64,000 bases of DNA from Nocardia ninae NBRC 108245. Lineage in GTDB: Bacteria; Actinomycetota; Actinomycetes; Mycobacteriales; Mycobacteriaceae. Every line of letters starts with the position of its first letter. The first letter of the stretch is position 1. This document shows, piece after piece, positions 1-64,000 of this stretch. Under the pieces are notes generated by a model. The model searched no databases. It was not told the DNA's origin and saw nothing but the letters and a program-made list of their open reading frames with translations. The stretch lies in NCBI RefSeq assembly GCF_007990755.1, contig NZ_BJXA01000007.1, positions 1 through 64,000 of the forward strand. The letters are read 5' to 3'. The translations under genes were made by a program, and so were the position numbers.

Positions 1-239
1 CCCGCCACCGCCTCGGCCGGAAGTCGCTGCCGCAACGCCGCCGCCGCGGCCGCGGGCGCCATCGCGTGCGCGCGGACCTGCTCGGTCGCCGTGCCGTCCG
101 GCCCGATGACCAGCACGTCTGCCCGGTGCCGGAATTTCGACGCGCTCAATACGCTGCCCAACGGGTCGGGCAGCGCGGCGAGGGGGGCGTCGTGCCAGAG
201 CAGCAACCCGGAGCCCGGCGACCACAGACCGTGCAGCAT
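1..239 (-). CDS. DEAD/DEAH-box (SNF2-type) helicase, N-terminal fragment
   Basis: The minus strand reads from an ATG at 239 off the left edge of the window, giving 79 codons with no stop. The protein begins MLHGLWSPGSG and continues LLLWHDAPLAALPD. This opening is what I remember from the N-terminus of actinobacterial HelZ-type SNF2 helicases (M. tuberculosis Rv2101). Those proteins are about 1000 residues long and carry their ATPase motifs much further downstream, so no Walker motif can be checked here. Upstream in-frame codons offer no better start: the ATG six bases further upstream runs into TGA. No strong ribosome binding site is visible. It is divergent from the gene at 355. The family call rests only on the first 25 or so residues. 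Confidence 0.55.
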   Translation of the reverse strand, partial: MLHGLWSPGSGLLLWHDAPLAALPDPLGSVLSASKFRHRADVLVIGPDGTATEQVRAHAMAPAAAAAALRQRLPAEAVA

Positions 240-354
240 CAGCCCATCCAAGCAGGTGGGTCCGACACCGGCGCACCCACCGCGATCGCGCCGGTCTGGC
301 TTTCTGCGGCGCGGCGGAACATACTTGGATATCCGCTGGTCAACGGAGGCAATC

Positions 355-717
355 ATGACGATTCTGCTCCAGGTTCTCGAGCAGAGCTTCACGCCGACGA
401 CGCCGTGGGAGCGGCGCAAATTCACCTTCATCAACGCCGAGAAGATGGTCGGCATGCGGCTCGACGGTCAGTCCGGCGTGTGGCTGGACCTGTCCCGCCC
501 CGGTGAATCACAGCGCCTGGCCCGAACCCTCGACCCGCACGAGGCCATCACCTTCCTGCTCGCCACCTTCGCCAAGCTCGCCGAGTGCGAGGAGCGCGGC
601 GGCTCGTGGCTGATCGGGCACGACGGTGCCAACGCCGAGTCGATTTCGGCCACCCGGTTCCCACCGCGGGCAAGCGAGGTCGCCGACGACGACCTGCTCG
701 CCCGCGCCTGGTTGTGA
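355..717 (+). CDS. Conserved hypothetical protein, 120 aa
   Basis: This is a small soluble protein starting MTILLQVLEQSF. I do not recognise a family. It has no signal peptide, membrane segment or cysteine cluster that would suggest secretion or metal binding. The reading frame is open much further upstream, but the ATG at 355 follows GGAGG (346-350) at good spacing, and the upstream part would overlap the divergent helicase start, so 355 is the right start. A Trp-rich middle part (SGVWLDLSRPGE) is followed by a predicted helix (HEAITFLLATFAKLAEC). It is divergent from the helicase gene and stands alone before the lipoprotein gene at 798. Confidence 0.6.
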   Translation: MTILLQVLEQSFTPTTPWERRKFTFINAEKMVGMRLDGQSGVWLDLSRPGESQRLARTLDPHEAITFLLATFAKLAECEERGGSWLIGHDGANAESISATRFPPRASEVADDDLLARAWL

Positions 718-797
718 GGGTTGTTCTGCGCCGTTCCTGACAACTGCTCTCGCTACGGGTTCTACGAATGTCGGTCCATCCGTGTACAGCTGGCGCC

Positions 798-1496
798 ATG
801 GACCTTCGGCGTTGGCTGCTCGGCGCGCTCGTCGTGCTGTTCACCGTCGGCTGCGACCAGCTCGGCGTGGCGCCGGTGGCACCCGCGCCCGGCAGTCCGC
901 CGCGGGTGGAGTTGGAGCAGCTGCTCGCCGCCGTGCGGGTAGTGCCGGACCGGCCGCATCCCGGCGGCTACGACCGTGGCTGCAAGCCGGGACAGGGCTG
1001 CGTATTCGGGCCCGCCTGGACCGATGACAACGACGCCCCCGGCGGGCACGACGGCTGCGACACCCGCAACAACGTGCTCGCGGTGCAGCTCACCGAGGTG
1101 CGTTTCCGGCCGGGCACCCGCGACTGCGTGGTCGTCGGCGGCCTCTTGCACGACCCGTACACCGGCAAGCAGATCCGCTTCGACAAGGCCGACGCCAACG
1201 ACGTGCAGATCGACCACGTGTACTCGCTGGCCGCCGCCTGGGATCTCGGTGCCGCCCACTGGCCGCTCGAGCGCCGCGTCCGCTTCGCCAACGACGTCGA
1301 GGTCAACCTGCTCGCCACCGAGGGGCGCACCAACCAGGCCAAGGGCGACAAGACGCCCGCCGAGTGGCTGCCGCCGGCGCGCGCCAATCACTGCTTCTAC
1401 GCGGGCAAGTACCTCGCCGCGGCCGCGCGCTACGACCTACCGTTGACCGCGGCCGACAACATCGCGTTGCAGGGTGTCGCGCGGACCTGTCCCTGA
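798..1496 (+). CDS. Secreted HNH-family (DUF1524-like) nuclease, putative lipoprotein
   Basis: The product has 232 residues. The N-terminus is a short Arg-rich segment and a hydrophobic core ending T-V-G-C at Cys19, which fits a lipobox, so the protein is probably anchored on the outside of the membrane. The C-terminal half carries the His-Asn pattern of the DUF1524/HNH group: I-D-H140 followed by SLAAAWDLGA, A-N165-D with N170-L-L, then T-N179-Q-A-K-G-D-K and the W-L-P-P ending. These are the positions expected for metal and phosphate binding in secreted nucleases of this group. The ATG at 798 is chosen because it begins the signal sequence. The longer in-frame start at 768 would put ten polar residues before it. 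It converges with sseB, with 2 bp between stops. Confidence 0.75.
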   Translation: MDLRRWLLGALVVLFTVGCDQLGVAPVAPAPGSPPRVELEQLLAAVRVVPDRPHPGGYDRGCKPGQGCVFGPAWTDDNDAPGGHDGCDTRNNVLAVQLTEVRFRPGTRDCVVVGGLLHDPYTGKQIRFDKADANDVQIDHVYSLAAAWDLGAAHWPLERRVRFANDVEVNLLATEGRTNQAKGDKTPAEWLPPARANHCFYAGKYLAAAARYDLPLTAADNIALQGVARTCP

Positions 1497-1498
1497 GC

Positions 1499-2353
1499 TC
1501 AGCTGCCGGTCGCGACGGGCCGCTTCGGGTCGTTCGACCATTGCGACCAGGAACCCGGGTACAGCGCCGCGTCGATGCCGATCACGGCCAGCGCCGCCAC
1601 CTGGTGAGCCGCGGTGACGCCGGAGCCGCAGTACACCGCGACCGGTTCGGCGGTGAATCCGGCGAAGCGGTCACGTAATTCGGCCGGGTCGCGGAAATGT
1701 CCGTTGGCATCCAGGTTTTCGGCAGTGGGGGCGCTGATGGCGCCGGGGATGTGGCCCGCGCGCGGATCGATCGGCTCGACCTCGCCGCGGTAGCGCTCGC
1801 CCGCGCGGGCGTCGAGCAGGACGCCGCGCCAGCGGGCGGCCGCGTCGGCATCGATGACCTTCAGGTGACCCGGGCTGAGCTCGACATCGCCGGGTTCGGG
1901 GTCGGGTTCGGTGCCGGTGGCGAGTTCGCCGCCGACGTTGGTCCAGCCGGGCAGTCCGCCGTCGAGGATGCGCACGTCGGCGATGCCCGCCCAGCGCAGC
2001 AGCCACCAGGCGCGGGCGGCCGCCATGCCGCCGGTCGCGTCGTAGACGACCACCGGATCGTCCTGGCAAATGCCCCAGCTGCGCGCACACTTCTGCAGCT
2101 GCCCGATATCCGGCAGCGGGTGCCTGCCGCGGGTCGGCGACGGCGGCGCGGCCAGCTCGGTTTCCATGTCGACGAACACCGCGCCGGGGATGTGGCCGTT
2201 CAGATAATGTTGCGGGCCGTCCGGGTCGCCCAGCGCCCATCGGACATCCAGCAGGCGAACCCGCTTGTCCGACAACACTTCCCGAAGCTCTTTCGGCGAG
2301 ATCAGTACCGCGCTCAACCCAGCTCCTAGTCCAGTAATCGCACCCTCGCGCAC
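1499..2353 (-). CDS. sseB: Thiosulfate/3-mercaptopyruvate sulfurtransferase (SseB type)
   Basis: A 284-residue, two-domain rhodanese. The N-terminal domain (about 15-135) has L-D-V-R-W, G-H-I-P-G-A and D-G-G-L-P-G-W. The C-terminal catalytic domain (about 160-284) has L-L-D-A-R and the active-site loop C242-G-S-G-V-T-A, ending Y-P-G-S-W-S-Q-W as in actinobacterial SseB proteins. The enzyme would move sulfane sulfur from thiosulfate or 3-mercaptopyruvate to a thiophilic acceptor through a Cys242 persulfide. The first 15 or so residues look poorly conserved, so the true start could be a few codons downstream. It contrasts with the second rhodanese of this window at 40228, which lacks the catalytic Cys. 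Confidence 0.88.
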   Translation of the reverse strand: MREGAITGLGAGLSAVLISPKELREVLSDKRVRLLDVRWALGDPDGPQHYLNGHIPGAVFVDMETELAAPPSPTRGRHPLPDIGQLQKCARSWGICQDDPVVVYDATGGMAAARAWWLLRWAGIADVRILDGGLPGWTNVGGELATGTEPDPEPGDVELSPGHLKVIDADAAARWRGVLLDARAGERYRGEVEPIDPRAGHIPGAISAPTAENLDANGHFRDPAELRDRFAGFTAEPVAVYCGSGVTAAHQVAALAVIGIDAALYPGSWSQWSNDPKRPVATGS

Positions 2354-2449
2354 CGAATACCCCTCAGACTACGCATCTGAACTGGGCAATGTGGCTGCAC
2401 CCCAGCGCTACTCGCCGGTAGGACGGGACGATTACGGCGTGTCGTCGTA

Positions 2450-2494
2450 GGCCCTGTGCCGGAGTCCGGCCGGATGGGACTCCGACACAGGGCC
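2450..2494. promoter_or_regulatory. Long hairpin in the sseB-benE divergent region
   Basis: An 18-bp stem (2450-2467 with 2477-2494) has a single C-A mismatch and a 9-nt loop. It begins GGCCCTGTGCCGGAG and returns as CTCCGACACAGGGCC. It lies between the divergent starts of sseB (2353) and benE (2579), where a terminator would have no gene to end. It may sit in the benE 5' leader as an attenuator, or end a short unannotated transcript. No T-run follows on either strand. Confidence 0.5.
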
Positions 2495-2578
2495 CGGTGG
2501 CGACCGTTCGGCAATTCGGTCCAGTTTCGGCCGACTGGCCCGTGACGGAGCAGTCCAGTTACCGGCAGGATCGCCACA

Positions 2579-3802
2579 ATGTCGAACCTTTCCCCGACCA
2601 CCGAGGCACCCGCCGAGCTGGACAAAGAGCCTCTGGCCCCGAAGGTGGGTCTCGCCCAGCCGCTGGGTGCCGGCGCGGTCACCGCACTGGTGGGTTTCAC
2701 CAGCGCGTTCGCCGTGGTGCTAAGCGGACTGACCGCGGTAGGTGCGAATGCGGCACAGGCGGCGTCGGGGCTGTTCGCGGTCTGCGTGACGCAGGCGATC
2801 GGCATGATGCTGTTGAGCTACCGGTATCGGATGCCGATCACGCTGGCCTGGTCCACGCCCGGCGCCGCGCTACTGGCGAGCACGGGTGCGGTCGTCGGCG
2901 GCTGGCCCGCCGCAGTCGGCGCGTTCGTGATCGCTGGGGTGTTGATCGTGATCACCGGCCTGTGGCAGCGACTGGGGAATCTGGTCGCCGCGATCCCGGT
3001 GGAGATCGCGCAGGCCATGCTGGCCGGAGTGCTGCTGCCGCTGTGCCTGGCACCGGTGCAAGCGATACGGACCAGTCCGTCGGTGGTGGTTCCGGTGATC
3101 CTGGTGTGGCTGGTGCTGCAACGGGTGGCCAAGCGGTGGGCGGTGATCGCGGCGTTCGCCACGGCGGCGATCGGGTCGGGCATCAGTATCGCGGCGCAGC
3201 ACAAGCATCTCGACTTCGCCGCGATGGTGCCCTCAGTGGAACTGACACTGCCGCACTGGAATTGGCAGGCGATGATCGGTGTGGCGATCCCGCTGTACAT
3301 CGTCACCATGGCGTCGCAGAACATTCCGGGGACCGCGGTCATGAAGTCCTTCGATTACCAGGTCCCGTGGCGGGCGGCCATGACCGTTACCGGTATCGGC
3401 ACCATCGTCGGCGCGCCCGCGGGTGGTCACGCCATCAACCTGGCCGCGATCAGCGCCGCACTCTCGGCTGCGCCCTCGGCCCATCCCGATCCGAAGAAGC
3501 GGTGGACCGCCGCCTTCACCGCGGGCGCTCTCTATCTGGTGCTCGCGCTGGGCTCGGCAGCCCTGGTCACCTTCATCGCCACCGCGCCGAAAGGCGTTCT
3601 GGAAACCGTTGCGGGCCTTGCCTTGCTGGCCACACTCGCCGCCGCGTTGACCGGCGCGCTCGCCTCCGAGAAACACCGCGAAGCAGGCATCGTCACCTTC
3701 CTGATCGCCGCGTCCGGTGTCGGGTTCCTCGGGGTCGGCGCCGCTTTCTGGGCTCTAATCGCAGGCTTGGTAGTTCGTAAGGTCCTCAGTCACCGCGCCT
3801 GA
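2579..3802 (+). CDS. benE: BenE-type benzoate/proton symporter
   Basis: A 407-residue polytopic membrane protein with about 11-12 hydrophobic segments after a 25-residue polar N-terminus. The opening region (LGAGAVTALVGFTSAFAVVL), the W-S-T-P-G-A-A-L-L segment after the Y-R-M-P-I-T-L-A motif, and the N-I-P-G-T-A and G-G-H-A-I-N-L-A-A-I motifs match the BenE family, which imports benzoate with protons. No benzoate-degradation genes lie next to it, so substrate identity is inferred from family only. The neighbouring NCS2 permease faces it from the other side of a 247-bp gap. The start ATG has only a weak GGCAGGA ribosome binding site. Confidence 0.82.
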   Translation: MSNLSPTTEAPAELDKEPLAPKVGLAQPLGAGAVTALVGFTSAFAVVLSGLTAVGANAAQAASGLFAVCVTQAIGMMLLSYRYRMPITLAWSTPGAALLASTGAVVGGWPAAVGAFVIAGVLIVITGLWQRLGNLVAAIPVEIAQAMLAGVLLPLCLAPVQAIRTSPSVVVPVILVWLVLQRVAKRWAVIAAFATAAIGSGISIAAQHKHLDFAAMVPSVELTLPHWNWQAMIGVAIPLYIVTMASQNIPGTAVMKSFDYQVPWRAAMTVTGIGTIVGAPAGGHAINLAAISAALSAAPSAHPDPKKRWTAAFTAGALYLVLALGSAALVTFIATAPKGVLETVAGLALLATLAAALTGALASEKHREAGIVTFLIAASGVGFLGVGAAFWALIAGLVVRKVLSHRA

Positions 3803-4049
3803 CAGTCCGGCACCGCGCCGCCGCGAACCCGGTCCAACCCCGGCCAACCCGCACAGGGCATGACGAATCCCGGCGCGGGTGCCGATCCCACCGGGGTGTG
3901 AACAGCCGAGTGGCGTGTGCGAAGCCGACTGCGGCCAGGGTGCGCCCGAGGCGTAGCCGCCTACCGGGCACGGACCCTCGGCGAGTGGCACGTGGTGGCG
4001 GCAAATGTCGAGAAGGTTCCCCGTGGTGTGCCACTCACGGCGGTCGTCG

Positions 4050-5489
4050 TCAGGCGGGAGCCGGGGAGGGCAAGTCGTGGCGTGGTTCGGCGATGGCCGG
4101 AGGTTCGGCGACGGCCGAGGGGTCGGTGCTGGCCGGGAGTTCAGTGCTGGCATGAGGGGTGGCGGCTGCGGTTTTCCCTCGGGCAAAGACGCCGAGCCGA
4201 GTGTGGTTGAAGAGCACGTTGAGAGTGAATGATGTTGCCGCGCCCAGGGTTATGCCGCTGGTGAGCAGAATCTGGGCAGCAGAAGGAAAGTGGACGAACA
4301 TGTCCTTCGCCATGACCGGCAGCAAGCCGACGCCGATTGCGGTGGCGACGATGGTGGCGTTGACCCGGTCGGCGAGATCCGCTTTACGCAGCGTGTCGAT
4401 GCCGACGATCGCGATGGTCGCGAACAGCACCAGTCCGACCCCGCCGACCACGGGCTCGGGGATCGCAGCAACGATCGCGCCGAAGCGCGGCATCAGCCCG
4501 AGTACCACCAGAATCGCCCCGCTGGTGGCGGTGACGTAGCGGCTGAAGACCCGGGTTGCCGCGACAGCCCCGACATTCTGGTTGAAGATCGTGTCCACGA
4601 ACGAGGTGAACACCCCGCCGAGCACGCCGGACAGCCCGTCGCCGACCAGCCCGCGCGCCAAATCGCCCTTACCGATCGGCTTTCCGGTGATCTCACTGAT
4701 CGCCAGCATGCTCGCCGTCGACTCCGCGAACACCACCGCCATCACCACGCTCATCGCGACCACGCCGGTGATCGGGAACTCCGGCGCGCCGAAGTGGAAC
4801 GGCTTCGGCGGCCCCACCCAGTCGGCCCCCGCGATGCCGTCGGTGTCGACCAGGCCCATCGGGATGGCGATGACAATGCCGACCGCCAAGCCGATCAGCA
4901 CCCCGAGCTGAGCGACCATGCCGCGCCCCAGACACAGGAACCCGACGGCGATCAGGAAGACGACAGCGGCGAGACCGATATGCGATGGCGCGGCGAACGT
5001 GGCCGCCTTCGGATCGTTGCCGATGATCAGCCCACCGGCCACCCCGATCAGCGAGACGCCGACCACGGTGAGCACGGTCCCGGTGACCAGCGGCGGAAAG
5101 AACCGCACCAGACGAGCGAACGGCACCGCCAGCGCCACGCCGACCACACCGCCGATCATCATCGACCCGTACACCGCCTGGAGCCCGTACTCCTTGGCGA
5201 TCAGAATCATCGGATCGAGGCCGATGAAGGTGGCACCGCAGATGATGGGCAGCCGCGCACCCGCGAGCTTGCCGACCCCGAGGCTCTGCACCAGCGTGAT
5301 CACCCCCGCGATCAGCAGATCCGCGCTGATCAGCAGGCCGATAGTCGCCCGGTCGAGCCCGGCGGCCGCCCCGAACACCAGCGGCACCGTGATGCAGCCG
5401 GTGTACATGATCAGCACGTGCTGGATGCCGAAGGTGAGCTGCCGCCCGAACGGCAACCTGCTATCGACGGGATGAGTTCCCTCTGCCAT
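4050..5489 (-). CDS. NCS2-family purine (xanthine/urate-type) permease
   Basis: A 479-residue polytopic protein with about 14 hydrophobic spans and a Pro/Ala/Ser-rich cytoplasmic tail (last 45 residues). Hallmarks of nucleobase-cation symporter family 2 are visible: the Q-H pair in the first span (Q23-H24), the conserved Glu in span 8 (E256), and the signature Q304-N305-x-G-x-x-x-x-T-x-x-x-S-R in span 10. In characterised members Gln-Asn at this site goes with xanthine or urate transport rather than uracil, so a purine is the more likely substrate. No purine-degradation genes are adjacent. The gap between its stop and benE (3803-4049) holds nothing recognisable. Confidence 0.85.
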   Translation of the reverse strand: MAEGTHPVDSRLPFGRQLTFGIQHVLIMYTGCITVPLVFGAAAGLDRATIGLLISADLLIAGVITLVQSLGVGKLAGARLPIICGATFIGLDPMILIAKEYGLQAVYGSMMIGGVVGVALAVPFARLVRFFPPLVTGTVLTVVGVSLIGVAGGLIIGNDPKAATFAAPSHIGLAAVVFLIAVGFLCLGRGMVAQLGVLIGLAVGIVIAIPMGLVDTDGIAGADWVGPPKPFHFGAPEFPITGVVAMSVVMAVVFAESTASMLAISEITGKPIGKGDLARGLVGDGLSGVLGGVFTSFVDTIFNQNVGAVAATRVFSRYVTATSGAILVVLGLMPRFGAIVAAIPEPVVGGVGLVLFATIAIVGIDTLRKADLADRVNATIVATAIGVGLLPVMAKDMFVHFPSAAQILLTSGITLGAATSFTLNVLFNHTRLGVFARGKTAAATPHASTELPASTDPSAVAEPPAIAEPRHDLPSPAPA

Positions 5490-5572
5490 ACCTATAGAAC
5501 TAGCCGGTCTTCTTTACGTCGAGCGCCCCCAATGTTTCCCCCGCGTGACATCACACCTGGACGCTCGCCGAC

Positions 5573-6379
5573 TCAACCTTGCAGGGCGGCTTGGAAGCGG
5601 CGCATGCCGTCGAGCCAGCGGTCGTAGTCGGTGCCCTTGTGGCGGTACATCTTCAGTACCTCGGGGTGCGGCAAGATCAGGAAGTGCTCGGCCGCGACGC
5701 CGGCGACGATGATTTCGGCGACCTGGTCCGGGGAGAGCACCGCCCCAGCGGTTTTCACGGCCTTAACGGCGAGTTCGGCATCGGCGGCGTGCTCCCCGGG
5801 GACGAAGCCGGTGTGCAGGAGTTGGGTGTCCACGCCCATCGGGCAGACGCAGCTCACCCGAATGCCCTTGTCGCCGTAGGTGACCGAGAGCCACTCGGCG
5901 AATCCGACGGCGGCGTGCTTGGACACCGAGTAGGGCGCGGAGCCGAGCTGGGTGAGCAATCCCGCCGCCGACGCGGTGGACACGAAGTAACCGGTCCCGC
6001 GCGCCAGCCAGCCCGGCACCAGCAGTCGCGCGGCGCGGACATGGGCGAGCACATTGACCTCTAGCGCCGCCGACCACTGTGCGTCGGTGCTGTCCAGCCC
6101 CGCACCACCGGCGATGCCCGCATTCGCGAAATAGAGGTCTACCGGGCCGAATTCGGCCTCGGCGCGATCGATCAGCCCGCGGATCACCTGGTCGTCGGCG
6201 ACGTCCCCGCCGACCGCGACCGCGGCGGCACCGAGGGACTCGGCGACCTGGGTCGCCGCGTCGGCATCGAGGTCGGCGAGCACCACCCGCGCTCCGTCGG
6301 CAACCAACCTGCGCGCCAAGGCCGCACCGATTCCCGCACCGGCCCCCGTGACGATCGCAACCTTGCCCGAAATCTCCAT
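5573..6379 (-). CDS. Short-chain dehydrogenase/reductase (SDR)
   Basis: A 268-residue classical SDR. The Rossmann motif T-G-A-G-A-G-I-G is at 11-18, with D36-L-D following strand 2, which favours NAD(H) over NADP(H). N-A-G occurs near 86-88, the catalytic Ser is at about 137, and the Y150-x-x-x-K154 pair is present. The C-terminal part contains P-H-P-E-V-L-K-M-Y and R-W-L-D-G-M-R-R-F, common in mycobacterial SDRs of unknown substrate. It lies 39 bp downstream of the Lrp gene on the same strand and could be cotranscribed with it, but its substrate cannot be told from sequence. Confidence 0.85.
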   Translation of the reverse strand: MEISGKVAIVTGAGAGIGAALARRLVADGARVVLADLDADAATQVAESLGAAAVAVGGDVADDQVIRGLIDRAEAEFGPVDLYFANAGIAGGAGLDSTDAQWSAALEVNVLAHVRAARLLVPGWLARGTGYFVSTASAAGLLTQLGSAPYSVSKHAAVGFAEWLSVTYGDKGIRVSCVCPMGVDTQLLHTGFVPGEHAADAELAVKAVKTAGAVLSPDQVAEIIVAGVAAEHFLILPHPEVLKMYRHKGTDYDRWLDGMRRFQAALQG

Positions 6380-6418
6380 TCCCGCACCCTAGCGGGGGTC
6401 ACACCGGCCCGCGTGCGG

Positions 6419-6910
6419 TTAGTTACCGCGCGATAGTCGATGCAGCAGCGGCGCGGTGCGCGGGCCGACCAGCTCACGCATCACCAACGCCATATTGGTG
6501 CGCTCCACGCCGGGAATCTTCAATATCTGCCCGGCGATTCGGTACAGGTCATCGGCGTCCCTGGCGACCACCCGCACCGTCAGATCGGTGAGCCCGGTCA
6601 TGCCGCACACCTCGGTCACCTCGGGCACCTCGGCGAGTTCGTCTACGACGGAGTCCAATTGGTGCTGATCGACGACCACCGCGACGAACGCGGCCAGCGG
6701 ATAGCCCAGTGCGCGCGGCTGCACCCGGCGCTCGAAACTGCCGAGCACACCGCCCGCCTCCCAGCGCGACAACCGGGCCTGCACGGTGTTGCGCGACAGT
6801 CCGAGTCGCGCGGCCAGTTCGACGCCGGTGGCTCTCGGGTTGGCGACCAGTTCCAGCAAGAGTCTGGCGTCGGTGGCGTCCAAGGTCACGTCGACGTTTT
6901 CTCTGGTCAT
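6419..6910 (-). CDS. Lrp/AsnC-family regulator, probable regulator of the adjacent bkd operon
   Basis: A 163-residue protein with an N-terminal winged helix (L-D-A-T-D-A-R-L-L-L, then G-L-S-R-N-T-V-Q-A-R as recognition helix) and a C-terminal RAM ligand-binding domain (about 70-150). The frame stays open for 36 codons upstream, but that part crosses the promoter region and is not Lrp-like. The ATG at 6910 starts right before the domain. It is transcribed away from the branched-chain dehydrogenase operon, the layout of BkdR-type regulators that sense branched-chain amino acids. The shared 134-bp region carries a repeated GCATTAT element. Confidence 0.85.
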   Translation of the reverse strand: MTRENVDVTLDATDARLLLELVANPRATGVELAARLGLSRNTVQARLSRWEAGGVLGSFERRVQPRALGYPLAAFVAVVVDQHQLDSVVDELAEVPEVTEVCGMTGLTDLTVRVVARDADDLYRIAGQILKIPGVERTNMALVMRELVGPRTAPLLHRLSRGN

Positions 6911-6948
6911 ACGACGCAGTATGACATCGGCGCGCCGGTAAGAATTGA

Positions 6949-6994
6949 GCATTATGCGTATTCGCGTGTCGATCACTTGCGCACATCGCATTAT
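6949..6994. repeat. Direct repeat GCATTAT in the lrp-bkd divergent promoter region
   Basis: GCATTATGCG at 6949-6958 and GCATTATCG at 6988-6996 are 39 bp apart, close to four helical turns. They sit in the only AT-richer part of the intergenic region between the Lrp-type regulator and bkdA. Lrp proteins often bind as oligomers to phased, AT-rich sites, so these are candidate operators. The evidence is position and repetition only. Confidence 0.4.
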
Positions 6995-7044
6995 CGTGGA
7001 TGCTGTGAGGTAGAGCACACCTGCCTGATGAGGAGGCGGTCACG

Positions 7045-8157
7045 ATGCCAGACAAGATCGAGTACCCGGTTCAATTGGTCCAGCCCGACGGTCGCCGTGT
7101 GCTCGATCGAGAGCACGCCGCATTGGTCGCCGACGTCGGGCCCGAACAGCTACGTGCGCTCTATCTGGACATGGTGGTCACCCGCCGCATCGACACCGAG
7201 GCGACCGCTTTGCAGCGGCAGGGGCAGCTCGGCCTGTGGGCCCCGCTACTGGGCCAAGAGGCCACTCAGGTCGGATCCGCGCACGCCCTGCACCCGGACG
7301 ACTATGCGTTCTGTAGTTACCGCGAGGCCGCCGTCGCCTACTGCTGCGGCGTGCACCCCACCGAGATCACCCGGATGTGGCGCGGCGTCGCGCATTCGTG
7401 CTGGGATCCGAACGCGGTCAACATGACCAACCCGAACATCATCGTCGGCTCGCAGGGCCTGCACGCCACCGGCTATGCCTACGCCGCGCACCTGGACGGC
7501 GCCGAGATCGCGACCATCGCCTACTTCGGCGACGGCGCGAGCAGCCAGGGCGACATCGCCGAGGCGCTCGGTTTCGCCGCGAGCTGGAGCGCGCCGGTGG
7601 TGTTCCTGTGCCAGAACAACCACTGGGCGATCAGCGAGCCGGTCCGGGTGCAGAGTCAGACGCCGATCGTGCGGCGGTCCTACGGCTACGGCATCCCCGG
7701 CGTCCAGGTCGACGGCAATGACGTGCTCGCGGTGCTCGCCGTGACGCGGCAGGCGGTGGCGCGCGCCCGCTCCGGTGGCGGGCCGTCGTTCATCGAGGCG
7801 CTCACCTACCGCATGGGCCCGCACACCACCGCCGACGATCCCACCCGCTACCGCTCGTCCGCGGAGACCGAGGAGTGGGCCCGCCGCGATCCGATCGACC
7901 GGCTCCGCAGGCTGCTGGAGCGTGAGTCGCTGTTCGACTACCCGTTCCAGCGCGAGGTCGCCGAACGGGCCGACGAGGTCGCCCGGCAGGTGCGCACCTC
8001 CACCATCGAGATGCCGAACCCCGGTCCGATGGACCTGTTCGAGCATGTCTATGCCACCCCGCATGCGCTCATCACCGAGGAGCGACGGGAGTACGCGCAG
8101 TACTTGGCTGGCGATCCCAGCGAGGCTGCCGCGAGACCGGAAGGAGTCCCTTCGTGA
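7045..8157 (+). CDS. bkdA: Branched-chain 2-oxoacid dehydrogenase E1, alpha subunit
   Basis: A 370-residue thiamine-diphosphate-dependent E1 alpha subunit. The diphosphate-binding motif runs from G162-D163-G164 to N191-N192, and the phosphorylation-loop-like region contains Y-R-M-G-P-H-T. With the beta subunit it decarboxylates 2-oxo acids from valine, leucine and isoleucine (or pyruvate) and passes the acyl group to E2 lipoate. The ATG follows GAGGAGG at ideal spacing. Substrate preference for branched chains is inferred from the divergent Lrp gene and from resemblance to M. tuberculosis Rv2497c. A pyruvate dehydrogenase role cannot be excluded from sequence. It overlaps the next gene by GTGA. 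Confidence 0.87.
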   Translation: MPDKIEYPVQLVQPDGRRVLDREHAALVADVGPEQLRALYLDMVVTRRIDTEATALQRQGQLGLWAPLLGQEATQVGSAHALHPDDYAFCSYREAAVAYCCGVHPTEITRMWRGVAHSCWDPNAVNMTNPNIIVGSQGLHATGYAYAAHLDGAEIATIAYFGDGASSQGDIAEALGFAASWSAPVVFLCQNNHWAISEPVRVQSQTPIVRRSYGYGIPGVQVDGNDVLAVLAVTRQAVARARSGGGPSFIEALTYRMGPHTTADDPTRYRSSAETEEWARRDPIDRLRRLLERESLFDYPFQREVAERADEVARQVRTSTIEMPNPGPMDLFEHVYATPHALITEERREYAQYLAGDPSEAAARPEGVPS

Positions 8158-9137
8158 TCACTACTTTCGCAGGCGCGCTGAACACCGGACTGCGCCGCGC
8201 ACTGGAGGACGACCCCAAGGTCGTGCTCATGGGCGAGGACATCGGCCGCCTCGGCGGCGTCTTCCGGGTGACCGACGCCTTACAGAAGGACTTCGGCCAC
8301 AACCGGGTCATCGACACCCCGCTGGCCGAATCCGGCATCGTGGGAACGGCTTTCGGGATGGCGCTGCGCGGCTACCGGCCGGTGTGTGAAATCCAGTTCG
8401 ACGGATTCGTCTACCCCGCCTTCGACCAGATCGTCTCGCACGTGGCCAAGATCCACTACCGGACGCAGGGAAAGGTGAACGCGCCCATCACGATTCGCAT
8501 TCCGTTCGGCGGCGGCATCGGTTCGGTGGAGCATCATTCGGAATCTCCGGAAGCCTATTTCGCGCACACCGCGGGGCTGCGGGTGATGACGCCGAGCAAC
8601 CCCGCCGACGCGTATCTGATGATCCGCCAAGCGATCGCGCTGGACGACCCGGTGATCTTCTTCGAACCCAAGCGGCGCTACTGGGACAAGGCCGACGTCG
8701 ACTTCCTCGCGCTCGACCGCGACGGCGAGCTGCCTGCCGATCGCGCCAGGGTGTGCAGCACCGGCACCGACGCGACCGTCGTCGCCTACGGCGGCACCGT
8801 GGCCACCGCGCTGTCCGCCGCGAAAATCGCTGCCGAGGAGGGGCATTCGCTGGAGGTGATCGATCTGCGCAGTCTCTCGCCGATCGATTTCGACACCATC
8901 GAGGAGTCGGTGACCAAGACCGGCAGGCTGGTCATCACCCACGAAGCACCTGTTTTCGCCGGTCTCGGCGCGGAGATCGCCGCGCGGATCACCGAACGCT
9001 GCTTCTATCACTTGGAGGCGCCGGTGTTACGCGTCGGCGGATTCGACATCCCGTATCCCCCAGCCAAGCTCGAAAAGTTCCACCTGCCCGACCCGGACCG
9101 CATCCTCGCCGCGGTCGATCGAACCCTCGCCGCCTGA
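8154..9137 (+). CDS. bkdB: Branched-chain 2-oxoacid dehydrogenase E1, beta subunit
   Basis: A 327-residue transketolase-like beta subunit. It starts at a GTG whose last two bases belong to the TGA of the alpha gene, so the two are translationally coupled, as expected for subunits of a heterotetramer. Family features are L-M-G-E-D-I-G near residue 25, the E-x-Q-F-D-G-F segment, the I-R-I-P-F-G-G-G-I-G loop, and the C-terminal transketolase domain with A-Y-G-G-T and G-F-D-I-P-Y-P-P at the end. The subunit helps bind ThDP and carries catalytic histidines such as that in E-H-H-S-E. Confidence 0.87.
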   Translation: MITTFAGALNTGLRRALEDDPKVVLMGEDIGRLGGVFRVTDALQKDFGHNRVIDTPLAESGIVGTAFGMALRGYRPVCEIQFDGFVYPAFDQIVSHVAKIHYRTQGKVNAPITIRIPFGGGIGSVEHHSESPEAYFAHTAGLRVMTPSNPADAYLMIRQAIALDDPVIFFEPKRRYWDKADVDFLALDRDGELPADRARVCSTGTDATVVAYGGTVATALSAAKIAAEEGHSLEVIDLRSLSPIDFDTIEESVTKTGRLVITHEAPVFAGLGAEIAARITERCFYHLEAPVLRVGGFDIPYPPAKLEKFHLPDPDRILAAVDRTLAA

Positions 9138-9168
9138 CGCCGGTCCACCCTTTATGAGAGGTGTCCAC

Positions 9169-10674
9169 GTGGAAGATCGCGCCAAGCAGCCGGGCAATGT
9201 CCTGGAATTCCGGCTACCCGACCTCGGCGAAGGACTGGCCGACGCCGAATTGGTGTCCTGGTCGGTCGCTGTCGGCGACGCGGTGGAGCTGAATCAGACC
9301 ATCGCCGAGGTGGAGACGGCGAAGGCGGTGGTCGCGCTGCCGTCGCCGTTCGCCGGGCAGGTGGTGGAGTTGCTCGCGCAGCCGGGAGAGACGGTGCTCG
9401 TCGGGGCGCCGTTGATCCGCGTGCAGAACGACGAGGCGGACGCCGCGCCGGAGCAGGCAGGTGGGGCGAACGGTGCCGAGGTGTCGAGCGACGCACCCGG
9501 TGCGGGCCGGACCGCCGTGCTGGTGGGTTATGGGCCCGAGGGTGAAGCCGTGTCGCGGCGCCGTCGGCCCGTTGCCGCTGTCACAGAAGCGGATTCGCAG
9601 CAAGCCCCGAACGGTACGCCGGCGGAGAATCGACAGGACGTTGCGCCACAGGGCGAATCCGTTGACGCGCCGGCAGATTCGACCGAATCGGTTGCCGCGC
9701 GATCGCGAGACACGACCGGCGACTCCGAAGATGATGTCGCAGAGTCCGTGTCGGACGGCACCAGGCCGCAACTGACTACCACGAGGGCCGCTGCCACGCC
9801 TGCCGCCCGCAAGCTGGCGCGCGAATTGGGTATCGATCTGTGGTTCGTCGCGGGTTCGGGGCCCGGCGGTGCCGTCACCGTGGAGGACGTACGCGGGGCG
9901 GTCCCGGTATCGCAACCGCGCACATCGGCGAGTCGACCGGAGACTGCTGCCGCCGCCGATACCAGCGAGCCGGCCCGTGAGGTTCGCACACCGATCAGCG
10001 GCGTCCGCAAGCGCACGGCGGCGGCCATGGTGGCGAGTGCCCGCACCATCCCGCAGGCGAGCACCTTCGTCACCCTCGACTGCACCGCCTCGATGGAGCT
10101 GATCGACCACCTGCGCAGCACCAAAGCCTTTGCCGGGCTGGCGCTTACCCCGCTCGCGCTGGTCGCCAAGTCGGCGCTGGCGGCCTTGCGGGAGTTCCCC
10201 GGCATCAACACCTACTGGGACGAGGCGAATCAGGAGATCGTCACCAAGCACTACGTGAACCTCGGGTTGGCGGTGGCCACCGAGCGCGGCCTGCTGGTGC
10301 CCAACATCAAGGACGCGCACTCGTTGAGCCTGCGCGACCTCACCCGGGAGATCGGCTGGCTGGCCGAGACCGCGCGATCGGGCGGCGCCAGCCCGGCCGA
10401 CCTGCGCGGCGGCACCTTCACCATCACCAATGTGGGAGTGTTCGGCGTCGACACCGGCGTGCCGCTGGTCAATCCCGGCGAGGCGGCCATCCTGTGCCTG
10501 GGCTCGATCCGCAAGCGGCCGTGGGTGTTCCGCGACGAACTCGCGATCCGCTCGGTCACCACCCTGGGCATCAGCTTCGATCACCGCATGATCGACGGCG
10601 AACTCGCCTCCCGCTTCCTCGCCACCGTCGCGAGCCTGCTCGAGGACCCGCTCACCCTACTGAGCCGGATCTAG
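9169..10674 (+). CDS. bkdC: Dihydrolipoamide acyltransferase, E2 component
   Basis: About 501 residues. One lipoyl domain (about 12-85) has the lipoylated Lys in E-T-A-K52-A. A long acidic/Ser/Ala-rich linker contains V-L-V-G-Y-G-P followed by R-R-R-R. A peripheral-subunit-binding domain follows (TPAARKLARELGIDLW, about 205-240), then a catalytic domain ending with H472-R-M-I-D476-G, the acetyltransferase active site. The ATG at 9154 is possible, but GAGAGG (9156-9161) sits at proper distance from GTG 9169, so I prefer the GTG. No E3 gene follows, so the complex must use a lipoamide dehydrogenase encoded elsewhere. The stop is 1 bp before the first 70-bp palindrome. Confidence 0.86.
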   Translation: MEDRAKQPGNVLEFRLPDLGEGLADAELVSWSVAVGDAVELNQTIAEVETAKAVVALPSPFAGQVVELLAQPGETVLVGAPLIRVQNDEADAAPEQAGGANGAEVSSDAPGAGRTAVLVGYGPEGEAVSRRRRPVAAVTEADSQQAPNGTPAENRQDVAPQGESVDAPADSTESVAARSRDTTGDSEDDVAESVSDGTRPQLTTTRAAATPAARKLARELGIDLWFVAGSGPGGAVTVEDVRGAVPVSQPRTSASRPETAAAADTSEPAREVRTPISGVRKRTAAAMVASARTIPQASTFVTLDCTASMELIDHLRSTKAFAGLALTPLALVAKSALAALREFPGINTYWDEANQEIVTKHYVNLGLAVATERGLLVPNIKDAHSLSLRDLTREIGWLAETARSGGASPADLRGGTFTITNVGVFGVDTGVPLVNPGEAAILCLGSIRKRPWVFRDELAIRSVTTLGISFDHRMIDGELASRFLATVASLLEDPLTLLSRI

Positions 10675-10675
10675 C

Positions 10676-10745
10676 CGCACACTTTTTGATTTCCCGCACA
10701 CGAAATCGCATGCGATTTCGTGTGCGGGAAATCAAAAAGTGTGCG
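10676..10745. repeat. 70-bp perfect palindrome, copy 1
   Basis: Two 35-bp arms are exactly complementary with no loop, centred on ATCGCATGCGAT at 10710/10711. The left arm begins CGCACACTTTTTGATTTCCC. The structure begins 1 bp after the E2 stop codon. It could serve as a terminator of the bkd operon, but a perfect 70-bp palindrome is much longer than a normal terminator, and an almost identical copy lies 1.1 kb away. Confidence 0.95.
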
Positions 10746-10843
10746 CGAGGATTGGTGGATGCGAGTTATGCACAGGGGTGAGTTGTGCACAGGTGGGCGG
10801 TGGGGGGTAGGGCTGTGGGCGTGGGGAGGTGAGGATGTTCGCT

Positions 10844-11845
10844 ATGGACGAGATACAGCTCCGCCGGAACGTGCTGAGCCGGGGGTATACCGACCACGAC
10901 ATTCGCCAGCTTTACCGCGGGCGGGAGTGGCGTCGCCTCGGTCATGGCTGTTACATCGAGGAAGCTGACTTCAGCAGTCGTGACAGTGCCGGTCAACACC
11001 GCATTCTGATCGAGTCGACGCTACCTGCGTTAGCCTCAGACACCATCGTCAGCCATCAGTCCGCCGCCGTACTGTACAAATTGCCTTTGTGGGCAACAGC
11101 TTTGGAGCTGGTCCACGTAACGCGAAACCGGCGCAACGGTGGACGGGTACGTCGTGCACTGAAAGTCCACTGCGCTCCTATCGCGGACGGGGTGGTGGAG
11201 ATCGACGGTTGGTGGACCACCTCGCCCGCACGAACAATGGTCGACTTGGCCCGAACCCTGCCCTTCGAGCAAGCTGTAGTCGCGGGTGACGCAGCTTTGC
11301 GGATGCTCGGCGTTACGGGGTCGGAGTTGGCGCTCGAACTCGAATTCGCCCATCGCCGCAGTGGGATCTCACAGGCACGAAGGACGATCGATTTCCTCGA
11401 TGCCCGCAGCGAGAGCGTCGGTGAATCGCGGAGCCGGGTGATGTTCTGGCGGTATGGGTTGCCGATACCGTCCCAACAAGGCGAAGTGCGTTCCGCAACA
11501 GGGGAATTCCTGGGACGCGTGGACTTCTACGACCCGGAGACAGGCGTTGTCGGCGAATTCGACGGCCAGGTCAAGTACGGCCGATTGCTGAAGCCTGGAC
11601 AAGAACCCGGCGATGTGGTCTTCAAGGAAAAGCTTCGTGAGGATGCGCTCCGCGACGCCGGTCTGCGAATGGTCCGGTGGACCTGGCAAGACCTCACCGG
11701 CGAATCGGCGGTTCGCCGGCGGCAACGCGCCATAGACCAGGCCCGCCACTCCCCCCACCCACACGTCACCATCACCCCCGCGCCCCTCCCCTGTCCCCCG
11801 CGGCCGCAGCTCCAGCCGCTACCAACACAGGCGCACACTTTCTGA
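10844..11845 (+). CDS. AbiEi-like N-terminal domain fused to a DUF559/Vsr-like nuclease domain
   Basis: About 333 residues. The N-terminus (about 5-40) has the winged-helix pattern of AbiEi-type antitoxins (L-S-R-G-Y-T, then W-R-R-L-G-H-G-C-Y). The C-terminal part (about 190-285) resembles the DUF559/Vsr-like PD-(D/E)XK fold: E190/E194, R-V-D227-F-Y-D, G-E238-F-D240-G-Q-V-K244, then R-E-D and G-L-R-M-V-R-W-T-W. No AbiEii toxin gene is adjacent, so it is an orphan. Starts at GTG 10829, ATG 10835 and ATG 10844 are all possible; a GGAGGTGAGG tract at 10825-10834 best serves 10844. Base composition is visibly less GC-rich than its neighbours. The stop codon lies inside the second palindrome. Confidence 0.68.
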   Translation: MDEIQLRRNVLSRGYTDHDIRQLYRGREWRRLGHGCYIEEADFSSRDSAGQHRILIESTLPALASDTIVSHQSAAVLYKLPLWATALELVHVTRNRRNGGRVRRALKVHCAPIADGVVEIDGWWTTSPARTMVDLARTLPFEQAVVAGDAALRMLGVTGSELALELEFAHRRSGISQARRTIDFLDARSESVGESRSRVMFWRYGLPIPSQQGEVRSATGEFLGRVDFYDPETGVVGEFDGQVKYGRLLKPGQEPGDVVFKEKLREDALRDAGLRMVRWTWQDLTGESAVRRRQRAIDQARHSPHPHVTITPAPLPCPPRPQLQPLPTQAHTF

Positions 11846-11901
11846 TTTCCCGCACACGGAATCGCATGCGATTCCGTGTGCGGGAAATCAGAAAGTGTGC
11901 G
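11832..11901. repeat. 70-bp perfect palindrome, copy 2
   Basis: Two 35-bp arms pair perfectly around GCATGC at 11866/11867. Compared with copy 1 each arm has two substitutions (T to C and A to G), and each is matched by the complementary change in the other arm, so pairing is kept. The repeat supplies the last four codons and the stop of the nuclease-like gene, and ends 8 bp before the stop codon of the thioesterase gene on the other strand. Confidence 0.95.
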
Positions 11902-11909
11902 GCTCGGGG

Positions 11910-12335
11910 TTAGGCGTCGGTGACGAGGGCGGTGGCGGCGGTGCGGATTACGGCGGGGATCTCTACGGGTTTGCGGGTTTCGGCGTCTACGTAGACGTGG
12001 ACGAAGGTGCCGGTGGCGGCTAGTTCGAGGTCGTTGTCGGCCTCGCGGAAGATGGCCAGGTCGTAGGTGATGCTGGAGCGGCCGAGGCGGGAGATGCGCA
12101 GGCCGACCTGCAGCTGGTCCGGGAAGCTCAGGGAGCCGACGTATTGGCAGGAGGTCTGCGCGACCACGCCGAGCGCGGGGAGTTCGCGGATGTCGGTGCC
12201 GGTGGCGTGCATCAGCCACGCGTTGACCGCGGTGTCGAAGTACGAGTAATACGTCACGTTGTTCACGTGCCCGTAGTGGTCGTTGTCCGCCCAGCGGGTC
12301 GGCATCGGCCAGAGGACCGGATACTGCTGCGTCAC
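11910..12335 (-). CDS. Acyl-CoA thioesterase, 4HBT hotdog family
   Basis: A 141-residue single hotdog domain. The active-site segment W-A-D17-N-D-H-Y-G-H-V-N-N is the D-x-D-x-x-x-H-V-N-N pattern of YbgC/4-hydroxybenzoyl-CoA-thioesterase-like enzymes, with Asp17 as candidate catalytic residue. It would hydrolyse an acyl-CoA or acyl-carrier thioester; the substrate is unknown. It overlaps the upstream AraC-type regulator gene by 4 bp (ATGA), so both are made from one transcript. The frame is complete and of normal family length. Confidence 0.8.
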   Translation of the reverse strand: MTQQYPVLWPMPTRWADNDHYGHVNNVTYYSYFDTAVNAWLMHATGTDIRELPALGVVAQTSCQYVGSLSFPDQLQVGLRISRLGRSSITYDLAIFREADNDLELAATGTFVHVYVDAETRKPVEIPAVIRTAATALVTDA

Positions 12336-13285
12336 CCGGCCGACGATAGCTCAGCCGGGGCGGCGCCCTGCCGGTGGTCGCGCGGGCTGACCCCGAACTG
12401 GCGTTTGAAGGCGGTACTCAGGGCAAAGGCGCTGCCGTATCCGACCTGGCGGGCAATGGCTTCGATGGTGGCGTCGGATTCGGCGAGCAGGTCGGCGGCC
12501 AGCGCCAGCCGCCATTCGGTGAGGAAGGACATCGGCGGCTCGCCGACCAGGTCGGTGAAGCGGCGGGCCAGCGCGGCCCTGGACACCCCGACCGCCTCGG
12601 CCAGGCCGGCCACGGTCCAGCCGTGCGCCGGATTGTGTTGCAGGAGGCGCAGCGCCTTGCCGACCAGCGGGTCGCTGTAGGCGTGGTACCAGGCGGGCGC
12701 GTCGTTGCGGGCGAACCAGGCGCGCAGCGCGGCGATCAGCACCATGTCCAGCAGCCGGTCGAGCACTGCGCCCTGGGCGGGCTCGTCCTTGACGGCCTCG
12801 TCGACCAGGATATCGAGCAGCCGGGTATCGAAGTCGCCGCGCTGCAGCACGATGAGCGGCGGCAGCGCGCGCAGCAGGCGCTGGCTGGCCGCGCCCGCCG
12901 ACTCGTAGGTTCCGGTCACGATCATGGTCGCGCCGTCGGCGTCGGTACCCCACTGGCGCACGCCGAGACTCAATGTCTCGCAAAGGATTTCACCGTCGGG
13001 CGTTTTTGTCACATTGCCCGGATGGATGATCACCTGCGGCTCGGTCGCCGGGTCGTCGGCGACGGTGTAGTGGTCGGGCCCGCGGAAGATCGCGACATCG
13101 CCTTCGCTCAACTGCCGCGGCTTGTGCTTGCCCAGCATCACCCAGGCATCGCCGCGCACCATCGACACCACGGCGAGCGGGGCCTCGTCCTGAATGCGCA
13201 GCGACCACGGCGGTTTCAGCAACGAGCACATCAGGAACGCACCTCGGGCGCGTGGGCCTTCGAGCAGACTGGCGAGCGCATCCAC
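12332..13285 (-). CDS. AraC-family regulator with N-terminal cupin domain
   Basis: A 317-residue protein. The N-terminal cupin (about 15-180; L-S-E-G-D-V-A-I-F-R-G-P motif) would sense a ligand. The C-terminal AraC domain (about 205-305) carries two helix-turn-helix units: G-W-T-V-A-G-L-A-E-A-V-G-V-S-R-A-A-L-A-R and later E-A-I-A-R-Q-V-G-Y-G-S-A-F, followed by F-K-R-Q-F-G-V-S-P. It is divergent from the NAD(P)-binding protein gene at 13367 with 81 bp between them. That is the usual arrangement for an AraC regulator that controls a reductase induced by an electrophile or quinone. Target and inducer are inferred. Confidence 0.85.
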   Translation of the reverse strand: MDALASLLEGPRARGAFLMCSLLKPPWSLRIQDEAPLAVVSMVRGDAWVMLGKHKPRQLSEGDVAIFRGPDHYTVADDPATEPQVIIHPGNVTKTPDGEILCETLSLGVRQWGTDADGATMIVTGTYESAGAASQRLLRALPPLIVLQRGDFDTRLLDILVDEAVKDEPAQGAVLDRLLDMVLIAALRAWFARNDAPAWYHAYSDPLVGKALRLLQHNPAHGWTVAGLAEAVGVSRAALARRFTDLVGEPPMSFLTEWRLALAADLLAESDATIEAIARQVGYGSAFALSTAFKRQFGVSPRDHRQGAAPAELSSAG

Positions 13286-13366
13286 GCCCCCAAGAGTAGA
13301 CGATGACGCATGGTTGTGAGCCGCTGAACTATGTTTCGTCTCGGCTGTGGACGGTGTACTTCAACC

Positions 13367-14212
13367 ATGACAAACAGCACCACAGACCAGCACCGCATCC
13401 TCGTCACCGGCGGCACCGGCAAGACCGGCAGCCGGGTCGCGACTCGACTCACCCAGGCGGGCCACCCGATCCGGATCGGCTCACGCTCGGCAGACACTCC
13501 GTTCAGCTGGGAGGACCGCGGGACCTGGCCCGCTGCGCTGGCCGGCGTGCACACCGTCTACGTCGCCTACCAGCCGGACCTCGCGGTGCCCGGCGCCCCC
13601 GACGCGATCCGCGCGTTCACCGCGGCGGCGGTGCAGAGCGGGGTGCGCCGGCTCGTGCTGCTGTCCGGCCGCGGCGAGCCGGAGGCGGTGGAGTGCGAGG
13701 AGATCGTGCAGGAATCCGGCCTCGAATGGACTATCGTGCGGTGCAGCTTCTTCGCACAGAACTTCAGCGAGGGCGCGTTCACCGACTACATCCTGGCCGG
13801 GGAAGTCGCAATGCCCAACGGCGATGTGCCGGAACCGTTCGTACACGCCGACGACATCGCCGATGTCGCGGTGCGCGCGCTCACCGAGGACGGGCATCAG
13901 GGCGAGGTCTACGACCTGACCGGTCCGCGCGCACTGACCTTCGCCGAAGCCGTCGCGGAGATCGCCGCGGCGACCGGGCGAGAGATCGCGTTCATCCCGG
14001 TCTCCCGCACGGATTTCGTTGCGGCACTGACCGAATACCAGGTGCCCGCCGATGCGGTGAGCCTGCTCGACTACCTGTTCGGCACGATCCTGGACGGCCG
14101 GAACTCGAAGACCGCGGACGGCGTGCGCCGCGCTTTGGGCCGGGAGGCCAAGGATTTCACCGAGTACGCCCGGGAGACAGCCGCGACGGGAATCTGGAAC
14201 ATCCAGGGCTAG
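13367..14212 (+). CDS. NmrA-like NAD(P)-binding protein (atypical SDR)
   Basis: A 281-residue protein with the NAD(P) motif G15-G-T-G-K-T-G21 just after the start. It lacks a Y-x-x-x-K catalytic pair at the classical position, as in NmrA/HSCARG-type atypical SDRs. The segment W-T-I-V-R-C-S-F-F-A-Q-N-F and the V-H-A-D-D-I-A-D-V-A motif are standard for the group. It may be a quinone or other electrophile reductase, or a redox sensor. The ATG at 13367 is used rather than the longer in-frame start at 13331, because the extra 12 residues are not family-like. A hairpin with a short T-run follows 44 bp after the stop. Confidence 0.82.
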   Translation: MTNSTTDQHRILVTGGTGKTGSRVATRLTQAGHPIRIGSRSADTPFSWEDRGTWPAALAGVHTVYVAYQPDLAVPGAPDAIRAFTAAAVQSGVRRLVLLSGRGEPEAVECEEIVQESGLEWTIVRCSFFAQNFSEGAFTDYILAGEVAMPNGDVPEPFVHADDIADVAVRALTEDGHQGEVYDLTGPRALTFAEAVAEIAAATGREIAFIPVSRTDFVAALTEYQVPADAVSLLDYLFGTILDGRNSKTADGVRRALGREAKDFTEYARETAATGIWNIQG

Positions 14213-14255
14213 TGGATGGTTGGAAGAGGTAGAGGCTGTGCAGACAACCCCGTGG

Positions 14256-14283
14256 AACCGGATCGCAGCGTCGCGATCCGGTT
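14256..14283 (+). terminator. Hairpin terminator after the NmrA-like gene
   Basis: An 11-bp stem (AACCGGATCGC with GCGATCCGGTT) has a 6-nt loop and continues into TTTCC. It lies 44 bp after the stop of the NAD(P)-binding protein gene and before the MFS gene, so it probably separates the two transcripts. Confidence 0.65.
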
Positions 14284-14358
14284 TCCGGACCGGCGGGCCG
14301 ACGATGTCTCGCCCCGGATGCCGCACGGTGGGGCCGGCCTCTTGTCGACACCGAGGGG

Positions 14359-15777
14359 GTGGGGAAACACCGCACTGTGATCGGTACCGTCGGAACTGTG
14401 CTGACTCCGACGGCCGATCGACCGACCCGCGTGGCCCGCGTCGCCGTGTTCACGGTGTTCGGCTTGAACGGGTTCCTGCTGGCCATGTGGGTCGTGCACA
14501 TTCCACTGATCACCGATCGGACCGGTGTCGCGAAATCGACGCTGGGGATGTTCATCCTCCTGATGGCCGGTGCGGGCATCGTGGGCATGCGCATCACGGG
14601 CCCGCTCGCGGACCGGTTCGGTAGCCGGACACTGGTTGCCGCCGCCGCGATCATCATGTCGGCGGCGGTGATCGGACCCGGGCTTGCCACCGGTCCGATC
14701 AGCCTGGCGATCGCGTTGGCCTGCTTCGGATTCGGCAACGGCGCGCTGGACGTGTCGATGAATACCCAAGCGGTGCACGTGGAACGGGCGTACGGGCGCC
14801 CGATCATGGGCGCGTTCCACGCGCTGTTCTCCGGTGGCGGGTTGCTCGGTTCGCTGCTCGGCGCGGCGACCCTGCGGGCAGGTTGGGACATGCGGATAAC
14901 GTTGGGGTTGGCGGCGATCGGCGGCGTGGCACTGACCCTGTTCGTGCTGCCACGATTGCTTCGCGACACCGACACGGCGCGGGCAGCCGAACGTGCTGCT
15001 GATGCGCGAATCCTTACGGAGGCCGTTGACGACTACGCGCCGCGCACAGCCACGCACGGCTCATCCGTCATGAAGGACGCCGAGCCAGACGCGCCCCTCG
15101 CGAAGCACTCCGAGCCTGGCCCACCCGTCGTGAAAGACGCCGAGCCACGCCTGCCCTTTGCGGAGGACTCCCCGGCAGACACGTCGGCCGCGAAAATCAC
15201 CGATCAGCGAGAGCACAACCGAAAAGTGCTGGCCCTGGCCCTAATCGCATTCTCAGTGCTGCTCGCCGAGGGCGTGGCCGGCGACTGGAGCACGCTGCAA
15301 CTACGCGAACACCTCGGCGCCGACGCGGCCACCGCGGCCTTGGCCTTCGGCGCGTTCTCGGTCACGATGACCGCAGGCCGACTGGCCGCCGATCGGGTGA
15401 GCGGCGTCTTCGGCAGGGTCGCCGTGGTCCGCTACGGCATGCTGCTCTCCGCGCTCGGCCTCGCCTTGATCATGGCGTCCCCGTGGATCCCGCTGACCCT
15501 GTCCGGCTGGGCGCTGATGGGTCTCGGCCTGTCCGGCAGCGTCCCGCAGATCTTCACCGCGGCAGGCAATCTCGGCTCCGACAAGGCCGCGACCGACATG
15601 TCCCGCGTTTTCAGTCTCGGCTACCTGGGCCTGCTCGCGGGGCCCGCGGTGATCGGCTGGCTCACCGCGGTGATCCCGCTGACCACCGCGATGGCCGTGC
15701 CGCTGATCGCGGTGCTGGTGTGCTGCCGCTACGCCGGCGTCGTCGCGCCGGAGCCGACCGACCGGCTACGTCGGTGA
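14359..15777 (+). CDS. MFS transporter with an extended charged central loop
   Basis: A 472-residue major facilitator protein with two sets of six hydrophobic spans. The loop-2 motif G-P-L-A-D-R-F-G-S-R is present. The N-terminal half has the F-G-N-G-A-L-D-V-S-M-N segment typical of FucP/YbjJ-like transporters. The central cytoplasmic loop (about 205-290) is unusually long and charged and contains the repeated element K-D-A-E-P, twice preceded by S-S-V-M or P-V-V. The start could be GTG 14359 (after GAGGGG) or GTG 14377. The 3' end overlaps the convergent gene by 12 bp. Substrate unknown. Confidence 0.8.
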   Translation: MGKHRTVIGTVGTVLTPTADRPTRVARVAVFTVFGLNGFLLAMWVVHIPLITDRTGVAKSTLGMFILLMAGAGIVGMRITGPLADRFGSRTLVAAAAIIMSAAVIGPGLATGPISLAIALACFGFGNGALDVSMNTQAVHVERAYGRPIMGAFHALFSGGGLLGSLLGAATLRAGWDMRITLGLAAIGGVALTLFVLPRLLRDTDTARAAERAADARILTEAVDDYAPRTATHGSSVMKDAEPDAPLAKHSEPGPPVVKDAEPRLPFAEDSPADTSAAKITDQREHNRKVLALALIAFSVLLAEGVAGDWSTLQLREHLGADAATAALAFGAFSVTMTAGRLAADRVSGVFGRVAVVRYGMLLSALGLALIMASPWIPLTLSGWALMGLGLSGSVPQIFTAAGNLGSDKAATDMSRVFSLGYLGLLAGPAVIGWLTAVIPLTTAMAVPLIAVLVCCRYAGVVAPEPTDRLRR

Positions 15778-16536
15778 CACCAGGCACAGCGTGAGCGGGT
15801 CCGGTTTCGGATAGACGATGGCATTGTCGTCGGTGTCACACGCAGATTTGTCCGTGCTGCCGCGGATGATGCGCCCGATTTTGAAGTCGGCCGTGCTCGT
15901 GCAGGCGACCTTGGTGCTGGCGGAGAGGACGCCGCTCTCGATGCAGTCGCCTTCCTTCACATTGAGGCGAAGGCAGAGCGTGTACCCATTTCGGCCGGTC
16001 TGGTAGTAGCTGGCGTAATCCTTGGTGGGGCAGTCTTTATTGACGCCGTCGATGCGCTGTGCCACCACATAATTCGCTTCGGCGTCCGAGCAATTCTTGG
16101 TGGCGAACTCGGCCTTGTACGTCGATCCCGACAGTTTCGCGCACTCGCCTACGTCGACCTTGTCGCCATCAGCGGCAAGCACGGTACGAATTCCGAAGAC
16201 GACGAGTCCGGCCACCACGAACACCGTGATGAAGGAGATCACCTTGCTGAGACCGCTACGGCCGCGCGGACGCTGCGGCGGTGGGCCGGGCGGGAAGCCG
16301 GGCTGACCGGGCGGTGGAAAACCCGGCGGTGGAAAACCATTGCCGGGCGGCGGAAAACCCTGCGGGGGCGCAAACCCATTGTTGGGCGGCGGAAACCCCT
16401 GCGGCGGCGGATAGGCCGGACCGTAGCCCGGCTGCGGCGGCGGATAACCCGGTGCGCCGCCCGGCGCTCCCGGATAACCCGGCGGGCCGCCGTAACCCTG
16501 TCCTGGATTTTGATAGTTGGGCGGTGGCGTGGTCAT
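15766..16536 (-). CDS. LppU-like membrane-anchored protein with eight-Cys ectodomain
   Basis: A 256-residue protein in three parts. The first 95 or so residues are a low-complexity Pro/Gly/Tyr-rich cytoplasmic region. One membrane span follows (about 100-125). The last 130 residues are an extracellular domain with eight Cys, starting D-V-G-E-C-A and ending L-T-L-C-L. The same eight-Cys pattern occurs in the protein encoded at 17867-18457. The ectodomain resembles what actinobacterial annotations call LppU/SCO3897-like. Function is unknown. The start is the second Met of the frame (ATG 16536), because the eight residues before it add nothing and GGGGAGGGGAAA lies just upstream. Confidence 0.7.
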   Translation of the reverse strand: MTTPPPNYQNPGQGYGGPPGYPGAPGGAPGYPPPQPGYGPAYPPPQGFPPPNNGFAPPQGFPPPGNGFPPPGFPPPGQPGFPPGPPPQRPRGRSGLSKVISFITVFVVAGLVVFGIRTVLAADGDKVDVGECAKLSGSTYKAEFATKNCSDAEANYVVAQRIDGVNKDCPTKDYASYYQTGRNGYTLCLRLNVKEGDCIESGVLSASTKVACTSTADFKIGRIIRGSTDKSACDTDDNAIVYPKPDPLTLCLVSPT

Positions 16537-16648
16537 GGATTTCCCCTCCCCAGGGTTCAAGCAATTTCACCGTGTGACGGCGAACGAACTCCCAGAATCT
16601 AGCGGATAACGCGAGATTCGGTGCGCCCGGTAACCAGCGCCTAACGCA

Positions 16649-17812
16649 TCACAGATACAGACCGGAATTCATGGGATCTTCCCGGACCGATTGAATCCGG
16701 GTGTCCCCGTCGCGCAACGCCACCAGTTCCGCCAAGGTCGCACCGTCCGGGCAGGCGGCATCGGCCGGGGTATCGGGATGCCTTTCCTTGGCGAGCCAGG
16801 CCGCCGATTCGGCGGGCGACAGCCGGCCGACTTCGAGCTGCGCCAGACAACGGCCCGGCCGGGTGACGGCGGGGTGCAGCCGGGACAGATCCTCGTTGGT
16901 GGTGATCGCGACCAGCACATCCCTGCCCTGGCCGAGCATCCCGTCGGTCAGGTTGAGCAGTCGCGAAAGACCCTGACCCGCCGTCTCTTTCGCCTCGCCC
17001 CGGATCAGCTCGTCGCAGTCCTCCAGCACCAGCATGCGCCAGCGCTTGGTCTCGTCGTCGCCGTCGACGCCCGCCGCCACGTCCATCAGGTAGCCCGGCT
17101 TGCCGAACATCACCTCGGGATCGAGCACGCAGTCGAACTGGCACCACGGCGCCCACGCCCGCGCGAGCGCCCGCAGCGCGGTGGTCTTTCCGGTCCCCGG
17201 CGGTCCGTGCAGCAGCACCAGGCGGCCGCGCACATCGGCTGCGGTCAGTGCCATCAGGCGATCCAGCGCCCCCGCGACGTCCCCGGGGTAGTTGCCGCGG
17301 ATCGCGGACCACGCCGGTGCCGAGATGCTGTGCCCTCGACGTTGCGGCCCATGGCCACTCATGTGCCAGAACCCCATCTCGATGGTCTCGCCCACCTCGG
17401 GCTGCGCGGCGGCGCCTTTGATCGACTCGGCCAGCACCGCGGCGGCCAGTTCGTCGGTCTCGGCGGTGACCTCGACCATCGCCGACCCACCCGACCAGCG
17501 GATGGCGCGCAACGACCAGCCCGCGCCGACCACCAGGGCCGCGCTGCTGTCGTCGTCCTGCACCGAGCGCACCACCCGGCCGTGCGCGGGGCGCAGCAGC
17601 GCCTCGGGATTGATCCGCTCGAACCGCGCAATGTGCGCGAAAGGCTGGTCACCGCGCAGGAACGGACTCACCGCGAGGGCATCGATCGTATCGCGGGTGG
17701 AGTAGGCGGAGTCGACGGTGACGGCCCACGGCAGCCGCTCGGCGGGATCGACCGAGGGCTCACTCGGGTCGATCAACCGAAGAGGCTCATTACGTGCGGA
17801 CACTCCGAGCAT
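16649..17812 (-). CDS. AAA-type ATPase (DUF5925-like N-terminal domain)
   Basis: A 387-residue protein. The N-terminal 190 residues contain R-N-E-P-L-R-L-I and G-F-W-H-M-S-G-H-G-P and have no motif I can name with certainty; I remember such a region as DUF5925. The AAA module follows: Walker A G203-P-P-G-T-G-K-T, Walker B M-L-V-L-E-D-C-D-E at about 260-268, sensor-1 N306 in T-T-N-E, and an R-P-G-R motif at 318-321. It has no membrane span and should be cytoplasmic. It sits between two paralogous eight-Cys membrane proteins on the same strand (55 bp and 112 bp gaps), suggesting one operon and perhaps one machine. Confidence 0.78.
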   Translation of the reverse strand: MLGVSARNEPLRLIDPSEPSVDPAERLPWAVTVDSAYSTRDTIDALAVSPFLRGDQPFAHIARFERINPEALLRPAHGRVVRSVQDDDSSAALVVGAGWSLRAIRWSGGSAMVEVTAETDELAAAVLAESIKGAAAQPEVGETIEMGFWHMSGHGPQRRGHSISAPAWSAIRGNYPGDVAGALDRLMALTAADVRGRLVLLHGPPGTGKTTALRALARAWAPWCQFDCVLDPEVMFGKPGYLMDVAAGVDGDDETKRWRMLVLEDCDELIRGEAKETAGQGLSRLLNLTDGMLGQGRDVLVAITTNEDLSRLHPAVTRPGRCLAQLEVGRLSPAESAAWLAKERHPDTPADAACPDGATLAELVALRDGDTRIQSVREDPMNSGLYL

Positions 17813-17866
17813 GATCGTGGTTACGGACCCGCCGTGTCCAGCAAATTAAATCGTGGACGATCACTG

Positions 17867-18457
17867 TCACAGCTTCCGCATGCAGATCGTCATCCGTTCC
17901 GGCGTCGGGTAGACCAGGGCCCACTCCGCGGTGGTGTCCGTTCCGCACGTCATCCGATCCGTCGTTCCCCGAACGATTTTGCCCACCCGATATTTACCGA
18001 GGTCGCAGGTCGTCTTCCGGCTGATCGAGCCGGGCAGGTCCTCGAAGCACTCGCCTTCGGCGGCGTTCAGGGTAAGGCACAGCCGGTAACCGTCCAGCCC
18101 GGCGCGCTTGTAGTACGCGTAATCGCCGCTCGGGCAGGCCTCGGTGCCGTTGTCCACCCGCACCGCCACCCGGTAATTGGCCTGCGGGTCAACGCAATCG
18201 ACCTTCTCCAGGTCGGCGTCGCTGGTGGTGCCCCATACCTTCGCGCAATCGCCCGCGGCGATCGTGTCGTCGTCGGGCGCCGATGGCATGCTGACCCAGA
18301 AGCCGATGACCAGACATACCGCGACGCCGACGACGAGCGCGGCGGCGATGCCGATCCGGACCGCGCGCCCCGGCTTCTTGCTCGGCGGCGCAGGCGGGAT
18401 ACCGAGAGCCGTTGCGCCGTAGCCGGATTCGGTAGGCAGCCAATAGCCCTGCGACAT
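17867..18457 (-). CDS. LppU-like membrane-anchored protein, paralogue of the 15766 gene
   Basis: A 196-residue protein: a short cytoplasmic tail with G-I-P-P-A-P-P-S-K-K-P, one membrane span (about 33-55), and an ectodomain with eight Cys in the same order and nearly the same spacing as the 256-residue paralogue. Shared landmarks are G-D-C-A-K, A-N-Y-x-V-A-x-R, G-Y-x-L-C-L-x-L-N and the ending V-Y-P-x-P. The long Pro-rich tail of the paralogue is missing. The ATG at 18457 is preceded by GAGGAG; the frame continues 40 codons upstream without protein-like content. It is probably the first gene of the three-gene set. Confidence 0.7.
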   Translation of the reverse strand: MSQGYWLPTESGYGATALGIPPAPPSKKPGRAVRIGIAAALVVGVAVCLVIGFWVSMPSAPDDDTIAAGDCAKVWGTTSDADLEKVDCVDPQANYRVAVRVDNGTEACPSGDYAYYKRAGLDGYRLCLTLNAAEGECFEDLPGSISRKTTCDLGKYRVGKIVRGTTDRMTCGTDTTAEWALVYPTPERMTICMRKL

Positions 18458-18506
18458 TGTGTGGGTTCTCCTCGAATCGTCTCGGCAGAATCTATCCCAG
18501 TACCGA

Positions 18507-18544
18507 CGAACGACCCTCCGCCGGGCTCGGCGGAGGGTCGTTCG
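18507..18544 (-). terminator. Strong hairpin after pntB
   Basis: A 17-bp perfect stem (CGAACGACCCTCCGCC and its complement, plus a closing G-C) has a 4-nt loop. It is placed between the pntB stop (18602) and the next gene start (18457) on the same strand. No T-run follows, as is common in high-GC actinobacteria. It most likely terminates the transhydrogenase operon. Confidence 0.7.
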
Positions 18545-18601
18545 GGTGAAACCTTGTGTGCGCGCGGTGAACCGCACGCGTATGCGGTGAAACCGCCGGT
18601 C

Positions 18602-20038
18602 TTACAGCGCTTTCAGCTCCTCGGTGACCGCACCGACGGACTTCTTCGCGTCGCCGAACAGCATGGAGGTGTGGTCGGCGTAGAAGAGCGGATTGTCGAT
18701 GCCCGCGAAGCCGGAGTTCATCGAGCGCTTGAGCACGATGACGCTCTTGGCCTGGTCGACGTTGAGCACCGGCATGCCGTAGATGGGGCTGCTGGCGTCC
18801 TCGCGGGCGGCCGGGTTGGTGACGTCGTTGGCGCCGATGACCAGGGCGACGTCGGTGCGGGAGAACTCACCGTTGATGTCGTCCATCTCCTTGAGCGCGT
18901 CGTAGGAGACCTCGGCCTCGGCCAGGAGCACGTTCATGTGGCCGGGCATGCGACCCGCGACCGGGTGGATGGCGTATTTGACCTCGACGCCCTTGGCTTC
19001 GAGCAGCGCCGCCATTTCCTTGACCGCGTGCTGGGCCTGCGCGACGGCCATGCCGTAGCCCGGCACCACGATGACCTGGTTGGCGTAGGCCATCTGGATC
19101 GCGGCGTCCGCGGCCGAGGTGGCCTTGGCCTGCTTGGCCTCGCCGTCGCCGCCGGCACCGGGAGCTGTTCCGCCGCCACCGAATCCGCCCGCCACGATGG
19201 CCGGGATGGACCGGTTCATCGCCTTGGCCATCAGGTTGGTGAGGATGGTGCCGGACGCGCCGACGATCATGCCCGCCACGATCATCGCGGTGTTGTTCAG
19301 CGCCAAACCCGCTGCGGCGGCCGACAATCCGGTGAGCGCGTTGAGCAGCGAGATGACCACGGGCATGTCCGCTCCGCCGATCGGCAGCACGACCGCGAGG
19401 CCGAGCACACCGGCCAGCACGAGCACCGCGATCATCCACAGTTGGGAGACACCATCATTGGTGGCGCCGATGCCGATCACCACGGCGGCCGCGACGGCGC
19501 CGATGAGCAGCAGCAGGTTCAGCGGCTGCTGCAGCTTGCCGAGTCCGATCGGGCGACCGGGCAGGATCTCCTGCAGCTTGCCGAACGCGATCAGCGAGCC
19601 CCAGAACGAGATCGAGCCGATGATCGCGGCGAACAGTGAGCCGACCACGATGTGCACGGTGGGCTCTTCGTCGAAGTGCGAAAACCCTTGGCTGTTGATG
19701 AATTCCGACCACGCGATGAGCGCGACCGTGCCACCGCCGACGCCGTTGAACGCGGCGACCAGCTGCGGCATGGCGGTCATCTTGGTGAACTTGGCAGGCG
19801 GCACGCCGAGGGCGATACCGACCACCAGACCGGCGATGATCAGAATCCAGTTGCTGGTGTGCCGCACCGAGATCAGGGTCGCGACGACGGCGATGAACAT
19901 GCCGACCGCGGCGATCAGGTTGCCGCGCACCGCGGTCTTCGGCCCGGTCAGGCCCATCAGGCCGTAGATGAACATGCCGAAGGCGATGATGTAGAGCCCG
20001 TTGACCAGGTAGGTCACATTGTCGAAGGTATGCATCAC
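18602..20038 (-). CDS. pntB: NAD(P) transhydrogenase, beta subunit
   Basis: A 478-residue protein with an N-terminal membrane domain of about nine spans and a C-terminal NADP(H)-binding domain (about 300-478). The latter contains V-V-P-G-Y-G-M-A-V-A-Q-A-Q and L-V-I-G-A-N-D-V-T-N-P-A, the classical domain III motifs. The enzyme couples proton entry to hydride transfer from NADH to NADP+, supplying NADPH for lipid synthesis. It overlaps pntAb by 4 bp (ATGA). Two adjacent ATG codons (20038 and 20035) are possible starts; the first is the one that overlaps. Confidence 0.93.
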   Translation of the reverse strand: MMHTFDNVTYLVNGLYIIAFGMFIYGLMGLTGPKTAVRGNLIAAVGMFIAVVATLISVRHTSNWILIIAGLVVGIALGVPPAKFTKMTAMPQLVAAFNGVGGGTVALIAWSEFINSQGFSHFDEEPTVHIVVGSLFAAIIGSISFWGSLIAFGKLQEILPGRPIGLGKLQQPLNLLLLIGAVAAAVVIGIGATNDGVSQLWMIAVLVLAGVLGLAVVLPIGGADMPVVISLLNALTGLSAAAAGLALNNTAMIVAGMIVGASGTILTNLMAKAMNRSIPAIVAGGFGGGGTAPGAGGDGEAKQAKATSAADAAIQMAYANQVIVVPGYGMAVAQAQHAVKEMAALLEAKGVEVKYAIHPVAGRMPGHMNVLLAEAEVSYDALKEMDDINGEFSRTDVALVIGANDVTNPAAREDASSPIYGMPVLNVDQAKSVIVLKRSMNSGFAGIDNPLFYADHTSMLFGDAKKSVGAVTEELKAL

Positions 20039-20349
20039 TTCTCCGCCTTCACCGGGGCTGCTTTTTTGCCCTTGAACATCCCGAGCATGCGGTCGGTCAC
20101 CACGAAACCACCGATGACGTTCAGGGTTCCGAAGACGACGGCGACGAACAGGATGATCTGGGTCAGGATCGACGGATCCTGCACGTTACCGAGGGTGACC
20201 AGCGCGCCGAGCACGACGATGCCGTGAATGGCGTTGGTACCCGACATGAGTGGAGTGTGCAGGGTGTTCGGAACCTTGGAGATAACGGCGAAACCGACGA
20301 ACCCGGAAAGCACCAGGATCGCGATGTTCGCAAGCAATTCGGTGTACAT
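20035..20349 (-). CDS. pntAb: NAD(P) transhydrogenase, alpha-2 subunit (membrane part of alpha)
   Basis: A 104-residue protein with three or four hydrophobic spans, including the segments GFAVISKVPNTLHTPLMSGT and GTLNVIGGFVVTDRMLGMF, which belong to the membrane portion of the alpha subunit. Here the alpha subunit is split into two genes, as in many actinobacteria. The gene shares one base with the pntAa stop (TGATG) and overlaps pntB by 4 bp, so all three are translationally coupled. Confidence 0.92.
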   Translation of the reverse strand: MYTELLANIAILVLSGFVGFAVISKVPNTLHTPLMSGTNAIHGIVVLGALVTLGNVQDPSILTQIILFVAVVFGTLNVIGGFVVTDRMLGMFKGKKAAPVKAEK

Positions 20350-21467
20350 CAGGCTTCCACCTCACGTGTGACGCAGGAATCCGCGAGGACCTGATCACTG
20401 AAGTCGGGCGCGAGCTTCCCGTCGACCAGCATCAGTTCCAGCAGTGCCGAAATGTTCTTCGAGTACAGCTCGGAGGCGTGCTCGGGCATGGTGGCGGGCA
20501 GGTTCAACGGCGAGGCGATGGTGACCTCGTGCTTGACCACGACCTCGCCGGGTTCGGTGAGCTCGCAGTTGCCGCCGGTCTCCCCCGCCAGGTCGACGAT
20601 CACGCTGCCGGGCTTCATGCCCTCGACCGCGGCGGCGGTGACCAGTCGCGGCGCGGGACGCCCCGGCACCAACGCGGTGGTGATCACCACGTCGAAGCCC
20701 TTGATCGCGTCTTCCAACGCCTGCTGCTGCTTGGCCTTCTCCTCGTCGGTGAGCTCGCGGGCGTACCCGCCCTCACCGGCGGCGTCGATGCCGAGGTCGA
20801 GCCACTGCGCACCGACCGAACGCACCTGATCGGCGACCTCGGGGCGCACGTCGTAACCGGTGGTGCGGCCGCCAAGACGTTTGGCGGTGGCCAGCGCCTG
20901 CAGACCGGCCACACCGACGCCCAGCACCAGCACTGTCGCCGGCTTCACGGTGCCCGCCGCGGTGGTGAGCATCGGGAAGAAGCGGGTCGACTCCGACGCC
21001 GCGAGCAGTACGGCCTTGTAGCCCGCGACGTTGGCCTGGGACGACAGCGCGTCCATCACCTGGGCGCGCGAGATGCGCGGGATCGCCTCCACCGCGAAGG
21101 CTTGCACGCCGGCGGTTTTCAGCTTGCCGATCTGGTTCTCCGCGTTGCGCGGGGCCAGGAAGCCGATCAGGGTCTGGCCGTCGGACAGCTTGGCCACCTC
21201 GGCGTCGCTGGGCGGGGCGACCTTGACGACCACCTCGGCCGACCACGGATCGCCGATCGTCGCGCCTGCCGCTTCGTAGGCGCTGTCGGGAATGAGCGCG
21301 CCGAGCCCGGCACCGGACTCGACCACCACCTGCACACCCTGCTTCAGCAGGGACGGAATGATCTTCGGCACCAATGCGACACGTCGTTCGCCCGCGTTGG
21401 ACTCGCGAACGACTCCGACACGCGCGCCGCGTGGCGACTCGGCGCCTACGCTCTGCGTTGTCTCCAC
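20349..21467 (-). CDS. pntAa: NAD(P) transhydrogenase, alpha-1 subunit (NAD-binding)
   Basis: A 372-residue soluble domain I protein of the alanine dehydrogenase/PntA family. The N-terminal catalytic part has R-E-S-N-A-G-E-R-R-V-A (21-31). The NAD Rossmann motif is G183-V-G-V-A-G188, followed by Y-D-V-R-P-E. It would bind NADH at the cytoplasmic face and pass hydride to PntB. It is first in the operon; a 407-bp region separates it from the divergent HIT gene. Confidence 0.93.
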   Translation of the reverse strand: METTQSVGAESPRGARVGVVRESNAGERRVALVPKIIPSLLKQGVQVVVESGAGLGALIPDSAYEAAGATIGDPWSAEVVVKVAPPSDAEVAKLSDGQTLIGFLAPRNAENQIGKLKTAGVQAFAVEAIPRISRAQVMDALSSQANVAGYKAVLLAASESTRFFPMLTTAAGTVKPATVLVLGVGVAGLQALATAKRLGGRTTGYDVRPEVADQVRSVGAQWLDLGIDAAGEGGYARELTDEEKAKQQQALEDAIKGFDVVITTALVPGRPAPRLVTAAAVEGMKPGSVIVDLAGETGGNCELTEPGEVVVKHEVTIASPLNLPATMPEHASELYSKNISALLELMLVDGKLAPDFSDQVLADSCVTREVEA

Positions 21468-21874
21468 TATGTCAGTTCCTTCTCGTGCTGAGCTTCAGGC
21501 ATCAGATGGACGGCCGGACGATGTTACTTCAGAGTAAGGTCGCCCAAATCCTCGCAACTGTACCCGGCGCTTTGTGCAACCCGCTGAGACGCCCGTCACA
21601 AGATCATGCCGGATTCTGCCGGTTTGCCGGATTGTCGAATGTGCTGCGGACAAACGTGGTCACCTCCCGCGCGTTCGGCTGATCGGATGAGCGCCGGTTC
21701 TGATGGTTGTCGCTTCAGGTGATCGCGACAAGAGCGAACCCGCAGGTCCATTACTTACCCGGGGGTTCGGCAGCAGGTCAGGGCGTGGTCGCGGGCGCGC
21801 AGAGTGACGCGCGTCATGGGCGATTCGCGCGCTGGGGTGTTCCACACCGCTCGTACGCCGTAAGGTCCAGCGTT
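21468..21874. other. Intergenic region, divergent pntAa / HIT gene
   Basis: This 407-bp stretch has no convincing gene; frames open on both strands lack ribosome binding sites and protein-like content. It holds a short inverted repeat TTACT-TCAG-AGTAA at 21524-21537, about 57 bp upstream of pntAa, and two GCCGGATT elements around 21608-21632. It should contain the promoters of both flanking genes. Confidence 0.6.
21524..21537. promoter_or_regulatory. Candidate operator upstream of pntAa
   Basis: TTACTTCAGAGTAA is a 14-bp inverted repeat (5-bp arms, 4-nt centre) in an otherwise GC-rich region, 57 bp before the pntAa start. The shape fits a dimeric regulator site. No regulator gene is adjacent. 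Confidence 0.3.
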
Positions 21875-22366
21875 GTGAACGACTGCGTCTTCTGCCGCAT
21901 CGTGGCAGGCGAGGCTCCGGCAACGAAGGTGTACGAAGACGACACCCTCTGCGCCTTCCTCGATATCCGGCCCATTGCCCGCGGCCACATGCTGGTGGTG
22001 CCGAAGCAGCACGCCGCCGAGCTGGAGGATCTCGACGCCGAGCTGGGCGCCTACGTGTTCCGCGCCGGGCACCGGCTCGCGCTGGCCGTGCGGCGAAGCA
22101 CCCTCGCCGCCGACGGCGCGAACCTGCTGCTCAACGACGGTACCGCCGCTTTTCAGACCGTCGCGCACGTGCATCTGCACGTGATCCCGCGCAAGCACGG
22201 CGACAAGTTCCGCTTCGCCGCCGGGGTGGTGCTGCGGCGCCCGCACGATGCGGAGTCCACCGCGGCCGCCATCCAGGCGGGGATCGCGGCGCTGGAGCGC
22301 GACGAAAAGCCGGGCCGCAATGGAAAACTGGGGATGGAACGCCCGGAAGAAGGAGCGCAGGAATGA
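21875..22366 (+). CDS. HIT-family hydrolase
   Basis: A 163-residue histidine-triad protein. Cys4 and Cys7 of N-D-C-V-F-C sit where Zn-binding HIT proteins have their first ligands, and the triad is H98-V-H-L-H102-V. Such enzymes hydrolyse or transfer nucleotides from nucleoside phosphoramidates or dinucleotides. The start is GTG 21875, where HIT similarity begins; the longer open frame back to 21707 is not protein-like. The last bases overlap the next gene (ATGA), coupling it to the mycothiol-type enzyme gene. Confidence 0.83.
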   Translation: MNDCVFCRIVAGEAPATKVYEDDTLCAFLDIRPIARGHMLVVPKQHAAELEDLDAELGAYVFRAGHRLALAVRRSTLAADGANLLLNDGTAAFQTVAHVHLHVIPRKHGDKFRFAAGVVLRRPHDAESTAAAIQAGIAALERDEKPGRNGKLGMERPEEGAQE

Positions 22367-23202
22367 CCGACCCGACCCTGGACCGGACCGAGCTGACCGC
22401 CCGGCTGTCCGAACAGTGGGACGCTATCGCCGCGCTGGTCACCGACCTCGACGAAACCCAATGGCGCACACCGACATCGCTGCCGGGTTGGAGCGTGTTC
22501 GATGTGGTCGCCCATGTGGTCGGCACCGAGTCGTGGCTGCTCGGCGAGCGGCCGCCGCCGCACGACCCGACCACGGTGAAGACCGATGTGCGCACGCTGC
22601 CGCACATCCGCAACGAGACCGGCGTGCTCAACGAGATCTGGGTGGACCGGCTACGACCGCTGTCCGGCAGTCGGCTGCTGGCCGAGTTCCGCGAGGTCGC
22701 CGACCGCAGGCGCAAGGCCCTGGCCGCCATGGGCGAGCAGGAGTGGCAGGCGCAGACCCAGTCGCCGATCGGGCAGGTCAGCTACGGCCGGTTCATGCGG
22801 GTGCGGCTGTTCGACTGCTGGATGCACGAACTCGATATCGCCGACGCGCTCGGCGTGCGGGTCGACGAGGGCGGGCGACGCGGCGAGCCGGCGTTCACCG
22901 AGTTCCTCGGCAGTGTGCCGCGCGTCGTGGTGAAAAAGGGTGGCGCGCCGGAGGGTTCGCGGATCACGTTCACGCTGACCGGATCGCTGGCCCGAACGCT
23001 GCACATCCAGGTGGCGGGTCGTGCGGGCTACGTGGACGCGTTCGATGAGCCCGCCACGGTCGAGATCGCGCTGCCCTCCGAGGTTTTCGTCCGGCTCGGC
23101 GGCGGGCGCACCAGCGCGGACGAGCACCTCGACGCGATCACCGTCACCGGCGACACGGAGCTCGGACAGCGGCTGGTGCACAACCTCGCCTTCACCATCT
23201 GA
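22363..23202 (+). CDS. Maleylpyruvate isomerase-like, mycothiol-dependent enzyme (DinB-type)
   Basis: A 279-residue protein with the DinB/MDMPI four-helix N-terminal domain: W-D-A-I-A-A-L-V near 19, then V-V-A-H-V-V-G-T-E (metal His at about 51) and C-W-M-H-E-L-D-I with further metal ligands near 150. A C-terminal SCP2-like domain (about 185-279) ends L-V-H-N-L-A-F-T-I. Family members use mycothiol as cofactor or substrate, which fits a mycolic-acid actinomycete. The exact reaction cannot be read from sequence. It overlaps the HIT gene and is followed after 1 bp by a peptidase gene. Confidence 0.8.
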   Translation: MTDPTLDRTELTARLSEQWDAIAALVTDLDETQWRTPTSLPGWSVFDVVAHVVGTESWLLGERPPPHDPTTVKTDVRTLPHIRNETGVLNEIWVDRLRPLSGSRLLAEFREVADRRRKALAAMGEQEWQAQTQSPIGQVSYGRFMRVRLFDCWMHELDIADALGVRVDEGGRRGEPAFTEFLGSVPRVVVKKGGAPEGSRITFTLTGSLARTLHIQVAGRAGYVDAFDEPATVEIALPSEVFVRLGGGRTSADEHLDAITVTGDTELGQRLVHNLAFTI

Positions 23203-23203
23203 G

Positions 23204-23857
23204 ATGCGACTCTTCCTGTCCAGCTATCGGTTCGGGGCGCACTACGATCGGCTCGCCGCGCTGGTCGGCGAGCCGGGGCGAGTCGCGTTGATTCCCAACG
23301 CCTGTGACGCCTGGCCGGACGCGTGGGAGGCGGCGGTGACCAGTGATGCGGTGCCGCTGCGCAAGCTGGGCTACCAGCCCGAGACCGTCGACCTGCGTGA
23401 CTTCGTCGGCCGCCCCGAGGAATTGGAGCGGACGCTGGCCGCGTTCCCGATGATCTGGGTGCGCGGCGGCAACACCTTCGTGCTGCGTGCCCAATTCGCC
23501 CGCAGCGGCGCCGATCTCGTGCTGCCCCGGCTGCTCGCAGCGGACGCGCTGGTGTATGCGGGGTACAGCGCGGGTGCCTGCGTGATGACCCCTGATCTGC
23601 ACGGGCTGGAGTCCGCGGACGATCCCGCCGAGGTGATATCGACGTGCGGCATCGAACCGCTCTGGGACGGACTGGGTTTGGTCGGACGCCGGATCGTGCC
23701 GCACATCGACTCCCCTACCGACCCGGACGGCCAGTGCGACCTGCTCGCGGAGTTCTATCGCGCGGAAGGCATCCCGCACTGGGCGCTCACCGACGATGAC
23801 GCGATCGTCGTCGACGGCGAGCGCACCGACGTGCTGATCAGTCGAGCGGGGTCATGA
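23204..23857 (+). CDS. Peptidase S51 / type 1 glutamine amidotransferase-like protein
   Basis: A 217-residue alpha/beta protein of the dipeptidase E group. Visible are I-W-V-R-G-G-N-T at 84-91 and the nucleophile elbow G-Y-S122-A-G-A, with a later His in I-V-P-H-I-D. A Ser nucleophile with this layout points to Asp-dipeptidase-like or cyanophycinase-like hydrolysis. The ATG at 23204 starts one base after the upstream stop; the same frame is open further upstream only as a shadow of that gene. The 3' end overlaps the convergent MerR gene by 20 bp. Confidence 0.8.
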   Translation: MRLFLSSYRFGAHYDRLAALVGEPGRVALIPNACDAWPDAWEAAVTSDAVPLRKLGYQPETVDLRDFVGRPEELERTLAAFPMIWVRGGNTFVLRAQFARSGADLVLPRLLAADALVYAGYSAGACVMTPDLHGLESADDPAEVISTCGIEPLWDGLGLVGRRIVPHIDSPTDPDGQCDLLAEFYRAEGIPHWALTDDDAIVVDGERTDVLISRAGS

Positions 23858-24632
23858 ACGACCACAGCCGCTGCTCGAGGTCGCGCGCGCTGTAGTCGCG
23901 GTAGCCGTAGAACTGATCGGTGGGCTCGTAGAGGATTTCGGCGCCCGCGGCCTTGGCGTGCCGGAAATGCGCGTCCACGTCCTCGACCACGATCGACATG
24001 CCCTCGGTGCACGCGCCGACGGTGAGCGGCGACTGCAGATTGAACTGCTCGGAGACCGCGTGCAACCAGATCACGCCGTCGCCCGCGGTGACCTCCGCGT
24101 GGTGCACGGTGCCGTCCTCGCCCCGGCTGAGCCGGCCGGGTTCCATGCCGAACACGGTGGTCAGGTACTCGTGCGCGGCGGCGATATCGCGGTAGACGAG
24201 CGTCGGGATGCGGCGCTGAATCTTGGTGTCGAGCATGGCCATGTCCTCCAATGTCTCCAGCAGCTCCCGTGTTTCGAGGCTGCGGTGGTCGGTGAGCGTG
24301 GCGACCATGGTGGTGAGGCGCTGACGCAGCCGATGCCCGACGGCGAGCCTGCGGTCCAGCTCGGCGACGTGGCGCAGCATCACCCCCGCCAGATCCCAGG
24401 CGGGATCGTCGAGGGCGGCGGCCACCTCGTCCAAGCGCAGGCCGAGATTGCGCAGCAGGCCGATCCGGTACAGCCGCTGCACGTCGTCGTTCGAGTACAG
24501 CCGGTGCCCGGCACCGCTGCGCCCGGACGGCGAGAGCAGCCCGATCTCGTCGTAGTAGTGCAGGGTGCGCACGGTCAGTCCGGTGACCGTGGCCAGCTCG
24601 CCGACCTTGACGTATCCGTTGGTGTTCGCCAC
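23838..24632 (-). CDS. MerR-family regulator fused to a VOC (glyoxalase-fold) domain
   Basis: A 264-residue fusion. Residues 5-75 are a MerR winged helix (Y-V-K-V-G-E-L-A, T-V-R-T-L-H-Y-Y-D-E-I-G-L-L-S-P). A dimerising helical stretch follows (about 80-135). Residues 140-264 form a VOC/glyoxalase-like module with G-D-G-V-I-W-L-H, D-V-D-A-H-F and Y-E-P-T-D-Q-F-Y-G-Y-R-D. VOC folds often bind hydrophobic toxins or aldehydes, so the C-terminal part could be the ligand sensor or a resistance domain. No target operator is evident. The gene ends inside the 3' end of the convergent peptidase gene. Confidence 0.82.
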   Translation of the reverse strand: MANTNGYVKVGELATVTGLTVRTLHYYDEIGLLSPSGRSGAGHRLYSNDDVQRLYRIGLLRNLGLRLDEVAAALDDPAWDLAGVMLRHVAELDRRLAVGHRLRQRLTTMVATLTDHRSLETRELLETLEDMAMLDTKIQRRIPTLVYRDIAAAHEYLTTVFGMEPGRLSRGEDGTVHHAEVTAGDGVIWLHAVSEQFNLQSPLTVGACTEGMSIVVEDVDAHFRHAKAAGAEILYEPTDQFYGYRDYSARDLEQRLWSFMTPLD

Positions 24633-24650
24633 ACCTACGACGCTAGGACC

Positions 24651-25154
24651 TCACGTGGCGTGAGGTGCAAGGTCGGCTTTCGGGTCGCGGCGGAACACGA
24701 CCCAGCGCATCGCGCTGTACATGTAGACGGCCTCGCACCCCCCGGCCAGCAGTCTGGCCAGGTGATATTCCAGACCAAGCGCGGTGAGGCCGCTGCCGAC
24801 ACCGAGGATGAAGGCGACGTAGTTGATCGCGACGACCACGCCGTACACGGCGGCCTGCCTGCCGACCGGCGCGTGCGAATGGAAGTTGAAGGTGCGGTTG
24901 AGCACGAAGCTGAGCCCGAACGCGCACACGTAGGCGATAGTGACCGACAGCCACACCGGCAGGCCCCACCAGCCGTGAAAGATGGTGAGCAGCACCAGGT
25001 CGACGGCGAAGGTGAAGCTGTTGATCAGCGCGAAACCGAGGAAAGTGGCGGGGACAAGACTGTTCAGACCCCACGGCAAACGCGCGACCACCGCTTCACA
25101 CCATCGGGTGAACCGGTCCGCGAGGGTGTCGGTGGTTCTCGCCAGCTCGTGCAC
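24651..25154 (-). CDS. GtrA-family membrane protein
   Basis: About 167 residues with four hydrophobic spans. The N-F-H-S-H-A and L-N-R-T-F-N-F motif between spans 2 and 3, and the C-terminal S-A-M-R-W-V-V-F-R, are typical of GtrA proteins, which help move polyprenyl-linked sugars across the membrane. Start GTG 25154 is chosen because the longer frame (back to 25613) overlaps the divergent oxidase gene in full. No strong ribosome binding site is seen, so the exact start is uncertain. This is one of two GtrA-type genes in the window. The gap to the MerR gene start is 18 bp. Confidence 0.72.
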   Translation of the reverse strand: MHELARTTDTLADRFTRWCEAVVARLPWGLNSLVPATFLGFALINSFTFAVDLVLLTIFHGWWGLPVWLSVTIAYVCAFGLSFVLNRTFNFHSHAPVGRQAAVYGVVVAINYVAFILGVGSGLTALGLEYHLARLLAGGCEAVYMYSAMRWVVFRRDPKADLAPHAT

Positions 25155-25250
25155 GCGGCCAGCCTGCCAGCGGCAGATGTCCGTCAGATGATCAAACGGC
25201 AAACCCGCCAGGTGCTCGGTCCGGCCGCCCGCGCCCGCTAGCGTGGTGCT

Positions 25251-26609
25251 GTGGACCTGCATGACCTGATCGACGCGCTTCCCGACGGTGCCGTAGTCAC
25301 CGATCCAGACCTGCTCGGCAGTTACCGGCAGGACTGGGCCCGCGATCCCGACGCGGGCACGCCGCTCGCCGTGGTGCGCGCTACCAGCACCGACGATGTC
25401 GCCGCGACGCTGCGCTGGGCGCATGCGCACAAGGTGCCGGTGGTGCCGCGTGGCGCGGGCTCCGGCCTGTCCGGCGGCGCCACGGCGGTCGACGGCGGCC
25501 TCGTGCTGAGTACCGAGCGGATGCGGACGATCACCGTCGACCCGGTTACCCGGACCGCGGTGGTGCAGCCCGGACTGTTGAACGCCGAGGTGAAGCGCGC
25601 GGTCGCCGAGCACGGGCTCTGGTATCCACCCGACCCCTCGTCGTTCGAGATCTGCTCGATCGGCGGCAACGCCGCGACCAACGCGGGCGGGCTGTGCTGC
25701 GTGAAGTACGGCGTGACAACCGATTACGTGCTCGGCATGGAGGTCGTGCTCGCCGACGGCACCGTCGTGCGGCTCGGCGGGCCGCGGCTGAAGGATTCGG
25801 CCGGGCTGTCGCTGACCAAGCTGTTCGTCGGCAGCGAAGGCACTCTCGGCGTCATCACCGAACTGACGCTGCGGCTGCTGCCCGCGCAGCCACCGCAGAC
25901 CACCGTGGTCGCGACCTTCGCGACCTTGACCGCCGCCATCGACGCGATCCTCGCGATCACCGCCGAATTACGGCCCGCCATGCTGGAATTCATGGATTCG
26001 GTCTCCATCAACGCGGTCGAGGACGAGCTGCGGATGGGGTTGGATCGCAGCGCCGCGGGCCTGCTGGTCGCCCGCTCGGACGCGCCGGGCGAGTTCGCGA
26101 AGCGGGAAGCCGAGCTCATGGTCACCGCGTGCGAAAAAGCTGGTGCGGCCGAGGTCTTCCACACCGAAGATCCTGAGGAAGGCGAAGCCTTCACCGCGGC
26201 ACGGCGTTTCGCCATCCCGGCGGTGGAGAAGCTGGGCACGCTGCTGCTCGAGGATGTCGGAGTGCCGCTGCCCCGGCTCGGCGACCTGGTGACCGGTGTC
26301 GCCGAGATCGCCGCGCGCAACGACGTGATGGTGTCGGTGATCGCGCATGCCGGGGACGGCAACACCCACCCGCTGATCGTGCACGATCCGGCCGACGCCG
26401 CCATGACCGAGCGCGCGCATCGCGCGTTCGGCGAGATCATGGATCTGGCGATCGCGCTCGGCGGCACCATTACCGGCGAGCACGGCGTCGGGCGGCTGAA
26501 AAAGGCGTGGCTGCCCGACCAGCTCGGCGCGGACGTGATGGCCCTGACCCACCGCATCAAGGACGCGCTCGACCCGCACGGCATTCTCAATCCAGGCGCA
26601 ATTCTCTAG
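25251..26609 (+). CDS. FAD-binding oxidase, glycolate/D-lactate oxidase (GlcD) type
   Basis: A 452-residue flavoprotein of the VAO/PCMH group. The N-terminal FAD domain has V-P-R-G-A-G-S-G-L-S-G-G-A, the N-A-A-T-N-A-G-G segment and the F-V-G-S-E-G-T-L-G-V motif near 190. The C-terminal cap has H-A-G-D-G-N-x-H-P and G-T-I-T-G-E-H-G-V-G, which carry substrate-binding and metal-ligand residues. It would oxidise a 2-hydroxy acid such as glycolate, D-lactate or D-2-hydroxyglutarate; sequence alone does not decide. The start is GTG 25251 with no clear ribosome binding site, so the message may be leaderless. Confidence 0.85.
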   Translation: MDLHDLIDALPDGAVVTDPDLLGSYRQDWARDPDAGTPLAVVRATSTDDVAATLRWAHAHKVPVVPRGAGSGLSGGATAVDGGLVLSTERMRTITVDPVTRTAVVQPGLLNAEVKRAVAEHGLWYPPDPSSFEICSIGGNAATNAGGLCCVKYGVTTDYVLGMEVVLADGTVVRLGGPRLKDSAGLSLTKLFVGSEGTLGVITELTLRLLPAQPPQTTVVATFATLTAAIDAILAITAELRPAMLEFMDSVSINAVEDELRMGLDRSAAGLLVARSDAPGEFAKREAELMVTACEKAGAAEVFHTEDPEEGEAFTAARRFAIPAVEKLGTLLLEDVGVPLPRLGDLVTGVAEIAARNDVMVSVIAHAGDGNTHPLIVHDPADAAMTERAHRAFGEIMDLAIALGGTITGEHGVGRLKKAWLPDQLGADVMALTHRIKDALDPHGILNPGAIL

Positions 26610-26650
26610 TCCATGGAACATTTCCGGCCGCGAAGGAGTTCGACAAGATC

Positions 26651-26935
26651 ATGACCACCAGGCTCGAGCACAATGTCGCCGATACTCGTTTCGAGATCTA
26701 TCTCGACGACACCCTGGCCGGCTACGCCGACTACGCCCAGCGTGACGACCCGAAGGTCCGCGATTTCCACCACACGATGACCTTCCCCGAATTCCGCGGT
26801 CGCGGTGTCGCCGCTCAAGTGGTCGAATACGCGCTGAAAGATTCGCGCGACAACGGCTATTCCGTCATCCCCACCTGCTGGTACGTCGAGAAATACATCG
26901 CCGACCACCGCGAATACGCGGACCTGATCGCCTGA
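26651..26935 (+). CDS. Small GNAT-fold (YjdJ-like) N-acetyltransferase
   Basis: A 94-residue protein with the core of the small YjdJ-type GNAT domain. The acetyl-CoA-binding segment F-P-E-F-R-G-R-G-V-A-A-Q-V-V is at about 45-60, and P-T-C-W-Y-V lies near the C-terminus. These proteins bind acetyl-CoA but their substrates are unknown. The ATG at 26651 follows GAAGGAG at 26630-26636. It is 41 bp downstream of the oxidase gene on the same strand. A hairpin follows directly after the stop. Confidence 0.78.
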   Translation: MTTRLEHNVADTRFEIYLDDTLAGYADYAQRDDPKVRDFHHTMTFPEFRGRGVAAQVVEYALKDSRDNGYSVIPTCWYVEKYIADHREYADLIA

Positions 26936-26943
26936 TCACGCGA

Positions 26944-26980
26944 AACGGGTGACCCGAGGCAAAACCTCGGACCACCCGTT
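26944..26980. terminator. Bidirectional hairpin terminator
   Basis: A 16-bp stem (AACGGGTGACCCGAGG with CCTCGGACCACCCGTT) has a two-base mismatch and a 5-nt CAAAA loop. It lies between the convergent stops at 26935 and 26998 and can serve both genes. Confidence 0.75.
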
Positions 26981-26997
26981 CACGGAGCTTTTGTAGG

Positions 26998-28155
26998 TCA
27001 GCGCAGCAACGCGCGCGACATGACCAGACGCTGAATCTGGTTGGTGCCCTCGTAGATCTGCGTAATCTTCGCATCGCGCATCATCCGCTCCACCGGGAAA
27101 TCGGTGGTGTAGCCCGCGCCACCGAACAGCTGCACGGCGTTGGTGGTCACCTCCATTGCGACATCGGAGGCGAAACACTTCGCGGCGGCGGAGATGAAAC
27201 CGAGGTTCTTCTCGCCACGCTCGGCGCGCGCCGCCGAGGTGTAGACCATGAGGCGGGCGGCCTCGATCTTCATCGCCATGTCGGCGAGCATGAACTGGGT
27301 GTTCTGGAAGTCGGCGATCGCCTTGCCGAACTGCTTGCGGTCCTTGGTGTAGGCGATGGCCGCGTCGAGCGCGCCCTGCGCGAGGCCGACGGCCTGCGCG
27401 CCGATGGTCGGGCGGGTGTGGTCGAGGGTCTGCAGCGCGGTCTTGAAACCGGTGCCCGGCTCGCCGACGATGCGGTCACCCGGCACTCGGCAGTTCTCGA
27501 AATACAGTTCCGCCGTAGGCGATCCCTTGATGCCGAGCTTGTGCTCGAGCGGGCCGACCACGAAACCCTCGTCGTCCTTGTGCACCAGGAACGCCGAAAT
27601 ACCGTTGGCGCCCTTGTCCGCATCGGTCACCGCCATGACGGTGTACCAGGAAGACTTGCCGCCGTTGGTGATCCAGCACTTGGAGCCGTTGAGGATCCAG
27701 TCGTCGCCCTCTTGCTTCGCGCGGGTGCGCATGCCCGCGGCGTCGGAACCGGCCTCGCGCTCGGACAGCGCGTAGGAGGCCATCTCGCCGTTGACGATGT
27801 CCGGCAACACCTTTTGCTTGAGTTCTTCGGAGCCGTTGAGGATCAGGCCCATGGTGCCGAGCTTGTTCACCGCGGGGATGAGCGAGGAGGAGCCGCAGAC
27901 GCGGGCGACCTCTTCGATCACGATGCAGGTGGCCACCGAGTCGGCGCCCTGGCCGCCGTAGGCCTCCGGCACGTGCACCGCGTTGAAGCCCGCCGCGTTG
28001 AGCGCGGTCAGTGCCTCCTCGGGGAAGCGGGAGTTACCGTCGACGTCCTTGGCGTGCGGAGCGATCTCCTTCTCCGCCAGCCCGCGGATGGCCGCACGCA
28101 GTTCGTCGTGGAAGTCCTCGAGCTTGAACAGGTCGAAATCGGGGTTTCCCGCCAT
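26998..28155 (-). CDS. fadE25: Acyl-CoA dehydrogenase, FadE25-type
   Basis: A 385-residue flavoprotein. The N-terminal alpha domain has F-D-L-F-K-L and K-E-I-A-P-H-A. The flavin/substrate motif Y-A-L-S-E-R-E-A-G-S-D-A is near 125. W-I-T-N-G-G follows, and the C-terminal Y-E-G-T-N-Q-I-Q-R carries the catalytic Glu. It catalyses alpha,beta-dehydrogenation of acyl-CoA. The match to M. tuberculosis FadE25 (Rv3274c) is close from memory, including V-N-K-L-G-T-M-G-L and the ending V-M-S-R-A-L-L-R. The start is ATG 28155 (M-A-G-N-P), not the frame start at 28200. It opens the conserved fadE25-purE-purK block. Confidence 0.92.
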   Translation of the reverse strand: MAGNPDFDLFKLEDFHDELRAAIRGLAEKEIAPHAKDVDGNSRFPEEALTALNAAGFNAVHVPEAYGGQGADSVATCIVIEEVARVCGSSSLIPAVNKLGTMGLILNGSEELKQKVLPDIVNGEMASYALSEREAGSDAAGMRTRAKQEGDDWILNGSKCWITNGGKSSWYTVMAVTDADKGANGISAFLVHKDDEGFVVGPLEHKLGIKGSPTAELYFENCRVPGDRIVGEPGTGFKTALQTLDHTRPTIGAQAVGLAQGALDAAIAYTKDRKQFGKAIADFQNTQFMLADMAMKIEAARLMVYTSAARAERGEKNLGFISAAAKCFASDVAMEVTTNAVQLFGGAGYTTDFPVERMMRDAKITQIYEGTNQIQRLVMSRALLR

Positions 28156-28286
28156 GGGGCTCACTCCTGGTCGTCGGTACACGTCGGCACTCAGTGCCAC
28201 ACCATTCTGGAGTATACGCCCAGGAACGGCCGCAACGTGCGGATACTTCCTGGCACTCAGTGTCAGATTGGTCGCACTGACCTAGA

Positions 28287-28967
28287 TCAGAGACTACCGA
28301 GTTTGCGGGCGACGAGATCGGCGACCTGCCGGGGTGGGGTATCGCGGGGAAACACCGCGACCACCAGCTCATCGGCGGCGGGTCGCCGTGCGCCCCGAGG
28401 AATCGCGGCCAGTTCGACGCGCAGATCTGCCGCGCCGGCGTCCGACTCGCCGCGCACCATGCGCCGCAGCAGATAGTTGTGCGTGGCGGTCACCGCGGCG
28501 GTGTACTGCACCCGCGCCAGATCAGGCTCCTCGGGCAGCCGATCGCGCAGGTAGTCGGTGAACAGCCGCTCGTAGCGGAACACGGTCACGATCTCGCGTT
28601 CGCGCAGCGCGGGCACCCGCCGCACCACCTGATACCGCCGCGCCGCGATCTCCCGCCACTGGGTGAACCGCTCGAAGACCTGCACCACCGCCTCGCACAC
28701 GGTCTCCCACGGATCGCCCCCGTTCGCGGCGAGAAACTGCGCCGCCTGCGCCAGCTGCGACTCGTGATCGGCGAAGATCACGTCCTCTTTCGAGCGGAAC
28801 TGCCGGAAGAACGTCCGCCGGGAAATCCCCGCCGCCTCCGCGATCTCCTCGACCGTCGTCGCCTCGTACCCCTGCTCCGCGAACAACCGCAACGCCTGAT
28901 CAACCACGGTCAACCGGAACCGCGTGTTGTCGTCCCCGCTGCGCGGGCGGATGTCACCAGTAGTCAC
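28287..28967 (-). CDS. TetR-family regulator
   Basis: A 226-residue protein. The N-terminal helix-turn-helix (about 18-62) has the classical T-V-E-E-I-A-E-A-A-G-I-S-R-R-T-F-F-R-Q-F and K-E-D-V-I-F. The C-terminal ligand domain is all-helical. The start is GTG 28967; the same frame is open to 29324 only because it runs through purE. It lies between fadE25 and purE on the same strand and may control fadE25 or the neighbouring lipid genes. No clear palindromic operator was seen in the 131 bp before fadE25. Confidence 0.83.
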   Translation of the reverse strand: MTTGDIRPRSGDDNTRFRLTVVDQALRLFAEQGYEATTVEEIAEAAGISRRTFFRQFRSKEDVIFADHESQLAQAAQFLAANGGDPWETVCEAVVQVFERFTQWREIAARRYQVVRRVPALREREIVTVFRYERLFTDYLRDRLPEEPDLARVQYTAAVTATHNYLLRRMVRGESDAGAADLRVELAAIPRGARRPAADELVVAVFPRDTPPRQVADLVARKLGSL

Positions 28968-29022
28968 CCGCTCACCGTAGCGAGCCGAGCACGCGGAATT
29001 ACGTACCCGAGGTGTTTCCGGG

Positions 29023-29523
29023 TCAGCCCAGGAGTTTGGTGCGCAGCGCCTGGTCTTTTTCGAGGACCATCTTTTCCAGCCCTGCTTGGAACTGCACCAT
29101 GCGGGCGCGCAGGTCCGGGTCGTGGGCGGCGAGGATGCGGACCGCGAGCAGGCCTGCGTTGCGGGCGCCGCCGATGGAGACGGTGGCCACCGGGACGCCT
29201 GCGGGCATCTGGACGATGGAGAGCAGGGAGTCCATGCCGTCGAGGTACTTGAGCGGGACGGGCACACCGATGACGGGCAGCGGGGTGGCGGAGGCGACCA
29301 TGCCGGGGAGGTGGGCGGCGCCACCCGCGCCCGCGATGATGACCTGCAGACCGCGGTCGGCGGCCTCGCGGGCGTAGTCGAGCATGCGCTGCGGCGTGCG
29401 GTGCGCCGAGACGACGCCGACCTCGAAGCGAATGCCGAACTCCGCCAACGCTTCCGCGGCGGCTTCCATGGTCGGCCAGTCCGAATCGCTGCCCATGATC
29501 AGGCCGACCTGCGGGTTACTCAT
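29023..29523 (-). CDS. purE: N5-carboxyaminoimidazole ribonucleotide mutase
   Basis: A 166-residue class I PurE. Signature parts: [13 protein letters not shown] near the N-terminus, V-S-A-H-R-T-P (catalytic His), [13 protein letters not shown] and L-D-G[11 protein letters not shown]. It converts N5-CAIR to CAIR in purine synthesis, using the product of PurK. It lies 48 bp downstream of purK on the same strand. Confidence 0.95.
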
Positions 29524-29571
29524 GCGTGCGCCTCACTTCGCTTGTCTGCCAGATTGATTCGCGCGTCACGC

Positions 29572-30795
29572 TCACTCGTGCGGATCCCATCCGTCGGTCC
29601 ATACCGCGTGCGACATCCAATGTGCCGCGCGCTCAGCCCTTTCCCGCACCGCGGCGACGTCGTCACCGAGGATGTTGATGTGCCCGATCTTGCGGTCGGG
29701 GCGTTCGCCCTTGCCGTACATGTGCACCTTGGCGTCGGGCATCCGCGCGAACAGATGGTGCAGGCGCTCGTCCATCGACATGGCAGGCGCCTCGGCCGCG
29801 CCGAGGATATTGGCCATCACCGTGACGGGGGCCAGCGGGCTGGTGTCGCCGAGCGGGTAATCCAGGACCGCGCGCAGGTGCTGCTCGAACTGACCGGTGC
29901 GGGCGCCGTCCATGCCCCAGTGCCCGGAGTTGTGCGGGCGCATCGCCAGCTCGTTCACCAGCAGCTTGCCGTCGTGGGTTTCGAACAGCTCCACCGCCAT
30001 CGCGCCGACGACGCCGAGCTCCCTGGCCAGGTTCAGCGCCAGCGTCTCCGCGGCGGCGGCCAGGTCGTCGTCGAGGTCGGGCGCGGGCGCGATCACCACG
30101 GCGCACTGTCCGTTGCGCTGCACGGTCTGCACCACCGGCCAGGTCGCGGCCTGCCCGAACGGCGAACGCGCCACCATCGCCGAGAGTTCGCGCTTGAGAT
30201 CCACTTTCGCCTCAGCGAGCAGTTGCACACCGTGCGCGAGCTGCTCGGCCACGATCGCCGCGGCCTCGTCGGCCGACTCCGGCATCCACACGCCGCGGCC
30301 GTCGTACCCGCCGCGCACCGCCTTGAGCACGATCCGCCAGCCCTGCTCGTCGCCGAACCGCACCGCCTCCTCGACGGTCGTCACCGGCGCGAACGCGGGC
30401 ACCGGCAGACCGAGCTCGGACAGCTTGACCCGCATGGCCAGCTTGTCCTGCGCGAAGACCAGGGCCCGCGGCGGCGGCTGCACGTTCACGCCCTCGGCGA
30501 CCAGCGCCTCGAGATGCTCGGTCGGCACGCCCTCGTGGTCGAAGGTCAGCGCGTGCGACCCGACGGCCGCCTTGCGCAGCGCGGCCAGATCGGTGTGACT
30601 GCCGAACACGATCTCGGGGCTGACCTGGGCGGCCGGGTCGTCCGGATGTTCGGCGAGCACCCGTAGCCGCTGGCCGAGCGCGATGGCCGCCTGATGCGTC
30701 ATGCGCGCCAACTGGCCACCGCCGATCATTGTGACGGTGGGCATAGCAGAGGGATCAAAGGACCGGCCGGTACTCACGTCGGACAATATTGTCAT
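29572..30795 (-). CDS. purK: 5-(carboxyamino)imidazole ribonucleotide synthase
   Basis: A 407-residue ATP-grasp enzyme. The N-terminal domain has M-I-G-G-G-Q-L-A-R-M. Central ATP-grasp motifs include K-A-V-R-G-G-Y-D-G-R-G-V and V-E-L-F-E-T, followed by N-E-L-A-M-R-P-H-N-S-G-H-W. It makes N5-CAIR from AIR, ATP and bicarbonate and feeds PurE. ATG 30795 is preferred; an alternative Met is at M-P-T-V-T-M (30744). The frame continues to 31029 across the divergent GtrA gene, which is a shadow. Confidence 0.94.
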   Translation of the reverse strand: MTILSDVSTGRSFDPSAMPTVTMIGGGQLARMTHQAAIALGQRLRVLAEHPDDPAAQVSPEIVFGSHTDLAALRKAAVGSHALTFDHEGVPTEHLEALVAEGVNVQPPPRALVFAQDKLAMRVKLSELGLPVPAFAPVTTVEEAVRFGDEQGWRIVLKAVRGGYDGRGVWMPESADEAAAIVAEQLAHGVQLLAEAKVDLKRELSAMVARSPFGQAATWPVVQTVQRNGQCAVVIAPAPDLDDDLAAAAETLALNLARELGVVGAMAVELFETHDGKLLVNELAMRPHNSGHWGMDGARTGQFEQHLRAVLDYPLGDTSPLAPVTVMANILGAAEAPAMSMDERLHHLFARMPDAKVHMYGKGERPDRKIGHINILGDDVAAVRERAERAAHWMSHAVWTDGWDPHE

Positions 30796-30891
30796 AACCG
30801 GCGGAAATGCCCTCGCGCGGGAGCCGCGCAACGGTGTCCGGCGGTAGTCCCCAGCGGTTGGACGACCCGAAGCGGGACCACCGGCTAGCGG

Positions 30892-30897
30892 TACACT
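30892..30897 (+). promoter_or_regulatory. -10 element TACACT of the gtrA-like gene
   Basis: TACACT ends 7 nt before the GTG start at 30905, the spacing expected when transcription starts at or next to the start codon. No ribosome binding site is present, so the message may be leaderless. No good -35 box is seen. Confidence 0.4.
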
Positions 30898-30904
30898 CGG
30901 CCCC

Positions 30905-31444
30905 GTGTCATTCGTCGACGACGTGGTGAGCGTCCTTCCCAGGCCTGTCGCAAGGATCGCGCTCCGGCATCGGGAACTGATCAAGTTCGCCATCGTCGGT
31001 GCGACAACCTTTGTGATCGATAGCGGCATCTTCTATGCCCTGAAATGGACCGTGCTTTCCGAGAAGCCGGTCACCGCGAAGATTATCTCCGGTGTCATCG
31101 CGGTTATCGCGTCCTACATCCTGAATCGCGAATGGTCGTTCCGGAACCGGGGCGGTCGCGAACGGCACCACGAGGCCTTGCTGTTCTTCGGAGTCAGCGG
31201 CGTCGGCGTGGTTCTCGCGTTCATTCCGCTGTGGATCTCGAGTTACGTCTTCGATCTGCGCCAGCCCGATGTCAGCTTCACCGTCGAGAACATCGCGGAC
31301 TTCATCAGCGCCTTCGTCATCGGCAACCTGCTGCAGATGGCATTCCGATTCTGGGCAATGCGCCGCTGGGTATTCCCCGACGAGATGAACGAGATCGCCG
31401 CCGAATTCGAAGACCTGGTCGAAGAAGAATTCGGCCGCAACTGA
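30905..31444 (+). CDS. GtrA-family membrane protein (Rv3277-like)
   Basis: A 179-residue protein with four spans. The first span region is K-F-A-I-V-G-A-T-T-F-V-I-D-S-G-I. The L-N-R-E-W-S-F motif follows span 2 and R-F-W-A-M-R-R-W-V-F follows span 4. The C-terminus is acidic (E-D-L-V-E-E-E-F). It belongs to the GtrA group that moves lipid-linked sugars or acts in arabinogalactan-type glycosylation in mycobacteria. Its place next to purK matches Rv3277 in M. tuberculosis. It converges with the sensor kinase gene, 9 bp between stops. Confidence 0.83.
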   Translation: MSFVDDVVSVLPRPVARIALRHRELIKFAIVGATTFVIDSGIFYALKWTVLSEKPVTAKIISGVIAVIASYILNREWSFRNRGGRERHHEALLFFGVSGVGVVLAFIPLWISSYVFDLRQPDVSFTVENIADFISAFVIGNLLQMAFRFWAMRRWVFPDEMNEIAAEFEDLVEEEFGRN

Positions 31445-31453
31445 GCGGTCCGC

Positions 31454-32761
31454 TCAGCGCGGCTCGGTAACCACGGCGTTCTGCGTGCGATACGCCGACG
31501 AACCGAGGAACACCGCGAACAACGCGGGCCTGCGCCGCTGCAACTCGAGCCGCCCGCCGTCCGCCTCTACCAGCGCCCGCGCCAGCGCCAGCCCCACACC
31601 GGTCGAGCCACCCGCCGAGAAGCCCCGGTCGAAGATGTGCGGCGCGAGTTCGTCGCGCACCCCGTCACCCTCGTCGGCGACCTCCACACACACCAGCGGA
31701 TCTCGATCGACCCCGGGACGCACGGTCCGTACCGACACCGTGCAGGTTCCGCCGCCGTGCATCAACGCATTGTCCACCAGCACCGCGACCGCCTCGCGCA
31801 GTCGCGAACCGGTGATCGGCGCCAGCAACGACTCGTCCCCGGTGAGGGTCAACGCCCGGCCCTTCTCGGCGAACGGATGCGTCCACTCGGCGACGACGCC
31901 GCGCAGCTCCGCCATCACCGGCACCGGGTCGAGATCGGCGGCGTCCTCGTCGCGCGAGGCACGGACCAGATCGTCGATGGCCTCGGTGAGCCGATCGACC
32001 TGCGCCATCGCCTCCTCCGCCTCGTGCACCACCTCGGGATCGGCGTGGGTGGACAGCTCGTCCAGCCGCAACCGCACCGCGGTGAGCCGGCTGCGCAGCT
32101 GATGCGAGACGTCGGCCACCAGGGCATGCTCGCGCTGCAGCCGCCCGGCGATCTCGACGGTGGCCGAGTCGAGCACGTCGGAGACCCGGTCGAGTTCGGA
32201 TATGCCGTGCCTGCGCGGGTCCGGCCGGAAATCGCCCATCGCCAGCCGGGCCGCCCTGGCCGCGACATCGCGCAGCGGATCGGCGACCCGGCGCGCGGTG
32301 ATCACCGCGACCGAGACCGCCGCGCCGAGCGAGGCCAGCACCGCCAGCGCCACCACCCCGACGGCCTGGCGCTGCCGTGCGTGCATCGGCGCCGAGGGCA
32401 CCTCCAGGCGCAGCGAGCCCTTGGTGCCCATCGACAGAGATTCGACCAGGGGGTCGGTCACCTGGTCCACGCCGATGTCCGCGCGCGAGGCATTGTCGTG
32501 CGGCGCCGGATAGATGATGGTGAGTTTGCCGTCCTGCGGTAGCAGCGGCTCCACGGCGCGGGTATCGAGCTCGCCGAGCACCATGCCGTCGCCGTGTTCC
32601 TGGACGATGATCGCCGCGGCGATCCGCTCCAGTTTGCCCTGCAGGTCGTCGCGGGTGATGTCCTCCACCCACAGCCAGGCCGTGTAGATCAGCGGCACCC
32701 CGAGCACCACCGTGGTGAGCGTCAGCACGGTGAGCATGGACCGCAGGATTCTGCGCCGCAC
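31454..32761 (-). CDS. Sensor histidine kinase
   Basis: A 435-residue membrane kinase. TM1 (about 10-31), an extracytoplasmic sensor region (32-130), TM2 (about 133-154), HAMP (about 155-205), and the phospho-acceptor helix with H220 in V-S-H-Q-L-R. The usual Pro after R-T/S is replaced (R-S-R-L). The ATPase has N-A-L-M-H-G-G (N box), D-E-G-D-G-V (G1) and G-V-G-L-A-L-A (G2). It lies 1 bp downstream of the response regulator gene. The external signal is unknown. From memory, M. tuberculosis has no pair at this exact position. Confidence 0.88.
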   Translation of the reverse strand: MRRRILRSMLTVLTLTTVVLGVPLIYTAWLWVEDITRDDLQGKLERIAAAIIVQEHGDGMVLGELDTRAVEPLLPQDGKLTIIYPAPHDNASRADIGVDQVTDPLVESLSMGTKGSLRLEVPSAPMHARQRQAVGVVALAVLASLGAAVSVAVITARRVADPLRDVAARAARLAMGDFRPDPRRHGISELDRVSDVLDSATVEIAGRLQREHALVADVSHQLRSRLTAVRLRLDELSTHADPEVVHEAEEAMAQVDRLTEAIDDLVRASRDEDAADLDPVPVMAELRGVVAEWTHPFAEKGRALTLTGDESLLAPITGSRLREAVAVLVDNALMHGGGTCTVSVRTVRPGVDRDPLVCVEVADEGDGVRDELAPHIFDRGFSAGGSTGVGLALARALVEADGGRLELQRRRPALFAVFLGSSAYRTQNAVVTEPR

Positions 32762-32762
32762 G

Positions 32763-33440
32763 TCAGTCGGTATTCAGCCGGAACCCGACACCGCGCACCG
32801 TGACGATGCGCCGCTCGGCCATCGGCCCCTCGTCGCCGATCTTGCGGCGCAGCCAGGACATGTGCATATCCAGCGTCTTGGAGCCGCGCAGCTCGGCGTC
32901 GCCCCAGACCTCGCGCAGGATCGTCTCGCGCGGCACCACCTGGCCCGCCCGGTCGATCAGCACCTTCAGCAACTCGTATTCCTTGTTCGCCAGGCCGATC
33001 TCGATGCCGTTCACCAGCACCCGGCGCGCGGCGGGCTCCAACCGGATGCCACCGACCTCCACCGTGTCGTCGCCGATGCCGCTGCGCCGCAACAACGCCC
33101 GCACCCGGGCGAGCAGCTCGGCGAGCCGGAACGGCTTGCCGACGTAATCGTCGGCGCCCGCGTCCAACCCGACCACGAAATCGACCTCATCGGTGCGCGC
33201 GGTGAGCATGAGCACCGCCAGGTCGGCGCCGCGGGCCCGCACCTGGCGGCAGACCTCGAGCCCGTCCATGCCGGGCAGGCCGAGGTCGAGGATGAGCAGA
33301 TCGTGATGGCCCTCCAGGGCCCGCTCCAGCACGGCGGGGCCGAAGCGCTCGACGGTGACCGAGTACCCCTCGCGCCCCAGTGCGCGCGACAACGGCGCGG
33401 CGATCGCCTCGTCGTCTTCTGCTAGCAGTACGGCCGTCAT
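32763..33440 (-). CDS. OmpR-family response regulator
   Basis: A 225-residue protein. The receiver domain (1-118) has the acidic pair E8-D9-D10, phospho-acceptor D52 in L-I-L-D-L-G-L-P-G-M-D-G, and T-A and K-P-F motifs. The winged-helix domain (about 130-225) has L-A-N-K-E-Y-E-L-L-K and the ending T-V-R-G-V-G-F-R-L. It would be phosphorylated by the kinase encoded immediately downstream. It follows the PH-domain gene after 9 bp on the same strand, so all three may be cotranscribed. Confidence 0.9.
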   Translation of the reverse strand: MTAVLLAEDDEAIAAPLSRALGREGYSVTVERFGPAVLERALEGHHDLLILDLGLPGMDGLEVCRQVRARGADLAVLMLTARTDEVDFVVGLDAGADDYVGKPFRLAELLARVRALLRRSGIGDDTVEVGGIRLEPAARRVLVNGIEIGLANKEYELLKVLIDRAGQVVPRETILREVWGDAELRGSKTLDMHMSWLRRKIGDEGPMAERRIVTVRGVGFRLNTD

Positions 33441-33449
33441 TTGACCAGG

Positions 33450-33995
33450 TTAACGGTAGTCGCCGCGCTCGTCCCAGCGCGCGCCGCGCCCGTTGTCGCT
33501 CTGTTCGACATCGAAGACCTGGTGGTACAGCAGCGCGTGCACCTTCTGCACCGCCGGGATGTCGTCGAACTCGAGCGGTTCGGAGGAGGACGACTCGATG
33601 ATCAGCGTGCCGGTGCCGAGCATCCGGTCGAACAGCCCGTGCCGGAACTGCACGCTCGAGATGCGGCTCATCGGAATGTCGATGCCGGTGTGCGTGAGCA
33701 CGCCCTGGCGCACCAGCACCCGCCGTTCGGTGATGATGAAATGCGTCGTCTTCCAACTGAGAACCGGTACGACACAACGCCATACGATGATGATCAGCCA
33801 GATGACGAGCACCGCGATCAGCAGCGCCGTCCGCGCGGTCCCCTCGGCTTTACGCGAGGCGATCCCCCCGGCGAAACCGGCGAGCGCGGTGGCGACGATC
33901 AAAGTCACGATCGGCCAGAACAGCATCTTCCAATGCGGATGACGATGCAGGATCAGCTGCTCTTCCGGCGCGAGTACGTCCTCCGGATACCCCAT
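33450..33995 (-). CDS. PH domain-containing membrane protein (Rv3278c-like)
   Basis: A 181-residue protein starting M-G-Y-P-E-D-V-L. Two hydrophobic spans (about 23-43 and 56-80) are followed by a bacterial PH (YdbS-like, bPH2) domain with T-E-R-R-V-L-V-R-Q-G-V-L-T, I-P-M-S-R-I-S-S-V and G-T-G-T-L-I-I-E-S. The role is unknown. Its place between the GtrA/purK end and birA matches Rv3278c. The start at 33995 is chosen over the longer frame (34082) because the extra 29 residues are not family-like. Confidence 0.84.
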   Translation of the reverse strand: MGYPEDVLAPEEQLILHRHPHWKMLFWPIVTLIVATALAGFAGGIASRKAEGTARTALLIAVLVIWLIIIVWRCVVPVLSWKTTHFIITERRVLVRQGVLTHTGIDIPMSRISSVQFRHGLFDRMLGTGTLIIESSSSEPLEFDDIPAVQKVHALLYHQVFDVEQSDNGRGARWDERGDYR

Positions 33996-34214
33996 GGCCG
34001 GAACACTACCGCGTGAAGATGCCGAAATGCCTGACACCGGACCGGGTCGTGCTGCACAATCGTCTGCCTGCGTGTGTCGCACCCGCGCGGCCGCGAGCGT
34101 TCGCTCGCGTCAATGCTCTCAGCTGTGGAGTTCTCCGCTCGATCTGGCTCGTAGCTCTGTCCGTAACCAGCTCTGCTCGAACAACGTCGACGAACAACGA
34201 CCTCGGAGGCATGT

Positions 34215-35168
34215 GTGACCAAGGACCTGACTCAGCTGGAGATCCTGACGGAACTCCAGCCGGTGGCCGAACAGAATCTGAATCGGCACCTTTCGCTGGC
34301 GCGGGAATGGCACCCGCACGACTACATCCCGTGGGACGAGGGCCGTAACTTCGCCGCGCTGGGTGGGCAGGACTGGGCACCGGAGCAGTCGAAGCTGAGC
34401 GAGGTCGCCAAGGTCGCGATGATCACCAACCTGCTCACCGAGGACAACCTGCCCTCCTATCACCGCGAGATCGCCGAGAACTTCTCCCAGGACGGCGCGT
34501 GGGGCACCTGGGTGGGCCGCTGGACCGCCGAGGAGAACCGGCACGGCATCGCCATCCGCGACTACCTGGTGGTCACCCGCGGCGTCGATCCGGTGGCCCT
34601 GGAGCAGGCCAGGATGATCCACATGACCAATGGCGTTTCGGCGCCGGACAACTGGGGCGGATTCCTGGAGAGCGTTACCTACGTGACGTTCCAGGAGCTG
34701 GCCACCCGGGTCAGTCACCGCAACACCGGCAAGGTCTGTGACGACCCGATCGCCGATCGCATGCTGCAGCGCATCGCGGCCGACGAGAACCTGCACATGA
34801 TCTTCTACCGCAACATGTGCGGCGCGGGCATCGACCTGGCGCCCGATCAGGCGATGATGGCGATCACGAAGATCCTGACCCACTTCATCATGCCCGGCGC
34901 GGGGATGCCCAACTTCCGCCGCAACGGCGTGCTGATGGCCAAGCACGGCATCTACGACCTGCGCCAGCATCTCGAGGACGTGGTGGCGCCGGTGCTCAAG
35001 CACTGGAACATCTTCGAACGCAACGACTTCGGGCCGCGCGGCGAGCAGGCGCGCGAGGAACTCGGGGTGTTCATCGAGAAGCTGGAGCAGGACGTGCTGA
35101 AGTTCGAGGAGCAGCGCGACCGCATGTTCGCCAGGGAAGCGGCGAAGGCCGCGTTGCAGCCTGCCTGA
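34215..35168 (+). CDS. desA: Acyl-ACP desaturase (DesA-type, di-iron)
   Basis: A 317-residue ferritin-like di-iron desaturase. Iron-ligand motifs are E-E-N-R-H-G (near 112) and D-E-N-L-H-M (near 193); N-L-x-T-E-D-N-L-P-S-Y-H and F-Q-E-L-A-T-R-V-S-H-R-N-T-G-K supply further conserved residues. It inserts a double bond into acyl-ACP, needed for unsaturated fatty acids and possibly mycolic-acid precursors; M. tuberculosis DesA1 is similar from memory. GTG 34215 is 5 bp from GGAGG (34205-34209). A large imperfect palindrome follows the stop by 5 bp. Confidence 0.87.
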   Translation: MTKDLTQLEILTELQPVAEQNLNRHLSLAREWHPHDYIPWDEGRNFAALGGQDWAPEQSKLSEVAKVAMITNLLTEDNLPSYHREIAENFSQDGAWGTWVGRWTAEENRHGIAIRDYLVVTRGVDPVALEQARMIHMTNGVSAPDNWGGFLESVTYVTFQELATRVSHRNTGKVCDDPIADRMLQRIAADENLHMIFYRNMCGAGIDLAPDQAMMAITKILTHFIMPGAGMPNFRRNGVLMAKHGIYDLRQHLEDVVAPVLKHWNIFERNDFGPRGEQAREELGVFIEKLEQDVLKFEEQRDRMFAREAAKAALQPA

Positions 35169-35173
35169 CCACT

Positions 35174-35247
35174 CGAACAGCCGCACAGCTTCCGGCTTTC
35201 CGCACCGCGATACGCATGCGGGAGGCCAGAACTTGTGCGGCTGTTCG
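35174..35247. repeat. 74-bp imperfect palindrome, degenerate third family member
   Basis: The outer arms pair perfectly for 14 bp (CGAACAGCCGCACA with its complement). The stem continues to 35204/35217 with a few mismatches and G-T pairs; the central 12 nt are unpaired. Inner sequences (CCGCACAGCTT, TTTCCGCAC, CGCATGCGGGA, TTGTGCGG) match the order of elements in the 10.7 and 11.8 kb palindromes. It lies between the convergent stops of desA (35168) and birA (35260), so it may act as a bidirectional terminator. Confidence 0.8.
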
Positions 35248-35259
35248 GTTTTCGATGCG

Positions 35260-36060
35260 TCAGTAGCCGGCGCGCAGGTGGGTGACGTCGCCCGCGGAGA
35301 CCGGCTGGTCGCCGATCAACAGTCGGCCCGCGTCGTCGATGTCGGTGGCGATGCCGGTCAATGTCTGGCCACCGGGAAGTTCGGCGCGCACCTCGGCACC
35401 CAGCGTCGCGCATCGCTCGCGGTAGGCGGCGGCGAGGTCGGCCGTCTGCCAACCGGCGTCGTGCCACGCGGTGAAGCGGCGGGCGAATTCGGTCAGCATC
35501 GACTGCACGATCAGCGTCCGGTCGGTCACCTCGGCCCCGGCAACGGTGAGCGAAATGGCATGCGGCACCGGCAGTTCGGCCTCGGTGAGGCTGACGTTCA
35601 GCCCCACGCCGACGACCACCGCCGGTACCTCGTTGCCCGACGCGACCTCAGCCAGGATGCCCGCCACTTTGCGGCCATCGATCAGCACATCGTTGGGCCA
35701 CTTGAGGTTCGCGGCGACACCGGCCGTCGCGCGCAGTGCGTCCACCACGGCGACGCCGGTGAGCAACGGCAGCCAGCCGAGCACCGCGGGCTCGATGCCG
35801 GGCAGCCGCACCAGCAGCGACATCGAGATCTGGGCTCGCGGTGGGCTGACCCACGTGCGTGCGTGTCGGCCACGCCCTTGCTCCTGCGCCTCTGCAAGGA
35901 GTACCGCGCGATCGGCGTCCGGTTCGCCTGCTCGCGCGATCAGGTCCGCGTTGGTGGACCCGGTCGACTCCACCACCTCGATGTGGCGGAAGAACGACAG
36001 CTCGGGCGATTCGATGAGACTGCGTCGCAACTGCTCTGCAGCCAAAGGGGACCTGGTCAC
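35260..36060 (-). CDS. birA: Biotin-[acetyl-CoA-carboxylase] ligase
   Basis: A 266-residue BirA without an N-terminal DNA-binding domain, so it is a ligase only. Motifs: S-T-N-A-D-L near 35, the biotinoyl-AMP loop G-R-G-R-H-A-R-T-W at 63-71, L-K-W-P-N-D-V-L-I-D-G-R-K-V-A-G-I-L near 120, and G-V-G-L-N-V. It would biotinylate the Lys of AccA3 encoded 6 kb away. Placement between the PH-domain gene and accD5 matches Rv3279c. Confidence 0.93.
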   Translation of the reverse strand: MTRSPLAAEQLRRSLIESPELSFFRHIEVVESTGSTNADLIARAGEPDADRAVLLAEAQEQGRGRHARTWVSPPRAQISMSLLVRLPGIEPAVLGWLPLLTGVAVVDALRATAGVAANLKWPNDVLIDGRKVAGILAEVASGNEVPAVVVGVGLNVSLTEAELPVPHAISLTVAGAEVTDRTLIVQSMLTEFARRFTAWHDAGWQTADLAAAYRERCATLGAEVRAELPGGQTLTGIATDIDDAGRLLIGDQPVSAGDVTHLRAGY

Positions 36061-36111
36061 AGGGGCAGGCTACTTGGTGCGGGGTAGTCCGCCCGACGAG
36101 GTCGTATGCGA

Positions 36112-36297
36112 CTAACCGACGAGCAGGTAGTCGATACTCGGTGCGCGGGCCGCACCGTCGACGCCCTCTGCATCGCTGGGCGCCGTCTCGGTCCGGAAAT
36201 CCGGGTCGACTACCGTCGGCTCGGTCTCGAACTCGTGCCAGCTCGTCCATGACGCCGCGGCCGCGTGTTCCGCGACGGTCTTGCTCCATTCCCACAT
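36112..36297 (-). CDS. Small Trp-rich hypothetical protein, 61 aa
   Basis: A 61-residue polypeptide beginning [11 protein letters not shown] and ending Y-L-L-V-G; acidic in its second half, with no membrane span. The start is decided by the ribosome binding site GGGGGAGGAG, about 8 bp before ATG 36297. The frame is open up to 36450, but without a second good site. The gene is divergent from accD5 and lies 51 bp upstream of birA on the same strand, so it may be translated from the birA transcript. No family is recognised. Confidence 0.55.
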
Positions 36298-36491
36298 ATC
36301 TGGGCTCCTCCCCCTGAGCACGAAAACTGGACTCCTCCAGGCTAACTGGACACCCATGGCGGCCGATACCGATTTTCTACCGGCGCAAACGCGCCAAAAC
36401 ACCTGGAATCGCGCTACCACATGGCGATCTAGCTGCGCTTTTTTACCCACCGGTAGCCCCTACTGGGTTAGTGGGAAGCACTGCTACTGGT

Positions 36492-36497
36492 TACACT
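36492..36497 (+). promoter_or_regulatory. -10 element TACACT of accD5
   Basis: TACACT ends 8 nt before the accD5 ATG (36506). The same hexamer stands 7 nt before the gtrA-like start at 30905. CGGAG between it and the ATG is too close to be a good ribosome binding site, so a leaderless or near-leaderless message is likely. Confidence 0.4.
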
Positions 36498-36505
36498 CCG
36501 GAGCC

Positions 36506-38146
<1,641 letters not shown>

Positions 38147-38218
38147 TTCAGACCGCAACACCCGGTTGGGGTACAGCGATACCCTCGGTATGCCGCGCAC
38201 ACTGGTTACAGAGAAGCA

Positions 38219-38311
38219 ATGAGTGGATCCGAGGGTGATCGCATCACCCGTCCGCTGGTTTCACATCAGGGAACACGCCTGATCAGGCAAAGAGAGGATC
38301 TGGCACTGTGA
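38219..38311 (+). CDS. Possible 30-aa leader peptide coupled to accE
   Basis: An ATG at 38219, preceded by AGAGAAG, opens a 30-codon frame (starting M-S-G-S-E-G-D-R-I-T) whose TGA overlaps the GTG of accE as GTGA, the same coupling used by real genes here. Codons such as AGG, AGA and ACA are unusual for this genome, which argues against a conserved protein. It may be a translated leader or chance. Confidence 0.25.
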   Translation: MSGSEGDRITRPLVSHQGTRLIRQREDLAL

Positions 38312-38646
38312 CGACCGTGGCAGAAGAAGATGTTTTGACCGCCGCCGAACTGGACCTGACCGTCGGCTCGCTCGACGACGAGGTCGAGGCGGCGCACAAC
38401 GTCGACGGGTCAGCGGCGACCGAGTCCGCGGCCGAGGCGGCCAAGCCGTTCTTCACCGTCGTGAAGGGCAACCCGAGCGACGAGGAGATCGCGGCGCTGG
38501 TCTGCGTGCTGACCGCGGCCGCGAACGACAGCGCGGCCGGTCCGTCCGGCCCGCCGGACATGTGGGGCCGCCCCACCTTCATGCACCGGGGCACCTCCCC
38601 GTTCTCCCCCTACGCCTTCCCACAGCTGTCGCACCTGCGCGGGTGA
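38308..38646 (+). CDS. accE: Acyl-CoA carboxylase epsilon subunit
   Basis: A 112-residue protein with an acidic N-terminal half and the conserved C-terminal epsilon region F-F-T-V-V-K-G-N-P-S-D-E-E-I-A-A-L-V, ending with a W-G-R-P segment. In mycobacteria and streptomycetes this small subunit joins AccA3 and AccD5 and raises activity. The start is GTG 38308. The gene overlaps maf by GTGA at its 3' end. It is longer at the N-terminus than many epsilon subunits, which is common in Corynebacteriales. Confidence 0.87.
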   Translation: MTTVAEEDVLTAAELDLTVGSLDDEVEAAHNVDGSAATESAAEAAKPFFTVVKGNPSDEEIAALVCVLTAAANDSAAGPSGPPDMWGRPTFMHRGTSPFSPYAFPQLSHLRG

Positions 38647-39275
38647 AGTTCGTCCTCGCCTCCGCATCCCCGGCCCGCCGGGAGGTGCTGCGCTCGGCGG
38701 GCATCGACCCGATCGTCCGGGTGTCCGACGTGGACGAGGACGCGATCGCGGCCGCGCTGCCCGAGGGCACCGCACCCGACGTTGTCGTCGTCGAACTGGC
38801 CAGGGCGAAAGCCGCGGCGGTCGCCGCCACAATTCCCGAACTCGCCGCCGATTGTGTTGTCGTCGGCTGTGATTCGATGCTGCTGGTGGACGGCGAGCTA
38901 CAGGGCAAGCCGCACACCGCCGAGGTGGCCAGGGCCCGCTGGGGCGAAATGGCCGGGCGCAGCGCCGATCTGGTGACCGGGCACTGCGTCCTTCGCCTCC
39001 AAGACGGCCGCATCATCGCCGAAGCGATCGACTGCAGTTCCACCACAGTGCATTTCGCCAAACCGGAGCCCGACGAGCTGGACGCCTACATCGCCACCGG
39101 CGAACCGCTGCAGGTGGCGGGCGCGTTCACCCTCGACGGGCTCGGCGGCTGGTTCGTCGACCGCATCGACGGCGATCCGTCGAGCGTGATCGGGATCGGG
39201 CTACCACTGCTGCGCCGACTGCTTGGCGACGTTGGGGTCGCCGTTACGCAGTTGTGGGGCCACCCGGCCGGCTGA
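38643..39275 (+). CDS. maf: Maf-family nucleoside triphosphate pyrophosphatase
   Basis: A 210-residue Maf protein: L-A-S-A-S-P-A-R-R-E-V-L near the start, G-C-D-S-M-L in the middle, K-P-H-T, and G-A-F-T-L-D-G-L-G-G-W-F near 170. It hydrolyses non-canonical or excess NTPs such as dTTP or UTP. GTG 38643 overlaps the accE stop. The last 75 bp overlap the end of the convergent regulator gene, an unusually long overlap. Position matches Rv3282. Confidence 0.92.
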   Translation: MKFVLASASPARREVLRSAGIDPIVRVSDVDEDAIAAALPEGTAPDVVVVELARAKAAAVAATIPELAADCVVVGCDSMLLVDGELQGKPHTAEVARARWGEMAGRSADLVTGHCVLRLQDGRIIAEAIDCSSTTVHFAKPEPDELDAYIATGEPLQVAGAFTLDGLGGWFVDRIDGDPSSVIGIGLPLLRRLLGDVGVAVTQLWGHPAG

Positions 39276-40061
39276 CGGCGGCGCGATCAGCGGCTCCGAG
39301 CCGCCGGTGTCCCCTACCGCGGGCACCGTGGCGACCTCGCGGTTGTCCGGCTCGCGCCGCAGCTCCGTTTCCCGGCGCAGTTCGGTGTCGCGACGCAGTT
39401 CCGTCTCCCGGCGCGTGTCCTGCTCGCGCCGCGCCAGCATCTCCAGCCGGACCACACACAGTTCCGGCTCGACGAACGGGTGCAGGCGCACATTCACGTC
39501 GCCGCGCGCGCCGTTGCGGTCCAAGACCTCTTTGATCAGACCCAGGTGCACACCGCACACCACCTCGGAGTGGGTGCGCGCGAGCTCCCGCAGCGGGCAG
39601 GCGGTCAACCGGATCAGCGCCTGCTCGGCGGTCTCGTTCGGATCGCGTTCCGGCGCGAAGCCCAGCTCCGAAAGCAGCGTCATGGTGACGTCTTTGGCGT
39701 CCTCCAGCGACTCGACCCGATGGTCACCGGCGTCCAGTTTCGCGCCCCAGGCCCGGCCTGCCGCGATGGCCGCCTCGGACCGCCGACGCGGATCGGGGCC
39801 GAGTTGATCGGCGAGCACCTGCGCGAGTTCCTGATAACCGACCGATCGCTGCACCGCGCTGTAACCGATGCGCGGACGTCCGCGACCGCGGGGCGGTTGC
39901 TGAAATTGCCGCACCAGGGATTCCCGGGTGAGCACGTCCAGATGAAACCGAACCGTGGTGACGTGTTGTCCGGTGATTCTGGCCAGTTCCTGGGCGTCGA
40001 GAGGCTCGCTGGCGCCACGTAGGATCGCGAGCAGTCGCCGCCGCGGCCAAGAATCGGACAT
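39201..40061 (-). CDS. Winged-helix transcription regulator with a Cys/His cluster and C-terminal repeats
   Basis: A 286-residue protein. The N-terminal winged helix (about 8-65) has L-A-R-I-T-G-Q-H-V-T-T-V-R-F-H-L-D-V-L. The middle (about 150-185) has T-A-C-P-L-R-E-L-A-R-T-H-S-E-V-V-C-G-V-H, a spacing (C-x13-C-x2-H) also seen in SufR/DeoR-like regulators, where such residues bind metal or an Fe-S centre. Residues about 214-236 are four tandem copies of a six-residue unit (R-R-E/D-T-E-L). The last 25 codons overlap maf on the other strand. It is divergent from sseA, whose expression it may control. Confidence 0.72.
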   Translation of the reverse strand: MSDSWPRRRLLAILRGASEPLDAQELARITGQHVTTVRFHLDVLTRESLVRQFQQPPRGRGRPRIGYSAVQRSVGYQELAQVLADQLGPDPRRRSEAAIAAGRAWGAKLDAGDHRVESLEDAKDVTMTLLSELGFAPERDPNETAEQALIRLTACPLRELARTHSEVVCGVHLGLIKEVLDRNGARGDVNVRLHPFVEPELCVVRLEMLARREQDTRRETELRRDTELRRETELRREPDNREVATVPAVGDTGGSEPLIAPPSAGRVAPQLRNGDPNVAKQSAQQW

Positions 40062-40227
40062 AGCTCACCCCTCCTCCCGGGAGACTTTATCGGATGCAGG
40101 TGCGATTTATTCGCTCATTCAGCCGATTTGTGATCTGAAACGAGAGTCACTAACGCCTCACACATACCATCGCTGTGAGACCCGAACCGTAGAAACTACC
40201 GTCTACCACGCGTGAAGGACCCACATC

Positions 40228-41193
40228 GTGCCCGCTGCTCCGGACCCACATCCCTCATTCGGTTCTTACGCACATCCTCACCGACTAGTAACCACAGAGT
40301 GGCTGTCGGCAAACATCGGCACGTCGGGACTCAAGATCGTCGAGTCCAACGAGGACATATTGCTCTATGACATCGGGCATGTTCCCGGCGCGATCAAGAT
40401 CGATTGGCGGGGCGATCTGAACGATCCGGTCACTCGTGACTACATCGACGGTGCCCGATTCACCGAGTTGATGCGCGCCAAGGGAATCGAGCGAGACGAT
40501 ACCGTGGTCATCTACGGGGACCGGGGCAACGCGCAGGCGGCGCACACATTGTGGGTTTTCACTTTGTTCGGACACCAGGATGTGCGGTTGCTGGACGGCG
40601 GTCGCGGCGCCTGGATTTCCGAGGAACGCGACACCACCTTCGACACCCCGCACCTCACCCCCAGCGACTATCCGGCCGTCACCCGCGACGACAGCACCGT
40701 GCGGGCGTTCCGCGAGGACGTCCTCGCCCACCTCGGCAAGCCGCTGATCGACGTGCGTTCGCCCGAGGAATACTCCGGCGAGCTCATCCACCCGTCGCCC
40801 GACCACCGCCCCCCATCGAATCGCTACGCAATGCTGGCCCTCGAGCCGATCAACCCCGAGGACACGGCGTTGCGCGGCGGGCACATCCCCACCGCCGCGA
40901 ACATTCCGTGGACCGAGGCGTTCCACAACGACGGCCGCTTCCGCCCCCGCGCCGAGTTGGACGCGATCTACGGCACGCTGGGCGCCGCGGACGATCTGAT
41001 CGTCTACAGCCGTGTCGGCGAACGTTCCAGCCACACCTGGTTCGTGCTGACCTATCTGCTCGGGTTCGACACCGTCCGTAATTACGACGGCTCGTGGACC
41101 GAGTGGGGCAACTCGGTGCGCATGCCGATCGCCAAGGGGACTGAACCCGGTGCGGCACCGGCCGGTACCGGCCGCCGTGGCCGCGGCAGGTAG
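40228..41193 (+). CDS. sseA: SseA-type sulfurtransferase homologue, catalytic Cys replaced by Ser
   Basis: A 321-residue two-domain rhodanese. The N-domain has [19 protein letters not shown] and W-V-F-T-L-F-G-H. The C-domain has I-D-V-R-S-P-E-E-Y and R-G-G-H-I-P-T-A. The active-site loop reads V-Y-S261[10 protein letters not shown] (codon AGC at 41008-41010), where M. tuberculosis SseA, from memory, has V-Y-C-R-I-G-E-R-S-S. Without the Cys no persulfide can form, so the protein may be inactive or serve another role. Otherwise the frame is full length. It is placed as Rv3283, between maf and accA3. Confidence 0.85.
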
Positions 41194-41353
41194 CGCACGC
41201 ACGCCTTTCCGCATGACAGGCCGAGTGTGATCCACGACCTACTGATCAGTAGGACTGGCCGAGTGCGCCGTCTGTTGGCAGACTGCCTACACTCGCCCGA
41301 GACGTAGTTTCGTCGACCACGGGGCGACCAAAAGATTGCACACAGGAGGCTCA

Positions 41354-43159
41354 GTGCCCAGCCATGCCAGCGCACGGATCACGAAGGTACTCGTAGCTAA
41401 CCGAGGCGAGATCGCCGTGCGCGTTATCCGGGCTGCCAAGGACGCGGGCCTCGGCAGCGTCGCGGTATACGCGGAGCCCGATGCCGATGCCCCCTTCGTG
41501 AAGCTCGCCGACGAGGCGTTCGCCCTCGGCGGCCAGACCTCGGCCGAGTCGTACCTTGTCTTCGACAAGATCCTCGATGCCGCGTCGCGCTCCGGCGCCG
41601 ACGCCATCCACCCCGGCTACGGATTCCTCTCCGAGAACGCCGACTTCGCCCAGGCCGTCATCGACGCGGGGCTGATCTGGATCGGCCCCTCGCCGCAGTC
41701 CATCCGCGACCTCGGCGACAAGGTCACCGCCCGGCACATCGCCGAGCGCGCCAAGGCCCCGATGGCCGCGGGCACCAAGGACCCGGTGAAGAACGCCGAC
41801 GAGGTCGTCGCCTTCGCCAAGGAATACGGCGTGCCGGTCGCGATCAAGGCCGCCTTCGGTGGCGGTGGCCGCGGCATGAAGGTCGCGCACACCATCGAGG
41901 AGATCCCCGAGCTGTTCGACTCGGCCACCCGCGAGGCGGTCGCCGCGTTCGGTCGCGGTGAGTGCTTCGTCGAGCAGTACCTGGACAAGGCTCGCCACGT
42001 CGAGGCGCAGGTCATCGCCGACAAGCACGGCAACGTGGTGGTCGCCGGTACCCGCGACTGCTCGCTGCAGCGCCGTTTCCAGAAGCTCGTCGAGGAGGCG
42101 CCCGCGCCGTTCCTGTCCGACGAGGTGCGCGCGAAGATCCACGCCTCCGCGAAGGCGATCTGCCGGGAAGCCGGCTACTACGGCGCGGGCACGGTCGAGT
42201 ACCTGGTGCAGGGCGAGACGGTGTCGTTCCTCGAGGTGAACACCCGGCTGCAGGTCGAGCACCCGGTCACCGAAGAGACCGCGGGTATCGACCTGGTGCG
42301 CCAGCAGTTCCGCATCGCCAACGGCGACGAACTGACCATCACCGAGGACCCGACCCCGCGCGGTCACTCGTTCGAATTCCGGATCAACGGTGAGGACGCC
42401 GGTCGCGGCTTCCTGCCCGCGCCCGGCCCGGTCTCGGTGTACCGCGAGCCCAGCGGCCCCGGCGTGCGCGTGGACTCCGGCGTGGTGGAAGGCAGCGTGA
42501 TCGGCGGGCAGTTCGACTCGATGCTGGCCAAGCTGATCGTCACCGGCGAGAACCGCACTCAGGCGCTCGAGCGGGCCCGGCGCGCGCTGGCCGAGTTCGA
42601 GGTCGACGGGCTGGCCACGGTCATCCCGTTCCACCGGGCGATCGTCGAGGACCCCGCGTTCATCGGTGACGGCAGCAAGTTCGACGTCTACACCAAGTGG
42701 ATCGAGAACGAGTGGACCAACACCGTCGAGCCGTTCACCGGCGGTGCACCGGCCGACGAGGACGACGAGGACCTGCCCCGGCAGAAGGTGGTCGTCGAGG
42801 TCGGCGGCCGTCGCGTCGAGGTCTCGCTGCCCGGCCAGTTCAGCCTCGGTGGTGGCGCTGTCGCCGCCGCGGGCAACGGCGCCGGGGTGATCCGCAAGAA
42901 GCCCAAGCCGCGCAAGCGGGGCGGCGCGGCCGGCGGTGCCGCCTCCGGTGACGCCGTCACCGCGCCCATGCAGGGCACCGTCGTGAAGGTGGCCGTCGAA
43001 GAGGGCCAGTCCGTCGAAGCGGGCGACCTGATCGTGGTGCTCGAGGCCATGAAGATGGAGAACCCGGTCAACGCGCACAAGGCGGGTGTGGTCACCGGCC
43101 TGGCCGTCGAGGCGGGCGCCGCGATCACCCAGGGCACGGTGCTCGCCGAAATCAAGTGA
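41354..43159 (+). CDS. accA3: Acyl-CoA carboxylase alpha subunit (biotin carboxylase plus BCCP)
   Basis: A 601-residue protein. The biotin carboxylase domain (1-460) has [11 protein letters not shown] at the start, the Gly-rich ATP loop [11 protein letters not shown], and [15 protein letters not shown] linker is followed by the biotinyl domain with E-A-M-K567-M-E-N. It carboxylates biotin and serves AccD-type transferases, here AccD5/AccE. GTG 41354 follows AGGAGG at 41344-41349. The lead is about 160 bp from sseA. It is the likely target of BirA encoded upstream. Confidence 0.94.
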
Positions 43160-43251
43160 GGTCGAGTCGGTTCGGCGCGCGCCGGGCCGATACGACCAGG
43201 TAGTGCTCGCGTAAACGCAGGGCGAATACCGCTTCGGGCGGGCGCTGGACC

Positions 43252-44226
43252 ATGACGTCCGCGCCCGCTCTGTCGTATCGTGGTCCGGTGACCAGTACGT
43301 CGAGCGTCTCCGCCGTCGCGGAGATTATCCGCGCCCGCCGTGCGGCGGGGAGTCGCGCCGACGGACATCGGCTGGTACTCGTCGTCGAAGGTGGCGGTAG
43401 TCGCGGGGTCTACTCGAGCGGGATGGTCTCGGCCATCGAGGAACTCGGACTCGGCACGGTTTTCGACGCCGTCTACGGCACCTCGGCCGGAGCGATCAAC
43501 GGCGCCTGGCTGCTGGGTGGACGCGCCGTCGCGGGCATGCGTTCCTGGACCGATCCGGCGATCATGCGCCGCGCCATCGACCCGACCCGGCTGCTGCGCG
43601 GACGGCCCGCCTTCGACCTGCGATACCTGGTGCATCAGGTCTACGACGGGATCGAGCCGATGGATTTCCCGGCGATCCTGGCCAACCCCACCACCTTTCA
43701 CCCCATCGCCACCGACATCCGCACCGGACGCGCGGTGGACCTGCACCCGTACATCGTGGACAAGCGCACCCTCATGCGCGCGCTGCGGGCCTCCGCGGGG
43801 CTGCCCATCCTCGCCGGACCGCCGGTCCCGCTCGGCGGTTCGCACTACTTCGACGGTGGCCTCACCGAAACCGTCCCCATCCGCACCGCCGTTCGCTGCG
43901 GTGCCACGCATGCACTCGTCCTGCGCACCCGTCGCATCGACGAACAACGCCCGCCCGCGTCTCTGCTGCACCGTGTCGTCGGCGGCGGATATCTGCGCGC
44001 CACCGCGCCCGGCGCCTACCGCGCCTGGATACAACGCCCGCACCAGCAGGCCATCGAGGACCGCGCCCTCGCCGAACTCGGTGACGCCGTCCTGCAGATC
44101 CATCCGCCCCTCGGCTCCCCCGACATCGACAGCGCCGCACGCGACACCACCCTGCTCGCCGAGGCGCTCGCTATCGGCCGCAACGCGGTCCACACCGCGC
44201 TGTCCGACAACGCCCGCGTTGCCTGA
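43252..44226 (+). CDS. Patatin-like phospholipase
   Basis: A 324-residue protein with the patatin catalytic set: oxyanion loop G47-G-G-S-R-G, nucleophile Ser78 in G-T-S-A-G, and catalytic Asp201 in D-G-G. It would hydrolyse acyl esters of phospholipids or other lipids; no signal peptide is seen, so it is probably cytoplasmic or membrane-associated. Start ATG 43252 or GTG 43288 are both possible. It ends 269 bp before the convergent kinase gene. The gap holds GC-rich imperfect repeats but no gene or clear terminator. Confidence 0.83.
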   Translation: MTSAPALSYRGPVTSTSSVSAVAEIIRARRAAGSRADGHRLVLVVEGGGSRGVYSSGMVSAIEELGLGTVFDAVYGTSAGAINGAWLLGGRAVAGMRSWTDPAIMRRAIDPTRLLRGRPAFDLRYLVHQVYDGIEPMDFPAILANPTTFHPIATDIRTGRAVDLHPYIVDKRTLMRALRASAGLPILAGPPVPLGGSHYFDGGLTETVPIRTAVRCGATHALVLRTRRIDEQRPPASLLHRVVGGGYLRATAPGAYRAWIQRPHQQAIEDRALAELGDAVLQIHPPLGSPDIDSAARDTTLLAEALAIGRNAVHTALSDNARVA

Positions 44227-44495
44227 CCTTTCGCGCGCCGCCTGCCCCTTCGCGCGGCGCCGGACCGCCGCCCGCGTCGCCTGACCGGATCCCGCGCCGC
44301 CAGACCGATCCACCGATCCCGCGCGCACCTACCGACCGCGCACACCTTGCCGCGCAGCCGTTTCCCGGCCGCATGCCCCGGTTCCTCCACCCGCCACAAT
44401 GTGATCTCGCGACCATCCCGGCAACAGACAGCGACGAGCATCTGCGGCCTACGAAAGGGTGAAGCTCGTCAAGACCGTCCGGGTCGAGCGACAGG

Positions 44496-46517
44496 CTAAT
44501 CCAGCCGGACGGCGACGCCGTTGGAGAGGACGAAGTCGTGTAGCTCGAGGTGGGTCGGGGTCGCTTCGGCGGGTACGTCGAAAACCAGTTGGGTGGTTGC
44601 CGATTGGCCCGGTGCCAGTTCGAACGAGTAGCCGTAGCCGTGCTGGGCAGATTGCCACATGGTGGCGGTGGCGTTGTGGTCGAACGGGGTGCCCTGGGTG
44701 TCGAACAGGCGCTGCCCGAAGGGCAGGAACCGCTTCGGCTCGGCGGAGATGTTGCGGATCTCGAGCGTGACGATCACGAACGAACCCGACGCCGTCTGTA
44801 GTCCCACCCGACGGATATCGGTATCGACATCACGCACCACGAACTCGAACTTGCCGTCCCGCACCGGAGTACCCGCGGCCGCCAGCCCCACCGACTCGGG
44901 CTGTTCGGGCGGTGGCGCCGGGTTCTCCTCCGCCATCGCCGTCGGCGGCGGTGCACCCGACCCGCCCGAGTCCCCGACCCGGCCGGCCGACGCCAGCAAC
45001 GCGACACAGCCCGCCGCCAGCATGAACGGCGTCAGAAAGACGACGACCAACGCGCCGATCACTTTCGACAACACACCGCCACGCTTGCGCCGCGGCCGCC
45101 GCACCGGAGCAGCCGACGGCCGTCGGCGAGTACCCGAATATCGCTGCGACTTGGGTGGTTTCGCCGGAGCCGGGAAGACTCGCCGCCCATGCCCGACCGG
45201 GTACCGCTGCTGCGGGACCATCGGACGGGACTGCGCCCCGGGACGAACAAGGTCCACTGGACCTGCGGCGCGCTGCTCGGACGAACGCGGCATTACCAGG
45301 GCACGCAGACCCCGTGCCGCCGCACCGAGCTGCCGCGCGGCCGAAACCGGCGGCTGTGCCCGAGGATCCGACGCTTGGCCGACGGGTGCAGAGCCCCGCT
45401 GCGGCACTCCGGAATACACATTCTGATGGGTGGACACCGGGCCCCGAAGGACAGGGCGCGCCGAATATGGCTGTGGTGGCGCATAACTCGGAGGCAACGT
45501 CTCGAGCCGAGTCGCTACCCGAGTAGGCGCGGGGCCCGGAGTAGGGAGCACTTTGGTCGACGCAGGCGAGTTCGGCCGACGGGCAGGTGCGGGGCGCTTG
45601 GCGTCGATGGCAGCACGCTCAGCGGCGGCTGACCGAGTGGGCGCGAGGTCCGGCACCGGCAGCACTTTTGTCAACGCAGGCGACTTCGGCGGACGGGGAG
45701 CAGACAGCCGGGTGCCGACCGCGGCATGCGCGGCGGCGGCGAAATCGCCTGCGGTGGCATAGCGATCGGCGGGATTCTTGGCCATGCCGCGGCTGATGAC
45801 AGCATCCAGGGTGGCGGGGACGGCGGCGTTGCGGGATGCGGCGCGGGGTGGGTCGGTCATCAGATGGGCGTGCATCTGCTGGGCGGGATCGGTGTCGCCG
45901 TAGGGGCGGCAGCCGGTGAGGCATTCGTAGAGGACGCAGGCCAGCGAGTACACATCGGAACGCGCGTCCGCCTTCCCGGTGAACCGCTCCGGCGCCATGT
46001 AGGCCAGGGTGCCGATCGCCAATCCGGTGGTGGTGACCGCGGTCTGGCCGATGCCGTGCGCGATGCCGAAGTCGATGAGATAGGCGAAACCGCTGGTGTG
46101 CACGACGATGTTGGACGGCTTGACATCACGGTGTACCAGCCCGGCCCGGTGCGCCACGTCGAGCGCGGCCGCCACCTGGCCGACGATGCCGACGGCTGCG
46201 ACGGGCGCCAATGCCCCCGCGGCGATCGTGCTGGCCAGATCGCGGCCCTCGACGAACTCCATGTCGATGAACAGCCGGCCGTCGATCTCGCCGAACCGAT
46301 GGATCCGTGGAATACGCGGATCCCGCAGTTCGGCCACCACCTCGGCCTCGCGCTCGAATCGCCTGCGGTACCCCGCATCCGCGGCAAGCTCGGTCGGCAA
46401 GAGCTTCAACGCCACCCAGCGTGCATTCGCATCGTCGTAGGCCAGCCAGACCTGCCCCATCCCGCCTTTGCCGAGCAGACGCTCCAGCCGATATCCCCCG
46501 AATCGCACCTCCCCCAT
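44496..46517 (-). CDS. Receptor-type Ser/Thr protein kinase with DUF4352-like ectodomain
   Basis: A 673-residue protein. Kinase domain (about 8-265): glycine loop G-K-G-G-M-G, ATP-binding K38, catalytic H-R-D131-V-K-P-S-N, and D149-F-G with A-P-E. A long Pro/Ala/Arg-rich juxtamembrane linker follows (about 290-485), then one membrane span (about 490-515). The outside domain (about 545-673) resembles DUF4352/telokin-like folds: F-V-I-V-T-L-E-I-R-N-I and F-E-L-A-P-G-Q-S-A. The start is ATG 46517 (M-G-E-V-R-F-G-G-Y). It lies 284 bp downstream of a second kinase gene and is close to it in the kinase domain. Confidence 0.87.
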   Translation of the reverse strand: MGEVRFGGYRLERLLGKGGMGQVWLAYDDANARWVALKLLPTELAADAGYRRRFEREAEVVAELRDPRIPRIHRFGEIDGRLFIDMEFVEGRDLASTIAAGALAPVAAVGIVGQVAAALDVAHRAGLVHRDVKPSNIVVHTSGFAYLIDFGIAHGIGQTAVTTTGLAIGTLAYMAPERFTGKADARSDVYSLACVLYECLTGCRPYGDTDPAQQMHAHLMTDPPRAASRNAAVPATLDAVISRGMAKNPADRYATAGDFAAAAHAAVGTRLSAPRPPKSPALTKVLPVPDLAPTRSAAAERAAIDAKRPAPARRPNSPASTKVLPTPGPAPTRVATRLETLPPSYAPPQPYSARPVLRGPVSTHQNVYSGVPQRGSAPVGQASDPRAQPPVSAARQLGAAARGLRALVMPRSSEQRAAGPVDLVRPGAQSRPMVPQQRYPVGHGRRVFPAPAKPPKSQRYSGTRRRPSAAPVRRPRRKRGGVLSKVIGALVVVFLTPFMLAAGCVALLASAGRVGDSGGSGAPPPTAMAEENPAPPPEQPESVGLAAAGTPVRDGKFEFVVRDVDTDIRRVGLQTASGSFVIVTLEIRNISAEPKRFLPFGQRLFDTQGTPFDHNATATMWQSAQHGYGYSFELAPGQSATTQLVFDVPAEATPTHLELHDFVLSNGVAVRLD

Positions 46518-46779
46518 CGCGAACCTCCAGTCACCGTCGACTTGTCCAGGCCCGGCCCGCCGGCCTCCGATCAACCCGAGGCTTCGCTGAAAACCACCAG
46601 CTCACACCGCGAACACCGCAGAACCCAACCTCCTTCGGAGCCTAACCCCACCCCGCCGACCCGGCCAGTGTGTCTTCAACAACACCCCGGCGTATGTGGC
46701 GCAACCAGCAGCCCGCCAATGGCGGCTCGACACGGCCAGCACCGAGGACACGCTCACCTAGTGTCCCGTTCGGCGAACG

Positions 46780-46797
46780 CGCCCGTCCTTTCGGGCG
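46780..46797 (-). terminator. Weak hairpin after the second kinase gene
   Basis: CGCCCG and CGGGCG form a 6-bp stem with a 6-nt loop, 4 bp after the kinase stop at 46802. It is short and lacks a T-run, so termination is plausible but not certain. Confidence 0.35.
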
Positions 46798-46801
46798 ACC
46801 C

Positions 46802-48445
46802 CTACCGGTCGTTGCCAGGCTTGCCACGCCCGTTGCCGTTGCCGGAGTTTCCACTGGACTCGTCGCCGTGGCCGGGCTTAGCCTTGTCCTGCTTCGGCTT
46901 CGGCGTGTCCTGCTTCGGCTGCTCGGCCGCCGGTATCGCGGGCATCCAGTTCGCGGCGCGGTCGGCGGTGCCGACGCAGTGCAGGAGCGTGCCGTCCTTG
47001 GCGAGCCCACGCACATCGATGGTGGGATCGCACGGCTGCCAAGCGACCGGAATGGTGACGGACGGCGCGGGAGCCGGCGCCGGGGAATTCGATGCGACCG
47101 GGGGCAGAGTCTGCGCGGACGCGGCGTGCGGCGTCGCCGTGGACGACGGCCCGGCGGCTGCGGTCGGCACGGATGTCGGTGCGGCTGAGTCTTTTCCGGG
47201 CCCACCAGGCCGCCCCAGCCACAGCGCCATCCCCACCGCCACGAGAAGTACCACCAAGGCACCCGCCGCGACGCGCGATCTCGTCGTCTGCCGCGAATCG
47301 TCCTCCTGCGAACCGTGTCCCTGCCCGGCCGAACCGGCGCTACGCCCTGACGTGTCTCCACGCAACGATTCAGCAGCCGCCCCTCGCCGCGAAACACCCT
47401 CGCCCGAACCAACGCCCGCCCGCATATCGCCGTCGCCTGCTGTACCGCCGAACCGCTTCGGCCACGTAACCCCTTGCGCCGCAGCTCCCGCACCCACCTC
47501 CGCTCGAGCTGGGTCACGCTGACTTGAAGCTCGACTCAGCGGCAGTGTCGCAGGCACATCAGCCGCTCGGAACGACTGCGGCAGAGCAGATGTCGTAAAC
47601 GCCGCAGCGGAGGTCTGCACCGTCGGCACATCGAGCCCGGTGATCGCGGCATACGCGGCCGACGCCAATTCCCCTGCGCTGGCGCACCGTTGCTCCGGCA
47701 CCTTGGCCATGCCGCGAGCGATGACGGCATCCAATCCGGCGGGCACCGCGTGATTGAAGTCGGCGGCGAGCGGCGGGTCCGTCATCAGGTGCGCCATCAG
47801 CGACTGTGCGGCGTCGGCATTGCCGAAAGGCCTTCGTGCGGTGAGACATTCATAGAGCACGCAGGCCAGCGAGTACTGGTCGGAGCGGGCGTCGCCCGCA
47901 CCGGAGAAGCGTTCCGGCGCCATATAGGCCAGCGTGCCGACCACATTGCTGCTCGTGGTGATCGCCGGCTGGTCGACCCGATACGCCGTACCGAAGTCGA
48001 TCAGATGCGCGACCCCGGCGGAATCGAGCATGATGTTGGACGGTTTGACGTCGCGATGCACCAGCCCGACCCGGTGCGCGGCGTCCAGGGCCTCCGCGAT
48101 CTGCACCACGATCCGCACCGCCCGCGCGGGTGCCATCGGCCCTTCGCGCCGGAGCACGGTGGCGAGGTCGGTGCCCTCGATGTACTCCATGTCGAGATAG
48201 AGCTGACCGTCGAGCTCGCCGAAGGAGTGAATCGCCGCGAGATGCGGCCCGCGCACCTGGGCCGCCAGCCGCGCCTCCCTGGTGAACCGCTGCCGGTACT
48301 TCGGGTCGGCCGCCACCGAGGCAGACAACACCTTCAATGCGACCACACGATCGGCGCTGCTGTCGTGCGCGAGCCACACCTGTCCGGTGCCACCGCTGCC
48401 GAGCAATCGATCGAGGCGATAGTGGCCGAACCACGTCTCACCCAT
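46802..48445 (-). CDS. Receptor-type Ser/Thr protein kinase
   Basis: A 547-residue protein. Kinase domain (about 8-265): G-S-G-G-T-G loop, K38, H-R-D132-V-K-P-S-N, D-F-G-T and A-P-E. The linker (about 270-380) is Ala/Ser/Arg-rich; one membrane span occurs at about 383-402. The ectodomain has P-S-V-T-I-P-V-A-W-Q-P-C-D-P and a second Cys in L-L-H-C-V-G, likely a disulfide. A charged, Pro/Lys/Gly-rich tail follows (K-P-K-Q-D-K and G-N-G-N-G). The kinase domain is clearly a paralogue of the 44496 gene, while the ectodomains differ, so the two may sense different signals. It is divergent from the DUF1707 gene with only 30 bp between starts. Confidence 0.87.
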   Translation of the reverse strand: MGETWFGHYRLDRLLGSGGTGQVWLAHDSSADRVVALKVLSASVAADPKYRQRFTREARLAAQVRGPHLAAIHSFGELDGQLYLDMEYIEGTDLATVLRREGPMAPARAVRIVVQIAEALDAAHRVGLVHRDVKPSNIMLDSAGVAHLIDFGTAYRVDQPAITTSSNVVGTLAYMAPERFSGAGDARSDQYSLACVLYECLTARRPFGNADAAQSLMAHLMTDPPLAADFNHAVPAGLDAVIARGMAKVPEQRCASAGELASAAYAAITGLDVPTVQTSAAAFTTSALPQSFRAADVPATLPLSRASSQRDPARAEVGAGAAAQGVTWPKRFGGTAGDGDMRAGVGSGEGVSRRGAAAESLRGDTSGRSAGSAGQGHGSQEDDSRQTTRSRVAAGALVVLLVAVGMALWLGRPGGPGKDSAAPTSVPTAAAGPSSTATPHAASAQTLPPVASNSPAPAPAPSVTIPVAWQPCDPTIDVRGLAKDGTLLHCVGTADRAANWMPAIPAAEQPKQDTPKPKQDKAKPGHGDESSGNSGNGNGRGKPGNDR

Positions 48446-48475
48446 GGTGTTGAACCTCCCGCTAGCCTTCTCCTC

Positions 48476-48895
48476 ATGGAGGAGCTACCCGAAATCCGTA
48501 TCGGCACCGCGGAGCGTGAAGACGCTATGCGGCGTTTGTCCGATCATTTCGCAGCCGGGCGGCTCAGCGTCGCGGAATTCGACGAGCGCAGCGCGGTGAT
48601 AGCGGCCGCCGTCACCCGCGGTGACATCACACCGGTCTTCGCGGATCTGCCGGATCCGCTCGTCAAAGCCGCTGCGGTGCCTGCCGAGTCGAAGTCCGGT
48701 TTCCTCGCCGGCTGGCCGGAACGGGCGATGGCGGTCGTCCCGATCCTGGCGGTCATCCTGTTCTTCACCACCGGCAGTTGGCTGTGGTTCCTGGCGATTC
48801 CGCTGATGGGGGCCGTGCTGTTCGGCAGCGGGCACGGTGGCCACGGCTGGCACGGTGGCCACGGCCGTGGTCGCGACCGTCGGCGGGAATCCTGA
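48476..48895 (+). CDS. DUF1707 domain membrane protein
   Basis: A 139-residue protein. The DUF1707 region (about 6-58) has I-R-I-G-T-A-E-R-E-D-A-M-R-R-L-S-D-H-F and L-S-V-A-E-F-D-E-R. Two hydrophobic stretches (about 83-99 and 101-117) are followed by a Gly/His/Arg-rich tail (G-H-G-G-H-G-W-H-G-G-H-G). Function unknown; the family sits at the membrane in many actinobacteria. Divergent from the kinase gene and coupled to the next gene by TGATG. Confidence 0.8.
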   Translation: MEELPEIRIGTAEREDAMRRLSDHFAAGRLSVAEFDERSAVIAAAVTRGDITPVFADLPDPLVKAAAVPAESKSGFLAGWPERAMAVVPILAVILFFTTGSWLWFLAIPLMGAVLFGSGHGGHGWHGGHGRGRDRRRES

Positions 48896-49239
48896 TGGAG
48901 CCGATCGAAATCAACGCGGGAACTTGGTATCTGCGCGCGCTACGCGCCGACGACCGGATCGACGATCGCCCGGCCCTGGCCGCGGGCGGCATCACCGACC
49001 CCGGCTATGTCGCGCTGCGCACCGCCGGATGGGCCGAGGAGTGCCACTTCTCCTGGGCGGTCTGCGAACCGACCACCGCGGAGATGGTCGCCGAGGTCGA
49101 CGCCAGACCCACCGGCGACGGCACCGCGGAAGTGACCGGCTGGGCGCGCGAAGGATACGAACCGGCTCTCGAAGCCGGATTGACCACCGTCCGCCGATTC
49201 GTCGAGGGTGCCCTGGGCCTGCGACCAACCACCGACTGA
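48895..49239 (+). CDS. Short GNAT-like protein, probably degenerate
   Basis: A 114-residue protein starting M-E-P-I-E-I-N-A-G-T-W-Y-L-R-A-L, which is how many GNAT acetyltransferases begin (strand 1 with L-R-x-L-x-x-D-D). The F-S-W-A-V-C-E-P-T-T segment resembles their strand 3. However the acetyl-CoA loop (R/Q-x-x-G-x-G/A) is absent and the domain is about 50 residues short. It is either a worn-down acetyltransferase or an independent small protein. ATG 48895 overlaps the upstream stop by one base. Confidence 0.55.
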   Translation: MEPIEINAGTWYLRALRADDRIDDRPALAAGGITDPGYVALRTAGWAEECHFSWAVCEPTTAEMVAEVDARPTGDGTAEVTGWAREGYEPALEAGLTTVRRFVEGALGLRPTTD

Positions 49240-49261
49240 GCAACTACGGGTACCGACAGCA

Positions 49262-49299
49262 ATGCGCGGGCAGCCGGAAAACCCCAGCTGCCCGCGCAT
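49262..49299. terminator. Bidirectional hairpin terminator
   Basis: A perfect 13-bp stem (ATGCGCGGGCAGC with GCTGCCCGCGCAT) has a 12-nt loop. It sits between the convergent stops at 49239 and 49322. Confidence 0.75.
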
Positions 49300-49321
49300 A
49301 GTCGCAGTAAGCGGCGTTGCC

Positions 49322-50656
49322 CTACTCGAAGCCGGCGATCACCCGATCGAGCGCGTCGACCGCGGCATCCAGCTCGGCAACGCTGACGGTCAGCGGCGGC
49401 CGGAAGCGGATTCCCCGCTCACCCGTGCCGAGGATCAGCACGTGCTCGCGCTCCCGCAACGCGGTGACCACCTCGTCGCGCAACTGCGCCGAGGCCACCG
49501 TCACCGCGCACATCAGCCCACGGCCCCGCGGTTCGGTGATGCTCGGGTGCTGCGCGGCCAAGATCTGCAGTCGATCGAGCAGATGCGCGCCGAGGGCCCG
49601 CGACCGTTCGATGAGCGAGTCCTGCTCGAGCACCTCGAGGATGCGCCGGACGCGCACCATGTCGGTGAGGTTGCCACCCCAGGTCGAGTTGATCCGGGAG
49701 TTGACCACGAACACGTTGTCGGGCACCTCGTCGACGCGCCCGCCCGCCATCACGCCGCACACCTGGGTCTTCTTGCCGAACGCGATGACGTCGGGCTGCA
49801 CGCCGAGTTGCTGGTAGGCCCAGGTGGTTCCGGTCATGCCGACGCCGGTCTGCACCTCGTCCAGCACGAACAGCGCGTCGTTCTCGTGACACAGCTGCTG
49901 CATCGCCTGCAGGAACTCCGGCCGCAGGTGCCGGTCGCCGCCCTCGCCCTGGATCGGCTCGGCGATGAAACACGCGATGTCGTGCGGGTTTTCGGCGAAC
50001 GCGCGCCGGGCCTGGTCCAGCGCACGGGCCTCGGCCGCGTCGATGTCGTGGTCCTCGCTCAGGAACGGCGCGTCGATGCGCGGCCAATCGAACTTGGGGA
50101 ACCTGGCGGTCTTCACCGGGTCGGTGTTGGTGAGCGACATGGTGTAGCCGGTGCGGCCGTGGAAGGCGCCGGTCAGGTGCAGCACCTTGGTGCCCAGTTC
50201 CGGTGCGCGGCCGTTGCTTTCGTTGTGCCTGCTCTTCCAGTCGAACGCGATCTTCAGCGCGTTCTCCACGGCGAGCCCGCCACCGTCGATGAAGAACAGA
50301 TGCGGTAGCCGCGGATCGCCGAGCACCCGCACGAACGTCTCCACGAAGCGGGCCATCTCGACGGTGTAGATGTCGGAGTTGCTCGGCTTGTTGAGCGCGG
50401 CGGTCACCAGCTGTTCGCGGAACTCGTCGTCCTCGGCCAGCGCGGGGTGGTTCATCCCCAGTGCGTTGGACGCGAAGAAACCGAACATGTCCAGATAGGA
50501 GCTGCCGTCACGTTCGTCGACGAGCTTGCAGCCGCGGGACTGTTGTAGGTCCAGCACCAAGTCGAAGCCATCGGCGAGGATGCTGGCCGACAAGATCTCG
50601 TGCACCCGGGCGGCGGGGGTGACCGCCGGGCGGGTGCGTTCCAGTTCGATGGTCAC
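49322..50656 (-). CDS. lat: L-lysine 6-aminotransferase
   Basis: A 444-residue class III, PLP-dependent aminotransferase. Motifs: F-F-I-D-G-G-G-L-A-V-E-N-A-L near 122-134, F-H-G-R-T-G-Y, E-P-I-Q-G-E-G-G, the PLP-binding V-L-D266-E-V-Q-T-G, and the Lys pair K295-K296 in F-G-K-K-T-Q-V-C-G, one of which forms the Schiff base. This last motif is special to lysine 6-aminotransferases. It converts L-lysine and 2-oxoglutarate to 2-aminoadipate 6-semialdehyde and glutamate. Placement with the Lrp gene and the dehydrogenase matches Rv3290c-Rv3293. Confidence 0.93.
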   Translation of the reverse strand: MTIELERTRPAVTPAARVHEILSASILADGFDLVLDLQQSRGCKLVDERDGSSYLDMFGFFASNALGMNHPALAEDDEFREQLVTAALNKPSNSDIYTVEMARFVETFVRVLGDPRLPHLFFIDGGGLAVENALKIAFDWKSRHNESNGRAPELGTKVLHLTGAFHGRTGYTMSLTNTDPVKTARFPKFDWPRIDAPFLSEDHDIDAAEARALDQARRAFAENPHDIACFIAEPIQGEGGDRHLRPEFLQAMQQLCHENDALFVLDEVQTGVGMTGTTWAYQQLGVQPDVIAFGKKTQVCGVMAGGRVDEVPDNVFVVNSRINSTWGGNLTDMVRVRRILEVLEQDSLIERSRALGAHLLDRLQILAAQHPSITEPRGRGLMCAVTVASAQLRDEVVTALREREHVLILGTGERGIRFRPPLTVSVAELDAAVDALDRVIAGFE

Positions 50657-50719
50657 GCCACCGAGGATACGAAAATTTACGGTTTCTGTACAGGAAAGCG
50701 GATTAATTACACGTAACAG

Positions 50720-51172
50720 CTACCTGTCATAGAATGTCTGCAAGATGATGGTGCTTCGGGTCCTGACGTTGGCGGTCGCTCTGATCTCCTGCAGCAGCTG
50801 CTCGAGGTGCCGTGGTGAGGCCACCCGCACCAGCAGGACATAGCTCTCGTCACCGGCCACCGAATGGCACGCCTCGATCCCGGGGATGTGCTGCAATACG
50901 GCCGGGGCGTCATCGGGCTGCGACGGGTCGAGAGGAGTGATCGCGACGAATGCCGACAACAGCTGGCCGAGTGCCTCCGGGTCGACGTGCGCCGTGTAGC
51001 CGCGGATCACCCCGCGCGCTTCCAGCCTGCGCACCCGCGATTGCACGGCGGACACCGACAGGCTCGCCTTCTCGGCCAGATTCGACAGCGTGGCGCGTCC
51101 ATCGGCCATCAGTTCCCGAATCAGCAGGCGATCGATGTCGTCGAGTGCAGGTCGTGCAGGTGTATCCGCCAT
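50720..51172 (-). CDS. lrpA: Lrp/AsnC-family regulator LrpA
   Basis: A 150-residue protein. N-terminal winged helix (L-D-D-I-D-R-L-L-I-R-E-L, then L-S-V-S-A-V-Q-S-R-V-R-R-L) and C-terminal RAM domain (about 65-150) with G-D-E-S-Y-V-L-L-V-R-V. In M. tuberculosis the protein at this place (Rv3291c) senses amino acids and controls the neighbouring lysine aminotransferase gene. It lies 63 bp upstream of lat on the same strand and is divergent from the dehydrogenase gene, so it can control both. Confidence 0.9.
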   Translation of the reverse strand: MADTPARPALDDIDRLLIRELMADGRATLSNLAEKASLSVSAVQSRVRRLEARGVIRGYTAHVDPEALGQLLSAFVAITPLDPSQPDDAPAVLQHIPGIEACHSVAGDESYVLLVRVASPRHLEQLLQEIRATANVRTRSTIILQTFYDR

Positions 51173-51284
51173 CAGCGGAGACTAACCCAGGCGACCCCGC
51201 TCGTGGCAGGAACCTCACCCCGATCCTCCCAAGACATGGGACAGATATGCCGCAATGCGGCCGAAAGGTACGGCGGAGCAACAG

Positions 51285-52814
51285 ATGACAGATGTACTCG
51301 GCGATCAGACCACTCGGGAACTCGCGGAGCGCGCGGCAGCGGTGCTGCGCGGACTCGGCGTAACGCCCCCGGAATCCGGCGATCTGCCCGCCCGCAGCCC
51401 GATCACCGGCGGACAGCTGATGACCCTGCAATCGAGCTCGATGGACGAGGTGGATGCCGCGATCGCGCGGGCGGCCACGGCATTCGGCGCGTGGCGGACC
51501 GTGCCCGCGCCGGTCCGCGCCGGGGTGGTGCGCAGGCTGGCCGAGCTGCTGACCACGCACAAGAGCGAACTCGCCGAACTGGTCACGCTGGAGGCGGGCA
51601 AGATCGGCGCCGAGGCCGCGGGCGAGGTGCAGGAGATGATCGACGTCTGCGAATTCGCGATCGGTCTGTCGCGCCAGCTCTACGGGCAGACGATGCCCTC
51701 GGAGCGGCCCGGCCACCGGTTGATGGAGACGTGGCATCCGCTGGGCGTCGTCGGGGTCATCTCGGCGTTCAACTTCCCGGTGGCCGTGTGGGCGTGGAAC
51801 ACCGCGATCGCGCTGGTCTGCGGTGACACCGTGGTGTGGAAGCCGTCGGAGACGACGCCGCTGACCGCGCTCGCCTGCCACACCCTGCTGCGCCGCGCCG
51901 CGACCGACGTCGGTGCGGATCCCGAAGTGCACCAACTGGTTCAGGGTGCGGCGGACGTCGGCGCCCGCTTGGTGGACGACGAGCGGGTGGCGCTGGTCAG
52001 CGCGACCGGCTCGGTCCGGATGGGCCGGATCGTGGCGCCGCGGGTGGCCGAGCGGTTCGGCCGCTGCCTGCTGGAACTGGGCGGCAACAACGGCGCGATC
52101 GTCACGCCCTCAGCGGATTTGGAGCTCGCGGCGCGCGGCATCGTGTTCGCTGCGGCGGGCACGGCGGGCCAGCGGTGTACCACCCTGCGCCGGCTGATCG
52201 CGCACGCCGATGTGGTCGGGCCGCTGGTGGAGCGGATCGAGAGCGCGTATCAGCAACTGCGCGTCGGCAATCCGCTGGAAGACGGGGTGCTGGTCGGTCC
52301 GCTGATCGATGGCCGGGCCTACGCGGGCATGCGGGCCGCGCTGGACAAGGCGCTCGCCGACGGCGGCGAATTGATCTGCGGCGGTGAACGAGTCGACGGC
52401 TTCGGCGACGACGCGTACTACGTGCGGCCGGCCATCGTGCGGATGCCCGCCCAGACCGCGGTGGTGCGCGAGGAGACCTTCGCGCCGATCCTGTACGTGC
52501 TGACCTACCACGACTTCGACAGTGCGATCGCCATGCACAACGAAGTGCCGCAGGGACTCTCGTCGGCCGTCTTCACCAGCGACCAGCGCGAGGCCGAGCG
52601 CTTCCTGGCCGCCGACGGCTCCGACTGCGGCATCGCCAACGTCAATATCGGTACGTCCGGGGCCGAGATCGGCGGCGCGTTCGGTGGCGAGAAGCAGACC
52701 GGCGGCGGCCGCGAATCCGGTTCGGATTCGTGGAAGGCGTACATGCGCCGGGCCACCAACACCATCAACTACTCCGCCGAACTGCCACTGGCGCAAGGCA
52801 TCAAGTTCGGCTGA
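51285..52814 (+). CDS. pcd: Aldehyde dehydrogenase, piperideine-6-carboxylate/2-aminoadipate semialdehyde type
   Basis: A 509-residue ALDH. Motifs: W-K-P-S-E-T-T-P at 186-193, general base E265 in L-L-E-L-G-G-N-N-G, nucleophile C298 in G-Q-R-C-T-T, and the late E-E-T-F-A-P-I. It would oxidise 2-aminoadipate semialdehyde (in equilibrium with piperideine-6-carboxylate) to 2-aminoadipate, completing the step started by Lat. Substrate is inferred from context and from the N-I-G-T-S-G-A-E-I-G-G-A-F-G-G-E-K stretch, which occurs in the ALDH7 group. Start ATG 51285, not the frame start at 51255. Confidence 0.88.
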   Translation: MTDVLGDQTTRELAERAAAVLRGLGVTPPESGDLPARSPITGGQLMTLQSSSMDEVDAAIARAATAFGAWRTVPAPVRAGVVRRLAELLTTHKSELAELVTLEAGKIGAEAAGEVQEMIDVCEFAIGLSRQLYGQTMPSERPGHRLMETWHPLGVVGVISAFNFPVAVWAWNTAIALVCGDTVVWKPSETTPLTALACHTLLRRAATDVGADPEVHQLVQGAADVGARLVDDERVALVSATGSVRMGRIVAPRVAERFGRCLLELGGNNGAIVTPSADLELAARGIVFAAAGTAGQRCTTLRRLIAHADVVGPLVERIESAYQQLRVGNPLEDGVLVGPLIDGRAYAGMRAALDKALADGGELICGGERVDGFGDDAYYVRPAIVRMPAQTAVVREETFAPILYVLTYHDFDSAIAMHNEVPQGLSSAVFTSDQREAERFLAADGSDCGIANVNIGTSGAEIGGAFGGEKQTGGGRESGSDSWKAYMRRATNTINYSAELPLAQGIKFG

Positions 52815-52829
52815 TCCATAGCAGACACG

Positions 52830-52855
52830 AGGCCCGGCTCAGCAGAGCCGGGCCT
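52830..52855. terminator. Bidirectional hairpin terminator
   Basis: An 11-bp perfect stem (AGGCCCGGCTC with GAGCCGGGCCT) has an AGCA tetraloop. It lies between the convergent stops of the dehydrogenase gene (52814) and the P450 gene (52866). Confidence 0.8.
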
Positions 52856-52865
52856 TCGTCGTTGC

Positions 52866-54119
52866 TCAGTCGATGACGGTCGGCAGCGTTTGCAGGCCGC
52901 GCAGGAAGGTGCTCGGCCGCCACTGCACCTCGTCGGCCATCTTCATGTTCGGATAGCGGGCCAGGATCTTCTCGAACGCGACCTTCGCCTCCAACCGCGC
53001 CAGCGGGGCGCCGACGCAGTAGTGGATGCCGTGCCCGAAGGCCAGGTGGCCGCCCTTGTTCAGGCCGGTCTTACCGATCTCGATGGCGTGCGGGTCCGCG
53101 AACTGGCTCGGGTCGTGATCGGCCGCGGCGAGCGACACCGACACCAGTTCCTCGGCCGGAATGTCGATGCCCGCCAACGTGACCGGCTCGGCGGTGTACC
53201 GCAGGGTGGCCAGGTGGACGGGTCCCTCGTGGCGGAGGAACTCCTCGATGGCGGCGGGGATCCGATCCGGCGCGTGCGTGAGTTCCTCGTACAGCACGCG
53301 GTCGCGCAGCATCGCGTAGAGGCCGTTGCCGATCAGGTTGACCGTCGTTTCGTGACCGGCCACCAGGATCAGGAACAGCATGGCGATCAGTTCCCGATCA
53401 CTGAGCTTGTCGCCTTCGTGGTTGGCCATGATCAGCTGGGACAACAGGTCCTCGCCCAAATCCTTCGATCGCTCGGCGACCAGCCCGATCAGGTACGTGG
53501 CCAGCTCGATACTCGCGGCCCCGCGCTCGGCCGCCGTGGCATAGAACGGCGAGTTCGCCACGGCCTGTTGGTCTTCGGCGTTCTCGGCCGAGGACGCCGT
53601 CATTGTGGTGGACAACTCCCGGAACCGCGCCCGATCCGCCTCCGGCACGCCGAACAGTTCGCAGATCACCGTCATCGGAATCGGCAGCGCGTAGCCGTCG
53701 ATCAAGTCGACTTCGGACTTGCCCGCCATCTCCTCGAGCAGCTGATCGGTGAGCGCATCGATGCGCGGGTGCAGCTGCTCCACGGTGCGCGGGGTGAACC
53801 CCTTGGTCACCAGCCTGCGCAGGCGAGTGTGGTCCGGCGGGTCGGAGCTGAGCATGTGCTCCCACAGGTCCGTGCTGATCGTGGTGTACGTATCGCCAGG
53901 TCGCAGCCGCGTCGTGATCGGGGCCAGTGCGGCCGCGCCTTTCTTGATCCGATCGTCGGCGAGTACCGCACGGGCGAGCTGATAGTCGACCACCAGCCAC
54001 GAGGTCAGCCCGTTCGGCAGCAGCACGTGGTGGATCGGCCCTTGCTTGCGCAGTTCGTCGTAGACCGGGTGCGGGTTGTAGACGAACTCGGTGCCCAGTT
54101 TGATCAACGGCTTGGTCAT
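52866..54119 (-). CDS. Cytochrome P450
   Basis: A 417-residue soluble bacterial P450. I-helix oxygen-binding motif A254-G-H-E-T-T, K-helix E293-F-L-R, and heme loop F-G-H-G-I-H-Y-C368-V-G-A. The type is that of CYP105/107-like tailoring enzymes: P-H-P-V-Y-D-E-L-R near the start, and S-D-P-P-D-H-T-R-L-R-R-L. Substrate unknown. The start overlaps the acyltransferase gene stop (ATGA at 54116-54119), so it is the last gene of a coupled operon. Long frames upstream are shadows. Confidence 0.9.
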   Translation of the reverse strand: MTKPLIKLGTEFVYNPHPVYDELRKQGPIHHVLLPNGLTSWLVVDYQLARAVLADDRIKKGAAALAPITTRLRPGDTYTTISTDLWEHMLSSDPPDHTRLRRLVTKGFTPRTVEQLHPRIDALTDQLLEEMAGKSEVDLIDGYALPIPMTVICELFGVPEADRARFRELSTTMTASSAENAEDQQAVANSPFYATAAERGAASIELATYLIGLVAERSKDLGEDLLSQLIMANHEGDKLSDRELIAMLFLILVAGHETTVNLIGNGLYAMLRDRVLYEELTHAPDRIPAAIEEFLRHEGPVHLATLRYTAEPVTLAGIDIPAEELVSVSLAAADHDPSQFADPHAIEIGKTGLNKGGHLAFGHGIHYCVGAPLARLEAKVAFEKILARYPNMKMADEVQWRPSTFLRGLQTLPTVID

Positions 54120-55504
54120 GAGAACTCCCTGGCTGTCTTGCTGGTACTGCCACCACCGCTGCTGACGTGCAGCGGATCCAATCCCCAGGACTCGGCGACC
54201 AGCCGCGCCAAGAAGCCCAATTCCTCGTCGGTGTGCGCCATTTCGGGTTTGATGCTCTCCAGCACCCACTGGATCTTCCCGTCGAACTCCGAGAGCCAGG
54301 TGGCCAGCGCAATCGGCTGCCGACCGGCCTGCTCGGTGTCGATGCCCTGGAAGACGCCGCGCATCACGAACATCGTCGGCGCCGCGCCGTGGCGCACCAC
54401 CGTCGGCACGAACGGGTCCAATACGCCCATGTTCGAACACATTCCGACGGTGATCGGCGGGGTGTCGACGAGCCGCTCGACCACGCCCTCCGGGAGCACG
54501 TCGACCAGTTCGGGCGGCATGTTCCGCGGGCGCGAGATCCCGCCGGCCCCGACCCCGTGCACCGACCCGAAACCGGCCTTGCTGGCCGCACGAAGCGGCG
54601 CCAGGTCGAACTGATCCAGCCACTCCCGCTGCACCACGATCGGCACGCGGGCAAAGGAATTCGAGTCGATCTGGTCCTGCTCGCGCAGAATCCGCACCGC
54701 GGTCATCAACACCAGCGGACCTGTCTCGCCGACCAGCCCGCAGTGCCGCAGCAGATCGGCGACCAGTGCCAGATACAGCGTGTTGGAGGTGCCGCCGCGC
54801 TGGGCCGCGAGGTCCTTCCACCGCGCCGCGTCGAACGTGGCGATCACCGAGCCTTCATGCCAGCCGAGCGGCGCGGACGGCTGCGTCGAACAGCGGCCGG
54901 ACAGGGCCTTGCGGATCGCCTTGCGATGGGACGGATCCCGGCGCGCTCGGCGCGCTTCCGAAACCACTTCGCGCGCAATGGTTATCCCGCGACGTGCGCC
55001 GTCCTTCAGGTCGTCACGGAAGGTGACGGCGTCGGTGAGGCCCTCCGTGGTGGCGAGCTCGGGCTGGACCAAGCCGATGGCCGCCATCAGCCCCGCGTGA
55101 CCGTCGGCGATGGCGTGCGAGGCGATGCAGGACAGGACCATGCCGCCGGACCGCGTCGGCACCGCCGACAGCCGCCACCCGTAGCCCCGTTCCGGGTCGA
55201 GCGGATACTGCGCCTCGTCGCTCGCCCAGGCCAGCGCGTCGGCGTCGTCGATCGCGGCATGCTCCAGATGCAACGGCAAGGCGGTGTCCGCCAATACCCA
55301 GCGCCAGCGGGCGAAGGGCACCCGCGGCCGACGCACCCGCCGCATGAACGGGCCGGAGCGCAGCTGGGCGTACATCTCGCCCAGCTCGTCCTCGGTGAGC
55401 CGGTTGGCCAGCACCGTCACCGTCTGGCTGATGACCGGTGCGCCGTAGCCGTGGTGCAGTCGCAGGAACGCCTTGTCGGTGAGACCGACGTACACCGGGG
55501 CCAT
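54116..55504 (-). CDS. Condensation-domain/WS-DGAT-like acyltransferase
   Basis: A 462-residue protein of the CoA-dependent acyltransferase superfamily. The catalytic motif is S-H130-A-I-A-D134-G135, the core of H-H-x-x-x-D-G with Ser in place of the first His. No signal peptide. The N-terminal part (L-P-L-H-L-E-H-A near 76) and late S-N-M-G-V-L-D-P-F are typical of wax-ester/diacylglycerol synthases and NRPS-like condensation enzymes. It probably joins an acyl-CoA to an alcohol or amine. It shares one base with the thioesterase gene stop and overlaps the P450 gene by 4 bp. Confidence 0.68.
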   Translation of the reverse strand: MAPVYVGLTDKAFLRLHHGYGAPVISQTVTVLANRLTEDELGEMYAQLRSGPFMRRVRRPRVPFARWRWVLADTALPLHLEHAAIDDADALAWASDEAQYPLDPERGYGWRLSAVPTRSGGMVLSCIASHAIADGHAGLMAAIGLVQPELATTEGLTDAVTFRDDLKDGARRGITIAREVVSEARRARRDPSHRKAIRKALSGRCSTQPSAPLGWHEGSVIATFDAARWKDLAAQRGGTSNTLYLALVADLLRHCGLVGETGPLVLMTAVRILREQDQIDSNSFARVPIVVQREWLDQFDLAPLRAASKAGFGSVHGVGAGGISRPRNMPPELVDVLPEGVVERLVDTPPITVGMCSNMGVLDPFVPTVVRHGAAPTMFVMRGVFQGIDTEQAGRQPIALATWLSEFDGKIQWVLESIKPEMAHTDEELGFLARLVAESWGLDPLHVSSGGGSTSKTAREFS

Positions 55505-56403
55505 CAGGAGGCCGCCCGATCGACAAGGCTGTGACCGAAGCCGGGTTCGGCCAGCCGCAGCATCCGCTCCTGGGCGACCATGGCCACCAATTCACCGGTG
55601 CGGCTGAAGATCCGGCCCTGGGTGAACGCGCGGCCGGCGCCTGCCGACGGCGATATCTCGTCGTACAGCAACCAGTCATCGACGCGGTACGGCCGCATGA
55701 ACCAGATCGAATAGTCCAGCGCCGCCGTCTGAATGGCGATGCCGGGGTGCAGCGCGACGGCCGCACCCAGCAGCGTCATGTCACTGGCGTAGGTCAGCGC
55801 GCAACTGTGCGTCACCGGGCAGTCGGGCAGCTCGCCGGTGTAGCGCAACCAAACCTGTTGGCGCGCAGCACCGATTGTGGAGTCGGGCACCGGCCGGATG
55901 TCCCAGCCCTCCCATTCGTTGCCCGCGTCGCCCACGCCGATCCGGGCCAGCTGTTCCGGGCCCGGCGTCTCGGGGCACGCATCAGCATGCCGCACACCAC
56001 GGTCGCCGACATGGAACGAGGCGACCATCAAGAAGGTCTCCCGGCCGTGCTGCACCGCCCGGATGCGGCGCACCGCGAACGACCGGCCGTGCTTGACGGT
56101 GTCGACCAGATAGTCGATCGGAATCTCCGACGCGGTCGACCGCACGAAGTATCCGTGTATCGAATGAACCTTGAATCCGGCGGGCATCCCCGCCGATCCC
56201 GCCGCCAGCGCTCGTGCTGCCACTTCGCCGCCGAATGTCCGAACCAGCGCGGTGCGGTGCTGCAGCTTGCCACGAAAGAAGTTCGTGTCGATCTGCTCCA
56301 CCGCCATCGCGTCGAGTAACTCAACCATGGGCAAAACCTTCGCTTCAGAGATCCCAAACAGTGCTGGCGATGCACCCGTGCAGATGGAGCTCGGATAAAT
56401 CAT
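55504..56403 (-). CDS. Acyl-CoA thioesterase II (TesB-like)
   Basis: A 299-residue double-hotdog thioesterase. TesB elements: F-R-G-K-L-Q-H-R-T, F-G-G-E-V-A-A-R-A-L-A-A-G, V-H-S-I-H-G-Y-F-V-R near 90, the second hotdog with A-L-D-Y-S-I-W-F-M-R-P-Y, and G-R-I-F-S-R-T-G-E-L-V-A-M-V-A-Q-E near the end. ATG 56403 is chosen because GAGGTG lies 8 bp before it; a shorter start at 56328 has no such site. It is first of the three coupled genes and lies behind an AT-rich leader. Confidence 0.8.
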   Translation of the reverse strand: MIYPSSICTGASPALFGISEAKVLPMVELLDAMAVEQIDTNFFRGKLQHRTALVRTFGGEVAARALAAGSAGMPAGFKVHSIHGYFVRSTASEIPIDYLVDTVKHGRSFAVRRIRAVQHGRETFLMVASFHVGDRGVRHADACPETPGPEQLARIGVGDAGNEWEGWDIRPVPDSTIGAARQQVWLRYTGELPDCPVTHSCALTYASDMTLLGAAVALHPGIAIQTAALDYSIWFMRPYRVDDWLLYDEISPSAGAGRAFTQGRIFSRTGELVAMVAQERMLRLAEPGFGHSLVDRAAS

Positions 56404-56463
56404 CGTGAGACACCTCGTACCAGACACAGTGAACCTCTGGTTAACCTAATTCAAGGGGGGTGT

Positions 56464-56487
56464 AATCCATTTCACAGACAATGGATT
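56464..56487. promoter_or_regulatory. Inverted repeat, candidate operator of the thioesterase-P450 operon
   Basis: AATCCATT and AATGGATT are 8-bp arms with an 8-nt spacer, 61-84 bp upstream of the first gene of the operon. Size and placement fit a TetR- or MarR-type site overlapping the promoter. Confidence 0.45.
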
Positions 56488-56653
56488 CGTCTTTACGGAA
56501 TACCGTCGATCGGCAATCACCCAAAACACCCATACCGGCGCCTCGATCATCCTTGAACAGGCATTATCTGGATATCGAGACCGGATTTCCAGCCACGGAC
56601 ACGAGTTGTCGCAGCTGCGTCGAATTGCGCGATTCGAGTATCGGGAGCGATTT

Positions 56654-56673
56654 ACCATTCGTTTACGAATGGT
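56654..56673. promoter_or_regulatory. Inverted repeat ACCATTCGT-TT-ACGAATGGT
   Basis: Two 9-bp perfect arms with a 2-nt centre lie in the AT-rich region, 250 bp upstream of the thioesterase start and 88 bp downstream of the exporter stop. It may be a second regulator site. As a terminator it would be unusually AT-rich and short. Confidence 0.4.
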
Positions 56674-56760
56674 CGATCAGCACACCGCTTTCTGAGAATT
56701 GCCATCATTTAATGGACAGTTAACAATCGCGGAGGGATTGTCCGATTCCTGCCCGTTTTC

Positions 56761-58464
56761 CTACTTCGGCGAGCCGACGTCGGCCCCGGATGACTCGACC
56801 CCACCGGATTCCCGCAGCGGGATCTCCTTCCAGAACAGCACCATCACCAACGCCACCAGCGCGAGCACGGCGGCCGCCAGGTACACCGTCGACATGGCTT
56901 CGGCGAAGCCGGTCTGCAACGGACCCGCGAGCGTCGGGTTCAGCTGCTGAATGACCGAGCTGTCATCGAGCACCTTCTGCACCGCCGCCGGGTCGTGATG
57001 AACCAGCCCTTGCGCGAAGGCCACATCGGCAGGATTGCTGCTGTGCAAGCCAGCCAACACGGCCTGCTGGTACGCCGGCCGGGTGGACGCCGCTTCGATC
57101 GCGGCGGTCACCTTGGTCGGCAGCAGGCCGAACAGCGTCGACAGCAACGCCGCGACGCCGAGCGTGCCGCCGACTTGACGGAAGAAGGTGGCGGCCGCAC
57201 TCGATACGCCCATATCCTTGGGTGCGGCGGCGTTCTGGATGGCCAAGGTGATGGGCTGCAACAGATTTCCCAGTCCGAACCCGGTGATCGCCATGAAGAT
57301 CATGGTTCGCCACAGCGGCGTTTCCGGCGTCAGATAGTGGAACAGGAACAGGCCGACCGCGACCGTCGCCGTACCGATGATCGGGAACGCCCGGTACCGG
57401 CCGGTCCGCGTGATGAGCCGGTTGGACACGATCGAACCCACCATCAGGCCACCGACCATCGGCAACAACTGCAGACCCGCGGCTATCGGGCTGGCCCCGC
57501 GCACGACCTGCAGATACTGCGGGACCAGGATGATGCCACCGAACAGCGACGCACCGACCACCAGCGCGATCGCGACGCCGAGCGCGAAGGTCCGATTCCG
57601 GAAGAGCCGCAACGGAATCAAGGCCGCCTCCCCCATCTTCGCCTCGATACCGATGAACGCAATCAGCCCGACCGCGCCGATCAGATAGCAGGCCACCGCG
57701 CCCACACTGGTCCATCCCCAACTGCGGCCTTGCTCCGCGACGATCAGCAATGGCGTGATCCCGGTGGCGAAGGCCGCGGTGCCGAGCCAATCGACCCGGC
57801 CATTGACTGGACTGCTCCTCGGCATCCGGACCACGCGGTACACCACCACCAGCGCGACCAGCCCGACCGGAACGTTGATCAAGAACACCCAGCGCCAGCC
57901 GGTGATCCCGAGAATCGCGTGCTGACTGGCGAAGAGACCGCCGAGTACCGGGCCGATCACACTCGCCGTCGCCCAGGTGGCCAGGAAATGCCCCTGATAC
58001 TTGGCTCTTTCGCGCGGACTCACGATGTCACCGAGGATGGCCGAGGCCAGCGACATCAGCCCGCCCGCACCCACGCCCTGCACAGCCCGGAACACCGCGA
58101 GCTGATACATCGACTGCGCCACCGTGCACAGCAGCGATCCGCCGACAAATATCACGATGGCGGCGAGCAGAAATGGCCTGCGGCCGTACATATCCGACAA
58201 TTTGCCGTACAACGGCGTCGTCAATGTCGCGGTGATCAGGTACGCGGTGGTGACCCACGCCTGCAACGAATAGCCGGACAGGTCATCGGCGATGGTCCGC
58301 ACGGCGGTCGCGGTGATCGTCTGATCCAGCGCCGCCATGAACATGCCGAGGACCAGGCCACTGAGGATGACCAGCACCTGCCGATGGGTAAATCCTGCCG
58401 GACTGTCCGATACCGCCGCCGCGTCTACTCGCTCGGTCCGATGTCCGCGATGGGTCAGCGCCAT
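56761..58464 (-). CDS. MFS drug exporter, DHA2 (14-TM, EmrB/QacA) family
   Basis: A 567-residue protein with 14 hydrophobic spans. DHA2 motifs: F-M-A-A-L-D-Q-T-I-T-A-T-A in span 1, G-K-L-S-D-M-Y-G-R-R-P-F in loop 2-3, and F-R-A-V-Q-G-V-G-A-G-G. It exports hydrophobic drugs or lipid-like products with protons. ATG 58464 lies 6 bp after AGGAG; a TTG two codons earlier is possible. It is on the same strand as, and upstream of, the P450 operon, but 357 bp of AT-rich DNA separate them. It could export the P450 operon product, which is an inference. Confidence 0.87.
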   Translation of the reverse strand: MALTHRGHRTERVDAAAVSDSPAGFTHRQVLVILSGLVLGMFMAALDQTITATAVRTIADDLSGYSLQAWVTTAYLITATLTTPLYGKLSDMYGRRPFLLAAIVIFVGGSLLCTVAQSMYQLAVFRAVQGVGAGGLMSLASAILGDIVSPRERAKYQGHFLATWATASVIGPVLGGLFASQHAILGITGWRWVFLINVPVGLVALVVVYRVVRMPRSSPVNGRVDWLGTAAFATGITPLLIVAEQGRSWGWTSVGAVACYLIGAVGLIAFIGIEAKMGEAALIPLRLFRNRTFALGVAIALVVGASLFGGIILVPQYLQVVRGASPIAAGLQLLPMVGGLMVGSIVSNRLITRTGRYRAFPIIGTATVAVGLFLFHYLTPETPLWRTMIFMAITGFGLGNLLQPITLAIQNAAAPKDMGVSSAAATFFRQVGGTLGVAALLSTLFGLLPTKVTAAIEAASTRPAYQQAVLAGLHSSNPADVAFAQGLVHHDPAAVQKVLDDSSVIQQLNPTLAGPLQTGFAEAMSTVYLAAAVLALVALVMVLFWKEIPLRESGGVESSGADVGSPK

Positions 58465-58765
58465 CAGCAACTCCTGAAATCAGAAAATCACGCATCAGTT
58501 GTCGAAACTGCGGTCATTCCCATCCCCGGACCGCGGCGACCTTGCGCCCACGAACTCAGCATCACGAACCAGCAACGATAAACCTCGGTCACGATTCGGG
58601 AAACGAGGAGTGATGTCTATCTCCATGAGCAGTTAACTGTGATCCAGGCCACAGCGGCCAAGGAACCGCCGCCGCCTGTCTCCCCCTGCGCGCCACCCCA
58701 GACGACTCGCCCCACCAGGCGTTTTCGCATCCGGACCCGCAGTGTGTAAGGTTGGAGACACCCAA
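58465..58765. other. Intergenic region before the initiator tRNA
   Basis: I see no gene in these 301 bp between the divergent exporter start and tRNA-fMet. A weak -10-like TAAGGT at 58747-58752 lies 14 bp before the tRNA. The rest should hold the exporter promoter; no clear operator was found. Confidence 0.55.
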
Positions 58766-58839
58766 CGCGGGGTGGAGCAGCTCGGTAGCTCGCTGGGCTC
58801 ATAACCCAGAGGTCGCAGGTTCAAATCCTGTCCCCGCTA
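58766..58839 (+). tRNA. Initiator tRNA (tRNA-fMet, anticodon CAT)
   Basis: This is a complete cloverleaf. The acceptor stem is CGCGGGG/CCCCGCT, whose first pair (C1-U72) is unpaired as in initiators. The D-arm has AGCTCGGTAGCT, the anticodon stem has three G-C pairs next to loop CTCATAA (anticodon CAT), and the T-arm has GGTTCAAATCC. The mismatched first pair and GGG/CCC anticodon stem mark it as the initiator and not the elongator. The 3' CCA is not encoded. It is followed by a strong terminator. Confidence 0.95.
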
Positions 58840-58848
58840 CAAACGATA

Positions 58849-58880
58849 CGGCCCGAAACCATAAGGTTTCGGGCCGTTTT
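58849..58880 (+). terminator. Rho-independent terminator of tRNA-fMet
   Basis: A 12-bp perfect stem (CGGCCCGAAACC with GGTTTCGGGCCG) has an ATAA loop and is followed by TTTT. It is the clearest classical terminator in this window. Confidence 0.9.
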
Positions 58881-58923
58881 CGTTGCCGGTGAACCGACAT
58901 CAACTGCTGGAAAAGTGAACCCA

Positions 58924-59319
58924 CTATCCCGCGAACTTGCACAACTGGAGCGTTCTGCTGCGCACGGCACCGAGACTTATCTTGTCGCCACCGGAACCGT
59001 CGGCGCGCAAGGGTTCGATACCGGGCACTCCTGCTTGTTCGGCATTTTCGTTGAGCGCGTAGGGCTTGCCGTCCGGAGCCACGAACACGGCCTGGTCGCC
59101 TGCGCGGCATTCGATGGTGCCGCGCTCAACTGTGAACGGCCATAGGTAGCCCAGGTTTTCGCTCGCTACGGGCTGGCTGCTGGACGTCGGTTCCGGCAGC
59201 GGCACCGGGGTCGGCTGTGCGGGTGACTTCGGCCCGGCACCGCCGCCGCACGCGCTGATCAGCAGTGCGCCGCTGCACGCGACACCGGTCAGGAGCAATC
59301 CTCGAACCATCGAAACCAT
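58924..59319 (-). CDS. Putative lipoprotein, DUF2511-like
   Basis: A 131-residue protein with a signal sequence ending in the lipobox L-I-S-A-C24, then a Pro/Ser-rich spacer (about 27-52). A small domain has [12 protein letters not shown] and [13 protein letters not shown], as in DUF2511/YebY-like proteins. It ends with L-Q-L-C-K-F-A-G, which gives a Cys pair for a disulfide. Function unknown. GGAGG stands 4 bp before ATG 59319. It is a separate unit, 73 bp from the ABC transporter gene. Confidence 0.7.
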
Positions 59320-59391
59320 CTTTCCTCCAGCAACCTCGGTATCCGGCTACCGATTACGTTGCGGACTGCCGGTTTTCGGTTCACGCCGACG

Positions 59392-60273
59392 TTATTTCTC
59401 GTCGGCCGGCGCTCGCGAGGCACGCAGCAGCGCCATGTAACCGTCGTCCAATGTCGGTGGCACCGGGCGGGATTCGGGGGGCGGCGTCGGCCCGACCACC
59501 CGATACTCGACGCCCTCGATGGTGCTGGTCACGTTGACGACGGTGAAATCGCCGCGTGGTTCGACATCGGCACGCACCAGATGAGTTTGCCCCTGCGCCA
59601 TGGCAACCAGCCCGGACGTGGTGCCGTGGTACGCCAGCGCGCCTGCGGTGAGTACTGCCGTGTTCTGACAGCTGTGCGCGACGTCGTCGAGGATGTGGGT
59701 CGACAGCACGACGATGCGGTCGCCGCCGAGCTGGCCGAGCAGGGTTCGGAAGCGGATCCGCTCCTCGGGGTCGAGTCCTGCCGTCGGTTCGTCGACGATG
59801 ATCAGCTTCGGGTCACCGAGCAGGGTTTGCGCGATGCCGAGCCTGCGCTTCATCCCGCCGGAGTACCGCTCGATCCGTTGCCTGCCAACCGAATCCAGCC
59901 CCACCCGGTCCAGCAGGCTTTCGATCTGCGAACGCCGGGCGCGCTTGTCATCGATACCTTTGAGGAGGGCGACGTAGTCGAGGAATTCGCGTCCGGTGAG
60001 ATCGGGATAGAGCGCGAGTTCCTGCGGTAGGTAGCCGAGCAGCCGCTTCACCTCGGTCCGTCCGGCGGTGGTGGCCATGTCGTGCCCGCACACCGTCACC
60101 GTGCCGGAGGTCGGTTCGAGTGTTCCGGTCAGGATCCGCAGCAGCGTGGTCTTGCCCGCGCCGTTCGTCCCGAGCAGCCCGGTCATCCCCTCGGTCACGG
60201 TCAGGTCGATTTCGCGCAGCGCGGCGGTGGGCTTGCGATAGACCTTGGTCAGCTTGCGCAGCGTGATTGTCAT
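59392..60273 (-). CDS. ABC transporter ATP-binding protein
   Basis: A 293-residue ATPase. Walker A G35-T-N-G-A-G-K-T42, Q-loop with Y-L-P-Q-E, signature Y-S-G-G-M-K-R-R near 136, Walker B L-I-I-V-D-E-P-T-A-G-L-D near 155, and H-loop S-T-H. The last 60 residues are an accessory tail. It is the last gene of the five-gene operon started by the sigma factor and overlaps its permease gene by 4 bp (ATGA). It would power export of an unknown substrate. ATG 60273 is the start; the frame before it is a shadow. Confidence 0.88.
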   Translation of the reverse strand: MTITLRKLTKVYRKPTAALREIDLTVTEGMTGLLGTNGAGKTTLLRILTGTLEPTSGTVTVCGHDMATTAGRTEVKRLLGYLPQELALYPDLTGREFLDYVALLKGIDDKRARRSQIESLLDRVGLDSVGRQRIERYSGGMKRRLGIAQTLLGDPKLIIVDEPTAGLDPEERIRFRTLLGQLGGDRIVVLSTHILDDVAHSCQNTAVLTAGALAYHGTTSGLVAMAQGQTHLVRADVEPRGDFTVVNVTSTIEGVEYRVVGPTPPPESRPVPPTLDDGYMALLRASRAPADEK

Positions 60274-61058
60274 CCGAACTCCGTTTCCGCGCATCGCCTC
60301 CGGGCCAGCAGCACGTGGCCGACCAGAAAGGCGAGCGCCGTCGTCACGAGGGTGAGGGCAAGTGCGAGAGCGGCATAGCCGGCACCGGCCGGCGGATGCA
60401 GCCAGCCGCCGTCCTTCTGGGGCAACGCGACATTCAGCCATTGCGCCGCCTGATACCCGCCCAGCGGAGACAGCACCGTCCCGGTCACGGTCGGGATCGG
60501 CACGAGCGGTGTCAGCAGCGTCGCCCAGTACCAGTACGGCACGACCAGCACCCGGACGACCACGCTGGGCAGCAGCAGACTCGCGACATTGGCGAGCACC
60601 GTGAGCAACAATGAGCCCGGCGCCACAATGGTGACCAGCCCGATCACCGCCGCTGCCAACGGCGCAGGCCCACCCGAGCTGATCGCCGACCACAGGCCCA
60701 TCACCAGCAGAATCAGCGCGCCGGGAACCGACGCGACCAGCCACGGCCCGAGCACGAGACCGACCGACCTGGTGCGCCCATCGGCCGGCGTTGCGGCGAA
60801 CAGCTCGCGCAACCCCGGCTTGCGTTGCACGGCAAGCCGATCCGCGAGCGCGACCGCTACACCGATCGAGCCGAGGAAATTGAGGAGCAGGGCAGTGTCC
60901 CCGATCGCGGCTATCTCGTCGGTCCGATCGCGTCCCCGGGGAAAGCCGCCGAGCAGCATGATCAAGACGCAGAGCGGAATCAGCGATAGCCACACCACCC
61001 GGTGCCGCAGGACCAGCAGCGCTTCATAGCGGATGGTCGCACCGAGCACGCCCCTCAC
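60270..61058 (-). CDS. ABC-2-like membrane protein
   Basis: A 262-residue protein with about six hydrophobic spans: V-V-W-L-S-L-I-P-L-C-V-L-I-M-L-L near 20-35, then further spans to the C-terminal A-L-V-T-T-A-L-A-F-L-V-G-H-V-L-L. The loop D-R-L-A-V-Q-R-K-P-G-L-R-E-L is typical of ABC-2-type permeases that couple to the ATPase. GTG 61058 overlaps the previous gene stop (GTGA) and the 3' end overlaps the ATPase gene. I recognise no substrate family. Confidence 0.72.
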   Translation of the reverse strand: MRGVLGATIRYEALLVLRHRVVWLSLIPLCVLIMLLGGFPRGRDRTDEIAAIGDTALLLNFLGSIGVAVALADRLAVQRKPGLRELFAATPADGRTRSVGLVLGPWLVASVPGALILLVMGLWSAISSGGPAPLAAAVIGLVTIVAPGSLLLTVLANVASLLLPSVVVRVLVVPYWYWATLLTPLVPIPTVTGTVLSPLGGYQAAQWLNVALPQKDGGWLHPPAGAGYAALALALTLVTTALAFLVGHVLLARRRCAETEFG

Positions 61059-61678
61059 CCGCGTACTCCGCGCAGCTGCGCCTCGCTGTCGGTAATCCGC
61101 AGTGCCGCAAGCCATGCGCACAATGCCGCGACCGTCAGCAGTACCAATGACTCAGCGACAACGGCAAACTGATCCATTACCAGTAGTTTCGCCAGCCACG
61201 CCGCCATGACGAGCACCGAAGCGCCTGCGGTGGAACGAAACTCGACGATGGCGTAGGTCGGGAGACCGATCAACGCCGACGCGAAGACGATATTGCCCGT
61301 CAGCAGCGCGCCCGCACTGTCCTGCACCACCCCCCGTCCGAGCAGGCCGAGTACCAGCACCGCACCACACGCCGCGGCCAGGACCAGCGTGACACGACGC
61401 GCGACGGTCAACCGGTACGGCGTCCGCACCGTCAACTGCACTTCGATCATCCGCTCCCTGCCCAGTGCCGCCACGGCCGCCAGCCCAGCCCCCAAGGGAA
61501 CGGTATCGACCGCCGCGACCTGTGCGGCAGGGCCGCCGCCGAGCGCGACCAACGCAACGCCGAGGACAGCAGCCAGCATCGGCGGCAGCGCAAGCGCTTC
61601 CCGACCGCAACGCCGCATTTCGTACCGCCAAATCGGATTCACTGCACGGCGGTGGCGATTCCGTACGGGCCGGTTCAT
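61055..61678 (-). CDS. Membrane protein of the sigma-ABC operon
   Basis: A 207-residue protein with about six hydrophobic spans after a short Arg-rich cytoplasmic N-terminus (R-N-R-H-R-R-A). The loop R-E-R-M-I-E-V-Q-L-T-V-R-T-P is like the first cytoplasmic loop of ABC-2-type permeases. ATG 61678 overlaps the upstream stop by 4 bp (ATGA) and its own stop overlaps the next GTG. The longer frame to 62617 is a shadow of the anti-sigma gene. It likely forms the membrane complex with its two neighbours. Confidence 0.68.
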   Translation of the reverse strand: MNRPVRNRHRRAVNPIWRYEMRRCGREALALPPMLAAVLGVALVALGGGPAAQVAAVDTVPLGAGLAAVAALGRERMIEVQLTVRTPYRLTVARRVTLVLAAACGAVLVLGLLGRGVVQDSAGALLTGNIVFASALIGLPTYAIVEFRSTAGASVLVMAAWLAKLLVMDQFAVVAESLVLLTVAALCAWLAALRITDSEAQLRGVRG

Positions 61679-62565
61679 CCGGCCACCGCGCTGTACCGCG
61701 GCCTGCTCATCCCGACCACCGCGACGACGAGCAGCAGCGCGGCGATCAGCAAGGTCGCCAACGAAGTGGACCACAGCGGTTCGAGCAACGCACCGATCCG
61801 CTGCACCGGACCGGTCGCCGAGGACGCCGCGGCGCCGAGCAGCCACATCACGCCGCCCGCTACCGCCCCTACCTGCGCGGAACGCCAGACAGCACACACG
61901 ATCCCGACCGCCGAGGCGAACATCGCCGGGCCGAGCCAGCCCGCGACCATGGTGGGAAAGTCGGCCGCCGCACCGAACTCGCTCGCCAGCATCGAGGCGA
62001 GCAGCGCCAGCGCGGTGTCGGCGATGAGGATCACCGCAAGCCGGCACGCGAACACCACCGCGGGCGGAATCGGCAACGTGCTGAACAACTCCAGCCGCGG
62101 GTCGGCCCGGGGCAGGCAGGCCGCCAACGTACCGAGCTGGAACAACAGCGTGACCCCGAGCCCGAACACCGTTGGCGCAGTGGCACTTTGCTTGGTGAAT
62201 ACCGCCAAGAGCAAGCAGCACACGAACCCGAGCACGCTCAGCGGAACCAGTGCTCGCGGCAACAACTGCAGCTGGGTTCGCACCAGCGCAGCGGCGACCA
62301 GGAGCGATCCCCGCCAATCTGGTCGTGCGGCTACTTCCGCTGTGGCCCAGGGCATTCCGACGGCGTCGCCGAGCAATCTGTCGAAGGAGGGTGTGCGGAT
62401 GGTTCCCTCCAGTTCCGCGGAAACCTGCCGCGCCGCAGCTGCCAGGTGCTGCCAACTCTCGGCGCGGGCACGACAGTCGGCGCAAGCACCCAGGTGCAGG
62501 CGGGTGGCATCGTCTCGCCGGCCGACCAGCTGGTCGTCCGCGAGGTGGGGCCCGAGCGGATTCAT
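61675..62565 (-). CDS. Zinc-finger anti-sigma domain fused to ABC-2-like membrane domain
   Basis: A 296-residue protein. The first 60 residues contain H24-x3-C28-x2-C31, the zinc motif (H-x3-C-x2-C) of ZAS anti-sigma factors. From about residue 85, six hydrophobic spans follow: V-P-L-S-V-L-G-F-V-C-C-L-L-L-A-V first, then A-L-A-L-L-A-S-M-L-A and others. Most ZAS proteins have only one span. ATG 62565 overlaps the sigma gene stop (ATGA) and the stop overlaps the next ATG. It probably holds the sigma factor at the membrane and may itself be a transporter subunit. Confidence 0.7.
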   Translation of the reverse strand: MNPLGPHLADDQLVGRRDDATRLHLGACADCRARAESWQHLAAAARQVSAELEGTIRTPSFDRLLGDAVGMPWATAEVAARPDWRGSLLVAAALVRTQLQLLPRALVPLSVLGFVCCLLLAVFTKQSATAPTVFGLGVTLLFQLGTLAACLPRADPRLELFSTLPIPPAVVFACRLAVILIADTALALLASMLASEFGAAADFPTMVAGWLGPAMFASAVGIVCAVWRSAQVGAVAGGVMWLLGAAASSATGPVQRIGALLEPLWSTSLATLLIAALLLVVAVVGMSRPRYSAVAG

Positions 62566-63131
62566 TTCTCGCCTCCGTTTCCGGTGGACAGGTCGGCGGT
62601 GGTCCCGGCCAGCGCAAGCGCGAGCCGCTTGCGCGCGTGCGACATTCGGCTCTTCACCGTGCCGACCGGAATGTCGAGGATCGCCGCGACGTCCGGGTAG
62701 GCCAGGTCATCGACGAGGATGAGCAGCAGCACATCGCGCAGATGCTCGGGTAGGTCGCGAATGGCCGCGGCCAGCTCGGCCCGGGCGGCGTTGGCGAGGA
62801 CGACGTCCTCGACGGTGCCGGTCTCATCGGAGATCTCCGGGGTGTCGTCGAGATCGACCGTGGCGAGCACGGACTTTCGCAGCTGATTGTGCGCTTGGCG
62901 TTTGGCGACACCGAACAGCCAGCTGCGCGCGGACGACTCGCCGCGGAAGCTGCCCGCCGACCGCCAGACAGCCAGCCAGGTCTCCTGCAGGATCTCCTCG
63001 GCGACGCCGCTCTGCGCCGTCATCCGGCGCACCACCCGCAGCATCGCGGGCGCGTGCCGCTCGTAGAGCGCACGCAGGCCCGCCTGGTCCCCCCTGGCCA
63101 CCGCGGCCAGCAGCGCTTCGTCGGTCTCCAC
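62562..63131 (-). CDS. ECF-type RNA polymerase sigma factor
   Basis: A 189-residue sigma factor. Region 2 (about 15-85) has Y-E-R-H-A-P-A-M-L-R-V-V, E-E-I-L-Q-E-T-W-L-A-V-W and S-W-L-F-G-V-A-K-R. Region 4 (about 120-175) has L-P-E-H-L-R-D-V-L-L-L-I and Y-P-D-V-A-A-I-L-D-I-P-V-G-T-V-K-S-R. The start is GTG 63131, inside a small palindrome. It is the first gene of the operon and overlaps the anti-sigma gene by 4 bp. Which promoters it reads is unknown; its own is a fair guess. Confidence 0.88.
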   Translation of the reverse strand: METDEALLAAVARGDQAGLRALYERHAPAMLRVVRRMTAQSGVAEEILQETWLAVWRSAGSFRGESSARSWLFGVAKRQAHNQLRKSVLATVDLDDTPEISDETGTVEDVVLANAARAELAAAIRDLPEHLRDVLLLILVDDLAYPDVAAILDIPVGTVKSRMSHARKRLALALAGTTADLSTGNGGEK

Positions 63132-63142
63132 ACCCTGGTGTG
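63129..63142. promoter_or_regulatory. Palindrome covering the sigma factor start codon
   Basis: CACACC and GGTGTG arms with a 2-nt centre overlap the GTG start and the place of its ribosome binding site. It could be a hairpin that hides the start or a protein-binding site. The site is short, so chance is possible. Confidence 0.3.
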
Positions 63143-63181
63143 TAGCGGGCAGGCACCGAACGGTTCAACCCGGATCGCATT

Positions 63182-63892
63182 TCAGCGGATTCGCGAGCCA
63201 TCGGCATCGAGGATGCGAAAAAAGCCCTCCTCGATGTCACCGTCGCCCGCGAGCCCGTGCAGGGTGCCTTCGTAGCGTGTCTTACCTGCGACCAGCACCG
63301 CGACCCGGTCGCATACCTGGGCGATCTCCGACAGCTGGTGGCTGGAGAGCAGGATCGTGGTGCCGTCGGCGGCGAGAGAACGGATGATCCCCCGCATCTC
63401 CCGGATGCCCACGGGATCGAGGCCGTTCGTCGGTTCATCGAGCAGCAGCAACTTCGGCCGGGCCAGCAGCGCGATGGCGATGCCTAGCCGCCAGCGCATA
63501 CCGAGCGAGAGCGCGCACACCTTGCGGTTGCGGACCTCGGTCAATCGCAAGGCGGCCAGGGCGTCGTCGATCCACGCCGCTGGCACACCGCGCAACTTCG
63601 CGTGAATACGCAGGTGCGCCGACGCATCCAACTGTGGCCATAACCCGGGCGTCTCGATCAACGCCCCGACAGCCACGAGCTGACTACGGTCGAAGGGTTG
63701 TCCGAAGAGCTTGATACTGCCCTTGCTCGGCCGCTGCAAGCCGAGGACGGTCTTGAGCACGGTGGATTTCCCCGCACCGTTCGGGCCGAGCAGCCCGTAG
63801 ACCTCCCCCGAGCGGACCGACAGGTCGACACCGTCGAGCGCCCGATGCTTGCCGTAGTGCTTGTGCAGCCGTGCCACTTCCAGTGCGTACAT
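63182..63892 (-). CDS. ABC transporter ATP-binding protein, lantibiotic/bacitracin-export-like
   Basis: A 236-residue ATPase. Walker A G36-P-N-G-A-G-K-S-T44; Walker B L-L-L-L-D-E-P-T-N-G-L-D; H-loop S-S-H-Q-L-S-E. The signature is L-S-L-G-M-R-W-R, a variant (G-M-R for the usual G-Q/M-K) seen in lantibiotic-immunity-type ATPases. The motif L-I-E-T-P-G-L-W-P near 80 is shared with that group. It lies 2 bp after the stop of the partial membrane gene, so they form a pair. Its stop is 50 bp upstream of the sigma gene start. Confidence 0.86.
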   Translation of the reverse strand: MYALEVARLHKHYGKHRALDGVDLSVRSGEVYGLLGPNGAGKSTVLKTVLGLQRPSKGSIKLFGQPFDRSQLVAVGALIETPGLWPQLDASAHLRIHAKLRGVPAAWIDDALAALRLTEVRNRKVCALSLGMRWRLGIAIALLARPKLLLLDEPTNGLDPVGIREMRGIIRSLAADGTTILLSSHQLSEIAQVCDRVAVLVAGKTRYEGTLHGLAGDGDIEEGFFRILDADGSRIR

Positions 63893-63894
63893 GC

Positions 63895-64000
63895 TCAGAT
63901 CTCCTTGCGCCGCAGGTGCATCGAGCCAGCCGCGAGCACCAGCGCCGCGAGCCCGATCGACAGCGCGATGGCGGGCAGTATGATGCCGCGGTCTCTGATG
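63895..64000 (-). CDS. ABC transporter membrane protein, C-terminal fragment
   Basis: Only the last 34 codons are in the window. They encode one hydrophobic span (I-I-L-P-A-I-A-L-S-I-G-L-A-A-L-V-L-A-A) followed by a short Arg/Lys-rich end (M-H-L-R-R-K-E-I), as in ABC-2-type permeases. The stop is 2 bp before the ATPase start, so it is the permease partner of the 63182 gene. The rest lies beyond the right edge. Confidence 0.6.
   Translation of the reverse strand, partial: IRDRGIILPAIALSIGLAALVLAAGSMHLRRKEI

Follow-up and report, generated by a model that had tools for sequence, protein, structure and literature searches.

An AbiEi-Vsr-like gene family, many members of which have private, dispersed palindromes built on a four-box plan, is described here. 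It is a larger finding than the palindrome pair with which the analysis began, in a stretch of 64,000 nucleotides of Nocardia ninae NBRC 108245 (contig NZ_BJXA01000007.1, positions 1–64,000), termed the window. Bacteria commonly carry small dispersed palindromes, for which the RAYTs are the well-described partner enzymes. The AbiEi-Vsr gene and its palindromes look like a small selfish DNA element of a type not yet described. The observations comprise the association of palindromes and gene, their covariation, a constant spacing of boxes, five dispersed families, presence/absence and relocation among relatives, and a fold model. The pairing of palindromes with the gene family is stated with confidence. 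We infer that the protein binds, cleaves and mobilizes its palindromes; recognition is held with fair confidence, and mobilization by the nuclease less firmly.

The window gene and its flanking palindromes

The gene (positions 10829–11845, + strand) encodes 338 amino acids from a GTG at 10829; ATG codons at 10835 and 10844 are possible alternative starts. It lies in the junction bordered on the left by a 2-oxoacid dehydrogenase E2 acyltransferase gene (9154–10674, + strand) and on the right by a 4HBT-type thioesterase gene (11910–12335, − strand). The initial annotation described two loop-free, perfect 70-bp palindromes around the gene, and both were verified at 10676–10745 and 11832–11901 (no strand is assigned to either). 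Palindrome 1 has arms of 35 + 35 bp with no loop and no mismatch. Palindrome 2 extends over 11829–11904 with one mismatch, and its perfect core at 11832–11901 has 35 + 35 bp. Their placement had also been read correctly: palindrome 1 begins 1 bp past the E2 stop codon (10672–10674), palindrome 2 ends 8 bp from the thioesterase stop codon (11910–11912), and the gene's own TGA stop (11843–11845) falls inside palindrome 2. Each palindrome contains the box CGCACAC twice in one arm and mirrored twice in the other. The boxes of palindrome 1 are at 10676–10682 and 10695–10701, mirrored at 10720–10726 and 10739–10745; those of palindrome 2 are at 11832–11838 and 11851–11857, mirrored at 11876–11882 and 11895–11901.

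As first noted, the two copies differ at two positions per arm, and each difference is matched in the opposite arm. Template-switch correction of palindromes could yield such matched changes too, and selection for pairing need not follow from them. The gene is indeed less GC-rich (62.8%) than the E2 gene (69.4%), the thioesterase gene (66.4%) and the window as a whole (67.6%). As a control for chance, 400 kb from 20 contigs of the same genome contain six palindromes with a score of at least 14, with arms of 15–20 bp, whereas none is left when this sequence is shuffled with a first-order Markov model. The window also has an ordinary terminator-like hairpin at 18507–18544, with a perfect stem of 17 bp and a four-base loop.

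The window protein alone has no match in Pfam and NCBIfam scans, and a PDB sequence profile search gave no match. Among 38 chosen members aligned (alignment A1, with five loci having a stop inside the match excluded at extraction), 12 match AbiEi_4, six match AbiEi_1 and two match DUF559 (best E 0.003). The AlphaFold model of the window protein (pLDDT 91.4, pTM 0.88) matches the AbiEi antitoxin 6y8q (E 1.9e-6) and Rv2827c 1zel (E 6.2e-4) in Foldseek. A modest match is to the Vsr-like homing endonuclease I-Bth0305I (3r3p; probability 0.91, E 0.18, target-normalized TM 0.63), and the Vsr structures 1cw0 and 1vsr match weakly. The early guess of an AbiEi/DUF559-like protein with a Vsr-like domain agrees with these matches, more weakly for I-Bth0305I than for AbiEi.

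Conserved motifs of the family are GES, VDF and EFDG, and conserved acidic residues of the window protein are E199, D232, E243 and D245; all four (E or D at position 243) are intact in 109 of 130 loci. Motifs and secondary structure suggest a DNA-binding AbiEi-like half at about residues 6–190 and a nuclease-like half at about 195–310, the Foldseek listing being without aligned ranges. The AbiEii toxin domain is absent from the three neighbour proteins scanned (E2, thioesterase and an AraC-type regulator).

Homologues at E ≤ 1e-20 are found in at least 93 of 148 genus genomes. From at least 429 loci on named contigs 80 were kept, and the genera include Nocardia, Rhodococcus, Prescottella, Antrihabitans, Skermania, Nakamurella, Pseudonocardia, Geodermatophilus and Blastococcus. 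A plasmid search gave four records, each under 39% identity. There is no homologue at E ≤ 1e-5 among 50,697 phage records, and this absence disfavours a phage origin. One homologue (locus L117; G121:C51:4133–4725, with G, C and L denoting genomes, contigs and loci) is present as two overlapping pieces in different frames and is apparently decaying.

Association of palindromes with the gene family

A total of 159 homologue loci, covering part of the genus matches, were examined, and 130 were left once duplicates were removed. Palindromes with a score of at least 14 number 74 in 243 kb made up of the genes and the DNA up to 450 bp from them, compared with six in 455 kb of remaining flanks, a 23-fold difference. 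At least one such palindrome is near the gene in 55 of the 130 loci. The 80 named-contig loci alone show 57 palindromes in 153 kb near the gene versus three in 313 kb. With a score of at least 12, palindromes are present on both sides of the gene in 23 of 130 loci, on one side in 43 and on neither in 64; with arms of at least 24 bp, the numbers are 17, 28 and 85. Palindrome presence switches at least 25 times on the tree.

The sequence of the palindromes follows the locus. In 18 of the 23 both-sided loci, the upstream palindrome is matched best by the downstream palindrome of its own gene; in one further locus this partner ranks second, behind a near-identical orthologue; the four loci without a partner match have a short hairpin on at least one side. 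Median palindrome similarity in these 23 loci is 48 within a locus versus 8 between loci.

Arms near the gene also share an internal plan. Among the 124 arms that reach 28 bp or more, 81 (65%) contain a direct repeat with a score of at least 7, versus 5.8% of shuffled arms. In 76 of these 81 the two units are offset by 19 or 20 bp; arms from one locus and from orthologues are non-independent. As this offset is found in most repeat-bearing arms, the common plan is one of four boxes, two direct and two mirrored. Box sequences are unrelated among loci (CGCACAC, CTTGACG, TCACACACGTT, GCTCCTGGGGT, CATTGCACC and more), and the 19/20-bp spacing is absent at some loci, e.g. L160, L185, L209, L210, L216, L218 and L228. 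At loci L139 and L143 a hairpin repeat of another type, with arms resembling CCGGCRTGSTTTTGGCCGGGATC, departs from the four-box plan.

Arm similarity shows a partial rank correlation of 0.24 with residues 6–190, given residues 191–310 (0 of 500 permutations; 43 loci); for residues 191–310 the value is 0.11 in the same number of loci. The correlation fits recognition of the box by the AbiEi-like half, with the permutation leaving shared descent in. In a per-column specificity search, the columns were not clustered in one recognition helix. The idea, raised at the outset, that the protein recognizes such palindromes thus gains indirect support from the covariation, the box plan and the arm-protein correlation.

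Loci having palindrome arms of at least 26 bp keep the four catalytic residues intact in 43 of 44 cases. The exception is L143, whose palindrome, of a different repeat type and with altered catalytic residues at the locus, was left out of the arm-similarity and independent-pair analyses. Sixty-six loci with intact catalytic residues lack palindromes with arms of this length. A long palindrome is present at 44 of 109 intact loci versus one of 21 catalytically altered loci (Fisher p 0.001, with kinship ignored). The tree-independent pairs (1.7 vs 0.0 of 17) are not significant, and the link between catalytic intactness and palindromes was dropped as support.

Covariation of boxes and protein is accounted for equally well by plain operator coevolution. 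The protein might be an autoregulator, with the palindromes serving as operators and terminator, the dispersed copies being regulatory sites or passengers of recombination, and the nuclease fold being a relic or used for binding only. AbiEi proteins bind inverted repeats at their own promoters, and the model matches AbiEi. In addition, the upstream palindrome is centred 118 bp ahead of the start of the window gene and some 100–170 bp ahead in many relatives. However, the second palindrome is downstream, where it overlaps the gene's stop in both the window and G121, and the catalytic residues are kept at all long-palindrome loci except one, albeit not significantly when tree-corrected. Autoregulation is considered unlikely as the explanation of the whole.

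Dispersed copies and junctions among relatives

The window palindrome belongs to a dispersed repeat: its genome has it at 19 places beyond the window pair, 21 in total. The two window copies are the only perfect ones. Fifteen others keep 14–34 pairs in arms of 16–42 bp, most with 27–34 pairs; two further copies keep 25/31 and 17/20 pairs, and at two of the 19 places the palindromic shape is lost. Eighteen of the 21 copies fit best as loop-free, and a GTAG end is absent. Genes at the dispersed sites, in the 400-kb sample and in the junction comparisons were called with a simple ORF caller. On this basis, and classified by hand, eight of the 17 shaped dispersed copies are between convergent genes, five are between co-directional genes and four are unclear. 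Convergent placement is thus in modest excess over the 22.5% expected from junctions in the 400-kb sample (p 0.02), which is atypical for operators and is a further point against autoregulation.

Convergent stop codons are 35–58 bp from the palindrome centre at the L009, L021, L022, L023 and L025 sites, as would be expected if the palindromes terminated transcription of two convergent genes in both directions and had no relation to the gene they enclose. Yet the palindrome sequence follows the gene, palindromes are found upstream of the gene too, and the 400-kb sample of the same genome has no arms over 20 bp. We find this explanation extremely improbable. A pure terminator, i.e. one that is downstream-only and independent of the gene in sequence, is disfavoured by the upstream copies and the covariation. 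A palindrome both widespread and unlinked to the gene family would have spoken against the initial annotation. This is half the case: widespread it is, but its sequence is linked to the family.

Other members of the gene family have palindromes of their own. A paralogue in the same genome (contig C23, 44% identical) has a distinct palindrome pair around it, and this sequence recurs at seven other places. A second paralogue in G047 has its own palindrome sequence at 16 other places, and with this sequence as query, weaker matches are found in G058, G040 and G000. The palindrome of the Skermania gene recurs at five other places, and an N. brasiliensis-type palindrome is dispersed in G047, G058, G008 and G065. 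Other loci with the gene between two palindrome copies, which had been proposed as a check, therefore exist, e.g. the C23 paralogue and G047.

Genus-wide searches scored up to six DNA candidates and up to 14 protein candidates per genome; the numbers of matches are minima, and the lack of a match does not prove a genome empty. The window-type palindrome is matched in at least 11 of 148 genomes and the N. brasiliensis-type in at least 17 of 148. The latter has a match in 12 of 14 genomes with a homologue at E ≤ 1e-100 versus five of 134 others (Fisher p 3.6e-12, which ignores relatedness), or in 10 of 14 (p 2.6e-9) when weak matches in G000 and G121 (28–29 bp pieces) are left out. The cut-off was picked after seeing the data, and inclusion of G012 (E 1.2e-100) gives 13 of 15. 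Two genomes with close homologues, G048 and G100, have no N. brasiliensis-type match among the candidates scored.

The window-type repeat persists without a close gene in G079, G111, G093 and G076, and G065 has strong N. brasiliensis-type matches without a close homologue. The gene may have been lost from such genomes, or another factor may be acting. Repeats of this kind would also be expected if the gene merely hitch-hikes between palindromes that are mobilized by another enzyme elsewhere in the genome. Against this, the window genome has no match to PF01797 (HUH/Y1, RAYT), the one transposase family searched for, with the control positive in five of 14 genomes, and two paralogues each have a private palindrome family. 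Hitch-hiking is regarded as very improbable.

Comparison of junctions shows that palindromes and gene vary in presence. E2 neighbours the thioesterase gene in 20 of the 30 thioesterase loci compared; a palindrome is found in five of these 20 junctions (window, G079, G047, G008 and G058) and in none of the other 15. Palindrome-free junctions are 12 bp in G111 and 8 bp in G065 and G093. A gene-free junction with a single palindrome, for which a search had been suggested, was found in G079 (N. suismassiliense). The order there is E2-TAG-one palindrome-TTA-thioesterase, E2 is 94% identical, and the outer flanks are similar to the DNA on the left of window palindrome 1 and on the right of palindrome 2. 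In G121 (N. colli), E2 is followed by a palindrome, the gene (79%), a second palindrome, one more gene and the thioesterase; both palindrome copies are of the genome's own variant, and the second overlaps the gene stop codon, as in the window. Because G121 also has palindrome-gene-palindrome after E2, the G079 state may equally be a deletion between two palindromes. The proposed duplication of a single ancestral palindrome by gene entry is one of two readings, with gain and loss of the gene both fitting the states seen.

A relocation is seen in G047, G058 (N. brasiliensis) and G008 (N. vulneris), where the region is syntenic and the E2/thioesterase junction holds a single palindrome. The palindrome-gene-palindrome cassette is about 5 kb away, at a junction that in the window (5490–5572, no strand assigned) has neither gene nor palindrome. 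The L022 site also varies: G000 and G079 have the palindrome, G111 and G047 lack it, and G121 has an array of four; no clean comparison was obtained in G076 and G093, and the L023 site has no clean empty site besides G079. Target-site duplications of the kind associated with classical MITEs and insertion sequences were not seen by eye at the junctions compared, few of which offer clean empty sites. The differences in palindrome copy number and presence among relatives are not those expected of an autoregulator's operators. G121 contains four-palindrome arrays within about 0.7 kb at L074 (3900–4560) and L281 (1800–2560), and two palindrome variants alternate in the L074 array.

The junction states can also be looked at as homing. 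The palindrome would be the target in an empty allele, cutting would copy the gene in between two palindromes, and the dispersed palindromes would have arisen by another route. The match of the model to Vsr-like I-Bth0305I is in keeping with a free-standing homing endonuclease, as is the one-palindrome empty junction of the sister genome G079, which fits a homing target and may be a deletion; both palindromes are intact at the filled window locus. But homing alone leaves unexplained the scattered copies at unrelated sites and the arrays of four in G121, and within one syntenic region the same gene occupies two separate junctions. Homing is quite improbable as the main explanation.

Known systems and a proposed mechanism

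In REPIN/RAYT systems, short palindromic repeats that are scattered extragenically and sometimes clustered also stand on both sides of a gene, and a genome may have several repeat families near their own RAYT genes (PMC3116915, PMC3733652). The AbiEi/Vsr-like gene is similarly flanked by its own dispersed palindromic repeat. It differs in that the window protein matches AbiEi and Vsr-like folds, not HUH/Y1, and its palindromes are about 70–80 bp in length, have little or no loop, contain four boxes and lack a GTAG tag. A conventional REP/RAYT is disfavoured by the absence of a PF01797 gene from the window genome. The organization itself is REPIN/RAYT-like, and the AbiEi-Vsr system is set apart in that the enzyme that defines REPIN/RAYT was searched for in the window genome and is absent.

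Other systems share single features. Free-standing Vsr-like homing endonucleases of the I-Bth0305I type (EDxHD) have a similar catalytic-domain fold (3r3p) and conserved acidic residues, whereas the AbiEi-Vsr protein is paired with private dispersed palindromes, has AbiEi-like sequence and has no homologue in the phage records searched. The AbiE type IV toxin-antitoxin regulator AbiEi and Rv2827c resemble the protein in fold (6y8q, 1zel), and AbiEi_4 is matched by about a third of the aligned members (12/38); the window gene differs in having no AbiEii in the three scanned neighbours, nuclease-like motifs in the same protein, and palindromes on both sides. Solitary DUF559/Vsr-like proteins such as Caulobacter VsrA resemble it in the DUF559/Vsr-like nuclease domain (DUF559 in 2/38 members), but VsrA is tied functionally to a cytosine methyltransferase, and the term 'palindrom' is absent from the main text of that paper (PMC12907096). 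Within the part of the open-access PMC literature covered, no paper apparently describes an association of an AbiEi/Vsr-like gene with palindromes.

The explanation that we favour, and consider reasonably probable, is that the gene and its two palindromes are a small selfish unit, a partnership of the REPIN/RAYT type built from unrelated parts, in which the protein recognizes and probably cuts its own palindromes. The AbiEi-like half would recognize a short box present four times per palindrome, i.e. two direct copies 19–20 bp apart that are mirrored in the other arm. The Vsr-like half would thereby be placed to nick or cut the palindrome or an extruded hairpin. Breakage and repair, or copying, could then spread palindromes to other intergenic sites, and recombination between the two flanking palindromes may lead to gain or loss of the gene. 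The dispersed palindromes would be non-autonomous descendants.

A broader view, plausible but held more tentatively, is that this represents a second, independently evolved REP-like class. An AbiEi-Vsr fusion nuclease would act on four-box palindromes via a fast-changing box code, spread non-autonomous palindromes and itself be carried between two of them, in many actinobacterial genera and with several private families per genome, possibly timed by DnaA. The organization seen with the RAYTs is here found with an unrelated protein family, whose natural variants come with DNA boxes to match, and this makes the spread of such repeats directly testable. Actinobacterial orphan genes known by AbiEi/DUF559 labels alone would also be given a function, and the family would offer a protein-DNA recognition code to solve.

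Two DnaA-box-like 9-mers (10766–10791, + strand) are found upstream of the window gene, TTATGCACA at 10766–10774 and TTGTGCACA at 10783–10791. No tree-corrected link was found between such boxes and the palindromes. The DnaA-box-like motif TTRTSCACA is upstream of the gene in 54 of 130 homologue loci versus two of 247 other genes, the control being the 400-kb sample of the window genome alone. The sites upstream of homologues suggest replication-linked expression. They are on the sense strand in 68 of 75 cases, and their 5th–95th percentiles are at 78 to 45 bp before the start.
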